58,169 bases of DNA, taken from positions 1-58,169 of IMG/VR virus record IMGVR_UViG_3300028559_000043; one strand, written 5' to 3'. Below the pieces are notes generated by a model. That model was not told where the DNA came from. It made no database searches and saw nothing but the letters and a program-made list of their open reading frames with translations. Every line of letters starts with the position of its first letter. Within the stretch, counting starts at the first letter, position 1. This stretch comes from a virus. The translations under genes were made by a program, and so were the position numbers. Below are positions 1-58,169 of the stretch, one piece after another.

Positions 1-12
1 ATATGAAAGATG

Positions 13-624
13 CTACTTAATACCAATCATCATGTGGCGTTTAAATTTTAAATGCCCATAATTAATATCAATTGAATCACAATATATAAGCCTACTTACT
101 TTATATGTTTCGGTAAAATCAGTAATAATATTATAACTTTGTTTAATATGCCATTCAGTTGTAGTAGTTGGTAAATTGGTAGTCTGTAAGCAAACTAACT
201 TATCTTTGGGTATAATATCATACCAAGTAGTATTATCAATTTGGTCAACACTGGTGTTTATAAAAATAGATTCAGTTCCGGTATTACTAAAGGAAAGTGT
301 GTTTATGTCCTGTGTATGATTATATACTTTTGGATACTCAAATTTCCAATAATCACATATCTTGTTTGCATTAGTAGTTGATTTTGAATCCATATCATAG
401 GCATTCACTACTCCGTAAAATTTAGGTCGTCTTGTTAATAACATAAAAGTTAATAAGTTATCCCAACTTGCTAACATATGCAATGAAGGATTAACGATAT
501 TTTCATTATCAATCACTTTTTCTAACTTCTCACATAACCATAGTTTGCTTGACACTAATCCATGTGAAAACGATTCGTATGGGTTGGTAATAGAATCGAA
601 CGATGTATTAAAAATATCTTCCAT
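13..624 (-). CDS. Hypothetical protein, possible SAM-methyltransferase fold
   Basis: This 203-residue protein lies 3 bases downstream of a clear methyltransferase gene, as last member of a minus-strand cluster with a radical SAM enzyme and an oxygenase. Around residues 68-76 a hydrophobic strand ends in an acidic turn (GVVNAYDMDSK), and near residues 120-150 a second strand precedes a Trp-Tyr-Asp-containing loop and another strand (KLVCLQTTN). This strand order would fit a degenerate class I Rossmann methyltransferase, but the glycine-rich SAM loop is not obvious. The start at 624 is the first ATG after the preceding stop. The function is otherwise unknown. Confidence 0.6.
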   Translation of the reverse strand: MEDIFNTSFDSITNPYESFSHGLVSSKLWLCEKLEKVIDNENIVNPSLHMLASWDNLLTFMLLTRRPKFYGVVNAYDMDSKSTTNANKICDYWKFEYPKVYNHTQDINTLSFSNTGTESIFINTSVDQIDNTTWYDIIPKDKLVCLQTTNLPTTTTEWHIKQSYNIITDFTETYKVSRLIYCDSIDINYGHLKFKRHMMIGIK

Positions 625-627
625 AAT

Positions 628-1281
628 TTATTTCTTAGTTAAAATCATACAATCTTGTTGCCATCTGCCGCCCGGTGCAGGATATGATACTGGATTAAAT
701 TTATTTAACAAATTAGTAATCCAATCTTCTTTATAAAATGATACAAAATGAACACACTTATTTGAAGGGTATCCGTCACTTAGTTTGTTATCAGTCAAAT
801 ACGCATAATCCCACTCAGTGGGTACCTCATCACAATCTGTTCTTCTATTTCTAAACCATTCAACCAGTTTTCTATTATTAATATTGCAATAGGTAAAATA
901 TATACTACCATTGTTATTTAAGTATTTGAACAAATGGTCTATCATTTCTATCATATCATCAGCCGTCGTATGAGAAAACACGCTATAGCTGATTATAATA
1001 TCATACGTTTTATTAAAACTAGGTAACTCATTGTTTCCTGTATGATTATATGCCGGATTAAACCTGTTATACCACATCCAATTGGCATTTGGATGAATTA
1101 TTTTTCCTACTTTTATTGCTTGTTTATCTACATCAATACCAGTATATTGTTTAGGATTTATAATTTTATTACTTTTTAACAAATTACCATAATTACTACC
1201 AAAATCTAATATTGTTTGATTAGTATTCCATTCTAAAAAATTAGAAAAATAATCTGAGGTCGGGAGATATTCTATTAACAT
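628..1281 (-). CDS. Class I SAM-dependent methyltransferase
   Basis: The 217-residue protein carries the class I methyltransferase signature: a SAM-binding loop ILDFGSNYGNLL near residues 24-35, an acidic ribose-binding end of strand 2 (YTGIDVDKQAI), and motif IV-like IIISYSVFSHT near residues 95-105. It probably transfers a methyl group from SAM to a small molecule, sugar or protein; the acceptor cannot be read. The start overlaps the end of the radical SAM gene by 7 bases, so the two are probably co-translated and may work on one product. Confidence 0.85.
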   Translation of the reverse strand: MLIEYLPTSDYFSNFLEWNTNQTILDFGSNYGNLLKSNKIINPKQYTGIDVDKQAIKVGKIIHPNANWMWYNRFNPAYNHTGNNELPSFNKTYDIIISYSVFSHTTADDMIEMIDHLFKYLNNNGSIYFTYCNINNRKLVEWFRNRRTDCDEVPTEWDYAYLTDNKLSDGYPSNKCVHFVSFYKEDWITNLLNKFNPVSYPAPGGRWQQDCMILTKK

Positions 1282-2306
1282 TTAAATACCCATGGATGTA
1301 TTTTTTCAGACCAGCCTTTAGTATCCCAAATAGTATCCCATTCGATAGCCCACTGTCTCAATTTTTTAATTTCTACTGGGTGTTTTCCTATTAAGTCTAT
1401 GAAAGGTGTATCTAATGGCAATCTAATCATATCAGTACTCAAACTGGTTAATGAAGAATGCCACGGTATAACAACAGGTTGGGGTATAATTGGTAATTTC
1501 CAAAATTCTTTTGCCTCAGCCCAATCAGATACTGTCCAGGGAGTGATACAATAAGATATTTGTAGGTTGACATTTTTTATATTTGTTAAGATATTAGTTA
1601 CATTTACTAATTTATTCCAATTTGCACCACGCCGAAACCATTCGAATGATTCCTTATGTCCATCTACACTTAGTGTAATATTAATTGCCTTCCACCCATC
1701 CCACAATTCAGAATCAAATGTTGCTAGCCCATTAGTAATATAATATAATTTACAATTACTTCTATCAATCTTACTTAATTGTTCTAATATTTTCCAATGT
1801 AATGGATCCATCCATGGCTCACCGCCAGTAAACTTGATCCATTCGAGCGAGGGCAATATTTCAATTAATTCATTGATAAGTTTATCTTGTTGATCCTGTT
1901 TAATTGCATCTTGTATGAATACAGATTTACCTTGTAATTTACCCCAAGAGCTTGATAGATATGGTTCGCAATGGGCACAAGTTAACTGGCATCTATTACT
2001 TAACTTAAATTGTATTCCCTTAAGGAGGGTGTTGTTCTCGTTGGGAAAAAAATCTGAGTTCATCCTAAGACTGTCTAAACCTAATTTCTCTGCACCAGAA
2101 CACCTTGAACATATATTTTTAATTTTAGTAGTATAACCAATATCTAACTCATTTCTTAAATCGTTTAATTTAGGAGAATTCCAAGCATTTTTTATACCAA
2201 TCGAGATAGGAGCCATTATGGCAGTAGATGATGACGCTTGACAACACGGTCTTGTAAATCCATCTAAATTTACTACCATGACATGGTCTGCCCAACTACA
2301 CCTCAT
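1275..2306 (-). CDS. Radical SAM protein with N-terminal SPASM/twitch-like cysteines
   Basis: This 343-residue enzyme has the radical SAM cluster motif C106-x3-C110-x2-C113 (RCQLTCAHC) followed by GGEP at 161-164, which positions SAM. Ahead of the core lies a SPASM/twitch-like segment, with Cys21-Cys22 after a strand-Gly turn and a C66-x2-C69 pair, which could bind an auxiliary Fe-S cluster. Such proteins are known in T4-type marine phages, but their substrates are not established. The gene overlaps the upstream oxygenase by 4 bases (ATGA) and the downstream methyltransferase by 7, so the three form one translationally coupled unit. Confidence 0.88.
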   Translation of the reverse strand: MRCSWADHVMVVNLDGFTRPCCQASSSTAIMAPISIGIKNAWNSPKLNDLRNELDIGYTTKIKNICSRCSGAEKLGLDSLRMNSDFFPNENNTLLKGIQFKLSNRCQLTCAHCEPYLSSSWGKLQGKSVFIQDAIKQDQQDKLINELIEILPSLEWIKFTGGEPWMDPLHWKILEQLSKIDRSNCKLYYITNGLATFDSELWDGWKAINITLSVDGHKESFEWFRRGANWNKLVNVTNILTNIKNVNLQISYCITPWTVSDWAEAKEFWKLPIIPQPVVIPWHSSLTSLSTDMIRLPLDTPFIDLIGKHPVEIKKLRQWAIEWDTIWDTKGWSEKIHPWVFKC

Positions 2307-2815
2307 TTACCAACAACTCCCACAAGATGCAGTCTAGGTGAATCTGAGCAATTCATAAAAGTATGCGGAACTATAGTGTTAGTCCAATATACTGATCCAA
2401 TTGGTAAATGCTGAATTATCCCGTTAGGTGTATTATTTTCTTTAAAAACAAAATAACAGGATGGGTTAGTTATTAATGGAATGTGAATTCTAGGAGTAGA
2501 ATCTTTATGTAAACTATAACATGACATGGGATTTACCCACATAAACCTACTTCTGTACAATTTATATTTGGTAATAATAGTTTCCAAAATACTATCTTTA
2601 TACAATGGATTTAGTGTATCATGTAACAATTCATCACCTTTACTGAATCCAACTGACCCTTCAAAAGGATCTTCACCCTGTTTATATTGAATACCGGATT
2701 GTCTACCTTTTTTCCCGTGTGTACCCCAACGGATATTTTTCTCATTCATATAATAGAATTTTATCAAAGGTACAATATCAATTGGCTCTATTACTTTTAT
2801 TAAGTCTTGGCTCAT
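2303..2815 (-). CDS. 2-oxoglutarate/Fe(II)-dependent oxygenase (Asp/Asn hydroxylase-like)
   Basis: The 170-residue protein shows the double-stranded beta-helix oxygenase motifs: His103-x-Asp105 (LHKDSTPRIHIP), distal His151 in IVPHTFMN and the 2-oxoglutarate-binding Arg161 in SPRLHL. Their spacing fits the aspartyl/asparaginyl beta-hydroxylase type. It would use O2 and 2-oxoglutarate to hydroxylate a protein or small molecule. It is the first gene of the minus-strand cluster that ends at position 13. Upstream, a weak ACTAAATA-like late promoter may lie between 2820 and 2830. Such oxygenases are common in aquatic T4-type phages. Confidence 0.82.
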   Translation of the reverse strand: MSQDLIKVIEPIDIVPLIKFYYMNEKNIRWGTHGKKGRQSGIQYKQGEDPFEGSVGFSKGDELLHDTLNPLYKDSILETIITKYKLYRSRFMWVNPMSCYSLHKDSTPRIHIPLITNPSCYFVFKENNTPNGIIQHLPIGSVYWTNTIVPHTFMNCSDSPRLHLVGVVGK

Positions 2816-2909
2816 ATGTACATATTTAGTCGGTCATTAAAAACATCATAAATAATAGCATATTATTAAATCTGTGCTAAATACGAATAACACTACCCTA
2901 AGGATAACC

Positions 2910-3359
2910 ATGTTACACTTCATCACAGACCTAACACACAAACTATTAAACTTTATTAAAGACGACCCAGTAAGACCAGAAATACCAACTGACTTTAGAG
3001 TTAGTAATGGTAGAATGGTTGCGGCATTATCCAATAATGACGATGATCCAGATGCAATGGTATGTGTTAGTTTCCATGATTTTGTTCCAGCCGGGGTAGA
3101 TGATTTATCTAATGTATCTGAAGTTCCGACTACCGCAGTATTCTATACTATTTGGAGTTATAAAGCCGGTAAAGGTCGTGATTTATTAATACAAGCGGTA
3201 AAAGGTATTCAGGAGCAATATCCTAGTGTAAATAGATTTGTGACATTAAGTCCTAAAACAGAAATGGCTAGAAGATTTCATTTAAAAAATGGTGCTATTA
3301 TATTCCGTGAGAATATAGAATCCATTAACTATGAATATACTAAAACAATAAGTGAGTAA
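2910..3359 (+). CDS. GNAT-like acetyltransferase-fold protein
   Basis: From the ATG at 2910 this is 149 residues; I prefer it to the in-frame GTG at 2874 because AAGGA lies 6 bases upstream. The C-terminal half resembles a GNAT core: a strand, then a Gly-x-Gly-Arg turn (YKAGKGRDLLIQAV) in the position of the acetyl-CoA pyrophosphate loop, then a strand and a helix (KTEMARRFHLKNGAI) like motif B. No acceptor can be predicted. It is the first gene of a plus-strand run, divergent from the oxygenase cluster, and ends 4 bases before the next ATG. Confidence 0.65.
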   Translation: MLHFITDLTHKLLNFIKDDPVRPEIPTDFRVSNGRMVAALSNNDDDPDAMVCVSFHDFVPAGVDDLSNVSEVPTTAVFYTIWSYKAGKGRDLLIQAVKGIQEQYPSVNRFVTLSPKTEMARRFHLKNGAIIFRENIESINYEYTKTISE

Positions 3360-3363
3360 TATT

Positions 3364-3642
3364 ATGGCAAAAGAAGTTAAAATGGTTAGTACTAGTGAAG
3401 AAGTAGAACAAATAGAAAAAAGTGCATTATTAGCATGTGATTTTATATATGATACATTATTACCATTATTAGAAGAATTTGAAAATGATAATGACGATAT
3501 TGATTATATTCCTGGTGTTGCTACTCATGGATTATTTGTAGCATTAATACAAGAATTAGCCGATTTAGGATATACTCAAAAAGACTTAAATAAAGAAATC
3601 AAAACTTACATGAATACCTCTGTAGGGGAAGTAGTACACTAA
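3364..3642 (+). CDS. Small acidic hypothetical protein
   Basis: A 92-residue acidic, mostly helical protein with no recognised domain. The ATG at 3364 is preferred over a GTG at 3352 that would overlap the previous gene, since a GAG lies at a usable distance upstream. It follows the GNAT-like gene by 4 bases and is followed by two hairpins (3683-3752), which probably end the transcript. The codon composition is AT-rich like its neighbours. Confidence 0.65.
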   Translation: MAKEVKMVSTSEEVEQIEKSALLACDFIYDTLLPLLEEFENDNDDIDYIPGVATHGLFVALIQELADLGYTQKDLNKEIKTYMNTSVGEVVH

Positions 3643-3682
3643 TACTTAAGTACTACATTTTTTACAAACAAAAGTACTCATT

Positions 3683-3754
3683 TTGCCCCCTCAGGGGCTT
3701 CAAAATCGCTAGAATATTCAGGAACTCATACTGATACACTTCTAGCGATTTTTG
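3683..3754 (+). terminator. Tandem hairpins, including a 13-bp perfect inverted repeat
   Basis: First hairpin: GCCCC-CTCA-GGGGC at 3685-3698. Second hairpin: AAAATCGCTAGAA (3702-3714) pairs perfectly with TTCTAGCGATTTT (3740-3752), and the loop can extend the stem by TAT/ATA and CAG/CTG pairs. The second stem ends in a T-run, so it probably terminates the transcript of the preceding genes. A consensus promoter begins only 10 bases downstream. Confidence 0.7.
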
Positions 3755-3761
3755 CCAATAT

Positions 3762-3790
3762 TTGACAATAAATGGATATCCGTGTATAAT
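3762..3790 (+). promoter_or_regulatory. Consensus sigma-70 promoter, TTGACA-17-TATAAT
   Basis: A perfect -35 (3762-3767) and a perfect -10 (3785-3790) are separated by 17 bases. The next gene's ATG begins 6 bases after the -10, so the expected transcription start coincides with the A of the start codon. Confidence 0.9.
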
Positions 3791-3796
3791 TCATCT

Positions 3797-4135
3797 ATGA
3801 ACTCAAAAATCGTCCGTAAACGTAGAACTGATAGAAATCAAGTGATTTACTACATCCAAGATACAGTAACACTTGAGTACTACATCGGTTTAACTGCATT
3901 GTCATATAAAGGCAATGTGTTTTTGACACTACGCCGTCGTATGCAAAAACATATGCAACGGGCTATGACTGAAAACAAAAATTGGGGTTTGAGTCGTGCC
4001 TTGCGTGAGCGAGGTGCTGAACGTTTTATATTTGGAAAGTTGGAAGTTATTCGTGGTAAGCGTCCTGCTCACGCACGTGAGACAGAATTGATTAACACAT
4101 TACAACCAGCATTAAACACATTTGGAGTAAAATGA
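3797..4135 (+). CDS. GIY-YIG nuclease-domain protein
   Basis: From ATG 3797 this is 112 residues. The N-terminus has the GIY-YIG pattern as VIYYIQD followed by YYIGLTA, then a basic helix with LRRRMQKHM. Near the C-terminus, ARETELINTLQPALN fits the conserved Glu and terminal Asn of the fold. It may be a homing or free-standing nuclease or a repair protein; it carries no obvious DNA-recognition domain. There is no Shine-Dalgarno site because the promoter occupies that region, so the mRNA should be leaderless. Its stop overlaps the next start (ATGA). Confidence 0.75.
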   Translation: MNSKIVRKRRTDRNQVIYYIQDTVTLEYYIGLTALSYKGNVFLTLRRRMQKHMQRAMTENKNWGLSRALRERGAERFIFGKLEVIRGKRPAHARETELINTLQPALNTFGVK

Positions 4136-4359
4136 AATTAAACGATATATTACAATGGATTGGTGCAGTATTCATTATTATTGGCCATATCTGTAATGCA
4201 ATTGGACCTGACGCACATCCCTACAATATTGTAGCATTTACATTGGGCACAATTGCATTTATGACATGGACAATTCGTGTGCAGAATCGCCCGCAATTGG
4301 TAGTCAACATTGTGGCTATTGTTACTTGTGTAATAGGATTAGTTAACGCTTGGAGATAA
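4132..4359 (+). CDS. Small integral membrane protein
   Basis: A 75-residue protein with about three hydrophobic segments (roughly residues 8-25, 33-48 and 55-73), separated by short polar turns. It starts inside the stop of the GIY-YIG gene and is followed after one base by the next gene, so it belongs to a leaderless-promoter operon. It resembles small phage inner-membrane proteins of unknown role; nothing points to a holin in particular. Confidence 0.65.
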   Translation: MKLNDILQWIGAVFIIIGHICNAIGPDAHPYNIVAFTLGTIAFMTWTIRVQNRPQLVVNIVAIVTCVIGLVNAWR

Positions 4360-4360
4360 A

Positions 4361-4669
4361 ATGAACAAATTAATTAAAGATGGAAAAGTGGCTATATTGT
4401 ATAGCCCAGGCTTTGGTGCAGGATGGTTCACTTGGAACCCTACTATGCCTGAACTTATTTTTGAACCTGCCATAGCACAATTTGTAGTGGACGAAAAGTT
4501 TGACGAACTACAAACTTATGTGGCATTGAAGTATCCTGAAATCTACGATGGTGGTATGATGGACTTAGAAGTTGCTTGGATACCCGAAGGCACTGAGTTT
4601 AAAATAAATGAATATGATGGAGCCGAATCTGTTGAAACAAAAGATGAAATAGGTTGGTTAGTAGCGTGA
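4361..4669 (+). CDS. Conserved phage hypothetical protein
   Basis: A soluble acidic 102-residue protein. The N-terminal part, with strand KVAILYSPGFGAGWFTWN and a helix around residues 48-60, looks like a compact alpha/beta domain I have seen as a hypothetical in several T4-type phages; no activity is known to me. It lies one base after the membrane protein gene, and its TGA overlaps a GTG start of a very short ORF. Confidence 0.6.
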   Translation: MNKLIKDGKVAILYSPGFGAGWFTWNPTMPELIFEPAIAQFVVDEKFDELQTYVALKYPEIYDGGMMDLEVAWIPEGTEFKINEYDGAESVETKDEIGWLVA

Positions 4670-4779
4670 GGTATATTACTAACAAGTACAAGTCAGTCAT
4701 TCTTCCATACGAAGAAGGTATGTTAGAATGGCTACACGAAACCTATCCACATAGCTGTTATTATATTGTAGAGGTATAA
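4666..4779 (+). CDS. Very small hypothetical protein (37 aa)
   Basis: A short ORF starts at GTG 4666 and shares GTGA with the preceding stop. The 37-residue product is polar with several Tyr residues. The overlap is typical of coupled phage genes, and the reading frame fills the gap up to the next promoter, but there is no other evidence that it is translated. Confidence 0.4.
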   Translation: MRYITNKYKSVILPYEEGMLEWLHETYPHSCYYIVEV

Positions 4780-4800
4780 TATTTCTGTCACATTTATTGA

Positions 4801-4808
4801 TATAAATA
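4801..4808 (+). promoter_or_regulatory. T4-type late promoter TATAAATA
   Basis: A perfect match to the T4 late promoter octamer lies exactly 5 bases before the ATG at 4814. In T4 the octamer spans -13 to -6, so transcription would start at the A of the ATG. Confidence 0.75.
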
Positions 4809-4813
4809 TCTGT

Positions 4814-5038
4814 ATGGACTTTTGGGAAAACATAGCCTTGCACAAACAAAAAATATTTGCTATACTAGCTATAGTGACTGGGTTGTATTGGTTAAGTGTC
4901 CCTGAAGATGAGCCTCCTCAACCAATCATTACTCTTAAGTATAGGTGTGAATTAATTGTAAAAAAATTACACGAATTTCCAAAAAATGTTAGTGACAGTT
5001 GTGAAACCTTTTTGAAAGAAGAAGATGAGATTGAATGA
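4814..5038 (+). CDS. Small single-pass membrane protein
   Basis: A 74-residue protein with one predicted transmembrane helix at about residues 13-30 (IFAILAIVTGLYWL) and a charged C-terminal tail containing two Cys. It has a late promoter in place of a ribosome binding site. The orientation and role are unknown; it could be a lysis accessory or envelope protein, but no lysis module is recognisable here. Confidence 0.65.
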   Translation: MDFWENIALHKQKIFAILAIVTGLYWLSVPEDEPPQPIITLKYRCELIVKKLHEFPKNVSDSCETFLKEEDEIE

Positions 5039-5549
5039 AATTAACGAAGTATTGAATCATAAAATTACAGGTGGTAGTGAGTATCAATGGAATTGTTATC
5101 CTGATGGTAGATACTTAGATTATGAAAGTGACTTTGCCCACGTATCTGTATTGTATAGTACCGTGGATCAAACTGTATACCAAGCCGAAGTTTCTGTTAA
5201 ACGTGAGGCTTGGGATGAAGATAAGAAACCATATCGTTGGTTGAATCCTGATTATGTAGATGCGTTCTACAAAGAATCAAAAAAACGTAAAGTAGATCCT
5301 GACATAGCTTGGGATGATGTTAAGTGGATTGATTTAGAAATGGAAGAAGATTTCCTAGAGAAGGCTACTGCTATTTTTAATGGAGAAGAATATGACACCC
5401 GTGTTCAAATACCAATTGATATCGATGATGATTTGATATTAAAATTATCTATGGAAGCACACAAACGTGATATCACATTAAATAAGATGATAGAGATTAT
5501 CTTACAAGAGATGATTGAACATCACCGTGTCAACGGAACACTAGCCTAA
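5025..5549 (+). CDS. Hypothetical protein with C-terminal ribbon-helix-helix-like segment
   Basis: A 174-residue acidic protein. Its last 50 residues read strand-helix-helix (VQIPIDIDDDLILKLS, then an EAHKRDITLNKMIEIIL helix pair), resembling the ribbon-helix-helix fold of small DNA-binding repressors; the N-terminal 120 residues are unlike anything I recognise. It overlaps the previous gene by 14 bases with a GAAGAAG purine tract before the ATG. It may be a regulator or nucleoprotein; this is inference. Confidence 0.65.
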   Translation: MRLNEINEVLNHKITGGSEYQWNCYPDGRYLDYESDFAHVSVLYSTVDQTVYQAEVSVKREAWDEDKKPYRWLNPDYVDAFYKESKKRKVDPDIAWDDVKWIDLEMEEDFLEKATAIFNGEEYDTRVQIPIDIDDDLILKLSMEAHKRDITLNKMIEIILQEMIEHHRVNGTLA

Positions 5550-5578
5550 AACGTTATATAAGTATAGCAGGAGATTGT

Positions 5579-5890
5579 ATGAAAAAGATTCTAGTAGCAT
5601 TGTCGCTTTTAGCACTAACTGGGTCAGCAATGGCACAACACTATCATGGTCACGGCTTTCGTCATCATAATTATCACGGGCCACGTGTAATTTACCGTGA
5701 TAACTGGATTGCCCCTGCGGTTGGTGCATTCATTATCGGCGCGGCAATCAATGAAGCACACAATCGTCACACTCAAACTCAAGTGGTAATTCAAAATCCA
5801 CCCACACCATTAGGTCAAGTTTGCACTCCTTGGACAGAGACACAAAATTCAGATGGAACAATCACTCGTACACGAACCTGTAATCAGTGA
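5579..5890 (+). CDS. Secreted His-rich small protein
   Basis: A 103-residue protein with a textbook Sec signal peptide (KK, hydrophobic core, ALTGSAMA cleavage after residue 19). The mature N-terminus is rich in His and Tyr (HYHGHGFRHHNYHG), which could bind metal, and is followed by a Gly/Ala hydrophobic stretch near residues 43-58 resembling a glycine-zipper membrane segment. Two Cys flank the C-terminus. AGGAG lies at the right distance before ATG. It probably acts in the periplasm or outer envelope of the host; the role is unknown. Confidence 0.75.
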   Translation: MKKILVALSLLALTGSAMAQHYHGHGFRHHNYHGPRVIYRDNWIAPAVGAFIIGAAINEAHNRHTQTQVVIQNPPTPLGQVCTPWTETQNSDGTITRTRTCNQ

Positions 5891-5899
5891 CCAAACTAG

Positions 5900-5928
5900 T
5901 TGTAGTATTATCGTTCATAGTGTATAAT
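5900..5928 (+). promoter_or_regulatory. Sigma-70-like promoter, TTGTAG-17-TATAAT
   Basis: A perfect -10 (5923-5928) lies 17 bases after a moderate -35 (5900-5905). The next ATG begins 5 bases after the -10, so the transcript would be leaderless. Confidence 0.7.
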
Positions 5929-5933
5929 ATATT

Positions 5934-6221
5934 ATGAACGATATTTTTTATGGTATTTTTTCGTGGATAAAAGATGATTTTAAGTCCAACCGATTTCGCT
6001 TTATTGTTGAGTTGCTTGCTTGGGCTATTAGTATTGGTTGCAGTATTACTATGGCACTTACCGTACCCAACCCTCCGCTTCTTGCTCTTTATCCCATATG
6101 GATTCTTGGTTGTGCTCTTTATGCTTGGGCTAGTTTTACTAGGAAATCTTTTGGCATGTTGGCTAACTATATATTGTTAACCACCATTGATAGTATAGGA
6201 TTAATAAGGATGTTAATGTGA
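5934..6221 (+). CDS. Membrane protein, about three TM helices
   Basis: A 95-residue hydrophobic protein with segments near residues 23-42, 48-67 and 74-92 and a short amphipathic N-terminus. There is no Shine-Dalgarno site; the -10 box ends 5 bases before ATG. The stop overlaps the GTG start of the DUF805 gene (GTGA), so both membrane proteins are probably made together. Confidence 0.65.
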   Translation: MNDIFYGIFSWIKDDFKSNRFRFIVELLAWAISIGCSITMALTVPNPPLLALYPIWILGCALYAWASFTRKSFGMLANYILLTTIDSIGLIRMLM

Positions 6222-6604
6222 TAGACAAAATAGAAAAATATAAAAAATACTTTGCTTTTGAAGGCAAAGCTTCCCGTAGTGAATATTGGGGCGTGTATTT
6301 GATCGGAGTACTATTGTTAATGTTGGTTGGATTATTAGGAGCATTGGTTGCATTGATAAGCACACCCTTTACGTTAGTATTGATAGGCTTTATTGGATGG
6401 ATTTCTGCACTTGCAATAATTTGTGTAGGTAGTATATTATCATTTTGGATGTGGATTGCTACTGCTGTTAGACGTTGTAATGATGCCGGAATCAATTCTT
6501 GGTTTGCAATAACAATACTATTACCCACACCACTAAATCTTATACCATTCGTTGTGTTTGGTTGTTTACCCTCGGAGAAAAAAATAGATGAACATCAGTA
6601 CTGA
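6218..6604 (+). CDS. DUF805 family membrane protein
   Basis: A 128-residue protein starting at GTG 6218. The N-terminal motif F-E-G-K-A-S-R-S-E-Y-W and the loop TAVRRCNDAGINSWF after the third helix match the DUF805 inner-membrane family (small bacterial proteins with four helices and a conserved RxxDxG loop). The function of DUF805 is unknown. It is unusual in phages, so it may have been acquired from a host. It overlaps the next gene by 17 bases. Confidence 0.85.
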   Translation: MIDKIEKYKKYFAFEGKASRSEYWGVYLIGVLLLMLVGLLGALVALISTPFTLVLIGFIGWISALAIICVGSILSFWMWIATAVRRCNDAGINSWFAITILLPTPLNLIPFVVFGCLPSEKKIDEHQY

Positions 6605-6878
6605 ATTCACAGATAAAGATTGGGATAAGTTTACTACTTGGTTAAATCAAATGCTACGTATTGGTCCTGCTACTGTTACATTTACTAAAGCAGATGGAAC
6701 CGATCGTGTAATGAAATGTACACTAGAAGAAGATAAACTTCCCAAAGTTGAAATCAAAGAGGGAGCAAAATCCCGTAAAGAATCAACTACTAGTATGAGA
6801 GTGTTTGATTTAGAAAAGAATGAGTGGCGTAGCTTCACTATTAAAAAAGTAAAACAAGTTAATATCTCTATACCATGA
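6588..6878 (+). CDS. SH3-barrel phage protein (DUF2693-like)
   Basis: A 96-residue protein with a pattern typical of a small phage family: a beta strand ending in FTKADGTDRVMKCTL, then a charged linker, then VFDLEKNEWRSFTIKKV. This corresponds to the SH3-fold DUF2693-type proteins found as stand-alone genes in many T4-like phages. Its role is unknown. It overlaps the DUF805 gene upstream and shares ATGA with the glycosyltransferase gene downstream. Confidence 0.7.
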   Translation: MNISTEFTDKDWDKFTTWLNQMLRIGPATVTFTKADGTDRVMKCTLEEDKLPKVEIKEGAKSRKESTTSMRVFDLEKNEWRSFTIKKVKQVNISIP

Positions 6879-8209
6879 ATGATTTTGAGCAGGGTAATAT
6901 TCACTATATGGCTAAGGAATATCACGAAGCCAGTGAATGTTATAGAAGATTTTTACAACAAGAACCAAACAACTATGTAGTGTGGCATAATCTTGGCATT
7001 ACACTATCACAACTAGGTCAAGATATAGAAGCATTAAAATGTTTTGAATTACCGTGTAGTCATAACTATGTAGAAAGCTGGTTAAGTCGAGGAACTGCAC
7101 TACGCAGTTTGGGACAGTACCGTGAAGCACTAATCACATTTGCACATACCTTTGCACTTGATCCAAAACATTCAACTGCATACAGTAACTACGGCAACAC
7201 ATTACGTGAATTTGGATTACCTGAACTTGCTATTACCTTTTTACAAATAGCACAAGAGTTAACACCGGGAAATGTCAACTATGAATTAAACGAGTCAGTC
7301 AGTCACTTAATGAAAGGTGACTTAATTGAGGGTTGGAAAAAGTATAATGCACGTTGGTACTATCAAAGTGATATAAGTCTTAAACCTCAACTGCCAGGTC
7401 CAGAATATGACGGCTCACAGGATATCGTAGGCAAAAAAGTTCTTGTATACTATGAACAGGGATTTGGTGATAGTGTACAATTTATTCGTTTTGCAAAAGT
7501 ATTAAAAGATAAGGGTGCAGAAGTAACAATTATAACTAAACCACAATTATATGACCTATTCAAATATAACTTTCCTGACTTAACTGTATTAAATGCTGAC
7601 GCACAGATACCGTCATATCATTACCACGTTGCATTGATGGATCTACCAAAATGCTTTGGCACAACTATTGATACGATACCTTATCCTACTCCTTATTTAG
7701 ATGTAGATGAAGGTATGAAACAATTTTGGAAAATAAAGCTAGGACCTAAGACAAAGAAACGCATTGGTTTATTGTCTAGTCCAAATAAGATTGCATTTAT
7801 ATCACGCTTCCGTAGAATTGAATTAGAGCAACTACTATCAATCACAAGTGATGACTATGAGTTTGTCAGCTTATCATACGAAGTGGATGACCAAATATTA
7901 GAGACATTGGCAAAATATAATGTTAAAACGTTCCATGAAGACTTATCCGGATTCTATAACACGGCAGGATTGATTAGTCAACTTGACCTTGTTATTAGTA
8001 TTGATACAGTTATCCCTCACTTGAGCGGTGCAATGGGAGTTACCACTTGGGTGATGCTAACTGATTATGGATGTGATTGGCGATGGTTTATGAATCGTAA
8101 TGATAGTCCATTCTATAATTGTATGAAATTATATCGCCAGCAAAATAGTACTTGGGATAATGTATTATTAGACATTAAAAATGATTTATTAAATGAAGCC
8201 AAATATTAA
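6875..8209 (+). CDS. TPR-repeat protein with GT9-like glycosyltransferase domain
   Basis: 444 residues. Residues 1-140 form about four tetratricopeptide repeats (for example WHNLGITLSQLGQ and YSNYGNTLREFG). They run into a GWKKYNARW linker and then a GT-B fold like that of heptosyltransferase-related proteins: KVLVYYEQGFGDSVQFIRF and later DLVISIDTVIPHLSGAMG followed by DWRW. These features match TPR-linked sugar transferases that act on protein O-GlcNAc-like or LPS-like acceptors. The product may glycosylate a virion or host surface component. It overlaps the next gene by 17 bases. Confidence 0.85.
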   Translation: MNDFEQGNIHYMAKEYHEASECYRRFLQQEPNNYVVWHNLGITLSQLGQDIEALKCFELPCSHNYVESWLSRGTALRSLGQYREALITFAHTFALDPKHSTAYSNYGNTLREFGLPELAITFLQIAQELTPGNVNYELNESVSHLMKGDLIEGWKKYNARWYYQSDISLKPQLPGPEYDGSQDIVGKKVLVYYEQGFGDSVQFIRFAKVLKDKGAEVTIITKPQLYDLFKYNFPDLTVLNADAQIPSYHYHVALMDLPKCFGTTIDTIPYPTPYLDVDEGMKQFWKIKLGPKTKKRIGLLSSPNKIAFISRFRRIELEQLLSITSDDYEFVSLSYEVDDQILETLAKYNVKTFHEDLSGFYNTAGLISQLDLVISIDTVIPHLSGAMGVTTWVMLTDYGCDWRWFMNRNDSPFYNCMKLYRQQNSTWDNVLLDIKNDLLNEAKY

Positions 8210-8489
8210 ATTTTATAAAATAAAATTCATTAAAGAATTTAATGAAAAATGTGATTTTGAACGTAATCAATTAATTAATGAAATGATTGACAACGCAACA
8301 GATCCAACAATAGTTAAACGTAGAATTAGAATGCTGGAACAACTAGCAGAATATCAGGTTCAGATTTATAAAAAAATAGAAACATTTGAAACTGATGACC
8401 CAAATGATTATTTAAATATGCCTATACATAAAAGTTGGAGACCGAAATTCCCACCTGAAACTATATTAGTAGTACATCGAGGCGCATAA
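8193..8489 (+). CDS. Hypothetical protein between glycosyltransferase and Asn-synthase-like genes
   Basis: A 98-residue, largely helical, charged protein ending in a Pro-rich segment (KSWRPKFPPETI). No domain is recognised. The start at 8193 overlaps the glycosyltransferase gene, and its stop shares TAATG with the asparagine-synthase-like gene, so it is embedded in that putative pathway. Confidence 0.65.
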   Translation: MKPNIKFYKIKFIKEFNEKCDFERNQLINEMIDNATDPTIVKRRIRMLEQLAEYQVQIYKKIETFETDDPNDYLNMPIHKSWRPKFPPETILVVHRGA

Positions 8490-9646
8490 TGAAACCACTA
8501 TTATTAGCAACAAATCCTGAATACCTTTATAAAATTTTAAACTGGAAAGGTATACAATACGAATTCGCAGGGAATCTATTTAAAATAAATGGTTTCAATA
8601 ACTATAACAAACTAATTGATATCAATAGTGTATTTTCAAGCTATCCGTTTGGTGAAGTAGTAGATAGAACTAATACAATACAATCACCATTAAAATATAA
8701 ATTATTACGTGATTGGAAAATACCAACATCAAGTTTATCATTTGAAGATATAATGTATAACCAAGTTATGCGTCACGTATGTTCTAATAGAAAAATAAAC
8801 TTATGTTGGAGTGGGGGTATCGATTCTACTACAATGCTTGTTGGATTTTTAAAACACGCACCCAATCTAAGTCAATTAAGAGTATTATATTCACCGTTTT
8901 CCGTTTATGAAAATAGAGACTTTTTAGAATTATTACATAGAGATTATCCACAAGTAGAGACACTTGATATCAGTGGTACAATCTATATGGATAATCATTT
9001 TGATGGACTAATGTTAAACGGTCACGGTGGTGATGAGTTTGTTAGTAGTTTAGATGATAGTTTTTATGAGAAGGTGGGTGGTGATGGGTTGTATAAACCT
9101 TGGAAAGATTATTTCCGTGAACAGAATAAAGACAATCTAATTGAATTTAGCGAGAATTATTTTGCTAATGCAGGTAAACCCATTGAAACTTTACTTGATG
9201 CACGATGGTGGTTTTATGCATCAAATAAATCACAAGTGTTTCAAATAGCAGATAATGTGTTTCTTACTAACCAAAAAGATACTAAGATAGAAGATACTAT
9301 TGGATTTTATGATAACTATGAATTTGAAGCATTTATGTATTTTAACCCACAATTGATTATTGAAAACAGACACGATTACAGAACACATAAAAACTTTATG
9401 AAGAAATATATCTTTGAGTTTGATAAGAATGAAGATTACTTTGTATACAAAAGCAAATCCAACAGCATACAATTTGCGTGGTATACACTTAAAAAAATAA
9501 TTATGAGAGATATGAGATGGATTGCTAGATTATCTGATAGCACTATAATTAAAACTCCTAATCTACCATTCTTCAGTAAAAAAGAATTTGATAGTCTCTA
9601 TGGAGATAGTTTAGATTACCTATTTAATGAGGTCGACAATGTATAG
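8489..9646 (+). CDS. Asparagine-synthase-like PP-loop ATP pyrophosphatase
   Basis: 385 residues. The AMP-forming PP-loop motif SGGIDST is at 108-114, and GHGGDEF at 178-184 matches the second conserved motif of the asparagine synthase C-terminal domain. The N-terminal 100 residues lack the Cys of a class II glutaminase domain, so ammonia would have to come from elsewhere or the enzyme uses another amine. Related stand-alone domains make beta-lactams, lasso peptides or amidated sugars. Here it follows a TPR-glycosyltransferase, which suggests glycan or peptide modification; this is inference. Confidence 0.82.
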   Translation: MKPLLLATNPEYLYKILNWKGIQYEFAGNLFKINGFNNYNKLIDINSVFSSYPFGEVVDRTNTIQSPLKYKLLRDWKIPTSSLSFEDIMYNQVMRHVCSNRKINLCWSGGIDSTTMLVGFLKHAPNLSQLRVLYSPFSVYENRDFLELLHRDYPQVETLDISGTIYMDNHFDGLMLNGHGGDEFVSSLDDSFYEKVGGDGLYKPWKDYFREQNKDNLIEFSENYFANAGKPIETLLDARWWFYASNKSQVFQIADNVFLTNQKDTKIEDTIGFYDNYEFEAFMYFNPQLIIENRHDYRTHKNFMKKYIFEFDKNEDYFVYKSKSNSIQFAWYTLKKIIMRDMRWIARLSDSTIIKTPNLPFFSKKEFDSLYGDSLDYLFNEVDNV

Positions 9647-9920
9647 TATGCCTGGAAAAATTCCCTTTGTTAAAAAGTTTGTAGTTGATGTAACTATGTC
9701 ACCCGACTTAGAAATCAAACTAGATGGTAATATACTTGAGCATAATAATGGGCAATATGAAATAATTGATGACAATCAAACACACACATTGACCTTTAAT
9801 ATGGCTATAGCTAATATATGTATAGAAAACATTTCAGTACACCATTTGATTGTAGATAACACACTAACCTTCACTACGCCCATTTATCGCTGGTTGATTA
9901 CAAATATTGACAATAAATAG
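9639..9920 (+). CDS. Hypothetical beta-rich protein
   Basis: 93 residues from ATG 9639, which I prefer to the ATG at 9627 because GAGG (9629-9632) lies 6 bases upstream. The product alternates short strands (FVVDVTMSPDLEIKLDG, HTLTFNMAIANICIENI), like a small beta sandwich, but no family is recognised. It overlaps the end of the asparagine-synthase-like gene, and its last codons and stop lie inside the next promoter (9907-9935). Confidence 0.6.
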   Translation: MYSMPGKIPFVKKFVVDVTMSPDLEIKLDGNILEHNNGQYEIIDDNQTHTLTFNMAIANICIENISVHHLIVDNTLTFTTPIYRWLITNIDNK

Positions 9921-9935
9921 TATTTCTGCTATAAT
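9907..9935 (+). promoter_or_regulatory. Consensus sigma-70 promoter, TTGACA-17-TATAAT
   Basis: Perfect -35 (9907-9912) and -10 (9930-9935), overlapping the 3' end of the preceding gene. It carries the TTGACAATAAAT core of the repeated cassette. The next ATG is 9 bases after the -10, giving at most a 3-base leader. Confidence 0.85.
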
Positions 9936-9944
9936 ACTTGTATT

Positions 9945-10109
9945 ATGAAAAAGGTACTACTATCATTCACCGTTAAAGAGCCCAAACACCGGGCTCACCG
10001 TGTTCTTTTCTGTGAGAATACTCCCTTCAAACCTAAGGTTGTTAAGTCTAAAACAGGCTATCAACGCAAATCCAAACATCCAAAATTTGACAATAATTCC
10101 TGTTTCTGA
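9945..10109 (+). CDS. Small basic protein (54 aa), near-leaderless
   Basis: The 54-residue product is strongly basic (KKVLLSF then many Lys, Arg and His). No domain is recognised; a nucleic-acid-binding or host-interacting early peptide is possible. It starts 9 bases after a consensus -10. Its last 8 codons run through the following promoter, so the TTGACA of that promoter encodes Phe-Asp-Asn. This embedded arrangement argues for a compact cassette. Confidence 0.55.
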   Translation: MKKVLLSFTVKEPKHRAHRVLFCENTPFKPKVVKSKTGYQRKSKHPKFDNNSCF

Positions 10110-10115
10110 TACAAT
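10087..10115 (+). promoter_or_regulatory. Sigma-70 promoter, TTGACA-17-TACAAT
   Basis: -35 at 10087-10092 and -10 at 10110-10115, 17 bases apart, overlapping the end of the small basic ORF. It drives the Cys-rich gene at 10141, which has its own AAGGA site. Confidence 0.8.
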
Positions 10116-10140
10116 ACTGTATTGAAACTAAAGGAATTAT

Positions 10141-10419
10141 ATGGCTAAAGAATTTAACAAAGACCTTCTTTGTAAGGATTGTAAGAATGTCCGGGCTAGC
10201 TTTATGTCTAGGCTGACTAATTTTACTTATGGGTTCAAATGCACCCTTCCCGAGAGTTGGAACAAACCCGAATTTGATCCGGTAGTAGGAGAGACCAAAG
10301 AAGGGTATTTTCATACGGCAGGACTGATGCGTAGTACCTATGAAGCCTGTGGCCCTGATGCTAAAAAATGGGTTCCCTCAAGCACAAAAAAGGTCTTTTT
10401 GTACTTGAAAAAAGGTTGA
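10141..10419 (+). CDS. Small Cys-containing protein, possible zinc binder
   Basis: 92 residues with a C-x2-C pair near the N-terminus (LLCKDCKN) and two further Cys (KCTLPES, EACGPDA). The spacing would allow one zinc site. Such proteins recur in T4-type phages without a known role. It has a dedicated promoter and AAGGA before the ATG. Its end abuts the next copy of the promoter cassette. Confidence 0.65.
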   Translation: MAKEFNKDLLCKDCKNVRASFMSRLTNFTYGFKCTLPESWNKPEFDPVVGETKEGYFHTAGLMRSTYEACGPDAKKWVPSSTKKVFLYLKKG

Positions 10420-10444
10420 CAATAAATGGATTTGGGTGTATAAT
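10416..10444 (+). promoter_or_regulatory. Repeated sigma-70 promoter cassette
   Basis: TTGACA (10416-10421), 17 bases, TATAAT (10439-10444). It shares the AATAAATGG and TTTGGGT spacer and the AATCTTA..CAGT leader with the copies at 10747, 11259, 38525, 54775 and 55101. Confidence 0.9.
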
Positions 10445-10476
10445 ACAATCTTAAACAGTCAAATAAAGGACATAAA

Positions 10477-10743
10477 ATGCGTACACAACAAGTAGTTTCT
10501 GGTATGAATAACAGCCAAAAGATTCGTTTTATCATTGACGGATTTGGTATGTATTGTAAGGTTTCTGATATTGAGAACTTTTCTACTAGTTCACACCGTG
10601 TTGCAGTTATTTCGGCCTTGCAACATTTGCAATGCTCCCGTGATTTAGCCAAGAGTTGCGGCAAAAAAGAGATTCCAGTAGGCTACGGAACTCGTAGCAC
10701 ATTCCAAGGTGTCAATCACGATGTACAGGTTAACATTGTCTAA
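10477..10743 (+). CDS. Small hypothetical early protein
   Basis: An 88-residue protein, mixed alpha/beta with two Cys, expressed from its own consensus promoter with a 30-base leader containing AAAGGA. No domain is recognised. It is one of a series of single-gene cassettes between 9.9 and 12.5 kb that are probably expressed early in infection. Confidence 0.65.
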   Translation: MRTQQVVSGMNNSQKIRFIIDGFGMYCKVSDIENFSTSSHRVAVISALQHLQCSRDLAKSCGKKEIPVGYGTRSTFQGVNHDVQVNIV

Positions 10744-10746
10744 AAT

Positions 10747-10775
10747 TTGACAATAAATGGTTTTGGGTCTATAAT
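10747..10775 (+). promoter_or_regulatory. Repeated sigma-70 promoter cassette
   Basis: TTGACA (10747-10752), 17 bases, TATAAT (10770-10775), followed by the shared AGTCTTA..CAGTCAAA leader and AAAGGAG. Confidence 0.9.
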
Positions 10776-10804
10776 AGAGTCTTATTCAGTCAAAAGGAGT
10801 TTTT

Positions 10805-11080
10805 ATGAACATCAAGCAAATTAATACTGCTATTATGCAGGGTGACTTCACTAACGAAGAATTGAATAGCATCGGTGATGCAATGCGTTTTGCCCGTGCC
10901 CAACTTGTGGTACGAAACAAATCAGCATTGACAATCGGTTCTAATGTTAAATTTACAAGTTCGACCCGTGGTACAATCTCCGGTGTTGTAAAGAAAATCA
11001 ATCGTAAATTTATTATCGTAGATCAACCAGGACAGTTCCGTAGTTGGAAAGTGCCCGCTAACATGTTGGAGGTTTTGTAA
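10805..11080 (+). CDS. Conserved phage protein with SH3/KOW-like C-terminus
   Basis: 91 residues. The N-terminal helices contain FTNEELNSIGDAMRFARAQL. The C-terminal half, GSNVKFTSSTRGTISGVV followed by a Lys-rich strand and WKVPANMLEVL, looks like a small SH3 or KOW barrel of the kind that binds RNA or protein. It is a common hypothetical in T4-type phages. AAAGGAG precedes the ATG; the stop overlaps the next start (TAATG). Confidence 0.7.
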   Translation: MNIKQINTAIMQGDFTNEELNSIGDAMRFARAQLVVRNKSALTIGSNVKFTSSTRGTISGVVKKINRKFIIVDQPGQFRSWKVPANMLEVL

Positions 11081-11253
11081 TGAGTAAAATGGCAGACTTA
11101 TATATGGAGATCGAGGAAATGCTTGAAAAAGGCACACATCCGGCAACTATCTCCGCGGTACTTGACGTACCGGTGATTTTTATTTATGATGTAGTGGAAT
11201 CTATTGAAGGCCAGACTGAGGAATTTAGTCCTTTCAGGACAATAAATTCTTAA
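11080..11253 (+). CDS. Conserved small phage protein (57 aa), HTH-like
   Basis: The 57-residue product reads helix-turn-helix (LYMEIEEMLEKG, then ATISAVLDVPVIFIYDVVE), in the manner of a small DNA-binding helix pair. Similar short proteins occur in many T4-type phages, usually next to the SH3-like gene as here. The start shares TAATG with that gene, which supports translational coupling. Confidence 0.65.
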   Translation: MSKMADLYMEIEEMLEKGTHPATISAVLDVPVIFIYDVVESIEGQTEEFSPFRTINS

Positions 11254-11258
11254 AAAGG

Positions 11259-11287
11259 TTGACAATAAATTAGTTTGGGTATATAAT
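11259..11287 (+). promoter_or_regulatory. Repeated sigma-70 promoter cassette
   Basis: TTGACA (11259-11264), 17 bases, TATAAT (11282-11287), with the shared AGAATCTTAGACAGT leader. It starts 5 bases after the stop of the 57-aa gene. Confidence 0.9.
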
Positions 11288-11319
11288 AGAATCTTAGACA
11301 GTAAAGAAAAGGAAACAAA

Positions 11320-11733
11320 ATGGCTTATATGAATCAGGAACGCAAAGCAAAGATTACTAAAATGCTTAAGCCAATCTTGGCTAAGTACAAAGTTAAAGGC
11401 TCACTGAGTGTTAGGAATCACAGTACCATTGTACTGACCCTCAAATCCGGTGCTATTGACTTTATTGGCAATAGCAACAGAGTTTGCGGTAATGACTTTT
11501 ATCAGGTGCAACGTGGCTTCAAACCTACTACTAGTGGTTACGATCAGGTTAATCCTTACTGGTTTCAGGATCACTATGATGGTGATGCTAAGGCATTCTT
11601 AACCGAAGCATTCAAGGCATTGAAGTCGGCCGATTGGTATGACGAATCCAACGCAATGATTGACTATTTCAACATCGCCTATTATGTTGATATTAACATT
11701 GGCAAATGGGACAAACCCTACATTTTGGAGTAA
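11320..11733 (+). CDS. Conserved phage protein, similar to polyvalent-protein-type domain
   Basis: 137 residues. The segment with LSVRNHSTIVLTLKSG and DFIGN, and the later DVNIGKWDKPY, matches a domain that recurs alone in phages and fused inside very large polyvalent proteins of mobile elements (LPD type). Its biochemical role is unknown; proposed roles for that class involve early takeover or antirestriction. It has its own cassette promoter and a purine-rich leader with AAAAGGA. Confidence 0.65.
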   Translation: MAYMNQERKAKITKMLKPILAKYKVKGSLSVRNHSTIVLTLKSGAIDFIGNSNRVCGNDFYQVQRGFKPTTSGYDQVNPYWFQDHYDGDAKAFLTEAFKALKSADWYDESNAMIDYFNIAYYVDINIGKWDKPYILE

Positions 11734-11736
11734 TAG

Positions 11737-11838
11737 ATGTTAGATAAATTTTTTAAATGGATTGGTGCATATGCGGAAACAATCGGATGGGCACTATTGG
11801 TAGTTGTAGGATTAACACTTCTTTGGGGAAACAAATGA
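11737..11838 (+). CDS. Single-TM micropeptide (33 aa)
   Basis: 33 residues with a short charged N-terminus, then one transmembrane helix (WALLVVVGLTLLWG). It starts 3 bases after the previous stop, and its TGA overlaps the next ATG. The tight coupling on both sides supports translation. Confidence 0.55.
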   Translation: MLDKFFKWIGAYAETIGWALLVVVGLTLLWGNK

Positions 11839-11990
11839 ACAGTTATTGGGTAATGGTAAAATGGAAAGATGAGCCGGGCGCTGGATTCAGTCGTGCTTAT
11901 CTTAATGCAGATAATCCTTTTCAGGCCATTCAAATGGCAAGGTCAATGTATGGTAGATTGCTGATTTCCGAATCAGCTAACCCGGCCTAA
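11835..11990 (+). CDS. Small hypothetical protein (51 aa)
   Basis: 51 residues from ATG 11835 (ATGA overlap with the micropeptide). The product starts with strand SYWVMVKW and has a helix NPFQAIQMARSMYG, a beta-alpha arrangement common in small phage proteins of unknown role. A longer upstream reading frame from 11757 would overlap the micropeptide completely and has no ribosome binding site. Confidence 0.6.
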   Translation: MNSYWVMVKWKDEPGAGFSRAYLNADNPFQAIQMARSMYGRLLISESANPA

Positions 11991-12013
11991 TCGAATAATG
12001 GGTAACACAATGG

Positions 12014-12042
12014 TTGACAATAATGTTCTTTTGTGTTATCAT
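12014..12042 (+). promoter_or_regulatory. Sigma-70 promoter, TTGACA-17-TATCAT
   Basis: -35 at 12014-12019 and a one-mismatch -10 at 12037-12042, 17 bases apart. The spacer differs from the repeated cassette. The leader is about 60 bases and contains AAAGGA before the ATG at 12108. Confidence 0.75.
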
Positions 12043-12107
12043 TATAACAGTGCTGTGAATTTAGCGGCACATTTTTTAACTTAGCTTTTATTTAAAGGAA
12101 ATTCAAA

Positions 12108-12488
12108 ATGGCTAATTCTAATCAAACTTTCAAAGTCGCTGGTATTACTATTCACAATGGTGATGCTAAGGTTCGTTTCACTGACGACATGGTCCGTCGC
12201 ATCAAGCAGTTCACTAAAGGTGGTGCTTCACGTGTAGATTTCGTTGAGCTACCTTCAGAAATGACAAAGGTAGAAGCATTGAAATATCTTGCTACACTTC
12301 CTGAGTTCGCAAGTGCAAGCGATCAGGCAACTATTGCTGATACACTTGCTGATAAATCTAAAGAGGCAAGTAAAGGTGAAGTTAAAGTAAAAGCTTCTAA
12401 AACAAAGCCAAGCATTGATGCAATTAAAGCACGTGCGAAAAAATCAGAAGTGTCCGCAGAACAAGTATTATCTGCTATCGCTGAATAA
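12108..12488 (+). CDS. Conserved phage protein with Lys/Ala-rich C-terminus
   Basis: 126 residues. Residues 1-75 form a compact domain (FKVAGITIHNGDAKVRF, then DFVELPSEMTKVEALKYL); the rest is a charged Ala/Lys-rich helical tail. It has a strong ribosome site, its own promoter and a strong terminator, so it is an isolated and probably highly expressed gene. A nucleic-acid-associated role is possible from the basic tail; there is no recognised family. Confidence 0.7.
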   Translation: MANSNQTFKVAGITIHNGDAKVRFTDDMVRRIKQFTKGGASRVDFVELPSEMTKVEALKYLATLPEFASASDQATIADTLADKSKEASKGEVKVKASKTKPSIDAIKARAKKSEVSAEQVLSAIAE

Positions 12489-12493
12489 TTAAC

Positions 12494-12512
12494 GGGGCTT
12501 CGGCCCCTTCTA
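12494..12512 (+). terminator. GGGGC-TTCG-GCCCC hairpin
   Basis: A 5-bp GC stem with a UUCG tetraloop (12494-12507), followed by TTCTATT, lies 5 bases after the preceding stop codon. Confidence 0.8.
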
Positions 12513-12520
12513 TTATTAAT

Positions 12521-12727
12521 ATGAATCTATCTACATTCCGTCGTTCTTTTAATCCTCGTAGAGAATTTAATCCTGCAGATAAAAAAGATTTGCTAGAATT
12601 TAAATTCTTTAAGAAGAATGGTAAATGGAAAACAGGGTGTCCATTCTTTTTAGAAGATCCTTTTGTTGAGATTCCAGCAATGTGTGAAAGTAAATTCACA
12701 AACTTTATGCTAGAGAAGATGAAATAA
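12521..12727 (+). CDS. Small basic hypothetical protein
   Basis: 68 residues, rich in Phe, Lys and Arg, with a central FKFFKKNGKWKTGCPFFLEDP segment and two Cys. It lies between two hairpins (12494-12507 and 12728-12751); no strong promoter or ribosome site is visible, so read-through of the first terminator may be needed. No family is recognised. Confidence 0.5.
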   Translation: MNLSTFRRSFNPRREFNPADKKDLLEFKFFKKNGKWKTGCPFFLEDPFVEIPAMCESKFTNFMLEKMK

Positions 12728-12751
12728 ATAAAGCCCCGAAAGGGGCTTTAT
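12728..12751. terminator. Bidirectional terminator between convergent genes
   Basis: ATAAAGCCCC-GAA-AGGGGCTTTAT: a GC stem flanked by A- and T-runs at the meeting point of plus genes (to 12727) and the minus peptidase gene (ending 12751). It can act in both directions. Confidence 0.85.
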
Positions 12752-13584
12752 TATGGATTGTTAACCGATTTGATAATCCAGTAGTCGCTACTCATATTAG
12801 GGTTAATTATTTTAAATGGCATATAGAAGTAACCTTTATCACCCCAATTTGTGCCCCAACTATTACGTGCAATAAAAACTTTCTTACGTTTATCATATCC
12901 AACTAATAATACAGCGTGACCACCTAACAATTGTTCACGCTTTGTATTTGGATAAGGCATAATACCTGTTCTAGCAACATTCTTTGACATAAAGCTATCA
13001 TACACACGGAAGCCCATTATAACTGGGTAGCCATTTGATAACGCATCAACACATCCATTGAAATCATTTACTCTTTCATAGCGAGTTACCTTACGATTTA
13101 GTGCATCAGTCTTTGCCTCACTAATTGGTTCTTGTCTAAACTTTCTAATGTCATATGGCCAGTAACTCTCTAAGCTTGCACCATAATGATTTGTTGCTTT
13201 AATGCCATCACGTATGTATGCACCACTGTCATAATTAACTGTGCCTAATAATAATCGTTCATAATAGTAAATGAACAATCTGCTTACATCAGTTGGCTTT
13301 CTATTGCGTTTGTTTAGTAATTCAATCGCACCCGCAATAGCTTGTCCAGTACAACTGCCTAGACTACCTTGATTTTCGATTGGACTGCAAAATGCTCGTA
13401 AGTCAACTATGTTAGGACTTGCTTTCGGTGTTACAGTATATTTGTAGTCACGTGTATCAAGTTTATCAGGTTTCCACTGAAAACTAAACTTGTCGTCAAG
13501 TGTCCTAGGTACAGCTTTAGGTACAGGTTTGTTGAAGGTATGATCCTCGTCAGTGTTTATGATTGTGCGAGGATCTTGTTTCAT
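12751..13584 (-). CDS. Papain-like (C1A) cysteine peptidase
   Basis: 277 residues. Oxyanion Gln72 and nucleophile Cys78 are in NQGSLGSCTGQA, the catalytic His223 in GGHAVLLVGYD, and Asn241 in ARNSWGTNWGDKGYF; all fit active peptidase C1A. There is no signal peptide. The 60-residue N-terminal segment could be a propeptide. It lies downstream of the fibre and LamG-like genes on the same strand, which suggests a virion-associated peptidase or fibre-processing enzyme; a host-directed protease is an alternative. Confidence 0.88.
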   Translation of the reverse strand: MKQDPRTIINTDEDHTFNKPVPKAVPRTLDDKFSFQWKPDKLDTRDYKYTVTPKASPNIVDLRAFCSPIENQGSLGSCTGQAIAGAIELLNKRNRKPTDVSRLFIYYYERLLLGTVNYDSGAYIRDGIKATNHYGASLESYWPYDIRKFRQEPISEAKTDALNRKVTRYERVNDFNGCVDALSNGYPVIMGFRVYDSFMSKNVARTGIMPYPNTKREQLLGGHAVLLVGYDKRKKVFIARNSWGTNWGDKGYFYMPFKIINPNMSSDYWIIKSVNNP

Positions 13585-13646
13585 ATTTTATAATTCAAAT
13601 CTTGCTTTGTTTGTGTTACAACTATTATAGTTTTGTATAGCCATAA

Positions 13647-14405
13647 TTATGCGGATATTGTAATGTTAGGGCCTGTTGCAGAATATGCCGCACTCCCCAC
13701 ACTAGCTAGAGTTTGATTGCTAGTAAGATCGGTTAAGTCAGTTGGGGACTGCAAGAATACAGTGCCTGCAATGTTTGTAAATGTCGTTGTAGGCATTGAA
13801 ATAGTTAACAAATTAGTAGCATATACGTTGGTATTGGTCACACGAATACCACTGATATAATCGTTTGCACTAAATCTACTAGCAGGCACAAATGCGCCAA
13901 TGCAATCACTGATACCGTCGAGTGCCCACGCGGCCGCACTGCCAGAACAATCAAAAGCCCCGCTGGTACTGGCCGCGGCAGTGGCATCACCTTGCTTGCC
14001 CACCCACACTTGCATAAAGCCACCAGTGCTTCTAGATACTGCAATATAATACCAGTTATTGGCTAGTAAAGATTGTGCCAAGTTAAAGGTTGTGGCAGTG
14101 GCACCATTGGAGTCCACTGTGATCTGGTTACCACTGTTAGTGACGTTAATGGTAAGGGCTCGGAGATAAGCAGCCGTGCCAGATCCAGTAGTAGTGGATA
14201 ATATAACAGGGCCCGAGTCTGTGCCCGGTGCATCGCCAGAATAGAACCAACCTTCTACTGTAAAGGGTGATAGATATGTGCCACCTACTACAATACCCGG
14301 GCTTAATGTTATTCTACTACTGTTGGTTGGGAAGTAGATGCTGCCCGGTGTAGGACCGCTAAAACTAAACACATTATTCATCATTACCATCATTGCGCCG
14401 CTCAT
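13647..14405 (-). CDS. LamG/concanavalin-like jelly-roll protein, probable fibre-tip protein
   Basis: 252 residues, Ser/Thr/Asn-rich. Residues 35-200 show the LamG-type pattern: FTVEGWFY, then NNWYYIAVSRSTGGFMQVWVG and FSANDYISGIRVTN, which in bacteria and phages forms a carbohydrate-binding beta-sandwich. Its start overlaps the stop of the 1310-residue fibre protein (TAATG), so it is probably made with it and could bind a host surface glycan. There is no signal peptide. Confidence 0.75.
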   Translation of the reverse strand: MSGAMMVMMNNVFSFSGPTPGSIYFPTNSSRITLSPGIVVGGTYLSPFTVEGWFYSGDAPGTDSGPVILSTTTGSGTAAYLRALTINVTNSGNQITVDSNGATATTFNLAQSLLANNWYYIAVSRSTGGFMQVWVGKQGDATAAASTSGAFDCSGSAAAWALDGISDCIGAFVPASRFSANDYISGIRVTNTNVYATNLLTISMPTTTFTNIAGTVFLQSPTDLTDLTSNQTLASVGSAAYSATGPNITISA

Positions 14406-17400
14406 TAACTTACTCCTGTGCCGTTAATGAACCAAGTATCAGTTCCTACTTTCATTAATGTCGCCATACCATAACCACCAACTACACGATTAGCCGCTGT
14501 GCTGTTACCTGCCATATACAATGTAACACCACTTACCGCATTGACTAATATGTTACCTGCAGCCTGAACAACGATACTGACTGCTGTACCAGTAGCAAAT
14601 GCTACGTTAGCGTTAGTAGGAACAGTCAATGTAAAGTTACCTGCTGTAGTTGAGTAGTAATGCTTACCTGCATCAGTTAGTGCAAGTGTAGCATTCGCCG
14701 CCGCAACTTGAGGGATGTTCAAGTAACCAATTGTGAAACCGTTTGTGTTACCAGAGATGTTACCAGTAGCACTAATATTATTACCGGAGATGTTGCCAGC
14801 GACACTTATTGTGTTACCATATGTAACTTCTTTGCTAGTAGTGTTGTAGAACATTACTTGAGCAATATTAGCCACATCATTACGAACTGGTGATACTGTG
14901 AATGTATTGGCTGTTGTTTGATTTAAGTTAGCGCCAGTAGCATTCAATATGATTGAGTTATTGGCTTGGCTAGTATATCCAGCATAATAACCCATAGCCA
15001 CTGAATATTGACCTTGTGAGTCAAAACCAGCAGCCGCACCAATAGCTACTGCACCTAGTCCTTGATTGCTAGATCCAGCTGAATCACCTATAGCTATACC
15101 AGTTATACCTTGATTAAGTTGTCCTGCACTAACACCCAAAGCTACAGCTCCGTTTGCTTGTCCATTGGCTCCGGCATTTAAGCCAATAGCCACTGCTTGT
15201 GAGCCTTGTGATGCATTACCTGCATTTTGACCAAATGATACACTATCACCTGCTGTGTCTTTTATCACTGCACCGTTTGTGAGTGTGACAACTCCAGTGC
15301 TAATGTTACCGCTAGTGATGTTGCCAGTAGCACTAATATTATTACCTGCGATATTACCATTACCACTGATACCTACAGAGTTAGTAATACTGAATCCATT
15401 AATTGTTGGGGCAGGACTTGCACCGCTAGATACTAATCCACCTGATACAATAATTTGTCCACCTGTTGGTAGTGTCAAATTACCTGCATTATCAAACTGC
15501 CAAGTATTGATATTACCGGATGCGTTAGTTTGAATGGTTGCGTTAGTTGCATATGCTGATATGATGCTAGTAGCATTACTATTGCCTACATTTATTGACA
15601 ACAATTGTGCTGGATTGTTTGTACCGTTATCCATTGCTACGATGCCAATAGAAGCATTAGATGCTGTCTTGATGAATCCACCTGAAGTGCCTGGTATTGT
15701 TAAGTTACCATCTGCTCCAAACGTCCAAGTCGCAGTAGTGTTACTACTATCGCTAACTATCTTCACATTACCGTGAGCATATAGATTTGCGTTGGAATCA
15801 CCAATTAGATTTAATCCCGTGATATTTCCAGTATCATTTGCTTCAAGTGTTATATTTACGTTAGCAAGAACGCTTGTAGTGTCTGGTAGAGTCAAGTTAC
15901 CGTCATCTCCAAACTGCCATTGAAAAGCATTATTTCCAGTATCAGTATAAATGTTAACAACAGTGTTTGCTTCAAAATTAATAGCCTCTGCCGCTTGAAC
16001 TTCAAAATTATTAGTTGATGTATCAATACGAGGTGTACCTGGGAATGTTAACGTACCGTTAGCATTAAAGTCCCATAGATTAGGACCACCCCCACCATTT
16101 TGTCCTACTGCGATTCTAACAATCTTTGATCCTGAAGTAGGGTTAGCATAAACAGCCGCTATGTTACTAGTACCGACATTACCGATATCTTCTACCCATA
16201 GTGATGATACAGCACCATTTGCTCCTGATGATAGTGCTATTAATGGTCGATTATCAGTTGTTTGTAATAATGATGAATTTGTGCCAAACACATTAGCGTT
16301 ACCTGCTATTACAAGATTGCCTGGTAAGTTTAAGTTACCAGTTGCATCGAGTGTCCAAGTGTCGCCATTATTATTTACAATCTCTACATTGCCACCAGTG
16401 ATAGATATATCATTATATCCTTGCGCTACTGCTAAACCACCACTAACATAAGTAGTCCAAGTAGTTCCATTTACTGGACTGGTCAACTCAGCATCATTGT
16501 AGAGTACAAAGTTACTAGAATCTATAGACGCAAAATACCATGTATTGTTTGCTTCTGTGGTTCCAACTACACCAGAGATTGTTACTTGACCAGTTTCAGG
16601 AGCACCGAAAACACTATCAGTTAAAGTAACTATTACAGTTGGGCTTCCAGTATTAATTCCAGTAATAGTAGAAGTGAACGGGAATCCTGTAGTAATAGTT
16701 TGTATGTTACCAGGAACAGTTAAGTTACTATTGCTACCAAATGACCAGTTATAAGAATTCCCATTAGCATCATCGGTACCGATTACTACATTACCTGCAT
16801 CACCTAGTTCAAGTTTTACATATTTGGCATCATCACCGAAGTATTGGTCATAATATTGATTGTTACCAGTATCTAAATGTATGTGTGTAGGGGCATCACC
16901 GCCACGCACTCTCAAGTATTGTACTGCGCTATTGGCAATACTATCAGTACCGGGAGCCAAATACAATCCACCACTGCCGTCATTGCTGCCAGTGCCTAAT
17001 ACAATTTGATTATTAAATGTAACATTACCTGTGTTTGCACCACCACCGGCTACTGCCGCAAACACTCCGTTACCATATAGTACATTACTATTACTACCGG
17101 TTAAATTGATTGTTGCGATGTTGCCAACTGTTGGTACAGTTGGAATAGCGACATATGTACCATTACCAGTTAATAGATTGCTGACATTACCATCTAAGTT
17201 AATGTTTGAAATATTACCCAATGATGGAGCACCTGTTAAGTTAGCATAAGGCACGTTACTTAAGTTAGCACCATCAGCAGTAATAATACCAGTAGTACTA
17301 ATCGTATTAGAACCAAAGGCTCCTAGTAAAGAAGTAACATTGCTGTCCCCGTAACTACTATTTGCATCTGCACCAAATGTACCATCGCCTCTAAGTACAT

Positions 17401-18337
17401 TACTTACATTACCGTCTAAGTTTAATGTTGCGATATTGCCAACAGAAGGAACAGCAATATTAGCAAATACACCATTGCCTGCTAACCAAGTTTGACTGTT
17501 GCCATCTAAGTTAATTGATGCAATATTACCAACAGTTGGTACTACCGGAATAGCGACATATGTGCCATTACCAGTTAATAGATTGCTGACATTGCCATCT
17601 AAGTTTATTGAAGAAATATTACCTAAATTAGTAGCAGTGATATTACCTGTAGCCGATAAGTTACCAGTTACTGTGGTGTTGTGCAAATCAGTATTGCCAT
17701 CTACACTTAGATAGCCACCGGTAGTGAGTCCAGTGCCCGAATCTATAACACCGTTTGCTATGACCTGTGCGCTAGTTAATACATTGCCACCACTGATATT
17801 GCCAGTTGTTGTGATTGTATTACTACCAAACGCACTTAATAATGTTACAACATTGCTATTGCCGTATGTTGTAGTATCACTTGTCCAACTTAAGTTACCT
17901 GCACCATCAGTAGATAATATTTGTCCTATAGTACCACCTGTAATTTTAACATTACCTACCGCACCTAAGTTAGCAGTTGTACCAACGTTCAATGTTGTAA
18001 TAGATGCTAATCCAGTAGTGCTCAAGTTACCTACATATGCAGTACCGTTACTTGTTATATTACCATTCACGGTTGCATTACCTGAAACCACAACATTAGT
18101 AAGTGTACCAACTGAAGTAATGTTTGGTTGAGCCGCATTACTAACTGTTTGAGCGAGTAATGCCACTGTAGCTTCAGGGTAATCAACACCGGCGCCTTCT
18201 AATATAATATTAGCAATATTGCCTACATTTGTTTTTTGTGTGATTGGCGTACCTGCCATATTGACTACCGGTACAACTGTAGAACTTGCTAAGTTTGCGC
18301 CAATGTCTGATAATTCTGTAATTTTAACTGTTGTCAT
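14405..18337 (-). CDS. Giant repetitive tail-fibre protein (1310 aa)
   Basis: The N-terminal 60 residues (TELSDIGANLASSTVVPVVNMAG) are the likely attachment region. They are followed by hundreds of residues of short Gly-Asn-x-hydrophobic repeats (GNISATGNI, INLDGNVSNLL) predicted to form a long beta-helical trimer. Residues of about 1090-1180 contain four or five YadA-head-like repeats (VAIGLNAG, IAIGDSAG, VAIGAAAG, VAMGYYAG). The C-terminus (FTLTVPTNANVAFATGTAVSIVVQAAG) resembles fibre-tip domains. It would be a receptor-binding side or tail fibre. Internal DNA repeats occur. A purine-rich GGAAATAG precedes ATG. Confidence 0.88.
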   Translation of the reverse strand: MTTVKITELSDIGANLASSTVVPVVNMAGTPITQKTNVGNIANIILEGAGVDYPEATVALLAQTVSNAAQPNITSVGTLTNVVVSGNATVNGNITSNGTAYVGNLSTTGLASITTLNVGTTANLGAVGNVKITGGTIGQILSTDGAGNLSWTSDTTTYGNSNVVTLLSAFGSNTITTTGNISGGNVLTSAQVIANGVIDSGTGLTTGGYLSVDGNTDLHNTTVTGNLSATGNITATNLGNISSINLDGNVSNLLTGNGTYVAIPVVPTVGNIASINLDGNSQTWLAGNGVFANIAVPSVGNIATLNLDGNVSNVLRGDGTFGADANSSYGDSNVTSLLGAFGSNTISTTGIITADGANLSNVPYANLTGAPSLGNISNINLDGNVSNLLTGNGTYVAIPTVPTVGNIATINLTGSNSNVLYGNGVFAAVAGGGANTGNVTFNNQIVLGTGSNDGSGGLYLAPGTDSIANSAVQYLRVRGGDAPTHIHLDTGNNQYYDQYFGDDAKYVKLELGDAGNVVIGTDDANGNSYNWSFGSNSNLTVPGNIQTITTGFPFTSTITGINTGSPTVIVTLTDSVFGAPETGQVTISGVVGTTEANNTWYFASIDSSNFVLYNDAELTSPVNGTTWTTYVSGGLAVAQGYNDISITGGNVEIVNNNGDTWTLDATGNLNLPGNLVIAGNANVFGTNSSLLQTTDNRPLIALSSGANGAVSSLWVEDIGNVGTSNIAAVYANPTSGSKIVRIAVGQNGGGGPNLWDFNANGTLTFPGTPRIDTSTNNFEVQAAEAINFEANTVVNIYTDTGNNAFQWQFGDDGNLTLPDTTSVLANVNITLEANDTGNITGLNLIGDSNANLYAHGNVKIVSDSSNTTATWTFGADGNLTIPGTSGGFIKTASNASIGIVAMDNGTNNPAQLLSINVGNSNATSIISAYATNATIQTNASGNINTWQFDNAGNLTLPTGGQIIVSGGLVSSGASPAPTINGFSITNSVGISGNGNIAGNNISATGNITSGNISTGVVTLTNGAVIKDTAGDSVSFGQNAGNASQGSQAVAIGLNAGANGQANGAVALGVSAGQLNQGITGIAIGDSAGSSNQGLGAVAIGAAAGFDSQGQYSVAMGYYAGYTSQANNSIILNATGANLNQTTANTFTVSPVRNDVANIAQVMFYNTTSKEVTYGNTISVAGNISGNNISATGNISGNTNGFTIGYLNIPQVAAANATLALTDAGKHYYSTTAGNFTLTVPTNANVAFATGTAVSIVVQAAGNILVNAVSGVTLYMAGNSTAANRVVGGYGMATLMKVGTDTWFINGTGVS
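17142..17605. repeat. 59-bp direct repeat pair inside the fibre gene
   Basis: Positions 17142-17200 and 17547-17605 agree at all but two bases. Both encode the same Asn-Val-Ser/Leu-Leu-Thr-Gly-Asn-Gly-Thr-Tyr unit of the fibre. Recombination between the copies would delete or duplicate 405 bases (135 codons) in frame. Confidence 0.85.
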
Positions 18338-18355
18338 TTCTATTTCCTATTATTC

Positions 18356-20080
18356 TTAAGCACCGACCGGAGTAACTGTAACTATCACAGAAGGTACATC
18401 AATTCCCATTGTTGTATTAGCAGATGGTATTGCAACTAATTGTGCGTTTAAGTCTGCACTACCCCACATTACTTGAACATATTCAGTTGCACCTAATGTT
18501 TCTACAAAGTTCCAAGATGCAACTTGATAAACATTTGAACCTTCTAATTTCAATCTAGTGCTAGACCAAGGCACACTTGTACCGTTTTTTGATAACCAAA
18601 TTTCTATGTAATCGGTTCCTGCATCTGTTTTAGTGCATTGTGCGCTAAATTGAATATTATATGTTCCTGCTTTTGCTACCGTCAGACGGCTACTGGATGT
18701 GATTGATACGCCATTAGCATTATATGTATTATTGAATGTCATTGCCATAGCAGTATTTGCTACTGGATTAGTTTGTGTAGCATTACTATAGAATGAACCA
18801 TATCTTGGAGTGTAAATGATGTTACCAGTAGTAAGTATTAAATTGCCACCGAATATATTACCAGTAGATGATACAACACCTGCTGTATTAATATTACCTG
18901 CATCAACATTACCAGTAGCTGATACAACACCTGCAGTAACAATATTGCCACCACCAATGTTTCCTGTTGCAGTAACCACTCCCGCAGTACCAATATTACC
19001 TATATTAGCATTAGCTGTTACACTTAAGCTTGCCAGTGTACCTGTACTTGTTATGTTAGGTTGTGCGGCTGTTGCTAATGTACCTGCAATAGTAGTTGCA
19101 GTTAATGTATTAGTGGATGTATTAAATGTTAAGTTAGCACTAGCACCAAAGTCATTTGCATTATTAAATTGAATCTGTGTATTAGAACCTGCAGGTTGTT
19201 GCATATCTAACGGGCTACCATTAGCATAGTAATAGTTATTAGTTTTGATTCCACCTACTACTGCATTGCCTGCTGTAATTAAATTGCCACCTGTTATATT
19301 ACCTGATACTGAAATATTACTAGGCAAATCAATAGAAATTGTTCCGGAAGTTGTGATAGTGCCACCGGTCACTGTTAAGTTATTACTTGCGATTGTTACA
19401 CCAGTAACTGTTCCACCGGATGCGGTAGTAGAGATAGTGACATTACCGTTACTGCCACTTACGCTTATACCAGTACCTGCACTAATCCTAGTAACACCTG
19501 TGTTAGTCACAGTAATATTACCTACACTTGTTATTGGACTATTTGTTACAAGTATACCAGCCCCGGGAGTTATTCCTACGCTAGTGACAGTTCCTGATAC
19601 TGTATTGTTTGCTATGTTTGTAACCCTACCATACGTATCAACCGTTACAGTAGGATTTGTGTATGTAGCCGCAGTTATACCAGTGACTGGTAAATTGACT
19701 ACGATATTTCCTGCACTAATTATAGGGGTATTGGTAACTGTAAGTGTGCTTGAAGATACACCGATACTACTTACCCCACCACCATTACCACCACCAGTTG
19801 CTGTAATAGTAATATTACCATTTGAACCAGTTAAGTTAATACTGCTGTCACCCGCAGTTAAACTTAATACACCGGAGTTGGTTATGTCAATTGTATTAGT
19901 ATTTGAGTTAGTATTTACATTAATACCTGCATTGCCTGTAAATGTATTGTACGGGCTGGCACATGCAAACAATGTTGCAAAGTTAGTTACTGTTTTATTG
20001 AAAGCGGTGTATAGTGAATCACTATTAGCGGATTCGTTTTGCAATCCCACCGCTATTACTTGTTGTCCGGAAATTGCCAT
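18356..20080 (-). CDS. Tail-fibre-like protein with C1q/TNF-like C-terminal domain
   Basis: 574 residues. The N-terminus (QQVIAVGLQNESANSDSLY) starts a virion attachment-like region, followed by Gly/Asn/Thr repeats as in the 1310-residue protein. The last 140 residues form a beta-rich domain (TYNIQFSAQCTKTDAGTDY, then ATEYVQVMWGSAD) with the pattern of C1q/TNF-like jelly rolls that cap phage fibres. It is 18 bases upstream of the giant fibre gene. A late promoter (20099-20106) and AGGAC precede it. Confidence 0.85.
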   Translation of the reverse strand: MAISGQQVIAVGLQNESANSDSLYTAFNKTVTNFATLFACASPYNTFTGNAGINVNTNSNTNTIDITNSGVLSLTAGDSSINLTGSNGNITITATGGGNGGGVSSIGVSSSTLTVTNTPIISAGNIVVNLPVTGITAATYTNPTVTVDTYGRVTNIANNTVSGTVTSVGITPGAGILVTNSPITSVGNITVTNTGVTRISAGTGISVSGSNGNVTISTTASGGTVTGVTIASNNLTVTGGTITTSGTISIDLPSNISVSGNITGGNLITAGNAVVGGIKTNNYYYANGSPLDMQQPAGSNTQIQFNNANDFGASANLTFNTSTNTLTATTIAGTLATAAQPNITSTGTLASLSVTANANIGNIGTAGVVTATGNIGGGNIVTAGVVSATGNVDAGNINTAGVVSSTGNIFGGNLILTTGNIIYTPRYGSFYSNATQTNPVANTAMAMTFNNTYNANGVSITSSSRLTVAKAGTYNIQFSAQCTKTDAGTDYIEIWLSKNGTSVPWSSTRLKLEGSNVYQVASWNFVETLGATEYVQVMWGSADLNAQLVAIPSANTTMGIDVPSVIVTVTPVGA

Positions 20081-20098
20081 TTTTTAGTCCTTATATTG

Positions 20099-20106
20099 TA
20101 TTTATC
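20099..20106 (-). promoter_or_regulatory. Late promoter GATAAATA upstream of fibre genes
   Basis: The octamer lies 18 bases before the fibre ATG with an AAGGAC ribosome site between, so this late transcript has a normal leader, unlike the leaderless ones. Confidence 0.6.
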
Positions 20107-20129
20107 AATAAGGACTAAATGTCTATTTG

Positions 20130-20462
20130 TTACATTGGACTAAAGCTACTTCCGCATCCGCATGTAGTTTGTGCTTGTGGGTTGTTTATTTTGAATCTTG
20201 CCCCGGTTAAGTCTTCTATATAGTCAATTTCAGCAGTACCTAAGTACTGCATACTCATACTATCAACCAAAACACTTGATGTTCCGGCTGGAATTTCCCA
20301 GTCATCTTCATTTTTACTGTCGTCAAATGTGAAGCCATACTCCATTCCAGAGCATCCTCCACCTTGGACAAAAACTCTAACTCTGGTTTGGTCTGTTAGA
20401 CCTTCTTCTGCTAATAATGTGTGCATCCTAGCAGCCGCTGATTCTGTAATTGTTAAGTTCAT
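20130..20462 (-). CDS. erpA: A-type Fe-S carrier protein, ErpA-like
   Basis: 110 residues, full length for the family. The three cluster-binding cysteines are Cys37 ([11 protein letters not shown]) and Cys101/Cys103 (TTCGCGSSF). The segment [12 protein letters not shown] and the C-terminal sequence are closest to ErpA, which passes [4Fe-4S] clusters to apo-enzymes. The phage copy could mature its own Fe-S enzymes, such as the radical SAM protein at 1275, or sustain host ones. The ATG overlaps the SGNH stop (ATGA), and a GATAAATA octamer lies only 4 bases upstream. Confidence 0.93.
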
Positions 20463-21211
20463 ATAGTATTTATCTTATGCAGATCATTGTATAATTTTGA
20501 AGCTAGATTTTTATGACTTTCTATACCCAAATGTAAGTCTCTTGCATAGTCTAACCCATCAAAAATAAAAAAATCATCAGTAATAAATGACGGATAATTA
20601 GGTAATCCTATATTAAATATTGGAATATCTATGATATGTTTAATTTTAATTCTTGCCAAATGTTCAATAGTTTTAAAATAATGAACACCTTCTCCCTCCA
20701 TTAATGTCGGGTCTGCAAATCCACCCACGGTAGATATAGTAATATTGTGCAATGACTCATTGGTTGGTTCTTTGGTAAATCTTGCATATCTGGCCCAGTA
20801 TGGCCATTGAATTACTACAAGTTTAGGTTTTTGTTTTACAGAACCAAACCAAACAATTAAATTGTGTAGTAATACATCTATTCCAGAACCACCTACGCCT
20901 AAGTTGTAATAGTCACAATTTAGTGATTTGGAAAATAGATACGGGTAGGTCTTTTCTAATTCTAATCCTATACCCTCAGTATGACTACATCCAGCATATA
21001 AAATATAATTGTTTAAGTCAATGTCTTTGATTTCTTTACAACGATGCCCGTTGCTGTTACGAATATAACTAACTTGATTGGTTCTATAATACCAATCATT
21101 TGATTTTGATTTTAAATTTTGATTGTATAACTCTTCGGTATCACCTCCCGAAAATAATACGTTCTGGTTTTTGGGTTCATATCCTATAAAATCATTATTT
21201 ATTGTTAGCAC
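20459..21211 (-). CDS. SGNH/GDSL-like hydrolase
   Basis: 250 residues starting at GTG 21211 (TAGTG overlap with the IF-1 gene). The block I nucleophile is in [13 protein letters not shown], with Ser following Cys; Gly and Asn of blocks II and III are in NLGVGGSG and [17 protein letters not shown] near the end carries the Asp-x2-His pair typical of the C-terminal block. Such phage proteins may deacetylate or de-esterify host polysaccharide. It lacks a signal peptide. The partial protein at the right end of the window is a relative. Confidence 0.75.
20467..20474 (-). promoter_or_regulatory. Late promoter GATAAATA immediately before erpA
   Basis: The octamer ends 4 bases before the erpA ATG, inside the 3' end of the upstream gene. 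The predicted transcript would start at or next to the start codon. Confidence 0.55.
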
Positions 21212-21426
21212 TAACGTCTCCTTACAATACGCCCTTTAGCTAAATCATATGGGCTGAATTCAATTTCTACTGTATCACCTAATAGAATTTTAATATCGTG
21301 TTGACGCATTTTACCTGAGATATAACCAGTGACTGTGGGTCCACTGTTTAATACAACTCTAAAGACAGCATTGGGTAATACGTCTATTACCTTGCCGTCC
21401 ATTCTAATACCTTCTTCTTTTGCCAT
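21211..21426 (-). CDS. infA: Translation initiation factor IF-1
   Basis: 71 residues, the normal bacterial length. The single S1/OB-fold domain is recognisable throughout: [20 protein letters not shown] start, [32 protein letters not shown] end. The 5-bp TAGTG overlap couples it to the SGNH gene. IF-1 binds the 30S A site and sets initiation fidelity; a phage copy may favour phage mRNAs, for instance those without leaders. The AGGAGA upstream is unusually far (about 18 bases) from ATG. Confidence 0.93.
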
Positions 21427-21447
21427 ATATGTTTCTATTATCTCCTG

Positions 21448-21843
21448 TTACCCACGGCGCATTGTGCTAATCTCTACCGCTTGTTCGTCAGAGAAAATAG
21501 GCACCGCATTACTTTTATGCATAGTGCCAATACCAATAATCTTAGTACCAGTATATTGTGGAATATCTTTTGTGCGTACTGCACCTGAATGACCTGTATC
21601 ACGGCTTGCAATACGCTGTGTTTCACGACCTGCAGGAGCTGACAATTTATATTGTAATGGTTCTGCCGCTAATGCACGTTTGCGCTTTTTGTCGTCAGCA
21701 TCAACTTCCCATTTTTTCTGTAGTTCTTTCCAATCAGCATCAAGTTGTCGTGCCTTTTGTGCCTCTGCACTGTTGCGAAATTTAATCTTACCTTTGCGTT
21801 TGCCGCCCATAGTTAGTGCGGGATGTGCTAGATGCATAGTCAT
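21448..21843 (-). CDS. Conserved basic phage protein
   Basis: 131 residues. A Lys/Arg-rich, helical N-terminal half (KRKGKIKFRNSAEAQKARQL) is followed by a conserved motif region (SAPAGRETQRIASRDTGHSG and later IGIGTMHKSNAVPIFSDEQA) known to me from hypothetical proteins of several large aquatic myophages. Its function is unknown. It is first in an operon with IF-1, SGNH, ErpA and the fibres, from a consensus promoter. No clear ribosome site precedes the ATG. Confidence 0.7.
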   Translation of the reverse strand: MTMHLAHPALTMGGKRKGKIKFRNSAEAQKARQLDADWKELQKKWEVDADDKKRKRALAAEPLQYKLSAPAGRETQRIASRDTGHSGAVRTKDIPQYTGTKIIGIGTMHKSNAVPIFSDEQAVEISTMRRG

Positions 21844-21875
21844 GGTGTATAGGTCATAGTTAATAAACAGTTTCT

Positions 21876-21904
21876 ATTATAGCAAAATATGGATTATTTG
21901 TCAA
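21876..21904 (-). promoter_or_regulatory. Consensus sigma-70 promoter, TTGACA-17-TATAAT
   Basis: On the minus strand, TTGACA is at 21904-21899 and TATAAT at 21881-21876. It should drive the conserved basic protein and IF-1. Confidence 0.88.
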
Positions 21905-21907
21905 ATC

Positions 21908-22384
21908 TTATTTCTTTAAGATTGACCAAATCTTCTCTTTTTCAATGATTTCTTGTTCTAGTTCTTTGTAGCGTTTGCCCAATTCTTTTAACTCATCCCA
22001 TTTATCTTCGAGTTTTTCATTTGGGTGAAGAATTGCCAATCGTTCTTCAATTTTTTCAAGCATATCTGTTAGATTTTTGCCCTTGATAGTAACTTCACCA
22101 TCAAAATCAGCATTACCGTTAACCTTAAGTGTGGCACCTTTAATATCTGGTTCAGCCAATGTTATATTAGCCCAACTAGTATTAGTACCGTTACTTGTTA
22201 ATACTTGTCCTGGACTACTCCCATTCATACCCCAGTATAAATCAGAGCTACTTGCACCACCTGAACCAGAAATTGTATATACTGGCGAGCTATCCGACCC
22301 TGTTAATGTAATCGTATCTATTGTGCTATCACTAGCCATCATTGCACTACTCATCATTGTTGTATCATTAATAGGAATTGTCAT
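21908..22384 (-). CDS. Probable virion or short-fibre protein
   Basis: 158 residues. The N-terminal half is Ser/Thr/Gly-rich and contains PGQVLTSNGTNTSWAN, a fibre-like motif also present as QILSTDGAGNLSW in the giant fibre. The C-terminal half is a highly charged coiled coil (MLEKIEERLAIL then ELGKRYKELEQEI). This fits a small structural protein seen in T4-type phages. Its start overlaps the AbrB-like gene by 4 bases. Confidence 0.65.
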   Translation of the reverse strand: MTIPINDTTMMSSAMMASDSTIDTITLTGSDSSPVYTISGSGGASSSDLYWGMNGSSPGQVLTSNGTNTSWANITLAEPDIKGATLKVNGNADFDGEVTIKGKNLTDMLEKIEERLAILHPNEKLEDKWDELKELGKRYKELEQEIIEKEKIWSILKK

Positions 22385-22566
22385 ATTTTTTTAAGTATAA
22401 TTCTACCCTTTTCATCAATAGAAAAGTCAACGTTATCACCCTCTTTCCACCCTAAATCACGTAACAACTGTGGGGGTAGTGGAATAAGCATATCACCCGT
22501 TTCTGGATCTTCCTGAGTGATAACTTCATAGCTATCATAACTTTGTGCTGGATTCTTTTTAGACAT
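22381..22566 (-). CDS. AbrB/MazE-type DNA-binding protein
   Basis: 61 residues. The swapped-hairpin AbrB motif is clear: LIPLPPQLLRDLGWKEGDNV followed by FSIDEKGRIILKK. These proteins bind DNA as dimers, as antitoxins or transition-state regulators. No toxin gene lies beside it: the neighbours are a HAD phosphatase and a virion-like protein, so a regulator role in the phage is more likely. It overlaps the downstream gene (ATGA). Confidence 0.82.
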   Translation of the reverse strand: MSKKNPAQSYDSYEVITQEDPETGDMLIPLPPQLLRDLGWKEGDNVDFSIDEKGRIILKKI

Positions 22567-22569
22567 ATA

Positions 22570-23130
22570 TTACTTATTCTGTAGATAGGGATTGTAAATC
22601 TTTTCTAATTCACTAATTGTGTGTTCTGTATTACCATCTTCATGCTTAACAGCAATACCACCTGCGTTACTCCAAAGATTTAAATACTTACCATAATCAT
22701 CTACTAGAACATTTGGCTCACCATTTTTTAATGCGTATTTGTGTTTATGTTGTGTAAAGATAGCATTTTGTGTAGCATTTGGATTGTGTTCATCTAGCCA
22801 ATCTTTTTTAGCTTCTATACTGGCACTAGCATACGGTCCGCGTAATGGAGCACTTAATACAGTATATGGAATGTTATTTTGATTTAACCATTGCACAACC
22901 TTACCTCCACCTTGAAGCGGTTTTAATTCTCTAAAAAACTTATAAACTTCTTCAGGACTACTTGTAGCTAATTCATTTATTGATGTTTCAGTATCAGGAA
23001 TTTCTTTGTAATTACCAACATTATGTTTTGCGGCCCAAGCTCCAAAAAAGTCAGCTTGAACCCCATCCATATCTAAGTATAGATGGGGCATTTTTTTACT
23101 AATGTCTTCCATTAAATCTTTAATTTTCAT
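22570..23130 (-). CDS. HAD-superfamily phosphatase, 5'-nucleotidase-like
   Basis: 186 residues. Motif I is DMDGVQAD (nucleophile Asp20, acid Asp22), motif II Ser in YTVLSAP, motif III Lys in HKHKYAL, and motif IV DDYGKYLNLW. The spacing and VDDYGKYLNLW are typical of the NT5C-type deoxyribonucleotidases found in phages. It may dephosphorylate nucleotides in the phage's dNTP metabolism, together with the dCMP deaminase and MazG-like protein encoded further along. Confidence 0.8.
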   Translation of the reverse strand: MKIKDLMEDISKKMPHLYLDMDGVQADFFGAWAAKHNVGNYKEIPDTETSINELATSSPEEVYKFFRELKPLQGGGKVVQWLNQNNIPYTVLSAPLRGPYASASIEAKKDWLDEHNPNATQNAIFTQHKHKYALKNGEPNVLVDDYGKYLNLWSNAGGIAVKHEDGNTEHTISELEKIYNPYLQNK

Positions 23131-23137
23131 TAATAGA

Positions 23138-23674
23138 TTATATCACAAATGGTAGTACAAGCCAAATGCCTTGGGTCAATAACATTGTTCCAAAAATACT
23201 AACACCAATACTTCCCCAAAACATACGTTTACTCACAGCCAAAATACTAGCAGATAATAATACAATAGCTAACTGAAATGCCATTGCGGCAAACGTTAAC
23301 CATGGTGTATGTTTTTTGGCTTCGTCACGTTCGGCTTCAATCTTTAATGCTTTAGCCATTAATTCTTTCTTACCCTCACCCTTATCAGGCTCAGATTCAT
23401 ATCTATCAATTTTAGCTTGTAATATTTCTTTACGTTTTGGATCTGTAGTGGATTCTAATTGTCCTTCAGCGATACTTTGCTTAATTGATTTAGCTTGGTA
23501 AAAGTTCCAAGTATCGTTTGCTTTGATTGTATTACTTAATATTTTGCTACTAAATCCACTAGCCATATATGTTGTAATTGCTAATAATAGTGCAATGACG
23601 GTAATGACCCATCCTGCTCTATCTTTAAGTTGTGCCTCACGCTCACTACGTGATAATGTTTTTACTTCTGCCAT
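23138..23674 (-). CDS. DUF4337-like membrane protein
   Basis: 178 residues with a helix near 21-43, a charged periplasmic or cytoplasmic segment (NTIKANDTWNFYQAKSIKQS; many Glu/Lys), and two C-terminal helices. NTIKANDTWNFYQAKSIK is characteristic of DUF4337 membrane proteins of unknown function. AGAAAGG precedes ATG, and a GATAAATA octamer lies 22 bases upstream. Confidence 0.75.
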   Translation of the reverse strand: MAEVKTLSRSEREAQLKDRAGWVITVIALLLAITTYMASGFSSKILSNTIKANDTWNFYQAKSIKQSIAEGQLESTTDPKRKEILQAKIDRYESEPDKGEGKKELMAKALKIEAERDEAKKHTPWLTFAAMAFQLAIVLLSASILAVSKRMFWGSIGVSIFGTMLLTQGIWLVLPFVI

Positions 23675-23696
23675 ATTAAGCCTTTCTTTAATATAT

Positions 23697-23704
23697 TATT
23701 TATC
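23697..23704 (-). promoter_or_regulatory. Late promoter candidate GATAAATA
   Basis: It lies 22 bases upstream of the DUF4337-like start, overlapping the last codons of the preceding gene, with a normal ribosome site between. Confidence 0.5.
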
Positions 23705-24182
23705 TAGTGAGCATAGCAAAGGTGAAAAGCACAACCGGGATCGCTATTGCCATAAAACTTGTGCCTATAAGCAGTCTATCTATCATGTCGGACTGTGCTT
23801 GAATCCTAGCATTTTTTATGTCCGCTTGTAATTTAGCACGTTCTTTATACATACGAACACGTTCAGCCATCATCTCATCCCATACATCTTTATTTCCTGA
23901 CCATATCAATAATTCTTTTAATTCTTTTTCAGCATCACGTAATGCTTTACTTTGCATTGCAATCTGTATCGACAATGACCTAATCTGTCCATCGGTAAGA
24001 ATGTTTTTACCGTTTTGTGCCGCTACATTAGCAGAGTGAATTGTGTCAGAGTTTTCAAAAAACTTAGCAAATTGTCCGTATAGACTGTTAACATCCTTAC
24101 CTAATGCAATGGCTTTTTTAATATAACCAACTGATTGTTGGGCGGCTGTGAAGGCAATACCAAGAGTAATAGGATCTATCAT
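23700..24182 (-). CDS. Tail-anchored membrane protein with helical body
   Basis: 160 residues: a largely helical, charged body (residues 20-130, coiled-coil-like KALRDAEKELKELL) and one C-terminal transmembrane helix (LIGTSFMAIAIPVVLFTFAML). The topology resembles phage envelope or lysis accessory proteins, but nothing identifies it. It overlaps the upstream 54-residue gene (ATGA), so four small membrane or secreted proteins form one coupled run here (24179-25084). Confidence 0.65.
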   Translation of the reverse strand: MIDPITLGIAFTAAQQSVGYIKKAIALGKDVNSLYGQFAKFFENSDTIHSANVAAQNGKNILTDGQIRSLSIQIAMQSKALRDAEKELKELLIWSGNKDVWDEMMAERVRMYKERAKLQADIKNARIQAQSDMIDRLLIGTSFMAIAIPVVLFTFAMLTR

Positions 24183-24343
24183 TTTTTCTTGTCAATCTTC
24201 TTTGGTGCATCTCTATCTCGCCATTCTAAACATATTACTTTACGATTGTAAACATCGCCACTCCATGCCCACCGAACACACTCAATACGTGCCGCTGATG
24301 ATGGGATAATTATTCCCAGCACCAGTAGCACTATGTATTTCAT
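24179..24343 (-). CDS. Small secreted protein (54 aa)
   Basis: A 54-residue reading frame. The N-terminus is a signal peptide (KYIVLLVLGIIIPSSA), and the mature part is short, with two Cys and a Lys-rich tail. Both ends overlap neighbours as ATGA, which strongly supports translation. The signal lacks a lipobox. It could be a small periplasmic partner of the adjacent membrane proteins, such as an outer spanin-like peptide, though the absence of a lipid anchor argues against that. Confidence 0.65.
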   Translation of the reverse strand: MKYIVLLVLGIIIPSSAARIECVRWAWSGDVYNRKVICLEWRDRDAPKKIDKKK

Positions 24344-24960
24344 TTGTTTGCCAACGGATTATCCATAGCCTTTTGTATTTTGCTATCAACTTCTCTCTTT
24401 AATGTTTCTACTTCACGGTTGATTTCTCTGCGAGCCGCAGTAAATTCACTGTTGATTTCCTTACGTGTTGCTTCCATGTCTTTGCGAATTGCAGCCGCTT
24501 CGGTTCTGGCCCTTTCTAGGTCTTCACGCACAGCTTTACGCATATCACGCATTTCACTTTCAGTTTCACGTTGTGCATTCTTAACGCTACGTTCTACTTG
24601 CTCGGTTACAGATTCATTACGGCGAATATCATTCTTCAAATCAGTTTTGATATCACGTGTGTAATCGCTTGTTTTGCTACTATTTTCTTCAATGACTGCT
24701 AAACGTTTATCAAAGCCAGATAAATCCGGAGCTGAATATTCAGCAATCTTTTTCTTCATACCCACGTAATCTTTATAGACTTCAAATGAACCATATAATC
24801 CACCTAATATAGATGATACAATTGTAGCCGCAACCATTAATTTTGCAGGTGTAAATTCATAGCCACCAATACTGATGACAGTATCTTTACTGGCATACTT
24901 TTTTACAGCCGCCTCAGCCTCATCAATTTTAGCATTTACATTTTTTATTTCTTCTGCCAT
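24340..24960 (-). CDS. Membrane-anchored coiled-coil protein
   Basis: 206 residues: a short helical N-terminus, one TM helix at about 38-60 (KLMVAATIVSSILGGLYG), then about 120 residues of continuous charged coiled coil rich in Arg and Glu. The architecture suggests a scaffold across or along the inner membrane. Similar proteins occur in aquatic T4-type phages. No enzymatic motif is present. Confidence 0.7.
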   Translation of the reverse strand: MAEEIKNVNAKIDEAEAAVKKYASKDTVISIGGYEFTPAKLMVAATIVSSILGGLYGSFEVYKDYVGMKKKIAEYSAPDLSGFDKRLAVIEENSSKTSDYTRDIKTDLKNDIRRNESVTEQVERSVKNAQRETESEMRDMRKAVREDLERARTEAAAIRKDMEATRKEINSEFTAARREINREVETLKREVDSKIQKAMDNPLANK

Positions 24961-24961
24961 T

Positions 24962-25084
24962 TTATTTTCCTTTTTTAGCTAATATAGCTTGTATTTTTTC
25001 TTGCATCATTTTAGCCCAGAAAGGTTGAGGGAAGTTCCAACCTATAAATGCACCTACTGCTATCCATAATAATATATCAAACAT
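24962..25084 (-). CDS. Membrane micropeptide (40 aa)
   Basis: 40 residues: an N-terminal TM helix (ILLWIAVGAFIGWNF) and a basic amphipathic tail (EKIQAILAKKGK). TAA is one base before the next ATG. GGAAAATAAAATG precedes it. It is coupled to the coiled-coil protein downstream. The size and charge pattern resemble small holin-like or pinholin-like peptides, but this is weak evidence. Confidence 0.6.
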   Translation of the reverse strand: MFDILLWIAVGAFIGWNFPQPFWAKMMQEKIQAILAKKGK

Positions 25085-25095
25085 TTTATTTTCCT

Positions 25096-26919
25096 TTATT
25101 TGTATTGTAAGTTCACCAAATCTTGGTGTAATCTATCGCTAGACAATTGACGTAATACTCTTACGTTGTCTACATTTACTTGATTTCTGTAAATCTCTTT
25201 TGGTGCATAGAACGGTGCATCTGCTAACGCAAATGAATATGCCTGATAGCCAGCAGGTTGTGTTGCCATTCTAGTAATATCAACACCTCCGGCTAATTCA
25301 TTTGGTTGCACGTTCTTGTTTACTGCATCTGTTTTTTGTTCTTGTGTATTTGCGTTTAACATCATAGGGCGTTGTTCTATTGCGTCATTTAATACAGAAC
25401 GACCACCTACTTTGATTCCCTCAGTCTGTGGAGTTGACTCAGGCTCTATCTGTATACCAGAACGTCCTGTTGGCAACTGGAATCCAAAGTTTGTTAATGG
25501 TGATTCAAATGATGATAATGATCCCGAGACCTGCGGAGTAATTGAGCTAAACTGATATGGTATGGTTGTAACAGTTAATCCACTACCCATACTCTGTGTA
25601 GTTTCAGTAACAGTAACCTGTGTAGGTGGACGAATCGCTTCAATACTAGATGCCGTAGAAGTTTGACCAGTTGGCAATGAAAATGCACTAGTTTGAGTTT
25701 GTGAAGTTGCCCTAGTTGTAGTGCCTGCTGTGGCACTTGTACCAGTTGAACTACTAGACATACTTTGTGTAACAGCAGAGCCGGCAACTGATTCAGCTTG
25801 CTGTTGTGCAGATGTTGCAGTTTGTGTGGCAGCAGATTCAGCAGCCTGCACTACTGATTTAGCCTCATTGCCTATTCTTGCTTGATTACTACTAATCATA
25901 CTCATAACACTACTGAGACTGGGTCCTGCTTTGCTAGTATTATCACTTGCTGTTTTAACTTCACCTGCTTTAGGTTGACTGCCTCCACCTTGAGGAGGAG
26001 GTTGATTTGCCGGTGGCGGGCCGTTGGGATTATTATTTGAGCTAGGTCCTGGACCACTCCCCGGTGGAGGTGGACTACCTGGTGGAGGTTCTGAGCCTGG
26101 GGGAGGGGGAGGACTACCTAGTGGTGGTGGAGGGCTTCCAGGAGGAGGTGGTGCACCATCTGGTGGTGGCGGAGGAGGTGCATCTTCAGGCACAACTACT
26201 ACGGGGTTTAGTTTTGCAAGCGCATCGTTGAATCCTTTACAACTAGTCGAGTAAAAAGGATTTGTTGCACAAGGATCAACACTATACTTCAAACTAAAAC
26301 TTACAGCAGTTATTTCTGGACCATATGGCCCTGTCCAGAAGTTGTTATCTTTGCCCACAAATCCATACTGAGCATTGCCTAGACTAGGAACACCATATGG
26401 TGAATTGAATGTTTCTGAATAATAAAATTGTGTCCAGTTGTATTTGCCATTTAGATTATAATTGTATGATTCCAATACTGCTGAGTTTTTGTTATTGTAG
26501 ATGTTAACGTATGCCGATAACTGGTCTTGTTGACCATTGTCCCATCCATTGCCATTTTTGGCACTAAAGCCAAAGTTAAACCCGTTAACTTGTAAGCCTG
26601 TTCCTGAGTTAGGCAATGCGTTTTTGATGTTGACTATTTGATTTAAGTCTGTTAATCCATAAGAGAAGTTGATGATATTAGATCCTGGCCCCCAGGCAGC
26701 AACTCTAGGTAGTGGACCACAATAGCCCGGATCACCACCAGCCCAGCAGGTTAGTGGTTGACCAATAGTACCTGCATTTTGCCAGGTAGAGGTAGTACCA
26801 GTAGCCTGGTTAGTAAAGTTAGTCAGGTTACCAGTTGTATCAACTTGTTGACTGTTAGAATAACTTGTGGACAAGAACGCCAAGGATAGCGCCAATGCCA
26901 ACTTTCTTATAAGTGTCAT
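25096..26919 (-). CDS. Secreted Pro-rich surface-type protein (607 aa)
   Basis: The N-terminus is a Sec signal peptide (RKLALALSLAFLSTSYS). A beta-rich domain of about 200 residues with Cys pairs follows, then a Pro/Gly linker near 245-315 (PPPPPPDGAPPPPGSPPPP), then a Ser/Thr/Gln-rich region and a C-terminal charged domain. It would be exported to the host periplasm or surface. GAGG precedes ATG 26919, and the start lies inside the previous gene, overlapping it by 65 bases in another frame. Large secreted proteins are unusual for a phage. Confidence 0.75.
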   Translation of the reverse strand: MTLIRKLALALSLAFLSTSYSNSQQVDTTGNLTNFTNQATGTTSTWQNAGTIGQPLTCWAGGDPGYCGPLPRVAAWGPGSNIINFSYGLTDLNQIVNIKNALPNSGTGLQVNGFNFGFSAKNGNGWDNGQQDQLSAYVNIYNNKNSAVLESYNYNLNGKYNWTQFYYSETFNSPYGVPSLGNAQYGFVGKDNNFWTGPYGPEITAVSFSLKYSVDPCATNPFYSTSCKGFNDALAKLNPVVVVPEDAPPPPPPDGAPPPPGSPPPPLGSPPPPPGSEPPPGSPPPPGSGPGPSSNNNPNGPPPANQPPPQGGGSQPKAGEVKTASDNTSKAGPSLSSVMSMISSNQARIGNEAKSVVQAAESAATQTATSAQQQAESVAGSAVTQSMSSSSTGTSATAGTTTRATSQTQTSAFSLPTGQTSTASSIEAIRPPTQVTVTETTQSMGSGLTVTTIPYQFSSITPQVSGSLSSFESPLTNFGFQLPTGRSGIQIEPESTPQTEGIKVGGRSVLNDAIEQRPMMLNANTQEQKTDAVNKNVQPNELAGGVDITRMATQPAGYQAYSFALADAPFYAPKEIYRNQVNVDNVRVLRQLSSDRLHQDLVNLQYK

Positions 26920-28060
26920 CTATTTTTACCTCATCTAACTTTGGAATCTTATCTGGATTAGCGTCCCATTGTGCTTTTGCCTGCTCACCAATCTTACCTT
27001 CGTATGGGCATGGTGTACCAGCGGCTAACATAGCATCAAACACACGACGGTCTTGACACATAGTAGCAACTGCGGCTACCTTCATACCCATATCGTATAG
27101 AGTTTTACTTAACTTTAGTCGTTCGCAATTCATATCACGTACTGTGCCACCACTTGATACGCCAAATACTTGTGTCTGAACTGAGCCAGAACTACCCGTA
27201 GAACATAGGTCAGCATTACCACCACTTAGCATTGCAGGTGCAACAGCAGTTGGTGGAGGTTGAATAAGACGTTGTGTGACCTCAGTTTTATTAATATTAG
27301 TATTGGTTACCTCACCTTGCTGAATATTTGTGTTAACCGAATTATTTTGATTAATATTGTTGTTGGTAGCAGTACTTGCACTAGTTGAAGTATTGATATT
27401 ACGATTGGTCATATCACCGGTGTTTACATTGTTGTTAGTAGCAGTGCTTGTACTAACGTTGTTATTGTTGTTGGTAGCAGTACTTGTACTGTTATTAATG
27501 TTTCTATACGTCATATCACCGGTGTTGACGTTGTTGTTATTGTTAGTTGCTGTGCTAGTACTAGTTGAAGTATTGATATTTCTATAAGTCATATCACCGG
27601 TGTTGATATTGTTATTGGTATTAACGTTAGTACTAGAACTGGTACTTACATTGTTGTTATTGTAAGTCATTGTACCGGAATTAACATTGTTATTGTTGTT
27701 ATTGTAAGTCATTGTACCGGAATTAACATTGTTATTGTTGACAGTACTAGTTCCTGAATTAATATTGTTATTTGTGTTTACACTGGTACTATTGTTATTG
27801 TTGGTGTTTGTGCTAGTACTGTTTACTGCGGCAGTGCTGGTACTATTGCTATTACTAGTAGTATTGCTATTTGAAGTCACAGTACTGGTACTGTTGCTTG
27901 TGCTATTAGTGTCAACTAATGTTTTGGAATCATATGTTCCTTGATTAATTAATGTACTTGTGCCGGTAGTTGTGCCACCAGCAGAACTGGATGTGGTTGT
28001 AGTCTGCGCTATTGCACCCGTAGTAATTGCTATAGCCAACGCTATTATGATTTTCTTCAT
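26855..28060 (-). CDS. Secreted Asn/Ser/Thr-repeat protein (401 aa)
   Basis: I choose ATG 28060 (GGAAAGAAAG upstream) rather than an upstream extension that reads through AT-rich leader sequence. A signal peptide (KKIIIALAIAITTGAIAQ) is followed by about 220 residues of imperfect repeats such as NNNNVNTGDMTYRNIN and STSTSTA. The C-terminal domain of about 110 residues has four Cys (LCSTGSSG, MNCERLKL, TMCQDRR, TPCPYEGK) and a final hydrophobic helix (GIGAILGVLVHKLF). It may be an extended surface or periplasmic protein. The Cys-rich domain resembles phage-encoded curli- or adhesin-like hypotheticals. Confidence 0.75.
   Translation of the reverse strand: MKKIIIALAIAITTGAIAQTTTTSSSAGGTTTGTSTLINQGTYDSKTLVDTNSTSNSTSTVTSNSNTTSNSNSTSTAAVNSTSTNTNNNNSTSVNTNNNINSGTSTVNNNNVNSGTMTYNNNNNNVNSGTMTYNNNNVSTSSSTNVNTNNNINTGDMTYRNINTSTSTSTATNNNNNVNTGDMTYRNINNSTSTATNNNNNVSTSTATNNNVNTGDMTNRNINTSTSASTATNNNINQNNSVNTNIQQGEVTNTNINKTEVTQRLIQPPPTAVAPAMLSGGNADLCSTGSSGSVQTQVFGVSSGGTVRDMNCERLKLSKTLYDMGMKVAAVATMCQDRRVFDAMLAAGTPCPYEGKIGEQAKAQWDANPDKIPKLDEVKIDDTYKKVGIGAILGVLVHKLF
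27290..27960. repeat. Tandem imperfect repeats coding Asn/Thr/Ser units
   Basis: Short imperfect direct repeats (for example ATATCACCGGTGTT before GTTGTTATT, at about 27410, 27525 and 27590; ATTGTACCGGAATTAAC at about 27670 and 27712) lie within the Asn-rich gene. They have no uniform spacer length and are translated, so they are coding microrepeats. Confidence 0.75.
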
Positions 28061-28113
28061 CTTTCTTTCCTTGTTTTTATTATTTTTTGAGTAAAGATGG
28101 TTTTTACTATTGA

Positions 28114-28121
28114 TATTTATC
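28114..28121 (-). promoter_or_regulatory. Late promoter candidate GATAAATA
   Basis: It is followed by TC as in the strongest copies, 53 bases upstream of the Asn-rich gene's ATG. Confidence 0.55.
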
Positions 28122-28147
28122 AAGTTTTGGGTAAATAAAACTATGTA

Positions 28148-28155
28148 GATAAATA
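28148..28155 (+). promoter_or_regulatory. Late promoter candidate GATAAATA
   Basis: It lies 19 bases before ATG 28175 with AAAGGAG between, divergent from the copy at 28114. The 115-base intergenic region thus holds back-to-back late promoters. Confidence 0.55.
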
Positions 28156-28174
28156 AATATAAAGGAGCCACAAT

Positions 28175-28339
28175 ATGAGTTGGTTTAAACACAAGCCTAG
28201 GCTAAAAAATCCTCCTAAACTTCACCCCTATCACACAAGTCCTATAGCAGAAAAGCTATTGAAAGAGACTAAACTTGAAGTCACTGGTGTAAAGGCTAAA
28301 TTAGAAGCACAAGATAAGAAAAAGAAAAATGAACGGTAG
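28175..28339 (+). CDS. Conserved T4-type small protein (54 aa)
   Basis: The 54-residue product begins MSWFKHKPRLKNPPKL and contains HPYHTSPIAEKLLKETK; this pattern recurs as a hypothetical in T4-type cyanophages and other aquatic phages. It is basic and ends in a Lys-rich tail. AAAGGAG precedes ATG. The function is unknown. It overlaps the next ORF by 11 bases. Confidence 0.7.
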   Translation: MSWFKHKPRLKNPPKLHPYHTSPIAEKLLKETKLEVTGVKAKLEAQDKKKKNER

Positions 28340-28502
28340 AGAATTACAGCATATGTATCAACAATGGTGTCAGGGAAATGATGATTATAATTTTCGTTGG
28401 TTAGATTTTGTTGAAATGGCTGCCAGACACTTTAAACAACCCGAAAGTGAAGTGCTTAGAGAATTACAAAAACATTATTGGTTTGTTAAAAATAACAAGT
28501 AA
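28329..28502 (+). CDS. Small conserved protein (57 aa)
   Basis: 57 residues, aromatic-rich and helical (MYQQWCQGNDDYNFRWLDFVEMAA, shown only in part, then PESEVLRELQKHYWF). It overlaps the preceding ORF by 11 bases in another frame. No domain is recognised. The Trp/Phe-rich composition suggests a folded helical bundle. Confidence 0.55.
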   Translation: MNGRELQHMYQQWCQGNDDYNFRWLDFVEMAARHFKQPESEVLRELQKHYWFVKNNK

Positions 28503-28520
28503 ACAGCGGGTAATTTTCAT

Positions 28521-28549
28521 TTGCATATATACGATTATTATGCTATAAT
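28521..28549 (+). promoter_or_regulatory. Sigma-70-like promoter, TTGCAT-17-TATAAT
   Basis: -35 (28521-28526) with two mismatches and a perfect -10 (28544-28549). It drives the secreted protein and carboxypeptidase genes. TTAGGAG lies before the ATG at 28573. Confidence 0.75.
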
Positions 28550-28572
28550 GATAGAACGATTAGGAGAATCAA

Positions 28573-28893
28573 ATGAAGGCAATTTACCTAACGATTGGGA
28601 TGATGTGTATATTATCAAATAACTCCTACTCGCAAAAATTAGAAGAAACTGTAAAAACAGAATTACCTTGTTATAATACACAAGAACTCTTTAAGAGCCT
28701 CAGAGAGAAATTTAAAGAATTACCCTTACTAACAGGAAAAACGGACGATGAAGCCAACTCAATAATGAGTGTTTGGTTGAATCCTATAGAGAATGACTGG
28801 ACAATAGTTGCAACTAAGAAAGAACTAAGTTGTGTTGTTGGAACTGGAACTGATATGAAAATTATCTCAACCAGAAAAGGAATAGCAATATGA
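28573..28893 (+). CDS. Small secreted protein
   Basis: 106 residues with a short signal peptide (KAIYLTIGMMCILSNNSYS) and a mature domain with two Cys (ELPCYNTQELF and KELSCVVGTG) that could form a disulphide. WLNPIENDWTIVATKKELSCVVGTG looks like a small alpha/beta periplasmic domain seen in cyanophages as a hypothetical. It shares ATGA with the carboxypeptidase gene. Confidence 0.65.
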   Translation: MKAIYLTIGMMCILSNNSYSQKLEETVKTELPCYNTQELFKSLREKFKELPLLTGKTDDEANSIMSVWLNPIENDWTIVATKKELSCVVGTGTDMKIISTRKGIAI

Positions 28894-29624
28894 TTAAGAA
28901 ATTAATAATAATACTAACATTAGCAACAAGTTCTGTTTACGCCGACCAAACACTAACAGCACAAGCTTGGTTAGTTGCCGACCATAATGGTAAGATACTT
29001 GAAGGCTCTAATATGTCAGAGGTCCGTAGCATAGCAAGTATTACCAAACTAATGACTGCTATGGTCGTGTTAGATAGTGGTCAATCACTAACGGAAATCA
29101 TTCCAAAGAAACTCTACAACAAACAACTAACCAGAGAAACACTGATAGATTTGGCAATCGTTAAGAGTGATAACAATGCCGCACAGATGTTATGTGATTA
29201 TTATCCGGGAGGATATAAAAGTTGCATTGATGCAATGAATAGTAAAGCAACACTATTACAAATGACTAACAGTGTCTTTACAGACCCAACTGGAAGAATG
29301 CACACCAATGTCAGCACAGCACATGATTTGATTAAGTTAGTATTTGCGGCAAGCAAGTATCCATTGATTGTTCACGCAAGTAATATGGATGCTGTTCGTT
29401 GGAATGTTAGTAAGAAGAAAAATGTAGAGTTTAAAAATACTAATAGCTTAGTTGGTAATGGTTATAAGTTCCTAGTCAGCAAAACAGGATTTATTAACAA
29501 AGCGGGCGGTTGTATTGTTATGATGATTGATACAGCAAATGGAATCAGGACCGTAGTCCTGTTGGGTTCAAAGAATACTAAAACACGTATCCCTGAAGCA
29601 AAGCTTCTTGCCCTTGCCTATTGA
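28890..29624 (+). CDS. D-alanyl-D-alanine carboxypeptidase (S11 family, PBP7-like)
   Basis: 244 residues with a signal peptide (KKLIIILTLATSSVYA). All three penicillin-binding motifs are intact: S50-x-x-K53 (SITK), S93-x-N95 (SDN) and K198-T-G200 (KTG). It lacks the C-terminal domain and amphipathic anchor of PBP5, so it is soluble in the periplasm, like PBP7/DacD-type endo- or carboxypeptidases. It would trim peptidoglycan stem peptides or cross-links. Its 3' end overlaps the convergent amidinotransferase gene by 7 bases. Confidence 0.92.
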   Translation: MIKKLIIILTLATSSVYADQTLTAQAWLVADHNGKILEGSNMSEVRSIASITKLMTAMVVLDSGQSLTEIIPKKLYNKQLTRETLIDLAIVKSDNNAAQMLCDYYPGGYKSCIDAMNSKATLLQMTNSVFTDPTGRMHTNVSTAHDLIKLVFAASKYPLIVHASNMDAVRWNVSKKKNVEFKNTNSLVGNGYKFLVSKTGFINKAGGCIVMMIDTANGIRTVVLLGSKNTKTRIPEAKLLALAY

Positions 29625-30658
29625 TTACGTTCAGGGAAGTAATCTTCCATTATACCCTCACGATGTAAGTCACTAGTAATACAATGTAATCCACCGTCCC
29701 AGAAATAACGATGACGGAAATTACATATGTGTGGGGTAATCCCGTATCTACTAAACGCATCAAATGCTAATTTATTGTATCCATTGACAATTACATTTTT
29801 CTTATCAACTACAATCATGTTTACGTCAAATACACTTTCTTCAACATAACCAACCCAGTGATTCATCCAAGTCTCTACATAATCAGTAAAGTCTTGATTT
29901 AATTCTTCTCCTGGCACCCACCACTTTCCTTTATTAATTGCTTTTAATTTTTGCCAGTCAGCCATTTTATTCCAACTTTCACCTTTAAGCCATACTACTT
30001 CCCATCCCGGTAATGTTTCTTCATATGTAGTTTGTCCCATAATGCTTACTATCAATCCGGGAACTACAGGACAAAAGCAACCATCTGTATGCCCTACAGT
30101 ATCCATTACCTTAACACGATAGTCAGGTAAATTATTTTGAAGGTCTTTTCGAATATCTTCTAAAGATACATTAAAGGTTTCATGAGCATCTATTGTACCT
30201 ATAATTAAATCCTTACCTATACGGCTGGTCATTGCGGCATTTAATTTAATCATATTATTTTGAATTGTATCTACAACCTTGTTACCTTGTTGTTCTACTA
30301 ATGATAAAATTGGGTCATTAAATGACGAATCCCCGAACGCAATATAAAATGTCTCACCCAGCATAATTGAATAATCTCTGGGTTGCATTGCCCAAGGCCT
30401 TGTAATCGTTGTATTATTTTTAATACAATGTTTTGCATTTGCAATAGGCCCATCCATATTTGGTCTAACCGTTTGTACACCAAAACTTTCTAACAAAGAT
30501 ATTAACTTTTGATAATCTTCTTCTGTTTCTTCTGCTATTTGATAAAATACTTTACGAACTTTTTCGTTCTTAATATAATCGTATAACTCAGGAGGATAAG
30601 ATTTTCCTACTGCCATTACTTTTAATGGGTCCCAATGTTGATAAACTGAATATGTCAT
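29618..30658 (-). CDS. Amidinotransferase-family protein (glycine/inosamine amidinotransferase-like)
   Basis: 346 residues from ATG 30658, which overlaps the stop of the upstream gene (ATGA); an in-frame ATG at 30673 is less likely. The pentein-fold catalytic residues are His190 and Asp192 (VGHTDGCF) and nucleophile Cys326 in DGGLHCITSDLHREG, as in AGAT and StrB. It may transfer an amidino group from arginine to an amine, giving a guanidino compound. Such genes occur in some phages, but the acceptor is unknown. It ends a run of metabolic genes from 34045. Confidence 0.85.
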   Translation of the reverse strand: MTYSVYQHWDPLKVMAVGKSYPPELYDYIKNEKVRKVFYQIAEETEEDYQKLISLLESFGVQTVRPNMDGPIANAKHCIKNNTTITRPWAMQPRDYSIMLGETFYIAFGDSSFNDPILSLVEQQGNKVVDTIQNNMIKLNAAMTSRIGKDLIIGTIDAHETFNVSLEDIRKDLQNNLPDYRVKVMDTVGHTDGCFCPVVPGLIVSIMGQTTYEETLPGWEVVWLKGESWNKMADWQKLKAINKGKWWVPGEELNQDFTDYVETWMNHWVGYVEESVFDVNMIVVDKKNVIVNGYNKLAFDAFSRYGITPHICNFRHRYFWDGGLHCITSDLHREGIMEDYFPERNQ

Positions 30659-30987
30659 AGTATGTCTGGCCAATCTCTAAAAAGTGCGTGTTGTATGTTA
30701 CCACTGACAAACTGATTGAAACTCTTGTGCTTAGTTTCTAAATCACCTTCAAGTGGTGCGACTCGTTTGAATGCTTCATCCATCTGAGCCATGCTAGTAA
30801 ATTCCATCATAATATGCCATTCAGGCATATCTGCTATTGAACGAAATCCCATCTTGCATCTAGTGATGCGATATGATTCCATTTTCTTTTCTGATACAAG
30901 GTGATCCAAGAATCCCTTCATATTGTTAACCCACTCTAAGTCGGGTATGTCTTCTGATTTTTCACACCAAATGTGATATATGTCCAT
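30655..30987 (-). CDS. DUF6614-like dimeric alpha-beta barrel protein
   Basis: 110 residues beginning MDIYHIWCEKSED. A GFLDHLVSEKKMESYRITRC helix-strand and EWHIMMEFTSMAQMDEAF (shown in part) match the DUF6614 family of small ferredoxin-like barrels. Related folds act as monooxygenases or in quorum or pathway accessory roles. It overlaps both flanking genes, and so is translated together with the amidinotransferase. Confidence 0.7.
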   Translation of the reverse strand: MDIYHIWCEKSEDIPDLEWVNNMKGFLDHLVSEKKMESYRITRCKMGFRSIADMPEWHIMMEFTSMAQMDEAFKRVAPLEGDLETKHKSFNQFVSGNIQHALFRDWPDIL

Positions 30988-31412
30988 TATAAATTTCCTA
31001 ATATTTCAAAACCCTGTATATTTAACATATAGGGTTCAATAGATTCAAAATACATGTATCGATAGCCTCGATTACGATAGATAGCGCATTCATTTTGCAA
31101 ACTATTTATACCTATCCTCAACTTAGGATTATTGTAATCCCATGCATGATGGTCTATTACAATATTTACTTTATCCCAAATACGATACATACTCCAAGCT
31201 ATTAATTTTTCTTGTTCATAATATCCAAACACTTCAGTATTCGGAATTGTGAATCTACCGGGTATCATTGGCATGACACTTTTAAAATTCTTATATAGAC
31301 AATATGCTTTATATATTCTATTTATTTCATCGACCGGTACCGGATTTAACAAGTGTGCATCCAACGTGACATTATATGTAGTTTTTGTTAAATCTATACG
31401 ACCAAATTTCAT
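30987..31412 (-). CDS. GNAT-like protein, leaderless late gene
   Basis: 141 residues. The order of elements (strand FGYYEQEKLIAWSMYRIW, strand, then helix RIGINSLQNECAIYRNRGYRYMYF, shown in part, ending in strand GFEILG) fits an N-acetyltransferase fold of the phage type; no acetyl-CoA loop is sharp. The ATG lies 5 bases after a perfect TATAAATA (31418-31425) with no ribosome site, so late transcripts should be leaderless. One shared base couples it to the DUF6614-like gene. Confidence 0.6.
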   Translation of the reverse strand: MKFGRIDLTKTTYNVTLDAHLLNPVPVDEINRIYKAYCLYKNFKSVMPMIPGRFTIPNTEVFGYYEQEKLIAWSMYRIWDKVNIVIDHHAWDYNNPKLRIGINSLQNECAIYRNRGYRYMYFESIEPYMLNIQGFEILGNL

Positions 31413-31416
31413 TAAT

Positions 31417-31911
31417 CTATTTATATCTCCAAGCTACTACTGAATCTAAATCTTCCTGCGACCAGTGCTCGTAATAATCCTTTTCACGGAGTTGGTCACT
31501 AGCATTGTTGAGTTTGTCTAGTTTTTGTAGAACCATTAATCCGCACTCACTAAAGTTCATACACACTCCGTTTATGTTTTCTACTATGTCAGGATGATCC
31601 TCAAGTATAACATAATTCATGGGCATTAATATTTCATTTGTCTTTTTCACATAGTCCTGCAAGCTTGTTGGATCTATAGTAAGATGGTCAAAACAAATAA
31701 CAACAACTTCTTTGTGCCCCAGTATTTCTATTGATTCGTTTATAGAAGCATCAAATTCAACTACGTCTGCGAACTTGATAGCTATATTGTTATTAACTCT
31801 TGCTTGTCTGGCATATGGACATGGAGCCCAATCACCTAATTTAGGATTTGGAACTTCAACAAAGCTTGTCATCCATTTGGATAGTTTTGATAAAATTTCT
31901 GCATGATTCAT
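31417..31911 (-). CDS. Hypothetical protein with CPYA motif
   Basis: 164 residues. The N-terminal segment WAPCPYARQARV resembles the Cys-Pro-x-Ala motif of some small bacterial hypotheticals (DUF1415-like); the rest alternates strands and helices (VVVICFDHLTID, MNYVILEDHPDIV). No activity can be assigned. It shares ATGA with its upstream neighbour and lies in the amidinotransferase cluster. Confidence 0.6.
   Translation of the reverse strand: MNHAEILSKLSKWMTSFVEVPNPKLGDWAPCPYARQARVNNNIAIKFADVVEFDASINESIEILGHKEVVVICFDHLTIDPTSLQDYVKKTNEILMPMNYVILEDHPDIVENINGVCMNFSECGLMVLQKLDKLNNASDQLREKDYYEHWSQEDLDSVVAWRYK
31418..31425 (-). promoter_or_regulatory. T4-type late promoter TATAAATA
   Basis: A perfect octamer on the minus strand, overlapping the 3' end of the upstream gene. 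Five bases (GATTA) separate it from the ATG at 31412. Confidence 0.75.
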
Positions 31912-32177
31912 ACTATAGTCTTTTTATATATACTAGCATCACGTTTTGGTATATAGTCAACGCCGGGTACTGGACTGAAATCTTTAACAAGTTCTTGTTT
32001 CATTTCATCACCGTACTTTAAAGTGATATAGCTAAATGTTTGTTCGTGCTTTTCATTCATCCCAATAATTAAATATTGAAACCAACGTATTTTCTCATCG
32101 ATAATTTTTTTGATAATTGCATCATTTAAGATATCATCAAAGTTGTTGTTCTCACGGTAAAAAGTATAGTATTTCAT
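31908..32177 (-). CDS. Hypothetical protein (89 aa)
   Basis: I choose ATG 32177 because it overlaps the previous stop as ATGA; an ATG at 32186 is also in frame. The 89-residue product has an aromatic N-terminus (MKYYTFYRENNNF) and a helix with WFQYLIIGM. No family is recognised. Confidence 0.6.
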   Translation of the reverse strand: MKYYTFYRENNNFDDILNDAIIKKIIDEKIRWFQYLIIGMNEKHEQTFSYITLKYGDEMKQELVKDFSPVPGVDYIPKRDASIYKKTIV

Positions 32178-32374
32178 TTTTTCCAAAGTATAAAGTTTAT
32201 ATAGTCCGATTCAGTTTCAAAATAGAAATCATATAATCCACCATCACGTCCAGCAGGTACCTGACAGTCATAGCCCCAATCATTGGCGCAGTTTCTTTGA
32301 CACCAATCAATGACTGGTTTTAGTTCACCATAACCAATTGTTATTCTAGTTTTGTACTGGGTATTTGGTGACAT
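32174..32374 (-). CDS. Small conserved protein (66 aa)
   Basis: 66 residues: strand TRITIGYGEL, helix VIDWCQRNCANDW, and FYFETESDYINFILWK. It looks like a small ferredoxin-like alpha/beta unit known from phages. It starts 29 bases inside the dCMP deaminase gene with GGCGG upstream. Its function is unknown. Confidence 0.6.
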   Translation of the reverse strand: MSPNTQYKTRITIGYGELKPVIDWCQRNCANDWGYDCQVPAGRDGGLYDFYFETESDYINFILWKK

Positions 32375-32867
32375 TCACACCGCCTTGTTCTAAAAATTCT
32401 AATCCTTTTGTATCTCTATATGCTTCTCTATAGAATACATTTTTGATACCAGATTGATATATAGCTTTTGCACAGTGTATGCAGGGTGCATGTGTAATGA
32501 ATAACGTGGCGTCCTCACTTGATTCAGTACTTGAGGACACTTTGGCAATTGCATTCATTTCCGCATGTAATACTTCATCCTTAGTAACTAAACGATATCT
32601 ACGATTAGATTCGACAGCAGGATCATATTCTTCAAGTGGCCATCGCTCATAAATCTCATTTGGATTAAGCCAACCACCTGCATCACCGCTCATATAGTCT
32701 TTGTATTCGCATTCGTTAGTCCATCCAGTCGGCATACCATTGTATCCTGTACCTAGAATCTTATTACCTTTAACGATAACAGCACCAACGTTTAATCTAA
32801 TAGCAGAACTTAACTTACTAGTTAGTTCAGCAATATCCATGTAATAGTCTATAAATTTTTGCTTCAT
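32346..32867 (-). CDS. dCMP/cytidine deaminase-family enzyme
   Basis: 173 residues from ATG 32867 (ATGA overlap with the hydrolase gene). The zinc motif is H101-A-E103 (HAEMNA) and C129-x2-C132 (APCIHCAK). An early GYNGMPTG motif and a Cys/Asp-rich insertion (NECEYKDYM) match phage and bacterial dCMP deaminases, which make dUMP for thymidylate synthesis. It fits the phage nucleotide pathway with the MazG-like and HAD proteins. Confidence 0.93.
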   Translation of the reverse strand: MKQKFIDYYMDIAELTSKLSSAIRLNVGAVIVKGNKILGTGYNGMPTGWTNECEYKDYMSGDAGGWLNPNEIYERWPLEEYDPAVESNRRYRLVTKDEVLHAEMNAIAKVSSSTESSEDATLFITHAPCIHCAKAIYQSGIKNVFYREAYRDTKGLEFLEQGGVNVTKYPVQN

Positions 32868-33715
32868 TCTGTACAATATTGTATAATAAATTCACGTGTT
32901 TTTGCACAATCATTTTCCCACATTGAAAAATGTGTGCTATTTGGGATAGTAACTATCTGTGTATCTGGAAATAAACTTAATAGTAGTCCTTGTGCTGACA
33001 CCGGGGTCTCTACTTCATATTCACTTATGATAGCTAAGATAGGCTTTATTAGTAAAATTTTATCAACGTCAAACCCATTTGATTTATGATTTATCCAATA
33101 GTTTATTCTATCGGTTACCATTTGTCCCGGAACACGCCAATTGCCGTTAACATAAGTTGTATTTGTTTTAATTATTTCAACCAATGCTTCTTCCCAATTT
33201 GGTAAGCGATTTGATTTTGGTATAATTGTATCACTGATTTCTTTTAATCTTTTTTGTTTTAACATTTCAATATTTGTTTCAAATATGTCTATGTCAGGTA
33301 ATGAATTATCATCAGCATTATTTACTATGTTAGGTCCAACTAAAATTACTTTATTAAAAAATTTATCCTGCACAGAACATAATGCTACCGGTGATGAGGA
33401 AGAAAACCCTAGTAAGGTGGCAGATTTATATTGTTTTGTAATAGTGTCAGACACATCTTTGATTTGTTTAGCATAATCTACCCTATCGTATTGATAAAAA
33501 TCAGTAGACTTTCCATAACCAATTGGATCAAATAATATTACATCTATTCCTGCTTCAACAAAATATTCACTATGAGTCTTGCCCTCAGGTAATTCAAAAT
33601 CCCAAAATCCTCTAGGACTGATACTTTGACCAGGTAACAAAAACAACAGGTGTTCATTTGTCGTAAGTGAATACCTTTTAAAATACGTACCGTTTATATA
33701 TTGTTCATCAACCAT
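32864..33715 (-). CDS. Alpha/beta-hydrolase fold protein
   Basis: 283 residues. The early strand-turn LLFLLPGQSISPRGFWDFE holds the oxyanion region, FDPIGYGKS is the usual loop, and the nucleophile elbow is GFSSSSP (Ser after G-F). The C-terminal His is in NSTHFSMWE. A small-molecule esterase, lyase or thioesterase is likely. It sits between FdxA and the dCMP deaminase in a coupled operon. Phages rarely encode such enzymes, so it may belong to the amidinotransferase pathway. Confidence 0.82.
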   Translation of the reverse strand: MVDEQYINGTYFKRYSLTTNEHLLFLLPGQSISPRGFWDFELPEGKTHSEYFVEAGIDVILFDPIGYGKSTDFYQYDRVDYAKQIKDVSDTITKQYKSATLLGFSSSSPVALCSVQDKFFNKVILVGPNIVNNADDNSLPDIDIFETNIEMLKQKRLKEISDTIIPKSNRLPNWEEALVEIIKTNTTYVNGNWRVPGQMVTDRINYWINHKSNGFDVDKILLIKPILAIISEYEVETPVSAQGLLLSLFPDTQIVTIPNSTHFSMWENDCAKTREFIIQYCTE

Positions 33716-33724
33716 TTAACTACA

Positions 33725-34045
33725 TTATTCTTCTAGTAAATCAACTTTGTTAGGTTTATCTTTCCATTCTTCAGCATCGGGTAATGCAGGTTTCTTCTTT
33801 GTAATATTGGGCCACTTCTGACTTAATCTCATATTGATATCAAACCAAACACTTGCATTGGGTGTATCTTCTTGGGCACTAATTGCACCCACCGGACATT
33901 CAGGAATACATACTGCACAATCAATACACTCATCAGGATTGATTACAAGAAAGTTAGGCCCCTCATAAAAACAGTCTACAGGACAAACGTCTACGCAATC
34001 TGTGTGTTTGCATTTAATGCAATTTTCGGTAACTAAATGTGTCAT
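33725..34045 (-). CDS. fdxA: FdxA-type ferredoxin, [3Fe-4S][4Fe-4S]
   Basis: 106 residues, full length. The N-terminal cluster ligands Cys9, Cys17 and Cys50, and Cys21, Cys40, Cys43 and Cys46, follow the Azotobacter FdI pattern ([19 protein letters not shown], then [17 protein letters not shown]). The tail ([18 protein letters not shown]) is typical of proteobacterial FdxA. It would deliver electrons to a redox or Fe-S partner, perhaps the radical SAM enzyme encoded at 1275. It is a striking host-like gene in a phage operon. It overlaps the upstream gene by 4 bases. Confidence 0.93.
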
Positions 34046-34281
34046 TTCACGTAAAACTTTTTAATGTGTGATTTTGCACTATGATCGGGTAAGATACTCA
34101 ATACATAATTCGGCTCGTCATACTTTTTGCAAAAGGCTTCACCTAACTTGTAGTCACCTTTGATTTGTTCAAATAGAAACCCTTTGAGAAAATCATCAAA
34201 CTCTTGTTTAGTAATTTTAAAATCTTTCTTACCTTTACCCAGAGTTTGTAGTTCTAGTTGTTGCGCCATTTTATCAAACAT
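34042..34281 (-). CDS. Small hypothetical protein
   Basis: 79 residues, rich in Lys and Phe, helical ([19 protein letters not shown]). No motif is recognised. The ATG at 34281 lies 2 bases after the preceding stop; ATG 34269 is an alternative. It sits just before fdxA and overlaps it by 4 bases. Confidence 0.6.
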
Positions 34282-34282
34282 A

Positions 34283-34822
34283 TTAATCCCATAAACTTCT
34301 ATAATACTTACCGAACAACTCTAAACCTTCTTGGATGCGATCTTCGTGTAATTGATGACCTTCAGCGTCATACCAATGTGCATCAGGATTTTTATCAACC
34401 ATTTGAAATGTTGCTTCTATTTTTCCAGTTACTGGATTCGGAAATGTCTTATCACTTTTAATCCAATCCATATCCATTTTACCATGATGATATTTATCGC
34501 TATAGTCATTTACTGTAAGTTGTTGAAATGACCAAATCATTTTATCTAATATTTCATCCCAACGTTTTGCGGCTATAGTCCAAGATTCATCGTGTGTTTC
34601 TTTATAGAAATCAAAACTTTCTTGGCTACTCCAATCTTCACCACCAACATCGTCTACTAAACCACCGGGAACACCATGCTTAGTTGCTTTAAGTTGTAGT
34701 AGTGCTGGATAGATAATGTGTGCTAGAGTATGGTCAAAACTCCAGGTATCAAACTTATCGATTTGAATATCAATTTTTCTTCTATTACCCTTTTTAGGAA
34801 AGGGCCCAATCTTAACTTTCAT
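34283..34822 (-). CDS. Conserved phage protein (179 aa)
   Basis: A soluble protein with motifs WSFDHTLAHIIYPALLQL, HGVPGGLVDDVGGEDW and ELFGKYYRSLWD. I know similar hypotheticals from T4-type marine and freshwater phages, always without assigned activity. The His/Asp/Trp-rich middle could coordinate metal. ATGA overlap with the upstream membrane gene. Confidence 0.7.
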   Translation of the reverse strand: MKVKIGPFPKKGNRRKIDIQIDKFDTWSFDHTLAHIIYPALLQLKATKHGVPGGLVDDVGGEDWSSQESFDFYKETHDESWTIAAKRWDEILDKMIWSFQQLTVNDYSDKYHHGKMDMDWIKSDKTFPNPVTGKIEATFQMVDKNPDAHWYDAEGHQLHEDRIQEGLELFGKYYRSLWD

Positions 34823-35169
34823 TCTTTTTCCTTAACACACCCGTCAACAAACATTAACATATCATCGCCGTCGGCTACAACAGCATATTTAATATTTTTA
34901 TATTTTTGTGCCAATGACGCTAACTCATCAAGTGTTTTACCTTGACATAAAAATGTGTTTGCTTCATAATCATACAAATACATCATATCATTAGCCTTCT
35001 CAACAAACAATTTAGCAATATCAGGTTTTGTAGAAATTGGTAAATCAAGTTCTATTCCCTGAGCCTTTGCTTCTTTGTAAATTAGATGACGAATACGATA
35101 TGCAAATAAAGACTCACCAACGTAGAAGCCTACACAAAAAACAACCAACAAAATAAGAATTTCGAACAT
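34819..35169 (-). CDS. Membrane-anchored hypothetical protein
   Basis: 116 residues: one N-terminal TM helix (MFEILILLVVFCVGFYVG) and a C-terminal soluble alpha/beta domain (KTLDELASLAQKYKN, then YAVVADGDDMLMFVDG). It is a common pattern among phage hypotheticals. It is the second gene after the MazG-like one, separated by 3 bases. Confidence 0.65.
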   Translation of the reverse strand: MFEILILLVVFCVGFYVGESLFAYRIRHLIYKEAKAQGIELDLPISTKPDIAKLFVEKANDMMYLYDYEANTFLCQGKTLDELASLAQKYKNIKYAVVADGDDMLMFVDGCVKEKE

Positions 35170-35172
35170 AGT

Positions 35173-35454
35173 TTATTTAGTAATAGTTAGATTAGACCAT
35201 TGTTTCAGTTTTTGAAACTTTGCTTTTTTAGCTTCTTTAAGACCTTGAGTAGTTACACCTACTTTGTTATCTATAAGTAACTCAATCATTGCTTGCAAGT
35301 CTCCTATTTCTTTTTGTAATCGTTCCATATTAGTAACATCCATACCTTCCATCATTTGGTCTGGCCCAAATCTAAAACACTTACTAACCTCTACAATAAC
35401 CTCAGCACATTCTTCTTGTAGAATGGTCAATATTTCTTTTGTATCATCATTCAT
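35173..35454 (-). CDS. MazG-like NTP pyrophosphohydrolase
   Basis: 93 residues with the all-alpha MazG motif: LQEECAEVIVEVSKC and RLQKEIGDLQAMIELL supply the Glu and Asp ligands (E-E-x2-E and E-x2-D) for magnesium. Phage MazG proteins hydrolyse dNTPs or, as proposed for cyanophages, adjust host nucleotide signalling. It lies 1 base from a membrane micropeptide gene and near dCMP deaminase. Confidence 0.8.
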   Translation of the reverse strand: MNDDTKEILTILQEECAEVIVEVSKCFRFGPDQMMEGMDVTNMERLQKEIGDLQAMIELLIDNKVGVTTQGLKEAKKAKFQKLKQWSNLTITK

Positions 35455-35455
35455 A

Positions 35456-35614
35456 TCAAATTCCTAACTTATCAGTTATATATAAAAAAACTATTGCAAA
35501 ATTAACTGCAAAAACTAATCCATCCATATAATACATCCATCTAGCCTTTACTGTGTAATCCGTCTTTACTAACAAGTAACCAAAGAACAACATTGCAAGA
35601 AGATTTAACGTCAT
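35456..35614 (-). CDS. Two-TM micropeptide (52 aa)
   Basis: 52 residues with two hydrophobic helices (NLLAMLFFGYLLV and GLVFAVNFAIVFLYI). It overlaps the cupin gene's stop as ATGA and ends one base before the MazG-like gene's start. The tight fit supports translation. Its role is unknown. Confidence 0.6.
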   Translation of the reverse strand: MTLNLLAMLFFGYLLVKTDYTVKARWMYYMDGLVFAVNFAIVFLYITDKLGI

Positions 35615-36126
35615 TTTTCTTTCCTATTTGCTTTACTCATAACATATTTTTCGTGATAGGGTTTCCAATCAGTTAGATAATGTTCATGTTTTACCCAACG
35701 ATCTCTGCCTGTTTTTGTCTTAGTTAAGAAACCCCATTCACGTTGTTGTGTTCCCATAAAGAATAATGTAGTAGCAGTAGTTCCTTCTTCTAATTCAAGC
35801 CAATGATATTCACCTGCACTACGTTTAATGATACTACCGGGACCACGCCACGTTTGAAACTCAGTAATCATTTTACCTTCATTGTTAAAAACAGGAGTGT
35901 GTTCCCAGTAACCACCACTAAGAACGATTGTCATATAAGACCAAGGATGATCGTGCATAATAGGATCGTCACTACGCACAATTTTATGTAGTGTAACATT
36001 GAAGGGAAACCAACTACGGTCTTTTAAGAACAAATAGTAACGGTGCATATAGTCTAGACCTGTACGGCGATCAGGAATTAAACGATAACGACCTAGCTTG
36101 TTCATAATCTTGTGAAATAAACTCAT
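35611..36126 (-). CDS. Cupin-fold protein
   Basis: 171 residues from ATG 36126, chosen because AGGAG is 6 bases upstream. Cupin-type strands include VRSDDPIMHDHPWSYMTIVLSG (in part; His-Asp-His motif), RGPGSIIKRSAGEYHWLELE and GTTATTLFFMG, fitting a small metal-binding beta-barrel. It recurs as an uncharacterised protein in large T4-type phages. A sigma-70-like promoter lies 23 bases upstream. Confidence 0.72.
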   Translation of the reverse strand: MSLFHKIMNKLGRYRLIPDRRTGLDYMHRYYLFLKDRSWFPFNVTLHKIVRSDDPIMHDHPWSYMTIVLSGGYWEHTPVFNNEGKMITEFQTWRGPGSIIKRSAGEYHWLELEEGTTATTLFFMGTQQREWGFLTKTKTGRDRWVKHEHYLTDWKPYHEKYVMSKANRKEK

Positions 36127-36148
36127 ACATTCTCCTATACTATGTAAT

Positions 36149-36177
36149 ATTATAACATACTTTTGAATTAAACGCAA
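36149..36177 (-). promoter_or_regulatory. Sigma-70-like promoter, TTGCGT-17-TATAAT
   Basis: Minus strand: -35 at 36177-36172 and -10 at 36154-36149. It should start the operon cupin, micropeptide, MazG-like and following genes. Confidence 0.75.
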
Positions 36178-36188
36178 GTGATACACGT

Positions 36189-36212
36189 AGGAAAAGGGCA
36201 CGAATGCCCTTT
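36189..36212 (-). terminator. Intrinsic terminator after the HTH gene
   Basis: AAAGGGCA-TTCG-TGCCCTTT on the minus strand (36212-36193), then TTCC. It ends the 36493 transcript before the cupin promoter. Confidence 0.8.
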
Positions 36213-36232
36213 GTTTTATCTCAATATAGAGA

Positions 36233-36493
36233 TTAAACTAGACCCATTGCCATTGCACGGTAACCTGCGGCTACTACTGCACGGGTTGGTGTACCCAAAC
36301 GGTACTTAGTGAAAGTTTCACCACGCTTGTTGGTACGCTTGTTAGCGTAAACAGCAAAACCACCGCGGATGCGAAGGTCGCTTACGGTTGCTGTTGGGTT
36401 AGCAATACCGAAACGGCTTGTGATTTGCTTTGCAGTGAGTTCTTCACCGTTCTTTAGTGCCTCAAGTAAGGCTGTTTGCTTAGTTACGTTCAT
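36233..36493 (-). CDS. Winged-helix-like DNA-binding protein
   Basis: 86 residues from ATG 36493 (AAGGAAAATAAAATG). The sequence LLEALKNGEELTAKQITSRFGIANPTATVSDLRIRG reads as helix-turn-helix with a recognition helix, followed by a basic beta wing (ANKRTNKRGETFTKYRL). It is likely a phage transcription regulator. It has its own promoter, a 5'-terminal hairpin and a strong terminator, so it is an isolated, probably early gene. Confidence 0.8.
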   Translation of the reverse strand: MNVTKQTALLEALKNGEELTAKQITSRFGIANPTATVSDLRIRGGFAVYANKRTNKRGETFTKYRLGTPTRAVVAAGYRAMAMGLV

Positions 36494-36513
36494 TTTATTT
36501 TCCTTAAAAATTT

Positions 36514-36529
36514 CGTTGTTCTCACAACG
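36514..36529 (-). promoter_or_regulatory. 5'-terminal stem-loop in the HTH-gene leader
   Basis: CGTTGT-GAGA-ACAACG: 6 bp closed by a GNRA loop. The -10 box ends at 36537, so transcription should start near 36530 and the hairpin would be the first structure of the mRNA, probably stabilising it. Confidence 0.65.
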
Positions 36530-36536
36530 TGTATAG

Positions 36537-36565
36537 ATTATACGATACTTTCTATTATCATACAA
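36537..36565 (-). promoter_or_regulatory. Sigma-70-like promoter, TTGTAT-17-TATAAT
   Basis: Minus strand: -35 at 36565-36560, -10 at 36542-36537, 17 bases apart. Confidence 0.72.
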
Positions 36566-36589
36566 TATATTCTGGACACCTTGTTTCAT

Positions 36590-37438
36590 TTATATGTCCA
36601 AAAACTTTAGCTGAAATACATCAGCTTGTTCATCGTGGCCCGAATATCCGCGAGGATTACAAACCACTCTGGTCGTGCCGATCATATAGTCAAACGGGTC
36701 GTGCATATGACCGTGAGTCCATAATTTAATTTGCGGATGATCCAAAATAAACTCACTTAACTCACTGCGATATCCACCATTCATATGTGTTTCGTATTGA
36801 TATCTAGGGTGTGTACTCATTGCAGAAGGACCATGATGTCCTACAAACACAACCTTTTTATCTTTCAAATCAGGTAAAACTGCCTTCAAATAACCAATCG
36901 TTTGATGATGGCGTTGTATTGTACTATCTGGGTGCAATCTAGCATACTCATGTTCATCGTTGCGAATAACACGGTAATCATTCATCATGTCATTCAATGA
37001 CAATATAGTTAATCTATCACTCTTATTACAATCGGTCCACAATGTAGCACCAATGAATGTATAATCATTAATGACTTTGATATCACGTTCCAAAAAGTAA
37101 ATATTTGGGTACTTGGCACATTCAGTACGTAGGTGCTCTAAACTAGCATTCCATTTGCCGTGATAGAATTCGTGGTTGCCTGCAACATAAACAACGTGAG
37201 GAAACCCATTACTTACTCGTTTGAGGAAGTCACGGAAGCGTAATGCTGTTTTTTGTCTGCGACCTAGGTCTTCAAGTTTAACAGTCGAATACATTTCATA
37301 ATCTATTTCCGGATGACTATGTAAATCTGCCGCCAACATAATATCACCCGATAGGATAAGGACCTCAGCATTTTCTGTATTCTTGAGGTCTACATCTTCA
37401 AACTCTAAATGCAGGTCACTGCATAATGCTATTCTCAT
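36590..37438 (-). CDS. Calcineurin-like metallophosphoesterase
   Basis: 282 residues with intact metal-binding motifs in order: CSDLHLEF (Asp and His), LSGDIML (Asp), VAGNHEFYHG (Asn, His), VGHHGPS (His) and THGHMHDPF (His-x-His). This is a functional phosphodiesterase or phosphatase; nucleotide, phosphodiester or lipid substrates are all possible. The degenerate protein at 42533 aligns along its length. The start is preceded by GGAAATAAAATG. Confidence 0.88.
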   Translation of the reverse strand: MRIALCSDLHLEFEDVDLKNTENAEVLILSGDIMLAADLHSHPEIDYEMYSTVKLEDLGRRQKTALRFRDFLKRVSNGFPHVVYVAGNHEFYHGKWNASLEHLRTECAKYPNIYFLERDIKVINDYTFIGATLWTDCNKSDRLTILSLNDMMNDYRVIRNDEHEYARLHPDSTIQRHHQTIGYLKAVLPDLKDKKVVFVGHHGPSAMSTHPRYQYETHMNGGYRSELSEFILDHPQIKLWTHGHMHDPFDYMIGTTRVVCNPRGYSGHDEQADVFQLKFLDI

Positions 37439-37439
37439 T

Positions 37440-37652
37440 TTATTTCCATTTTAACGCAAACGCTTTAGCATGTTTGTATTCTTTAAATCTAAAAATGTGT
37501 CTTTCAAAAGTACCACCTACAATGTAGGGATACTTTTTAGTTCGTAACCACTTACTTGTAGGACTATTAGTCGCTGACATTTGTATGTTGTTAGTGGGTA
37601 TTACGATAGAGTATGGATACTCGGGATCTATATGCGTATTATAATCATTCAT
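37440..37652 (-). CDS. Small hypothetical protein (70 aa)
   Basis: 70 residues, Tyr/Pro-rich N-terminus (DPEYPYSIVIPTNN) and a basic C-terminus (RFKEYKHAKAFALKWK). It shares ATGA with the SWIM gene upstream and ends 1 base before the metallophosphoesterase start. No domain is recognised. Confidence 0.58.
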   Translation of the reverse strand: MNDYNTHIDPEYPYSIVIPTNNIQMSATNSPTSKWLRTKKYPYIVGGTFERHIFRFKEYKHAKAFALKWK

Positions 37653-37981
37653 TTAACTAACTCCGTAATGTGTTTACAAGTTCCACGATACATATATCCT
37701 GGACATGTACAAGTTTTTTCATCAGTGTCGATAGAATAGACATTGCCTTTACTACCAGACACTTTGACTATTGTACTCTTTTCTTTAATCTTTTTAAAAG
37801 GATTCGGGTTTACTGTTACAAATTTACGACCACGTTTGTCTATTGTGATCGGAGATTTGAAATAGACAGGAGTAGTAGAACCAACCTTGATATACGCAAC
37901 CATTTTGGTTCCATCAAGTAAGTATGTGTGATTGGCAAGGTTGCTATCATTCCAAACTGTTGTTTCTACTACTGCTTCCAT
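37649..37981 (-). CDS. SWIM zinc-finger protein
   Basis: 110 residues. The C-terminal 45 residues carry the SWIM pattern C-x-C-xn-C-x-H (CTCPGYMYRGTCKH), preceded by a strand with YSIDTDEKT. SWIM domains bind DNA or protein, and in some proteins are linked to SWI2/SNF2 or transposase functions; here the domain is almost alone. It likely binds nucleic acid. A one-base gap separates it from the upstream gene. Confidence 0.8.
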   Translation of the reverse strand: MEAVVETTVWNDSNLANHTYLLDGTKMVAYIKVGSTTPVYFKSPITIDKRGRKFVTVNPNPFKKIKEKSTIVKVSGSKGNVYSIDTDEKTCTCPGYMYRGTCKHITELVK

Positions 37982-37982
37982 A

Positions 37983-38462
37983 TTAAGCTACCTCTAATTC
38001 TTCTTGTGCTTCTTTAGCAAGTGCCTCTGTCAACAACTTAAAGTCACCGCCGTGATCGGATACGAACCAAGTAGCAACACCATTAACATTACGCAAAATG
38101 TAATCGTATTCTTCTTCTTGACCGTCAACCAAAAAGTGTAGATCATAGTCTTTAAAGTATGTAGCCTCGTATTCACCTTCACCACGATCACGTCCATAGA
38201 ATGTACACATGTCACGATACAGGTTAGCGTATTCATCCTGTGTCATGTTTGCTTCAAACATACTGAAGGGATGTTTAGTACCAATTTGAGGACGCAAGCT
38301 AGACAAGCTACCGAGGTCAATCAAGTCACGCAAAACGAAGGGATTAGAATAATACTCCATCAACATTTTACCGTTGTGAGCTAAATAACCATCCCAGTGA
38401 CAATACACTTGACCAATAGTACCATCAGCGAATTCGAGAGCGATTGTAGAGCGAGTTGCCAT
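37983..38462 (-). CDS. Conserved phage protein (159 aa)
   Basis: N-terminal ATRSTIALEFADGTIGQVYCHWDGYLAHNG (shown in part) and later YILRNVNGVATWFV are hallmarks of a widespread phage hypothetical family. It is acidic and lacks membrane segments. It is driven by a copy of the repeated sigma-70 cassette with AAAGGA before ATG. The function is unknown; it is probably an early host-takeover protein. Confidence 0.75.
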   Translation of the reverse strand: MATRSTIALEFADGTIGQVYCHWDGYLAHNGKMLMEYYSNPFVLRDLIDLGSLSSLRPQIGTKHPFSMFEANMTQDEYANLYRDMCTFYGRDRGEGEYEATYFKDYDLHFLVDGQEEEYDYILRNVNGVATWFVSDHGGDFKLLTEALAKEAQEELEVA

Positions 38463-38496
38463 TTTGTAAGTCCTTTGTTTAACTGTTTAAGATTCT

Positions 38497-38525
38497 ATTA
38501 TATACCCAAAATCATTTATTGTCAA
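38497..38525 (-). promoter_or_regulatory. Repeated sigma-70 promoter cassette
   Basis: Minus strand: TTGACA 38525-38520, TATAAT 38502-38497, 17 bases apart, with the shared AGAATCTTAAACAGT leader. Confidence 0.9.
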
Positions 38526-38529
38526 CCTT

Positions 38530-38754
38530 TTAGCCACGAATTTCAAAAGAAAATTCAGTGCCGGCCCTAGTGACATAAATCTTACGGCCATAGACCGTGA
38601 TGTAACCCCACTCACCATCCATATAGATGCCGTGAGGATCTGGTTCAATAGTGACATTACGCACAATCTCACAGAAACCATTGCGCCAAGTAGGCATTTT
38701 CTGCTTGAAATACTTGTCGTTGTCACGTTGATTAATAAAGATTTTTGATTTCAT
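38530..38754 (-). CDS. Small conserved protein (74 aa), leaderless
   Basis: 74 residues from ATG 38754, beginning MKSKIFINQRDND; a longer frame from 38859 merely reads through the promoter. A strand-rich C-terminus (WGYITVYGRKIYVTRAGTEFSF) suggests a small barrel. TATAAT ends exactly 6 bases before ATG, so the mRNA should start at the ATG. No ribosome site is present. Confidence 0.68.
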   Translation of the reverse strand: MKSKIFINQRDNDKYFKQKMPTWRNGFCEIVRNVTIEPDPHGIYMDGEWGYITVYGRKIYVTRAGTEFSFEIRG

Positions 38755-38760
38755 AAATGT

Positions 38761-38789
38761 ATTATAGCACAATGTCCATTTATTGTCAA
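38761..38789 (-). promoter_or_regulatory. Consensus sigma-70 promoter with leaderless start
   Basis: Minus strand: TTGACA 38789-38784, TATAAT 38766-38761. The -35 contains the stop codon of the preceding gene (TGA, 38788-38786). Confidence 0.9.
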
Positions 38790-39052
38790 ATTCTGTATGA
38801 GCAATAACCACGGATTTTGCTTTGTTTATTGGTAAAACTCTCATTGAATTTGACTTCATAGCCCTTGGCCTTAAGAGCCGCCATCAATGTTGACAGGTCA
38901 CAGTCTTCCTCAAGGAAAGCATTAGCTCCATTCTGATAACTGTAGGGGGTAATCTTATCAGCGATACCAAGCTTGACCAGTCGTGCTTTGGGGAAACGTG
39001 CCCAAGCGTGTCCGGGGTCGCCAAAAACTTTGATAGAAATTTTCTTAGTCAT
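38786..39052 (-). CDS. Small hypothetical protein (88 aa)
   Basis: 88 residues from ATG 39052, with AAGGA upstream; the longer frame begins in the promoter and is spurious. Beta-alpha sequence (KISIKVFGDPGHAWARF, then LSTLMAALKAKGYEVKF) suggests a ferredoxin-like fold. The stop TGA is contained in the next promoter's TTGACA. Confidence 0.65.
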   Translation of the reverse strand: MTKKISIKVFGDPGHAWARFPKARLVKLGIADKITPYSYQNGANAFLEEDCDLSTLMAALKAKGYEVKFNESFTNKQSKIRGYCSYRI

Positions 39053-39082
39053 CTTTAGTCCTTTAATTAAGTCAATACAAGT

Positions 39083-39111
39083 ATTATATACCCAAATCCA
39101 TTTATTGTCAA
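39083..39111 (-). promoter_or_regulatory. Repeated sigma-70 promoter cassette
   Basis: Minus strand: TTGACA 39111-39106, TATAAT 39088-39083, with the AATAAATGG and TTTGGGT spacer. Confidence 0.9.
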
Positions 39112-39113
39112 AT

Positions 39114-39338
39114 TTAGGATACTTTAGCATCCATCATTTCTGACAAAATAAACTTGGCAATGTTCATTTGCTTGCGGGAAGCTTCGTTACGACCCATAGC
39201 TAACAACTCTTGGGCATCACTAAGAACACCCATCACGACCATTTCAAGGCCAGAACACTTAGCAGTGATGCTTTCCATGTATTGCTCACGGATAGCCTGT
39301 TCAGTTATACCATAGCAGTTTTTTTCAAAATTTGTCAT
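39114..39338 (-). CDS. Small helical conserved protein (74 aa)
   Basis: 74 residues from ATG 39338 (AAGGA 7 bases upstream; a TTG at 39344 is less likely). The sequence is helical with motifs ITEQAIREQYMES and LSDAQELLAMGRNEASRKQMNIAK (shown in part), found in T4-type phages as a hypothetical. Driven by its own cassette promoter. Confidence 0.68.
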   Translation of the reverse strand: MTNFEKNCYGITEQAIREQYMESITAKCSGLEMVVMGVLSDAQELLAMGRNEASRKQMNIAKFILSEMMDAKVS

Positions 39339-39368
39339 TTTCAAGTCCTTTAATCAATCTATACATGT

Positions 39369-39397
39369 ATTATAGACCCAAATCCATTTATTGTCAA
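39369..39397 (-). promoter_or_regulatory. Repeated sigma-70 promoter cassette, next to a terminator
   Basis: Minus strand: TTGACA 39397-39392, TATAAT 39374-39369. The clpP terminator (39412-39434) lies 15 bases upstream, so hairpin and promoter form one unit. Confidence 0.9.
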
Positions 39398-39411
39398 ATT
39401 TTGGTAACCGT

Positions 39412-39434
39412 AAAAAAGCCCCGTTTCCGGGGCA
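39412..39434 (-). terminator. clpP terminator
   Basis: GCCCCG-GAAA-CGGGGC on the minus strand (39433-39418), followed by six T residues; a strong rho-independent terminator. Confidence 0.9.
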
Positions 39435-39448
39435 AAAAGTAGTACTTT

Positions 39449-40036
39449 TTATTCTCGTTTTTCGATAATTTTATCGATTAATCCATAGTCCAAAGCTTGT
39501 TTGGCTGACATAAAGTTATCACGTTCCATATCTTGTGTAAGCTGTTCAAATGTCTTACCTGCACTGTTATGCTTAACATAGATTTCAGTAAGATTCTTTT
39601 TCATCGCTAAAATTTCTTCTACCTGAATCAACATATCAGTTGCTTGACCACGTGCGCCACCACTTGGTTGATGAATCATATGTCGTGCGCTTGGCAACAT
39701 AAAGCGTTTATCTTTAGCTCCTGCTTGTGCAAGCAGTGAACCCATACTACAGGCTTGACCCATAACAATTGTTTGTACATCAGGCTTGATGAATTGCATA
39801 CAATCATAGATAGCCATACCAGCAGTTACACTACCGCCTGGGCTATTGATATACATTGAGATATCTTTTTCACCCTCAGACTCTAAGAACAATAATTGTG
39901 CAACGATAAGATTTGCCATTTGGTCATGCACTTCGCCTTCAAGCAAAATAACACGGTCACGCAATAGACGGCTGTAGATATCATAACTACGCTCACCTTT
40001 AGCTGTTTGTTCAATAACGATTGGGACTAGACTCAT
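39449..40036 (-). CDS. clpP: ATP-dependent Clp protease proteolytic subunit ClpP
   Basis: 195 residues. The catalytic triad is intact: Ser97 (GQACSMGS), His122 (HMIHQPSGG) and Asp169 near TQDMERDNF. Conserved [14 protein letters not shown] and the handle helix match bacterial ClpP. It would form the 14-mer chamber fed by the phage ClpX (44366) and perhaps host chaperones. It has its own promoter (16-base spacer) and a strong terminator, so it is expressed as a single early unit, away from clpX. Confidence 0.96.
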
Positions 40037-40065
40037 AAACTTCCTTTATAAAAATATTTCTACTA

Positions 40066-40093
40066 TTATAACAAGTGTTTATGTTGTTGTCAA
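40066..40093 (-). promoter_or_regulatory. Sigma-70 promoter of clpP, TTGACA-16-TATAAT
   Basis: Minus strand: -35 40093-40088, -10 40071-40066. The spacer is one base shorter than in all other promoters here and its sequence is unlike the cassette. Confidence 0.8.
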
Positions 40094-40106
40094 ATGTTTT
40101 TGGTAA

Positions 40107-41669
40107 TTATTTACGTTTCTTGCGACCAACACCACCGGTATCAGTATCAACGGGTTCTTTACGTTTGGGTTCTTTTCTGCGAGATGGTTCAACAATGTCA
40201 GCAGCCGCAACCTCAACATCGTCACCATATTCATCCGGTTGAACCACATCACCTGTAGCACCATCTGGTCCTGGATCTTCGTAGTCTTGTGCATTTCTAC
40301 CCAATTTGAAACTAAAGCCTGCACTACTTGGTTCTTTAGCACTTGATTTGTTTTCTAATGTTACAACACCTTCTAACTTAGATGGCCATTGTGTTGCAAA
40401 GGTTAACTCACCGTTACTATGATAATCAGTGTATTGTTGGATAAAGTTCATTTCCAAAACTTGTAAGATAGTATCAGCGAATTCAGGGATTGCATTATCT
40501 TCATTTACAGCACGTGCTATTGTTTTTTTGATTAGATATACTAACTTACCGCCATCAGTAGCAGTCTCACTTTTTACTGTATTAAGCAGTGGTTGGTATG
40601 ATGCTGGTAATCCAGATCCATTGTTTATACTGTCAATACTCTGTTGTAATATCTTTGGAGCCTTAGCTGAGAACGGTAAGAACTTATGCCATATTTTAGG
40701 AATACTATTTGGATTTACTTGATATAAAAAATCCATAATTTTAAATGCTTGCACAATCGTACTTGGCCCGGTTGCATCTTTACCTGCTTGGCATAATTCA
40801 ATAAGCTTTACTGCGTTTCTTAGTTTAGGATTACGTTTAATATCTTCACTAACTTTCAACCCAGATACAGCAGGGGCCGCGCCACCACCGGTACCTTTAC
40901 TTGAAATATTCAAGCTATGACTTGTTCCTGGATTAGTAATAGTAGCATAACTATCAGCAATATTGTTGTTAGCCGCACTTGGGAAGTTTAATACTAACGC
41001 ACCCATATCACCACCTAGCCATTCTTGGAACTGACGTTTTCTTGGGAAGCGACTACGGTCATATAATAATGCTAATACGCCTAAGTATTCACCAGCATAG
41101 TCAACGATAGCTTTACGTTCTTTTTCTTTTTCTTTTGTTGTATATTCCTCTGGCATTTGAACATACTCACCGGATACAATGTATGTAGCAAGCTGTTGAA
41201 CTACTTGTCCGTAATCTGTACTAGCTAGTACTTGGTTGTTTTCAATAGTTGAGTATAAGTCCGATGCTGGGATGTTTTTATCCGTGATTTTAATTAATGA
41301 CGGCTTTAGTAAAACTGACTCTTTAGTGCTACCACCAAATTCTTCATTCTTAGCTAGTTGGGCCATTGGGATTTCTCTACCATCTTTAGTTATGATAGTA
41401 ATCTTCTCCCCCTTAAATTTACCGTCATCTTTAAGTTGGGTCAATCGATTTATTTCACTAGCTTTGATGAAGATATCCTCACCGGTATAATTGTCAACGA
41501 ATGGTTTGTTAGTTTTTATTTTATTGATTAACAAATTCCATCTTCCTGGTTCTTTGTTAATTTGTGTAGGAGTTAAGCCGTTAGCAAATAATGTAGAAGG
41601 AGCATTGGGGTCCTTCTTTGCGGCTTCTGCCATAGCCAAGTTTTCAAGTAATGTTAATAAATCACGCAT
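40107..41669 (-). CDS. Large hypothetical phage protein (520 aa)
   Basis: The N-terminus (MRDLLTLLENLAMAEAAKKD) is the kind of helical start shared by many T4-type structural or nuclease proteins. A central motif SHSLNISSKGTGGGAAPAVS is Gly/Ser/Lys-rich; the C-terminus is a low-complexity Asp/Glu-then-Lys/Arg tail (KEPKRKEPVDTDTGG, then RKKRK). No family is recognised. It has a CATAAATA late promoter 6 bases before ATG, pointing to late expression and perhaps a virion component. Confidence 0.7.
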   Translation of the reverse strand: MRDLLTLLENLAMAEAAKKDPNAPSTLFANGLTPTQINKEPGRWNLLINKIKTNKPFVDNYTGEDIFIKASEINRLTQLKDDGKFKGEKITIITKDGREIPMAQLAKNEEFGGSTKESVLLKPSLIKITDKNIPASDLYSTIENNQVLASTDYGQVVQQLATYIVSGEYVQMPEEYTTKEKEKERKAIVDYAGEYLGVLALLYDRSRFPRKRQFQEWLGGDMGALVLNFPSAANNNIADSYATITNPGTSHSLNISSKGTGGGAAPAVSGLKVSEDIKRNPKLRNAVKLIELCQAGKDATGPSTIVQAFKIMDFLYQVNPNSIPKIWHKFLPFSAKAPKILQQSIDSINNGSGLPASYQPLLNTVKSETATDGGKLVYLIKKTIARAVNEDNAIPEFADTILQVLEMNFIQQYTDYHSNGELTFATQWPSKLEGVVTLENKSSAKEPSSAGFSFKLGRNAQDYEDPGPDGATGDVVQPDEYGDDVEVAAADIVEPSRRKEPKRKEPVDTDTGGVGRKKRK

Positions 41670-41675
41670 AATGTG

Positions 41676-41683
41676 TATTTATG
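41676..41683 (-). promoter_or_regulatory. Late promoter CATAAATA, 6 bases before ATG
   Basis: The octamer on the minus strand is followed by CACATT and ATG 41669. No ribosome site fits in the gap. Confidence 0.55.
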
Positions 41684-41688
41684 CAATA

Positions 41689-42180
41689 TTAACACTTAAA
41701 TAAATTTTGGTGCTTAAACCATCGTTTGCGACCGTGTGCGCTTTTTAATGAAATGCCGTGTGCTTTTAGTTTATCTCTGAACACAAAGAAACTAGGACCG
41801 TGACTCATAATAGGCTCTTTTCCAATTTTACGGCGTTCAATACCCTGTACATCCCATTGATACTGATGACACATTTCATGTGCTAGTGTAGTAATTAACC
41901 ATTGTTTGCAGTACCACTTGTCCATCAATCTAATTTTACACGAACTTTTATAGAGTGTAGGCTCATCATAAGAACCATAACACATTCCCCAATATTTTCT
42001 ACAACGGGGCATAACTTCAATCTCAGGCATTAACAATTTGTTATTGAAAATTAACCTATTTAACATCTTATATAGTACTATTACCTCATCACGGTCAGTC
42101 CTATAACAAAGACGTTTTTGGTATGTGATTGGTGGCAATTCTTCGCACATGAGGTCGATGATAGAAGTTTTTCTGTACAT
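41689..42180 (-). CDS. SprT-like zinc metallopeptidase
   Basis: 163 residues. The zinc motif H101-E-x2-H105 (LAHEMCHQYQWD) and a later His127 in SHGPSFF match the SprT/SPRTN family core. Basic C-terminus (RKRWFKHQN). Eukaryotic SPRTN removes DNA-protein crosslinks; bacterial SprT roles are unclear. In the phage it may act on host or packaged proteins. ATG lies 4 bases after a CATAAATA octamer. Confidence 0.82.
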   Translation of the reverse strand: MYRKTSIIDLMCEELPPITYQKRLCYRTDRDEVIVLYKMLNRLIFNNKLLMPEIEVMPRCRKYWGMCYGSYDEPTLYKSSCKIRLMDKWYCKQWLITTLAHEMCHQYQWDVQGIERRKIGKEPIMSHGPSFFVFRDKLKAHGISLKSAHGRKRWFKHQNLFKC

Positions 42181-42184
42181 AATG

Positions 42185-42192
42185 TATTTATG
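42185..42192 (-). promoter_or_regulatory. Late promoter CATAAATA, 4 bases before ATG
   Basis: The octamer, then CATT, then the SprT-like gene's ATG at 42180. The pattern CATAAATA-CA..ATT-ATG repeats at 41676. Confidence 0.55.
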
Positions 42193-42278
42193 ATACTATA
42201 TTACCCATAATAATACTCATATTACGGAAAAAATATACGGGTTAGTGTTCCGAGTAAATATATGTTTAGGAGATAGAA

Positions 42279-42533
42279 ATGATAGACTTTATCAAGCGTT
42301 TATTTGGCTTTTCAGCTAAACCAGTCGAGGCAGAACCGGCCAACGTAACTGCACCGTACAAAGTACCAGAACCGGCAGCTACTACACCAATTCCGTTGGT
42401 TGTAGAAGCAGTTGCACCTGTAAAAGCTAAAGCCCCGGCTAAACCAAAAGCTCCGGCAGCACCAAAAGCTAAGGCACCTGCTAAGCCAAAAGCCCCAAGA
42501 GCACCAAAAGCTAAGCCTACAACGCAATCTTAA
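42279..42533 (+). CDS. Ala/Pro/Lys-rich histone-tail-like protein
   Basis: 84 residues: a short amphipathic start (MIDFIKRLFGFSAKP), a Pro-rich stretch, then tandem units APAKPKAPAAPKAK and APAKPKAPRAPKAK, as in histone H1 C-terminal tails and some bacterial nucleoid proteins. It probably binds DNA non-specifically; the amphipathic N-terminus may instead touch membrane or protein. AGGAG precedes ATG. Its TAA overlaps the next ATG (TAATG). Confidence 0.75.
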   Translation: MIDFIKRLFGFSAKPVEAEPANVTAPYKVPEPAATTPIPLVVEAVAPVKAKAPAKPKAPAAPKAKAPAKPKAPRAPKAKPTTQS

Positions 42534-43234
42534 TGAATATAGGATTTGATGTTATTAGCGACCTTAATCTGGACGCTGAAGATAGCTTTGATTGGGAAAA
42601 TAAGGCAACAAGCCTATATCTAATCATAGCAGGAAATATAAGCAATGATTTGCGAGTAATACATCAAACCCTGCTTCATTTATCAAAATTTTATCGTGGT
42701 ATTTTTTACACGCCGGGTTCTTTAGAACACGATAATATGCATCTTGTAAAGAACAGGTACCTTGAAATATCTGAAATATGCAAATCACTACCTAACGTAG
42801 CACTACTTTATAGGCACGTTGTTGTATTAGATGGCATTGCTATACTAGGTGCAAATGGTTGGTATGGTAGTAAAGTGGATACTACTACTGCATTAGAAAA
42901 ACTTCATTTACACGCACAACACGTAGAAGATGTTTCATACATAGGTTCAAGTTTAGAAAAACTTCAACTACATTTAGATGTTAAAAAAATAATAATAGTC
43001 ACAAATTGTGCACCAGGTCCAGAATTATTTTTTGGGGAAGAACCAGAAGAAATTGCTGACCAGATCCCACTAATACAAACTTTAGGCCACGACTCTGAAC
43101 ATAAAGTATCTACTTGGATTTATGGTAGCTATGATAAAAATGTTGATACAACAATAGATAATATTAATTATATCAACAATTCATATTTTAAAAAAATACC
43201 TTATTGGTCTAAACGAATTGAAATAGAAGTTTAA
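42533..43234 (+). CDS. Inactive-looking metallophosphoesterase-fold protein
   Basis: 233 residues. It aligns along the length of a phosphoesterase such as the intact protein at 36590, but the metal ligands are replaced: SDLNLD (His to Asn12), AGNISND (Asp to Asn35), PGSLEHD (Asn-His to Ser63-Leu64), VTNCAP (His to Asn158) and YGSYDKN (His-x-His lost). Only Asp10 remains. The fold is probably kept as a binding or scaffold protein. It is coupled to the histone-like gene. Its end overlaps the convergent clpS by 4 bases. Confidence 0.82.
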   Translation: MNIGFDVISDLNLDAEDSFDWENKATSLYLIIAGNISNDLRVIHQTLLHLSKFYRGIFYTPGSLEHDNMHLVKNRYLEISEICKSLPNVALLYRHVVVLDGIAILGANGWYGSKVDTTTALEKLHLHAQHVEDVSYIGSSLEKLQLHLDVKKIIIVTNCAPGPELFFGEEPEEIADQIPLIQTLGHDSEHKVSTWIYGSYDKNVDTTIDNINYINNSYFKKIPYWSKRIEIEV

Positions 43235-43536
43235 ACTTCTGCTTCAACTTTAATCTGTAGTGGAAATCCTTGACTACGTGCATCAAGGGTCACTTCAATG
43301 CCTTTTTGTTCAGCAATTTCATAAGGCAATACAGCAACTACCGCACTACCCTGATCGTGAATACTCACTGTTAGTGATGATGCAGTATCCTGGTTGTAAT
43401 TGAAATATTCAATCAAACTGTTAACTACAAAATTCATACTGGTTACTTCATCGTTGAGATAAATGATTTTATACAACGGTGGTTCAGCCAAATTGATGTT
43501 GGGTTTGATTTTAGGTTTAGTTTCTGTTTTAGCCAT
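43231..43536 (-). CDS. clpS: ClpS-like N-degron adaptor
   Basis: 101 residues. The ClpS core is clear: PPLYKIIYLNDEVTSMNFV, a middle helix, then IHDQGSAVVAVLPYEIAEQKG and PLQIKVE. Residues lining the N-degron pocket are retained (Asn28, Asp29, Thr32, Met34, His60), with Glu30 in place of the usual second Asp. ClpS normally brings N-end-rule substrates to ClpA; no ClpA is encoded here, only ClpX. It may recruit host ClpA or redirect substrates to the phage protease. A hairpin separates it from hsp20. Confidence 0.9.
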   Translation of the reverse strand: MAKTETKPKIKPNINLAEPPLYKIIYLNDEVTSMNFVVNSLIEYFNYNQDTASSLTVSIHDQGSAVVAVLPYEIAEQKGIEVTLDARSQGFPLQIKVEAEV

Positions 43537-43555
43537 TTTTTATACTTTATAAAAT

Positions 43556-43578
43556 AGTGTGCGACATTGCCGCACACT
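43556..43578 (-). terminator. Hairpin between hsp20 and clpS
   Basis: AGTGTGCG and CGCACACT form an 8-bp stem with a 7-base loop; the minus-strand tail reads ATTTTATAAAG, so it is a moderate terminator or processing site. Confidence 0.65.
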
Positions 43579-43598
43579 GTTAACGAACATCTATTATA

Positions 43599-44048
43599 TT
43601 ATTTAGTGTAAGTAATAGCAATAGACTTGGGCTTTTGTTCTTCAGGAACTTCACGTTTTAAGTGAATACTTAAGATACCCAATTCTAAATGTGCGTTCTC
43701 AATTTCTACGTGATCCGCAAGACGGAACTCACGACGGAAATTACGTTCACTAATACCTTTGTGTAGATATGTGGGTTCTGTATCAGTTTCAATACTATTC
43801 AACGCATGATTACCTTCAATAATTAAAAAGTTTTTTTCTTTAGTTACTGATAGATTATCAGGACCGAATCCTGCAACAGCGAGACTAATCATATATTCAT
43901 CTTCATTAATCTGAACGATGTTATATGGGGGATAGTTTGTTTGTTGCGATTGATTGCGAGTTAGTTCGTCAAACATACGGTCAAAACCGACTGAGAACTT
44001 ATGAATAGATGGAATATCTATGGAACGAAGGGTTAATTGATTTGTCAT
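43599..44048 (-). CDS. hsp20: Small heat shock protein, Hsp20/IbpA type
   Basis: 149 residues. The alpha-crystallin domain covers about 40-140: YNIVQINEDEYMISLAVAGF, a loop, HKGISERNFRREFRLADHVE and ending LGILSIHLKREVPEE with the KPKSIAI tail. It acts as an ATP-independent holdase. T4-type marine phages often carry hsp20, perhaps for capsid folding or stress. It lies after bS21 and has its own AATAAATA late promoter with a 5' hairpin. Confidence 0.93.
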   Translation of the reverse strand: MTNQLTLRSIDIPSIHKFSVGFDRMFDELTRNQSQQTNYPPYNIVQINEDEYMISLAVAGFGPDNLSVTKEKNFLIIEGNHALNSIETDTEPTYLHKGISERNFRREFRLADHVEIENAHLELGILSIHLKREVPEEQKPKSIAITYTK

Positions 44049-44077
44049 TTTTTTCTCCTATAAGCAAGATGACATAT

Positions 44078-44103
44078 TTCAGACCCGACCATCGGCATCT
44101 GAA
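44078..44103 (-). promoter_or_regulatory. 5'-terminal hairpin in the hsp20 leader
   Basis: TTCAGA pairs with TCTGAA (44103-44098 and 44083-44078) and CCGA with TCGG (inner stem), loop of 3. It lies at the predicted start of the late hsp20 transcript. It does not cover the ribosome site and lacks a T-run, so it is probably stabilising rather than terminating. Confidence 0.6.
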
Positions 44104-44107
44104 TACA

Positions 44108-44115
44108 TATTTATT
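44108..44115 (-). promoter_or_regulatory. Late promoter candidate AATAAATA for hsp20
   Basis: It lies about 60 bases before the hsp20 start. A TATAAT overlaps it (44118-44113), but no -35 is in place, so the late class is more likely. Confidence 0.5.
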
Positions 44116-44153
44116 ATAATAAAAATATGCAAAAAATTCTACTATTTTGGAAC

Positions 44154-44369
44154 TTAAAATTCTTTCTTCGGGAGACTCTGGTCTCTCAAATACTTTTGCC
44201 ATCTACGTTTAGCCTGACTCTTTGCTAGTTTGCGTTTGATAGTGGGTTTTACATATTCTTGACGGTCACGTACCTCTTGTAAGGTACCATAGTCTGCGAT
44301 AACTTTTTTAAATTTTCGCAATGCTTTGTCTACGTTTCCATCCTGAACTAAAACCTTTCTACCTCTCAT
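44154..44369 (-). CDS. rpsU: Small ribosomal subunit protein bS21
   Basis: 71 residues, the same length as E. coli bS21. Motifs VDKALRKFKKVIADYG, LQEVRDRQEYVKPTIKRK and a basic helix KSQAKRRWQKYLRD align along its whole length. Several large phages encode bS21, which could be exchanged onto host ribosomes near the anti-Shine-Dalgarno site. Its start overlaps the clpX stop (ATGA), so the two are translationally coupled. Confidence 0.93.
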   Translation of the reverse strand: MRGRKVLVQDGNVDKALRKFKKVIADYGTLQEVRDRQEYVKPTIKRKLAKSQAKRRWQKYLRDQSLPKKEF

Positions 44370-45568
44370 ACTATAACTTTTGGCTCCAAAATTTGTTTTC
44401 TATCTATATTTATGTTTAATACCTGATTATCCCGATACTTTTTAGTGTAGAACATATGCGGCATCAATACACGTTCAATCTCAGTATGCAATCCACGTGC
44501 TCCTGTCTTAAGTGACATTGTATTTTCTGCTAATTGGTCTAGTGCATCTTCTGTAAAATTTAAATCAATGTCATCTAAACTAAGCAAATATTTGTATTGG
44601 TCAATATAGTTGTTTTTAATACCGGTCAATACTTTAATTAGTTCCTCTTTTGTCAAATCTTCAACATTTACTGTAGTAGTAAAACGTCCAATAAATTCAG
44701 GAATCATACCAAACTTAACCAAATCATCAGGACTAACATTACTCAAATCCCCGTCTTTGCGATGGTCTTTAATCTGAGCACCAAACCCAATACTAGTACC
44801 ATTCTCTCTACTGTTAATAATATCTTTTAATCCAACAAAGGCCCCGCCCGCAATGAATAAGATATTTTTTGTATTGATTTCTATCATATCACCGCCTGGA
44901 TGCTTACGACCACCACCAGATGGAATGCGACATACTGTTCCTTCAACCATTTTCAATAATGCTTGTTGAACACCCTCGCCTGACACATCACGTGTAATAT
45001 TGGCACTTTCACCCTTACGTGCAATCTTATCAATTTCGTCAATGAATACGATACCACGCTCGGCCAATTTAACATCACCGCCGGCGGCATTCAATAGCAT
45101 ACTAATCATTGATTCAACATCATCACCCACATAACCTGCTTCTGTGATACTTGTAGCATCTGCAACAATAAAGGGAACTTCTAAGTATTTTGCTACTGTT
45201 TTAGCTAATAATGTTTTACCTGAACCAGTTGGGCCTACTAGTAATACGTTACCCTTAGATATTTCTAAATCTTTTGGTGGACGATTAATACGTTTATAAT
45301 GATTAGCAATAGCAACACTCAATACTTTTTTGGCATTATGTTGTCCAATAACATGCTGGTCTAGAAAGTCTTTAATGGATTCAGGATCATATGATACCAT
45401 ATTTTCCGATACAAAATCACTTTTACTTTCCTCATCAACCATTAATGTGTTGCATAATTCTACACAAGTACTACAAATAGCTACCTCTTCACTTATAATT
45501 AATTTTTTTACGTTATCTTTATGATTACCGCAAAAAGAGCAATGGCTTAGTTTATTTTCTGTTGACAT
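44366..45568 (-). CDS. clpX: ATP-dependent Clp protease ATPase subunit ClpX
   Basis: 400 residues. N-terminal zinc domain Cys10/Cys13/Cys32/Cys35; Walker A GPTGSGKT (112-119); pore loop GYVG (145-148); Walker B VFIDEID (174-180); IGF loop at 260-262 for ClpP docking; sensor GARGL near the end. It is a complete unfoldase, shorter than the usual 420 residues only at the C-terminal tail. It should pair with the phage ClpP. A GATAAGTA, one mismatch from a late promoter, lies 5 bases before ATG. Confidence 0.96.
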   Translation of the reverse strand: MSTENKLSHCSFCGNHKDNVKKLIISEEVAICSTCVELCNTLMVDEESKSDFVSENMVSYDPESIKDFLDQHVIGQHNAKKVLSVAIANHYKRINRPPKDLEISKGNVLLVGPTGSGKTLLAKTVAKYLEVPFIVADATSITEAGYVGDDVESMISMLLNAAGGDVKLAERGIVFIDEIDKIARKGESANITRDVSGEGVQQALLKMVEGTVCRIPSGGGRKHPGGDMIEINTKNILFIAGGAFVGLKDIINSRENGTSIGFGAQIKDHRKDGDLSNVSPDDLVKFGMIPEFIGRFTTTVNVEDLTKEELIKVLTGIKNNYIDQYKYLLSLDDIDLNFTEDALDQLAENTMSLKTGARGLHTEIERVLMPHMFYTKKYRDNQVLNINIDRKQILEPKVIV

Positions 45569-45604
45569 ATTAATACTTATCTATGTTTTTTCTTTGAATG
45601 ATTT

Positions 45605-46573
45605 TTATGGACATTTGTCATCAGTGACTATGGTCAACTCAATATTTTGAATTTGCTTTATTGCATCTTGCATATTGGTTAAACTTAGTTCTATTTTATT
45701 TTTCTCTGTTTGATTACCATACAATGCTAGTGTAGGCCCTACATTATAAAACGCGGACTTCTTTCCTGCAATCGAATCGGGTACATAGCATTGACGAAAT
45801 ACTGTTTTGTTTTCAAAGTTATTGATGGTCAATAGTATATTAGGTTTTCTCTGTTGTAATGTAGTTCTAATATTAGATACGGTAATCATATCATTAAACT
45901 TATAATGATTCTTTGTACCTATGACCCAATCTTTAGGATCCTTTGCCATAACAACAACATTACCCGGACTATGTTGAAGTAATCCATTACTACCATCTTG
46001 TAATATCTTTAATGCCTCATTAAATGATTCAATAAAGTTATAATTCCATTTTACTTCTAATGGAATTTCGATGATACCATTACGATATGCATCAACTTTA
46101 AATTGGTGCACACCCTGTGTTATAGTGTATGCCTTTGCAGGATAATCATTTAACACTTGCATTAATAACTTATCACCATTACTTTTACCATATAGATAAG
46201 TTTGATATTGATTACCGTGTTTATCAGCTTCAAAGTTTTTAACTTCTTTACCTAAACCTAGTATTCTATCAGATAATTTGCTACTAGATACTTGAACATC
46301 AACAATAACCTGAACCTGATTCCCCGATTTAAATGTATTAATGATTTTGTAGTCAGTTACATAACCGGCACTATAAACTAAAATTTCATCTTTAACTAGT
46401 TTATAGTTGATAGATTCACGTTCTGTGGTTACGACTGAACCAGCAACAACCTCAATCGCTGTTCTAAAAGCATTTAGTTTAGCTTCTTCAAACGTAGCAC
46501 CCTGACCACTAATCTGTAGTGCATTTGCAAAGGGAGCTACCAGACACAACAAGCCTGATAATAGTTTTTTCAT
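45605..46573 (-). CDS. Secreted protein with LPP20/FlgT-like N-terminal domain
   Basis: 322 residues with signal peptide (KKLLSGLLCLVAPFANA). Residues 20-110 (GQGATFEEAKLNAFRTAIE, then NTFKSGNQVQVIVDVQV) match the LPP20/FlgT-N-type domain of periplasmic proteins that contact outer-membrane structures. The C-terminal 200 residues are unrecognised. Coupled by one base to an upstream lipoprotein gene, with which it may form an outer-envelope complex. Confidence 0.72.
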   Translation of the reverse strand: MKKLLSGLLCLVAPFANALQISGQGATFEEAKLNAFRTAIEVVAGSVVTTERESINYKLVKDEILVYSAGYVTDYKIINTFKSGNQVQVIVDVQVSSSKLSDRILGLGKEVKNFEADKHGNQYQTYLYGKSNGDKLLMQVLNDYPAKAYTITQGVHQFKVDAYRNGIIEIPLEVKWNYNFIESFNEALKILQDGSNGLLQHSPGNVVVMAKDPKDWVIGTKNHYKFNDMITVSNIRTTLQQRKPNILLTINNFENKTVFRQCYVPDSIAGKKSAFYNVGPTLALYGNQTEKNKIELSLTNMQDAIKQIQNIELTIVTDDKCP

Positions 46574-47238
46574 TATTGACCAAAGCGTTTACGCATATAC
46601 ATTGCGGCACGTTCAGTATCATGGTCCCAGCGAATAACTGCTTTAACAGTTTGTCTATCTACTATTTCGGCATCTTTGAGTAATGCACCACGTAGTTTAC
46701 CTTCAGCATTATTGCGAATGCTTTCACTTAGTGTACGAACAACCTCGTTGTTGTTTTCACGTATAGCAAAGTTTGTATCCTTGCTTGCATCTTGGTCGCT
46801 CATTTCAACTGCTTCGTCTGATTTGATACGATTCTTAATTCGGTCTTGTGCTTTCTCTACGTTCTTTGTAACAGTATTAGCAAAGTTATTAGAGCCGACA
46901 CCCTCGTTCATAAAACGAATCAATCGTGCCTTAGCATCCATCTCAGCGGCAATGAATGCACGTTCACGTAATGCTTCACTATTGCCAAAACTATTTGCGT
47001 AACCAGTTACTTCAATGGCTCGAATCTCACCCTTGACACACAATGCATCACTTACACCGAATAATCCTGTACCCCATGCACAAGACCATTCAATCTTAAT
47101 TCCCTGTCGTTTAAAACTAGAGGTTAGTTTTTGTGTATTGATTGCAGTGATAGGTGCAGACTCTACACTTGCATTTTTTGTTGTTGAGCAACCTGTTAGC
47201 ACTAATACTAGTGAGATTGCTAAAAGCTTGAGTTTCAT
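46573..47238 (-). CDS. Phage-encoded lipoprotein
   Basis: 221 residues from ATG 47238; an in-frame upstream ATG lies in the promoter region. Lipobox L-V-L-T-G-C at the end of the signal (KLKLLAISLVLVLTGC). The body includes TGYANSFGNSEALRERAFIAAEM, a LPP20-like segment, and a helical region. It may block or modify an outer-membrane receptor, as phage superinfection-exclusion lipoproteins do, or assemble with the secreted neighbour. SD TCCGGAGTAT precedes the start. Confidence 0.75.
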   Translation of the reverse strand: MKLKLLAISLVLVLTGCSTTKNASVESAPITAINTQKLTSSFKRQGIKIEWSCAWGTGLFGVSDALCVKGEIRAIEVTGYANSFGNSEALRERAFIAAEMDAKARLIRFMNEGVGSNNFANTVTKNVEKAQDRIKNRIKSDEAVEMSDQDASKDTNFAIRENNNEVVRTLSESIRNNAEGKLRGALLKDAEIVDRQTVKAVIRWDHDTERAAMYMRKRFGQ

Positions 47239-47268
47239 ATATACTCCGGTTTTGTTAAAGATGTGTTT

Positions 47269-47297
47269 ATTATACACTACTTTTAACTAAACGTCAA
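47269..47297 (-). promoter_or_regulatory. Sigma-70-like promoter, TTGACG-17-TATAAT
   Basis: Minus strand: -35 47297-47292, -10 47274-47269. Drives the lipoprotein and the FlgT-like gene; overlaps the 3' end of the membrane gene. Confidence 0.8.
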
Positions 47298-48910
47298 CTG
47301 TTTTGGTTATTCTTTTGAATTTTAATGTAATCTTCAATTTGGGCACGTTCATTTTCTGATAGTAATTCAGGATCGTATTCGCCCTTACCCAACATCTCAA
47401 TCAAATACTCAATGTATTTTGAGTTATACAAGTATGTATTGCTAGAAGTTTTGGCAATTTCAATCCAATTTTTACCATCATATTTGTAAACCTTGTTTGG
47501 TAATACATCTACACGTGTAAATACATCTCCTTTATCTGCGGACTCAGGAAACTTAGGACCAAAACCACTGTTAACCAATTTACCCGAATCAACTGATAAC
47601 TTTAAGAATTCGGGATGCATACTGAATAATGCATCCCGTTGCATATGCTTACCATCAAACGCTACATACCCGCCTGGTAATTCTTTAAAAGGTAAATCTT
47701 GTTTAACTATCATACTATGGTCTTCATCTGCTGTAGGTTCATCTACTGTTGCTTCAGCTTTGGGAGCGACCATTGGTTTAACATCAAAATTAACAAATGG
47801 TTTAGTTAAATATGGATGTTGTTCTAATATAGATTTGGGTTCTTCAAAAGGACCATCATTAATATCACAATTTTTATTTGCACAGAACAATCCTATACCG
47901 GGTGCATTTTCTAATGTTGCACCACACTTGTGACAATTTATTGTAGGGTCATTACCTTTTGGTTCTAAGTTTTTAAAGGCTTCATCTTCTTCTGCTGTAA
48001 CCTCAATATCATTAACACTTTGTTTTATTTGTTCAATCTGCTCATCTGTCAATGGTCCGTCATCTGGTTCATAATCTGGTTCTGTGACAGCGGGAGTCGA
48101 TGGTGTTTCATTCCCTAGAGGGCTGTCACCCTCCTCATCTTTTTTATCCCATTCTTTACTTGCATTGGCAGCTAACACTAATGCAATAGCTAATGGATCA
48201 AAAACAATAACAAGTAAAATAATAATCCAACGTACTGATGCTTCTAGCATATTGGTATCAGCATTGTCACCATATATTAATGCGGCAATATATTTTATCG
48301 GACCGACTTCTGCCTCAACCTTGCGTACCTCGGCAGCAATAGGGGCTCGTTCTTCATTAAGTTTTGTAATTTTTTTCTGTTCGGCTTCAATCTCAGCAAG
48401 TAGACGCCCACGTTCTTTTTGTTGCGCCCTACGGACAGCCACGGCCTTATCTGCACCCGTTTCTGTTGTACTTCGACCCATAATTTGGTCCACTGCCTCA
48501 TCCATTTGTTTGAGAGCTTTGCGATTAACATCTATGTTTTCCTTTGAAGTTTTAATCTTCTCATCGTATAATGCAATCTTATCTTGCACCTCACCTGAGG
48601 TAATACCTTGTTCCATGTGTGCTTTACTTAAGAAGCCAAAGATACCCATGCTTGTTAATAGTGCAAGTGCAATAACAGCGGGTACAAGATAGAGTTTAAG
48701 TAAAAATCCACAACGACTCCAATATTTACGTAACCATACTGTGGTGGTAATCTTACCTATTTCTAGTATACCTCCCATAATGATAACAGGAATAACCGCA
48801 CCTGCAAAGATGGCGGTCAATCCAATGATACTATACCAGGCAGCTACCGAACTAAGCGATAGTGCCACTAATAGTGTAAGATTTGAGAATGATAGAAATT
48901 TTAAACGCAT
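47294..48910 (-). CDS. Large membrane protein with coiled coil and zinc ribbon
   Basis: 538 residues: three or four TM helices in the first 100 residues, a long coiled coil (about 110-205), a fourth or fifth TM near 225-245, then an acidic cytoplasmic tail containing a C-x2-C/C-x4-C zinc ribbon (INCHKCGATLENAPGIGLFC). The last 130 residues hold repeated FxxxHPxxLKL-like motifs. Similar proteins occur as hypotheticals in aquatic T4-type phages. The role is unknown; the domain order suggests signalling or envelope remodelling. Confidence 0.72.
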   Translation of the reverse strand: MRLKFLSFSNLTLLVALSLSSVAAWYSIIGLTAIFAGAVIPVIIMGGILEIGKITTTVWLRKYWSRCGFLLKLYLVPAVIALALLTSMGIFGFLSKAHMEQGITSGEVQDKIALYDEKIKTSKENIDVNRKALKQMDEAVDQIMGRSTTETGADKAVAVRRAQQKERGRLLAEIEAEQKKITKLNEERAPIAAEVRKVEAEVGPIKYIAALIYGDNADTNMLEASVRWIIILLVIVFDPLAIALVLAANASKEWDKKDEEGDSPLGNETPSTPAVTEPDYEPDDGPLTDEQIEQIKQSVNDIEVTAEEDEAFKNLEPKGNDPTINCHKCGATLENAPGIGLFCANKNCDINDGPFEEPKSILEQHPYLTKPFVNFDVKPMVAPKAEATVDEPTADEDHSMIVKQDLPFKELPGGYVAFDGKHMQRDALFSMHPEFLKLSVDSGKLVNSGFGPKFPESADKGDVFTRVDVLPNKVYKYDGKNWIEIAKTSSNTYLYNSKYIEYLIEMLGKGEYDPELLSENERAQIEDYIKIQKNNQNS

Positions 48911-48917
48911 CTAATAT

Positions 48918-49124
48918 TTAGTCTTTAAATAGGTAGCCATAAGTGTTGATAAATTCTTCGACGCCCATTACGTATCTGACGGGTATACCTGGACCTGTCT
49001 TAGTCATATAAGTAATCCAGTATATACCCTCATCACGTAATTTAATTTGTGTGACAGTGATTGTAGCACCATCCTCAAATACAAATGACTTACCTATTAA
49101 CTTTTGTAAGTCAGGTGGCATCAT
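48918..49124 (-). CDS. Small hypothetical protein (68 aa)
   Basis: 68 residues with strands FVFEDGATITVTQIKL and IYWITYMTKTGPG, resembling a small SH3-like barrel. ATGA overlap with the acidic protein gene upstream. No specific family is recognised. Confidence 0.62.
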   Translation of the reverse strand: MMPPDLQKLIGKSFVFEDGATITVTQIKLRDEGIYWITYMTKTGPGIPVRYVMGVEEFINTYGYLFKD

Positions 49125-50359
49125 TTCGTATTGTGATACACATCAAACTGTGACCACTGACCTCTCCAGTTGTCGTGTTCACTATCCATACCCTCGTCAT
49201 CAAGTTCAACACCATCATATACTAATCGTGTGACTACGCTTGTGCCTTGAATATCCCAGTTGAATACTTTAAGTTTCTTAGGTTCAAATACACCTTCGAT
49301 ACTTGTTTGAATACACGAACCCTTGCCACCTTGTGTCCACATCAACCAGTAACCCTTGCCTAGATGTTCTGGATATAGTTCTTCTAATTCTTCAGCACAA
49401 TCATAACGACTATCTTCTTCTCCGTGTGCTTCACTAAAGAATGATTCTAAGTCACCGTCATAGATAGTCTCACCTTCACTATTCTCAATAGTCATGTGAG
49501 TATCATCTTGGTCAAAGCCCCAGAACGAATGTTTGCCTTGATACTCATAGTAAGGACTATCAAATCGTGCCGCTTTAGGAGTCTCATTCTCATCATAGTC
49601 ATAGTTCTCATTAAGTGCATCACTCAAATCATCTTCGTGTTCTTCACTACTCCAATGTTCGTATTGTGCCTTCTTAATCTTATGTACGCCAATCTCACGT
49701 GTGCGACCCCACACACGAATTGTGTATGTATCTTCAGGATAACTTTCCTTCAATGAGTCATCATCCTCTACGTTGAAGGCTTCGTCAAGGTCCTCAAACT
49801 CACGCTCAAGTTCTTCTAAGTCTCTTTCCAAATCAGCTTCGTCACCTGTTTCTTTTTCCTTAGCCCAACGTGCAGAACGTTCTGCACTTTCTTTTTCTGC
49901 TATCACACCAGCTTCTGTTAGTTCAGTGTCACTTTCACAGTAAGGGCAAACTTTTCTAGGATCATCAATTTCAATACCGTCTTTATCTTCCCAAGACCAT
50001 TCAGCATCATAACTCTGTCCAGTCCACTTGCACTTAGTGCATTTGTGAGTATGCGGTGCTGGCTCAGGCTCAACAACCCAACTAGACTCATCACCTAGTT
50101 CATATGTAACATCGTAACCACCTTTGCGGTCAGTCCAGCAATCATCGTATTGAAACTCCCATTCAATTTCTACATCATTCTCATGGGCATCGTTAATAAC
50201 ATCTTCATAATCAACTTCACCGGACTCAATGTCAGCAAGTTTTTGTACAATCTCATCCTCATCTAATTCAGGATAAATTTCACTTAATAATGCTTCATCA
50301 ATTTCAATAGCATATTGTCTATCATGTTGATGCCATTCGTGTTTAACTATTGTTACCAT
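49121..50359 (-). CDS. Acidic hypothetical protein with C4 zinc finger
   Basis: 412 residues, very rich in Asp and Glu. Residues near 105-145 carry C-x2-C (HKCTKCKWTG) and C-x2-C (VCPYCESD), a rubredoxin-like zinc site. The region 165-210 is charged coiled coil; the last third, with WLMWTQGGKGSCIQTS and GTSVVTRLVYDGVELDD, looks folded and beta-rich. Acidic phage proteins can mimic DNA and block host DNA-binding proteins, but this is only a guess. Confidence 0.65.
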   Translation of the reverse strand: MVTIVKHEWHQHDRQYAIEIDEALLSEIYPELDEDEIVQKLADIESGEVDYEDVINDAHENDVEIEWEFQYDDCWTDRKGGYDVTYELGDESSWVVEPEPAPHTHKCTKCKWTGQSYDAEWSWEDKDGIEIDDPRKVCPYCESDTELTEAGVIAEKESAERSARWAKEKETGDEADLERDLEELEREFEDLDEAFNVEDDDSLKESYPEDTYTIRVWGRTREIGVHKIKKAQYEHWSSEEHEDDLSDALNENYDYDENETPKAARFDSPYYEYQGKHSFWGFDQDDTHMTIENSEGETIYDGDLESFFSEAHGEEDSRYDCAEELEELYPEHLGKGYWLMWTQGGKGSCIQTSIEGVFEPKKLKVFNWDIQGTSVVTRLVYDGVELDDEGMDSEHDNWRGQWSQFDVYHNTK

Positions 50360-50474
50360 TTTGCGCCTCCTTAGCGTTTTTATAAATTTTTGCCGCTATA
50401 TCATATAGAGGCTTAATAATAAAGATGCCCCAGATTACTCCGGTGACAAACATTGCAAATTCATTTAGTGTCAT
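50343..50474 (-). CDS. Membrane micropeptide (43 aa)
   Basis: 43 residues with one TM helix (FAMFVTGVIWGIFIIKPLYD). It overlaps the start of the acidic gene by 17 bases and starts 4 bases after the ligase stop. The fit between ligase and next gene supports it. Confidence 0.55.
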   Translation of the reverse strand: MTLNEFAMFVTGVIWGIFIIKPLYDIAAKIYKNAKEAQNGNNS

Positions 50475-50478
50475 TGTA

Positions 50479-51813
50479 TCACTTATCGTCACGGAAACGA
50501 ACGAATCTGGGGAAACGCAAACTATATGTTCCGTCTTGGTTCTGTGTAATCACATCACATAAGACTTCAGCAGTACGACCTATGACCAGATTACGGTTAG
50601 TCCAATAGTCATCTCTATCAGTATCACTAAAACCACTACCCACATTGACTGTAATTTCTTTCCCGTCGTCAATTCCATGACAAACCAGTGCTCCAAGTCT
50701 TCCCAAATTTCTACCAGTTCCTTCTTCAACACCTACGACTTCCAAGTCTACGGTTAATGTTGGTTTCCATTTCATCCAATCAGTACTACGTTTGCAGATA
50801 TATGGAGCTTCTAATTCTTTAATCATAATGCCTTCAAACCCTGCATTGACATTATCCTTAGCATAACGTTCAAGTTGATCCTTACCTGCGGCTGTATCTA
50901 AGTCAACCATGATGTGTGGTAGTAGTTCAACGTTAGGCATTATATCAATCACGTGCCGAATATGTTCAAGTATAGCAATACGTTTGCGTAGTTGAGCATT
51001 CCAATGTCCTTCACGGAAATCACTTAATGGAATAATATCAAAGATATTGAATACACTATCATCCGCTTGTACATCAGTTTTGCGGCGAGCCTGTCGCATT
51101 AGTTCTTGGAATGTATTACCAATCACTTCTCCATCTAATACAAACCCGTTAACCAATGCGTTCTGATGACCTCTGGCAATCTTAATCCAGTTCTCACGAA
51201 CCTGTTCTTCAATGTGACCAAAGTTGTCAAACACCTTACCGTTACGGCTATAACAAACAGTAGATACATCACCAAAATCACTTGGGATAACAAACATCAA
51301 TACACGAACACCATCAAGCTTAGGCTCTAAACGTTTAGTGCCTTTCATCTCAGGACGACCTTCGCTATTAGTAGCAAGTTGACAACCGAATACAGGAATC
51401 TCATACTCTGTTTTCTTACAGATTTTATTGATTGTCTTTTCGCTAACACCTGCACGTAAATCTCTACGAATAACAGGAGCACAGAATGTATTCCATTCAC
51501 TGCTATCAAATCGTTCACTCATTTCATTGATAGCATCAAGTGCGGCATTGCCTGTCAATTGGCGATGCCCTAACTGATTAAGTAATGAAATAAACTCATC
51601 CCAGGGATTTTCTGCATCAACAATACCAACTGTATCTGGTACTTTACGCACACCGAATGTAACATAAGGATTGTATGTAAGTTTAGCCAAAAACAAGAAA
51701 TTGTTAGCATTTGAGCTACCAAGGACACTTGCCTCTAATGCTTGTTTGATAACATCTTCCTTATGCAGGCGACTATCTGATTCATTTAATTTATTAATCC
51801 AACTTGCACTCAT
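50479..51813 (-). CDS. ATP-dependent DNA ligase
   Basis: 444 residues. The adenylation Lys165 lies in motif I (EPKLDGVR), with motif III FDIIPLSDF, motif IV FEGIMIKE and motif V WMKWKP all present, then an OB-fold with EVLCDVI. The N-terminal 150 residues form the helical domain found in T4-like and other phage ligases. It seals nicks in phage DNA replication and repair. AAGGAG lies before ATG. Confidence 0.93.
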   Translation of the reverse strand: MSASWINKLNESDSRLHKEDVIKQALEASVLGSSNANNFLFLAKLTYNPYVTFGVRKVPDTVGIVDAENPWDEFISLLNQLGHRQLTGNAALDAINEMSERFDSSEWNTFCAPVIRRDLRAGVSEKTINKICKKTEYEIPVFGCQLATNSEGRPEMKGTKRLEPKLDGVRVLMFVIPSDFGDVSTVCYSRNGKVFDNFGHIEEQVRENWIKIARGHQNALVNGFVLDGEVIGNTFQELMRQARRKTDVQADDSVFNIFDIIPLSDFREGHWNAQLRKRIAILEHIRHVIDIMPNVELLPHIMVDLDTAAGKDQLERYAKDNVNAGFEGIMIKELEAPYICKRSTDWMKWKPTLTVDLEVVGVEEGTGRNLGRLGALVCHGIDDGKEITVNVGSGFSDTDRDDYWTNRNLVIGRTAEVLCDVITQNQDGTYSLRFPRFVRFRDDK

Positions 51814-51824
51814 TTTTCAACTCC

Positions 51825-52025
51825 TTAAGGCATGCATCCATTGGGATGTTCTAATTCCTTAAGGGAATCATTAATGGAAGAATCGGCATTGCTTGTGTAC
51901 CTAGCTATCTGCCTATTCATATCCATACCAGTAAACTTGGTATGTGGTTGCCGGGCCCAATGATAAACATCGGCCAGTAAGTCTTGTGCCTGCAAGAGTT
52001 TCTCTCTTACTTCTAAATTTGTCAT
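51825..52025 (-). CDS. Small helical protein (66 aa)
   Basis: 66 residues, mostly helical (EVREKLLQAQDLLADVYHWARQ). Separated by 3 bases from the gene upstream. It recurs in aquatic phages as a small hypothetical; no domain is recognised. Confidence 0.6.
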   Translation of the reverse strand: MTNLEVREKLLQAQDLLADVYHWARQPHTKFTGMDMNRQIARYTSNADSSINDSLKELEHPNGCMP

Positions 52026-52028
52026 ATA

Positions 52029-52514
52029 TTATCCTGAGAATGGCCACGCTGTTGTTGCTACAAAAGGTGGTCTGGGTTTAAGTTCTAATGTTTCAATACT
52101 CTCATTATACACGTCCTCATCAATTTTGTCAACTACAAACGGACCCAAAATAGTAATAGTATCTTCTTCTACTTCCCAATTATGGTCACCGTCATATAGC
52201 CAACCTGCACCACCGTCTTCCCAAAGTTGTTCAATTTCTTCTTTTTCTTCTTCGGTAAAACTATCGTCAAACTCAAAGTCTACCGCACAAAGGTCCTCAA
52301 GTTCACAACCCCAACCAATCGTAGGATCAACACAATGATACCGATCATCACTATATGGCAACTCGGACTCATCTTCTACAAACCCTTGACCCCAACGATA
52401 CAGTTCGGTTACACTCCAACTGCGGATATTACCCTGTTCATCCTTACTATAAACATCATAATATGCCTCAACTGATTTTTTATCTGCAGGTTTAATTCTA
52501 TATAGTATTTTCAT
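52029..52514 (-). CDS. Acidic hypothetical protein (161 aa)
   Basis: From ATG 52514 (preceded by GGAGAATATAATG); a longer frame is possible but would overlap more. The protein is acidic with repeated Trp and Glu/Asp clusters (FTEEEKEEIEQLWEDGG, AGWLYDGDHNW). It overlaps the GGCT-like gene by 17 bases. No family is recognised. Confidence 0.62.
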   Translation of the reverse strand: MKILYRIKPADKKSVEAYYDVYSKDEQGNIRSWSVTELYRWGQGFVEDESELPYSDDRYHCVDPTIGWGCELEDLCAVDFEFDDSFTEEEKEEIEQLWEDGGAGWLYDGDHNWEVEEDTITILGPFVVDKIDEDVYNESIETLELKPRPPFVATTAWPFSG

Positions 52515-52932
52515 TATATTCTCCTTGTAAAAGCATATCAATAGTTTCTGTCAACCAATCTACATTCAATCCATGTGATGTGTAACCTTCAATCAAACAT
52601 TTTTCATAACTTAAACCGGGCGGCTCTTGTTTACCTTTTTTGTTCATAATATAAGCCATAGCAACAGTGTTATCATCCAATACTACATTAATTTTATTGT
52701 AGTAATATGGGTATCCTTCTAATCTATCTAATGCTTGTTCGCATTCAGGTGTGATTTCCCATAACACACCTTCCATACAACTACCGGGAACTAAGTCAAT
52801 ATCTGCATGGATGCGGAACCTTAACTCAAAGTTCTCTAACACACATTTGCCGAGACTGACCGCGTTTGGACAACGATTGGTCATCTCGGTAATGTTTGTA
52901 TTCATACCATACGCAAAATAATATTTGTTCAT
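52498..52932 (-). CDS. Gamma-glutamylcyclotransferase-like (AIG2-type) protein
   Basis: 144 residues from ATG 52932 (TAATG overlap). The N-terminal YFAYGMNTN is the family's substrate-binding motif, GVLWEITPE follows, and LDRLEGYPYYYNKINV carries the catalytic Glu. Related enzymes act on gamma-glutamyl amines or act as butirosin BtrG-type proteins. The phage role is unknown but could link to glutathione or protected peptide intermediates. Confidence 0.82.
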   Translation of the reverse strand: MNKYYFAYGMNTNITEMTNRCPNAVSLGKCVLENFELRFRIHADIDLVPGSCMEGVLWEITPECEQALDRLEGYPYYYNKINVVLDDNTVAMAYIMNKKGKQEPPGLSYEKCLIEGYTSHGLNVDWLTETIDMLLQGEYNENTI

Positions 52933-53360
52933 TACCAACTACTGTTATAAAAAACTTTCAATCCTAAGAACACTTCTGCCTTAGCGTTGTTCACAAACTC
53001 AAGGTCTTGTTCATAGTAATGACCGTCAGCGGGATTGCCAAAGAAGAAACCTTGTGTATCTGGAAGTTGATTATGACGAATAGCACGTTCAAGTTCATCC
53101 AAATCATCCCAAGTTAGTTCTAACTCAATGCCATTGAATGTAGCATCACTATTGCCTGTACCCGGCATACCCTTGCTTCGCCAAAGTTGTTCCATCCAAC
53201 CATGCAAATTCGGGTGTTTTCTTCGGTATCCTATTTCAAATGGCTTGGTAACTGTCTTACTCACAAACTCACTGGTTGTTGCATCAAACTCAGCGGTATC
53301 GTAGAACTCACTATATTGCCCTGCCCTTGATGCCACATACATATATTGATCTAATCCCAT
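52932..53360 (-). CDS. Conserved phage protein (MGLDQY family)
   Basis: 142 residues opening MGLDQYMYVASRAGQYSEF, followed by RKHPNLHGWMEQLW and ERAIRHNQLPDT. This is a widespread phage family, sometimes mislabelled as a phosphoglycerate kinase; its role is unknown. It shares TAATG with its downstream neighbour. Confidence 0.75.
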   Translation of the reverse strand: MGLDQYMYVASRAGQYSEFYDTAEFDATTSEFVSKTVTKPFEIGYRRKHPNLHGWMEQLWRSKGMPGTGNSDATFNGIELELTWDDLDELERAIRHNQLPDTQGFFFGNPADGHYYEQDLEFVNNAKAEVFLGLKVFYNSSW

Positions 53361-53489
53361 TTATTTCACCTGTTCCTGTGTTACTTCTTTAACCTTGTCT
53401 ACACCTTTGTCAGCCATCTTAGCGATACCGCTAAAACCTACTGTGGAAACAACAATACCAAGAATAAAACCTACTAGTAAATTAGTCAT
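53361..53489 (-). CDS. Single-TM micropeptide (42 aa)
   Basis: 42 residues: TM helix LLVGFILGIVVSTVGFSG and a charged tail with KEVTQEQVK. It begins 8 bases inside the upstream gene's 3' end and ends just before the MGLDQY gene. Small proteins of this type occur in T4-type phages. Confidence 0.58.
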   Translation of the reverse strand: MTNLLVGFILGIVVSTVGFSGIAKMADKGVDKVKEVTQEQVK

Positions 53490-53700
53490 TACTCATCTCC
53501 TCAATACCAAAATGTATTAACAAATCTCTACCTAACAACGGACCATGCTCCCATACACTACAAGCATAACGATTGCATTCTTTAATAAGCAACTCCGCAA
53601 ACTTCTTTGCAAAATCTTTACTATATGGAATAGTCACGGGATACCCGTCAGGACTTTGATGTGAAGCCTGTTCGGCAAATTCTTTAATCAGAACGTTCAT
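53482..53700 (-). CDS. Small conserved protein (72 aa)
   Basis: 72 residues with FAKKFAELLIKECNRYAC and GRDLLIHFGIEE. A common small T4-type hypothetical, compact and helical. ATGA overlap with the upstream 246-residue gene. Confidence 0.62.
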   Translation of the reverse strand: MNVLIKEFAEQASHQSPDGYPVTIPYSKDFAKKFAELLIKECNRYACSVWEHGPLLGRDLLIHFGIEEMSND

Positions 53701-54437
53701 ACAATAACCTTTACACGATTAAGTTGGGTAGTGTTATCTCTATGACCTTTAACAGTACCATAAATGTCATACATCTTGCCTACATCCAATTCTTTTTTGT
53801 AAGCAAAGAAAACAACTTGGTCATCACTATTGATACCAGTAATAAAATTCACATTGTAAGTATGTGAGAATACCGATCTTAATACTTCAATACTTGTTGA
53901 AACTTTGTTGCCAACAGCACCAATCAAACCACCAGTAGAAAAGTTAACACGCTGGTCAACTGATTGACGTTTTACTCCACGCTCATAGCAACTTGGCAAA
54001 CTTGCAATCACTGCCAAATCATATGTACCAGTAATAACTTCCCGATTGGCAATCAACATAGCATTGTTATCAAACTCACTTAGTAATTTACCTTGTAGGA
54101 TTTTGAAAGTAAATGCTTGATAGAAAGCACGAACCTTTTTACCTTCTTCCCTAGACTCGTCGGTAATCGATGTAGCATCAACCAATAAACTTTCAATAAT
54201 CTGACGATTGGACAGTTTGTTTTGACTTTTGTCGGACTCGGTCAATACACTCAGTTTAACATACGCACCATTCGTGCGTTGTGCCTGACAAGCCGCGGCC
54301 CACACATCATCGGCATTAAGATTCAACACAACCTTTTTAGTGTTAGTCCTTGCACGATATGTAGTGGTATCATCCTCGTGACCCATACGTTGGACCTGAC
54401 GATTTGACATTTTTGATACATCAACAAAACCTGACAT
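53697..54437 (-). CDS. Conserved phage protein with OB-fold-like C-terminus
   Basis: 246 residues. The last 60 residues (VNFITGINSDDQVVFFAYKK then MYDIYGTVKGHRDNTTQLNRVKV) read like an OB-fold nucleic-acid-binding domain; the N-terminal 180 are unlike anything I recognise. The context of cassette genes suggests an early function. A nucleic-acid-binding role is inferred. AGGAG precedes ATG. Confidence 0.65.
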   Translation of the reverse strand: MSGFVDVSKMSNRQVQRMGHEDDTTTYRARTNTKKVVLNLNADDVWAAACQAQRTNGAYVKLSVLTESDKSQNKLSNRQIIESLLVDATSITDESREEGKKVRAFYQAFTFKILQGKLLSEFDNNAMLIANREVITGTYDLAVIASLPSCYERGVKRQSVDQRVNFSTGGLIGAVGNKVSTSIEVLRSVFSHTYNVNFITGINSDDQVVFFAYKKELDVGKMYDIYGTVKGHRDNTTQLNRVKVIV

Positions 54438-54447
54438 ATTAATCTCC

Positions 54448-54714
54448 TTAAACTTCTGTACCGTACTCGTAAAACTTAACTGATGGATCCAACTGTTTCA
54501 ACTCAAAAGCTGCCTTAGTCAATGCCTTGTACCGAGCATGAACCTGACTACGGGGCAGCTCACCATCGCAAGTCAAATTCTCTGGACTCAAATCACTGTC
54601 GATTGAATCGGCAATTTTCTGACGGTCACTTGCAATTTGCAGGCTAAGTTCTTTGTTACCAAAGATTTTAGCAAAAGAGTTTTTACGATCCAAATACTGT
54701 GTAAGTGCTGACAT
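54448..54714 (-). CDS. Small hypothetical protein (88 aa)
   Basis: 88 residues, helical, with DRKNSFAKIFGNKEL and ALTKAAFELKQLDPSVKFYEYG. Driven by a cassette promoter with AAAGGA at the usual distance. No domain is recognised. Confidence 0.65.
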   Translation of the reverse strand: MSALTQYLDRKNSFAKIFGNKELSLQIASDRQKIADSIDSDLSPENLTCDGELPRSQVHARYKALTKAAFELKQLDPSVKFYEYGTEV

Positions 54715-54746
54715 TTTGTTTCCTTTATTTAACTGTCTAAGATTCT

Positions 54747-54775
54747 ATTATATACCCAAATCCATTTATTGTCAA
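54747..54775 (-). promoter_or_regulatory. Repeated sigma-70 promoter cassette
   Basis: Minus strand: TTGACA 54775-54770, TATAAT 54752-54747, shared AGAATCTTAGACAGT leader and AAAGGAAACAAA before ATG. Confidence 0.92.
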
Positions 54776-54779
54776 ATTT

Positions 54780-55040
54780 TTACATTGACCAATAAGTCTC
54801 TGTTGCAGGATTACAACAGTGTGGGGTATCGGCATCAATTTCAATTTCCTTGCCGGACATTAGATTTTTGACTGTTTTCTTGGGGAAAACAAAGTTGGGG
54901 TTCAGAACCTTGAAAGCTTCCAAAGTCTTAGCCGGTTGTGCTAAGGGATTTTGTGCAATAAACTGTAGTGTTTCCATTACACCTAGACCCAAGAATTGTG
55001 CTTCTTTTTGGATCTGTTTCAATGCTGTTTCTACTTTCAT
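54780..55040 (-). CDS. Small hypothetical protein (86 aa)
   Basis: 86 residues with two adjacent Cys (PHCCNPATE) near the end. Helical N-terminus (ALKQIQKEAQFLGLGVMETL). It is the counterpart of the previous cassette gene, with its own promoter and AAAGGA. No family is recognised. Confidence 0.63.
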   Translation of the reverse strand: MKVETALKQIQKEAQFLGLGVMETLQFIAQNPLAQPAKTLEAFKVLNPNFVFPKKTVKNLMSGKEIEIDADTPHCCNPATETYWSM

Positions 55041-55072
55041 TTTATGTCCTTTAGTTGACTGTCTAAGATTCT

Positions 55073-55101
55073 ATTATATACCCAAATCCATTTATTGTCA
55101 A
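55073..55101 (-). promoter_or_regulatory. Repeated sigma-70 promoter cassette, next to a terminator
   Basis: Minus strand: TTGACA 55101-55096, TATAAT 55078-55073. The leader is nearly the same as at 54775. A hairpin lies 14-36 bases upstream. Confidence 0.92.
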
Positions 55102-55114
55102 ATTTTACACATAT

Positions 55115-55137
55115 GGAAAAGCCCCAGAATTTGGGGC
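55115..55137 (-). terminator. Intrinsic terminator before the 55101 promoter
   Basis: GCCCCA-AATTC-TGGGGC on the minus strand followed by TTTTCC; ends the 55346 transcript. Confidence 0.85.
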
Positions 55138-55145
55138 GAATGATG

Positions 55146-55346
55146 TTAGGCTTCTAATCTAGATTTCATCACACCTAGCATTGCAACTTGACGGTCAATA
55201 TCTAGTTTTAATACAATAGCTTTTTTTTCTAATTCTGCAAATTCTAGTTGCATAGTAATTACAGATTTTTCTATCGCCTTTGCCATTACAGTTAAATCTG
55301 CTTGGCTCATAGTTAGTGTTAGCGAATCACTTGTTGTTTCTGACAT
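55146..55346 (-). CDS. Small coiled-coil protein (66 aa)
   Basis: 66 residues with a strongly heptad-like C-terminal half (MQLEFAELEKKAIVLKLDI). It ends in a terminator, and AAAGGAACC precedes ATG. It may oligomerise; no function is known. Confidence 0.62.
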   Translation of the reverse strand: MSETTSDSLTLTMSQADLTVMAKAIEKSVITMQLEFAELEKKAIVLKLDIDRQVAMLGVMKSRLEA

Positions 55347-55404
55347 GTTGGTTCCTTTAAAGTTTATATACTAGTAATTATCTTAGGAATAGGTGACCTA
55401 TAAA

Positions 55405-56511
55405 TTATTCTATTAGTAAGTTTTTTGGAACTTCATTGTACCAATTTTTTACTTCTTCATTGGCAATTTGTTTAAGTTCATCATTGGTATATTTTGTACC
55501 TAAATTATTTTGATCCACCCATTTATTATAAACATCAACACATTCATCAAAGTTTTTAATTACTTTTTTCTTTTCTGCCATAGTTTGCAATTTAATAGGT
55601 ATGCCACTTACTAATGCACCTTGTTTAACTAATTGTTCTATACCTTTATATGCAGAAACATATTTTTGACTATGTTCCATTAGGTAGTTTTGATCCACTA
55701 AACTTAAATTACTTTTGAGCTTATCTAACACTAATGCGGTACTATCACTAGAAGTAACATCATATTCTAGTAATTTGGGATCCATTGAACCAACATCACT
55801 AATTAATTTATGGCACTTATTCCAATCACGCCATTCAATGTTGAATATATCATTCCATGACTTCTTTTCTTTATTTGGGAAGATATCTAAATTTAATATG
55901 TATTTTTCAATATCCTTTAAGTCTTTCTCATAGTCAAAATAACTTGCCACTCTAAAATGAGTATCAGACCACTTAAAGTATTCTTTGTAACTGTATAAAT
56001 AATTGGTTAATGTTGTCTCATTAATGGTTATACCATTTTTATATATGTTATAAAAAGTATCTATTTTTTCCGCATGAGTATACACATTCAATTTCTTACT
56101 TGCAGTAACTATTCCCCAACTGATAGCATGTTCAAATAAATTATTCCTACGTGCTGATATTATATAAAAATTATCATTAAGGTAATTATAAAATTGAGTT
56201 CTATCCTCAGTACTATCATTTCTGACATTTAAATGGTATAATGCAAGCCTAGCTGTTTTATAGTGGTCAACTTTTGATAAGTTGTTTACTACTTCTTCCA
56301 GTGATTGATAGTAACCCCATTCTTTACCGTTTCTAGGTTTACCTAATATCTCTCTATTATAAACATCACTGTAATATGATTCTATACCATTAGTAAGTTC
56401 ATGCAAATTAATAACTGGTTTGTCATATTCATGTGCATTCATGTAAACAGTTATGAGGCGTTGTAGTAGGGTGCTACCTACACGATCGGGGGTTAGTATT
56501 AATACATTCAT
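55405..56511 (-). CDS. Sulfotransferase-like protein
   Basis: 368 residues. The N-terminus LILTPDRVGSTLLQRL fits the 5'-phosphosulfate loop (R-x-G-S/T-T-L) of sulfotransferases, and ISARRNNLFEHAISWG fits the 3'-phosphate-binding Arg/Ser region. The C-terminal half is helical. It could sulfate a glycan or act as a PAPS- or nucleotide-binding phage protein. The ATG is 5 bases from a perfect TATAAATA, so late mRNA should be leaderless. Confidence 0.75.
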   Translation of the reverse strand: MNVLILTPDRVGSTLLQRLITVYMNAHEYDKPVINLHELTNGIESYYSDVYNREILGKPRNGKEWGYYQSLEEVVNNLSKVDHYKTARLALYHLNVRNDSTEDRTQFYNYLNDNFYIISARRNNLFEHAISWGIVTASKKLNVYTHAEKIDTFYNIYKNGITINETTLTNYLYSYKEYFKWSDTHFRVASYFDYEKDLKDIEKYILNLDIFPNKEKKSWNDIFNIEWRDWNKCHKLISDVGSMDPKLLEYDVTSSDSTALVLDKLKSNLSLVDQNYLMEHSQKYVSAYKGIEQLVKQGALVSGIPIKLQTMAEKKKVIKNFDECVDVYNKWVDQNNLGTKYTNDELKQIANEEVKNWYNEVPKNLLIE

Positions 56512-56516
56512 GTAGA

Positions 56517-56524
56517 TATTTATA
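56517..56524 (-). promoter_or_regulatory. T4-type late promoter TATAAATA
   Basis: Perfect octamer on the minus strand, five bases (TCTAC) before ATG 56511; the same spacing and nearly the same sequence as at 4801. Confidence 0.78.
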
Positions 56525-56533
56525 GCCGTAAAG

Positions 56534-56556
56534 GAAGGCTCTAAAAAGAGCCCTTC
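56534..56556 (-). terminator. Intrinsic terminator after the 56840 gene
   Basis: GAAGGGCTC-TTTTTA-GAGCCTTC on the minus strand, followed by CTTTA; lies 9 bases after the stop codon and upstream of the late promoter at 56517. Confidence 0.75.
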
Positions 56557-56564
56557 GTTAAGAA

Positions 56565-56840
56565 TTACTTCTTAGATTGTGTTTGACCTTGATTTACAAA
56601 GCCATACATCTTCTCAGCAACTTCAAGGATTTTGTCGAGGCCGGGAAACTCGGGCATGTTAACTGTGCTAACAAGTTGTCCTGTCTTCTCATCACGTTTA
56701 GCACTTAGTTCCCAACCTTGGAACTTCATTTGATATTCGTGTTGAACAGCATCTTTAGCCATAGCCAAAATATCTGTGCGTAGTTCATAGCCGTTTTTGT
56801 TAAATTTAACTTCAGGTAGTTTTGGTGTGTAGTCTGTCAT
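56565..56840 (-). CDS. Conserved T4-type protein (91 aa)
   Basis: 91 residues. GYELRTDILAMAKDAVQHEYQMKFQGWE (shown in part) is a well conserved motif of small T4-type phage proteins of unknown role. Mixed alpha with a tail QTQSKK. It has its own TTGACA/TACAAT promoter and a terminator. Confidence 0.75.
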   Translation of the reverse strand: MTDYTPKLPEVKFNKNGYELRTDILAMAKDAVQHEYQMKFQGWELSAKRDEKTGQLVSTVNMPEFPGLDKILEVAEKMYGFVNQGQTQSKK

Positions 56841-56867
56841 TTTATTTCCTTAAAAAGTGTATGTACA

Positions 56868-56969
56868 TTAATTGTAGTTTGTTTTGACTGGAATGTCAAC
56901 CGGTTTTGGTAATGTACCATGATTGACCCACTCCCAATCTTCATCAGTCATAGGTTGCCATTGATTCAT
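56868..56969 (-). CDS. Micropeptide (33 aa), last in coupled chain
   Basis: 33 residues, Trp-rich start (MNQWQPMTDEDWEWVNHG). Its ATG overlaps the previous stop as ATGA. It reads into the promoter of the next gene. Probably translated by coupling. Confidence 0.5.
   Translation of the reverse strand: MNQWQPMTDEDWEWVNHGTLPKPVDIPVKTNYN
56871..56899 (-). promoter_or_regulatory. Sigma-70 promoter, TTGACA-17-TACAAT
   Basis: Minus strand: -35 56899-56894, -10 56876-56871. The spacer sequence differs from the cassette and the promoter lies within the 33-aa ORF. Confidence 0.75.
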
Positions 56970-57064
56970 ATCCAACCTCTAAATTCATCGTCAATGATTG
57001 GATGTACTTCCCAACCATCCTTAGCCCAGTTGAATAGCATAATTAGGTCGTTAAGTAATCTCAT
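56966..57064 (-). CDS. Micropeptide (32 aa), coupled chain
   Basis: 32 residues (MRLLNDLIMLFNWAKDGWEV...) with ATGA overlaps at both ends. No other signal. Confidence 0.5.
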   Translation of the reverse strand: MRLLNDLIMLFNWAKDGWEVHPIIDDEFRGWI

Positions 57065-57144
57065 TTTAGTTTACTCGCTTTGTAGTCTTTGATAGACTGA
57101 ATTGCCTCTAAGAGACTATTGAATAGTTGTTTAAGTGTGTTCAT
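57061..57144 (-). CDS. Micropeptide (27 aa), coupled chain
   Basis: 27 residues, one amphipathic helix (LKQLFNSLLEAIQSIKDYK). ATGA overlap at both ends; GGAGATTT precedes its ATG. Confidence 0.5.
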   Translation of the reverse strand: MNTLKQLFNSLLEAIQSIKDYKASKLK

Positions 57145-57305
57145 AGAAATCTCCAATCTGATTGTTTGCGATGGAACTCGTAGGTCAATCGCTCAATGTC
57201 GCCTATATCTTGTGGATTTCGGCCGATGATATATTTTTCTAACTGTGATCCATAGGTATCTGTAGAGAAACCTAGGAACGCTATTAACATTCCTAAAAGT
57301 TTCAT
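57141..57305 (-). CDS. Small conserved protein (54 aa), coupled chain
   Basis: 54 residues. A hydrophobic start (KLLGMLIAFLGF) is followed by YIIGRNPQDIGDIERLTYEFHRK (shown in part), a pattern seen in small T4-type cyanophage proteins. ATGA overlap with the 27-residue ORF and a 2-base gap from the upstream gene. Confidence 0.65.
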   Translation of the reverse strand: MKLLGMLIAFLGFSTDTYGSQLEKYIIGRNPQDIGDIERLTYEFHRKQSDWRFL

Positions 57306-57307
57306 GA

Positions 57308-57577
57308 TTACTTAGCCTTCTTTTGATTAAAAGCAGGAACCATTGCTTTGAACTGGTCACCCATTTCTGTATAGAAATCTTTGCTTGTGAAAATCATACC
57401 CAAAGCCATCATAGATTGCATTCCTGCATCTGCGGCTGATTTAGTGTATTTTGATTGTGCATCAATGAATGTGTTCATTGCTGTTTTGATGCCTTCGTGT
57501 TGAACTGTTTGTTCTACGAATTTCTTTTTAAAGTCTGAAACGCCGTCAATAAAGGCGTAAGTTGCTGTGTTAAACAT
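57308..57577 (-). CDS. Conserved T4-type protein (89 aa), helical
   Basis: 89 residues opening MFNTATYAFIDGVSDFKKKFVEQ and continuing as a helical bundle of phasin-like appearance; a common small gene of T4-type phages. A GGAGATATAAAATG ribosome site is present. It heads a chain of four very small coupled ORFs. Confidence 0.72.
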   Translation of the reverse strand: MFNTATYAFIDGVSDFKKKFVEQTVQHEGIKTAMNTFIDAQSKYTKSAADAGMQSMMALGMIFTSKDFYTEMGDQFKAMVPAFNQKKAK

Positions 57578-57641
57578 TTTATATCTCCTATGTGTGTGTG
57601 TTTAAGTGTTGAGTTTTTATGAAGAACTCTAACTTCATATA

Positions 57642-57649
57642 TATTTATG
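57642..57649 (-). promoter_or_regulatory. Late promoter candidate CATAAATA
   Basis: The octamer lies 64 bases before ATG 57577. A 7-bp inverted repeat (TATGAAG/CTTCATA, 57619-57640) follows at the expected transcript start, and a GT repeat (57592-57600) precedes the ribosome site. Confidence 0.45.
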
Positions 57650-57670
57650 CGTTGTTTATCCGCAATATAA

Positions 57671-58169
57671 TTATATACTTAACAGACCCGAGTTGACAAT
57701 GTTATTGGTCAGCAAGTCTGATGTTTTAATATCATAGTGGTGCCCATCTCTAGCACGGTCAATTTGATGAAATAAAACTATATTTATATTCATTTTGATA
57801 ATTGCTTCATCAATATCTCCATTTGGGAAGCATCCGGGAATGAATGTGTGAATAATATTTGTGTTTTCTTTTATAGACTCAACTGAATTTATACAATCAA
57901 TTATATGTTGCGTATCCTGTTCACTGGTAGTATTAATAGCATAAATTCTACGATTTTCATCTGTTAATTTAATGTCGGTAGATTCTCTACGATGAATATA
58001 CGACCATTGGATAATTATGTTTTTTGGTTTAATACTTAACAAATCAATAATTTTACGTGTAATCCAAGAATTACTAGCACCATCCATGCTTACGTTTATC
58101 GTGTTGATTTTTAACTTGTTAGATAATACTTGATGCCAAGTATGATGATACGGGACACCCAATCCGGCT
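57671..58169 (-). CDS. SGNH-like hydrolase, 5' end cut by window edge
   Basis: The frame is open to the right edge and begins inside ...AGLGVPYHHTWHQVL, which follows the block I region of SGNH hydrolases in the protein at 20459 (GCSHTEGIG). IIIQWSYIHRRES corresponds to its WPYW block, and RDGHHYD near the end holds the Asp-His pair. The true start lies beyond 58169. Enzymatic activity on host polysaccharide esters is plausible. Confidence 0.65.
   Translation of the reverse strand, partial: AGLGVPYHHTWHQVLSNKLKINTINVSMDGASNSWITRKIIDLLSIKPKNIIIQWSYIHRRESTDIKLTDENRRIYAINTTSEQDTQHIIDCINSVESIKENTNIIHTFIPGCFPNGDIDEAIIKMNINIVLFHQIDRARDGHHYDIKTSDLLTNNIVNSGLLSI

Follow-up and report, generated by a model that had tools for sequence, protein, structure and literature searches.

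The giant bacteriophages to which the DNA studied here belongs probably carry a proteostasis kit of their own, in which ClpXP and a ClpA-ClpP-ClpS set would act alongside the chaperone Hsp20 and, in part of the group, DnaK, with the synthesis of both chaperones held under the control of ROSE-like leaders. The window, by which we mean the entire stretch of DNA analysed (58,169 nucleotides), is a 58-kb fragment of a giant bacteriophage genome; the longer of its relatives, which reach about 367 kb, have a gene for a T4-type gp23 capsid protein.

A Clp and chaperone gene cluster conserved among giant phages

The original prediction described a phage Clp system on one strand of the window, with clpX, rpsU, hsp20 and clpS together within 2.4 kb and clpP 3.2 kb further along. 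Profile matches confirmed the coordinates, strand and identity of all five genes, each of which is intact, and the spacing is likewise correct. The features of the region are:

44366..45568, minus strand: clpX, 400 aa (NCBIfam NF003745, 516 bits against a cut-off of 359)
44154..44369, minus strand: rpsU (bS21), 71 aa (above the Pfam cut-off)
44042..44115, minus strand: ROSE-like RNA element of two hairpins in the hsp20 leader (RF02523 match, covariation)
43599..44048, minus strand: hsp20, IbpA-like small heat-shock protein, 149 aa (above the Pfam cut-off)
43556..43598, minus strand: TATAAT (43598-43593) and then a hairpin (43578-43556), shortly before clpS (sequence)
43231..43536, minus strand: clpS, 101 aa (Pfam ClpS, PF02617, 83.1 bits against 23)
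42533..43234, plus strand: metallophosphoesterase (MPE)-like gene, convergent with clpS
40065..40093, minus strand: clpP promoter, sigma-70-type TTGACA-N17-TATAAT with TG before the -10 (sequence motif)
39449..40036, minus strand: clpP, 195 aa (Pfam CLP_protease, 266 bits)

Comparison with relatives indicated that the order clpX>rpsU>hsp20>clpS>(MPE<)clpP> is present in 73 of 104 non-redundant groups, with 15 further groups having the same order without a detected rpsU, and that the MPE-like gene regularly accompanies the cluster (in 105 of 111 groups). The end of clpX and the start of rpsU share 4 nt, and in all 80 relatives measured the gap between these two genes is at most 36 nt. Median dN/dS values of 0.10-0.12 for clpX, clpP and clpS among relatives point to strong purifying selection. 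The motifs ascribed to ClpX (C4 zinc finger, Walker A/B, GYVG, RKH and the IGF docking loop) are present and are conserved in 98 relatives, and the ClpP catalytic triad Ser97/His122/Asp173 is complete and kept in 99 of 99 sequences. The start of ClpP aligns with the mature N-terminus of E. coli ClpP, so that there is no propeptide. In keeping with the proposal that clpP has its own promoter, a perfect TTGACA-N17-TATAAT lies at 40093-40065; the window holds 14 perfect sequences of this kind against 0.05 expected, and T4-type late promoters, searched for as TATAAATA and ATAAATAC, were not enriched. Relatives have hairpins of varying sequence at the same site before clpS, and the hairpin there may either terminate hsp20 or act as a leader for clpS.

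ClpS and its probable phage-encoded ClpA partner

The substrate-binding pocket of ClpS, of which most residues had been thought to be kept, is intact: N34, D35, T38, V43, H66 and L99 are found in 102 of 102 phage sequences, as are the ClpA-contact residues E79 (102 of 102) and K/R84 (102 of 102), and the N-terminal extension ends in Pro-Pro. The protein scores 73.6 against an NCBIfam equivalog cut-off of 149, and so falls below it. A predicted fold from AlphaFold, built with 21 relatives instead of from the single sequence (for which the prediction was poor, pLDDT 41), fits ClpS crystal structures with an rmsd of about 0.8-1.9 Å. At position 62 the phage proteins have Thr (101 of 102) or Ser (1 of 102) in place of Met; we rejected M62T as a phage-specific pocket change because some bacterial ClpS proteins have the same one. 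Also set aside were a Bacteroidetes origin of ClpS, as the Bacteroidota sample matches the ClpS profile only partly in most genomes and the residue alignment is unreliable, and a close phage kinship with the ClpS of an 'Acinetobacter phage', whose contig looks bacterial. The presence of ClpS in a phage, singled out originally as striking, is not so in itself, since the cultured phages Atu_ph07 (PMC6102473), PA5oct and Phosso have it too.

Nor does ClpS belong with ClpX, as had been supposed; it is the adaptor of ClpA, docking at the N-domain and pore of that protein (PMC9663308). ClpA was not found within the 58-kb fragment. Elsewhere in the genomes of long relatives, however, there are clpA ORFs of 750-773 aa (13 of the 13 longest relatives searched, of 116 kb and up), which makes the Clp system more complete than the original prediction assumed. 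These ClpA-like proteins have a Clp_N domain (an E. coli-like N-domain), two AAA+ modules and an IGF ClpP-docking loop; their best match, TIGR02639, scores 782 against a cut-off of 993 and is thus below it. Given that all 13 of these relatives have clpA, a phage-encoded ClpA-ClpP-ClpS set in addition to ClpXP appears likeliest, and we infer that the genome from which the window derives itself encodes ClpA. As for the original proposal that the set could redirect proteolysis toward host N-degron proteins, an N-degron-making L/F-transferase was not found in 48 phage records.

An alternative, close to the original prediction and to a 2021 review (Iyer et al.) that proposed host ClpAP as the partner fed by phage ClpS (PMC7824862), is that ClpS works mainly with host ClpA(P), diverting it to N-degron proteins, with phage ClpXP acting separately. 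Consistent with this notion, the ClpA-contact residues of phage ClpS are those of bacterial ClpS. We nevertheless think it unlikely, as relatives of sufficient length have a clpA gene of their own, which makes a host partner unnecessary. ClpS could also use both phage and host ClpA.

A ROSE-like element in the hsp20 leader

The leader of hsp20 contains an RNA element that the original prediction lacks, and that looks, from its sequence, like a ROSE-like RNA thermometer. Its hairpin I, which covaries, is followed by a UUGCU facing the AGGAG Shine-Dalgarno sequence, and a GUCAU can pair with the hsp20 start codon in AUGAC. Hsp20 itself matches NCBIfam IbpA with an E value of 2e-39, below the curated cut-off. 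Of 100 relatives, 96 have the element; the sequences of the remaining 4 end at that point.

Against Rfam ROSE_3 (RF02523), whose gathering score is 43, the window element scores 26.9 bits (E 0.015) and that of Atu_ph07 28.0, both below gathering; 8 relatives gave no ROSE_3 match at gathering, and PA5oct and Phosso gave no Rfam match for the leader element. Our own model (R1) scores the window element at 73.4 bits, the window being itself part of the training set, and the element model matches cultured phages outside that set, namely Atu_ph07 (34.8 bits), PA5oct (33.8), Cassandra (30.6) and Phosso (28.8). In 185 bacterial genomes it gave a single match, exactly at an hsp20 start. Weak model matches were also seen at clpS in five loci, and we do not claim a ROSE motif there, UYGCU/GGAG being found in 0 of 103 clpS leaders.

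Hairpin I shows strong compensatory covariation, with double changes at 8 of its 10 pairs and 102 double-change cells; shuffling gave 31, and sliding the alignment no more than 38. Hairpin II, the pairing of which is predicted, has no two-sided covariation and draws its support from the motif: UYGCU faces GGAG at 95 of 98 hsp20 starts, compared to 1 of 65 window ORFs, and in all 44 aligned elements. In the 3 remaining cases hsp20 comes immediately after dnaK, and there the element sits at the dnaK start. A GUCAU/AUGAC closing stem occurs in 27 of 44 hsp20 elements.

A second copy of the element at dnaK

A second ROSE-like copy precedes phage dnaK in 29 relatives, with UYGCU/GGAG at 29 of 29 dnaK starts. 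In this independent set, hairpin I has 32 double changes, where shuffling gives 7.9 and sliding no more than 5. The dnaK starts (AUGAGC) are without the GUCAU/AUGAC closing stem.

ROSE hairpins use a G-G pair. The energy model ignores this pair, and computed melting and pairing did not separate the hsp20 leader from control genes. The flatness of the computed melting, together with the restriction of covariation to hairpin I, would fit a different explanation, in which the hairpins before hsp20 and dnaK stabilise mRNA or bind protein, having been inherited from bacterial ibpA, and sense no temperature in the phage; in Pseudomonas, hairpin I stays unmelted and has been suggested to be an mRNA stabiliser (PMC3669281). 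We regard this explanation as rather improbable, for the UYGCU/GGAG pair that defines ROSE hairpins is nearly invariant and occurs also at dnaK, which is not among the genes to which ROSE elements were linked (PMC4166951).

A model for phage-directed proteostasis

In the proteostasis kit that we favour, ClpP would be the peptidase, on which ClpX would dock through its IGF loop to degrade specific targets, and on which ClpA, encoded elsewhere in the same phage genome, would dock by the same tripeptide. Phage ClpS would hand N-degron substrates to phage ClpA, its pocket holding the N-terminal residue of the substrate as its Pro-Pro extension enters the ClpA pore. Hsp20, joined by DnaK in roughly one relative in four, would hold or refold proteins during virion production. 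Synthesis of both chaperones would be throttled by the ROSE-like leader, in which hairpin I is predicted to be stable and the weak hairpin II (UUGCU with the Shine-Dalgarno sequence) to open as temperature rises. The broader notion, that a large group of giant phages has its own heat-shock regulon, with ROSE thermometers at Hsp20 and DnaK within a ClpX-S21-Hsp20-ClpS-ClpP cluster tuning folding to host temperature without a regulatory protein, seems to us evenly poised between true and false.

That the Clp genes instead serve virion assembly, with ClpP as head-maturation protease and ClpX as remodeller, is very unlikely: PHROGs does place ClpP-like phage proteins under head maturation proteases and the Atu_ph07 authors raise virion assembly (PMC6102473), but ClpP here is full-length and bacterial-type (NCBIfam NF001368, 308 bits against a cut-off of 249; below the cut-off for head-maturation ClpP, 108 against 120) and the cluster lies far from the gp23 gene in the longest relatives (in G001, 3.4 kb versus about 250 kb).

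The usual view is that phages borrow chaperones and proteases from their hosts. The group described here retains a complete Clp set together with chaperones, and temperature control appears to be built into the mRNA. In the literature we came across no ROSE element described from a phage; should the RNA element behave as expected, the phage adjusts proteostasis to host temperature, and ROSE thermometers extend to viruses and to dnaK, in both cases for the first time as far as we have found.

Comparison with known systems

Agrobacterium phage Atu_ph07, reported in 2018 with ClpX, ClpA, ClpB, ClpP and ClpS (PMC6102473), and Sinorhizobium phage Phosso resemble the window in having ClpX, ClpP (69% identical), ClpS and Hsp20, with clpX, hsp20 and clpS in the same relative order and a ROSE-like element at hsp20. 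They differ in that the genes are spread across many kb, with a thymidine kinase between hsp20 and clpS; Atu_ph07 ClpS has lost His66 and Asn34, and Clp_N was not detected in Phosso. Among 900 published phages, Hsp20 (127) and two Clp families (50 and 47) have been found near bS21 (Chen 2022, PMC9723584), as in the window; we found no description there of gene order, ClpS, ClpA or RNA elements, and that paper's own phages have predicted Bacteroidetes hosts and bS21 in the structural region.

Like the Pseudomonas ibpA ROSE-like thermometers (Krajewski 2013, PMC3669281) and ROSE_3, the phage element has two hairpins 5' of a small heat-shock gene and U(U/C)GCU opposite the Shine-Dalgarno sequence, and the letters of its hairpin I are near-identical to those of RF02523 (GAUGCCGA..UCGGGUC). 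Unlike them, it resides in phages, lies below the Rfam cut-off and also precedes dnaK; the start codon, unpaired in the Pseudomonas ibpA thermometer, can be covered by the GUCAU/AUGAC stem.

The phage Clp kit is not new, as cultured phages of the PA5oct group (Pseudomonas phages of Wroclawvirus, Arenbergviridae: PA5oct and Cassandra, also Paride and MIJ3) have the same cluster order, with clpX, rpsU, hsp20 and clpS on one strand within 3.2 kb; clpP follows at a distance of 7.5 kb and a clpA-like gene at about 21 kb. PA5oct and Cassandra share the ROSE-like element at hsp20, and the group's MCP is about 66% identical to that of one long relative. In contrast, its ClpS is just 27.5% identical and keeps Met62, two extra genes lie between its rpsU and hsp20, and its ClpX docking tripeptide is MGF, not IGF. 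The PA5oct group offers a cultured system in which both the putative thermometer and a phage ClpA-ClpS-ClpP pathway can be tested directly.

A conserved RNA element precedes hsp20

Analysis of the window indicated that all five genes named in the original prediction (clpX, rpsU, hsp20, clpS and clpP) are present and intact on the minus strand.

Features of the Clp cluster in the window
44366-45568, minus strand: clpX, intact
44154-44369, minus strand: rpsU, intact
43599-44048, minus strand: hsp20, intact
43556-43598, minus strand: TATAAT and, after it, a strong hairpin immediately 5′ of clpS
43231-43536, minus strand: clpS, intact
39449-40036, minus strand: clpP, intact

The gap between rpsU and hsp20, which varies little in length among relatives that lack an insertion at this site, contains CTTGCTTA, with AGGAG immediately 5′ of the start codon. 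The sole suggestive Rfam match in this gap was ROSE_3 (RF02523), at 26.9 bits and thus below the cut-off of 43. We therefore aligned 44 distinct hsp20 leaders with MAFFT, fitting them to no structure. RNAalifold recovered hairpin I from this alignment, with double changes at 8 of its 10 pairs; hairpin I and the 5-pair closing stem together gave 102 double-change cells, compared to 31 in shuffled controls and at most 38 with a slid partner. Support for hairpin II comes from a conserved motif, UYGCU opposite the GGAG of the Shine-Dalgarno sequence (44 of 44 leaders), rather than from covariation.

A covariance model found the element in 96 of 100 loci, most of which were in its training set or are close kin of its sequences; the remaining four end before the hsp20 start. 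As an independent test, the model matched at the hsp20 start of the cultured phages PA5oct, Cassandra, Atu_ph07 and Phosso. Its single match in 185 gammaproteobacterial genomes also lay where an hsp20 gene begins; this bacterial leader, in a 1.2-Mb genome (L328:1501-1574), scores 43 bits with the phage model and gave no match in Rfam. Computed melting of the hsp20 leader did not discriminate, and we found nothing relevant on phage ROSE, Hsp20 or dnaK thermometers in the open-licence literature. Support for a conserved RNA structure in the hsp20 leader is good; as a new form of ROSE-type thermometer the leader is putative. It is this leader that makes the locus worth following.

A second element precedes dnaK

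The element occurs at another gene start in 24 of the 100 loci, and in those inspected the gene behind it encodes a complete phage DnaK, about 630 aa long. The UYGCU/GGAG pair is present in 29 of 29 distinct dnaK leaders, whose covariation, independent of the hsp20 set, amounts to 32 double-change cells versus 7.9 in shuffled controls. The three hsp20 genes that lack the element each sit directly 3′ of dnaK. The window has the hsp20 copy only. Full-length phage dnaK lies in or near the cluster at L084, L086, L089, L100, L124 and other loci.

The cluster is widespread in the window's clade

Three IMG/VR searches yielded 111 non-redundant groups; because the best 80 matches per query were taken, these counts describe the window's clade rather than all phages. 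Among the 104 groups with ClpS, 73 have clpX, rpsU, hsp20 and clpS in this order on one strand, then a convergent phosphoesterase gene and clpP, and 15 more have an otherwise identical order with rpsU undetected. dnaK is found in 31 of the 111 groups, and its usual place is the rpsU-hsp20 interval.

The ClpX and ClpP motifs originally predicted proved invariant or nearly so across about 98 relatives, and clpX, clpP and clpS have a median dN/dS of about 0.10-0.12. In alignment, ClpP starts where the mature E. coli protein does, indicating that there is no propeptide. A structure prediction for ClpS, made from 21 phage sequences, overlays the Caulobacter and E. coli proteins with an rmsd of roughly 0.8-1.9 Å. 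The Clp set is well supported, and of a kind already known.

The window, a virus contig of 58,169 bases, is a fragment and has no tRNAs; its IMG/VR relatives reach 367 kb (524 kb counting one duplicated-looking record). A T4-type gp23 major capsid protein is present in 9 of 13 long relatives, and that of one relative is nearest to those of Vibrio phage 2.275.O and the PA5oct group (about 66-67%). Record IMGVR_UViG_3300027749_002876 (524,565 bases; L009 and L084) carries clpX, clpP, clpS and clpA in two copies each and may join two phages in a chimera or concatenation.

Other genes in the window
12751-13584: papain-family (C1) cysteine protease, adjoining lectin-like and other large unannotated genes
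20130-20462: IscA/ErpA-type iron-sulphur protein
21211-21426: phage translation initiation factor IF-1
33725-34045: ferredoxin

Transcription signals

clpP does have its own promoter, a perfect sigma-70 sequence and one of 14 perfect TTGACA-N17-TATAAT promoters in the window (3762-55101; 0.05 expected). Most of the 14 share a spacer resembling TTGACAATAAATGGATTTGGGT, and they are probably the phage's strong early promoters. Since clpS has its own TATAAT and upstream hairpin, the four genes of the cluster do not necessarily form a single operon. Relatives have hairpins of varying sequence in the equivalent place, and the hairpin may be either the hsp20 terminator or a structured clpS leader.

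ClpS and its likely partner ClpA

ClpS had been paired with ClpX; its partner is instead ClpA, with cryo-EM placing the N-terminal extension of ClpS inside the ClpA channel in addition to an N-domain contact (PMC9663308). All 48 records searched contain ClpS, and 19 contain a Clp_N protein, including all 13 of the longest (116 kb and up); none was found in most of the shorter fragments. These Clp_N ORFs share about 40-44% identity with E. coli ClpA. The docking loop of phage ClpA is IGF, whereas E. coli ClpA has IGL, and phage ClpX and ClpA therefore have a ClpP-docking signal in common. Phage ClpS keeps the N-degron pocket, as predicted, together with the ClpA-contact residues (which we take, from E. 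coli structure work, to be E79 and K84) and the Pro-Pro junction that shields E. coli ClpS from degradation.

Comparison with known systems

In L245 (CAKLQH020000043), labelled 'Acinetobacter phage MD-2021a', clpS-clpA adjoin argC and aroF, and the contig therefore looks like bacterial chromosome. An actinobacterial MAG contig carrying ParA, ScpA and ScpB-like genes has a phage-type ClpS at its end (62% identical; L249:202-507), reflecting either a chimera or transfer from a phage. In Atu_ph07 ClpS (L247:26272-26574) pocket residues H66, N34 and L99 are altered, and as judged from these changes the protein may have lost the usual mode of N-degron binding.

ClpS in a phage had been considered striking; comparable sets already exist in PA5oct, Atu_ph07 and Phosso, and the gene set as such is not new. 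Atu_ph07 was described in 2018 with ClpX, ClpA, ClpB, ClpP and ClpS (PMC6102473), Iyer et al. proposed that host ClpAP is the partner of phage ClpS (PMC7824862), and the neighbours of phage bS21, the rpsU product, that were counted by Chen et al. include Hsp20 and two Clp families (PMC9723584). PA5oct has clpX-rpsU-(2 genes)-hsp20-clpS within 3.2 kb, with clpP and a clpA-like gene farther along. Atu_ph07 and Phosso keep the relative order clpX, hsp20, clpS with other genes inserted.
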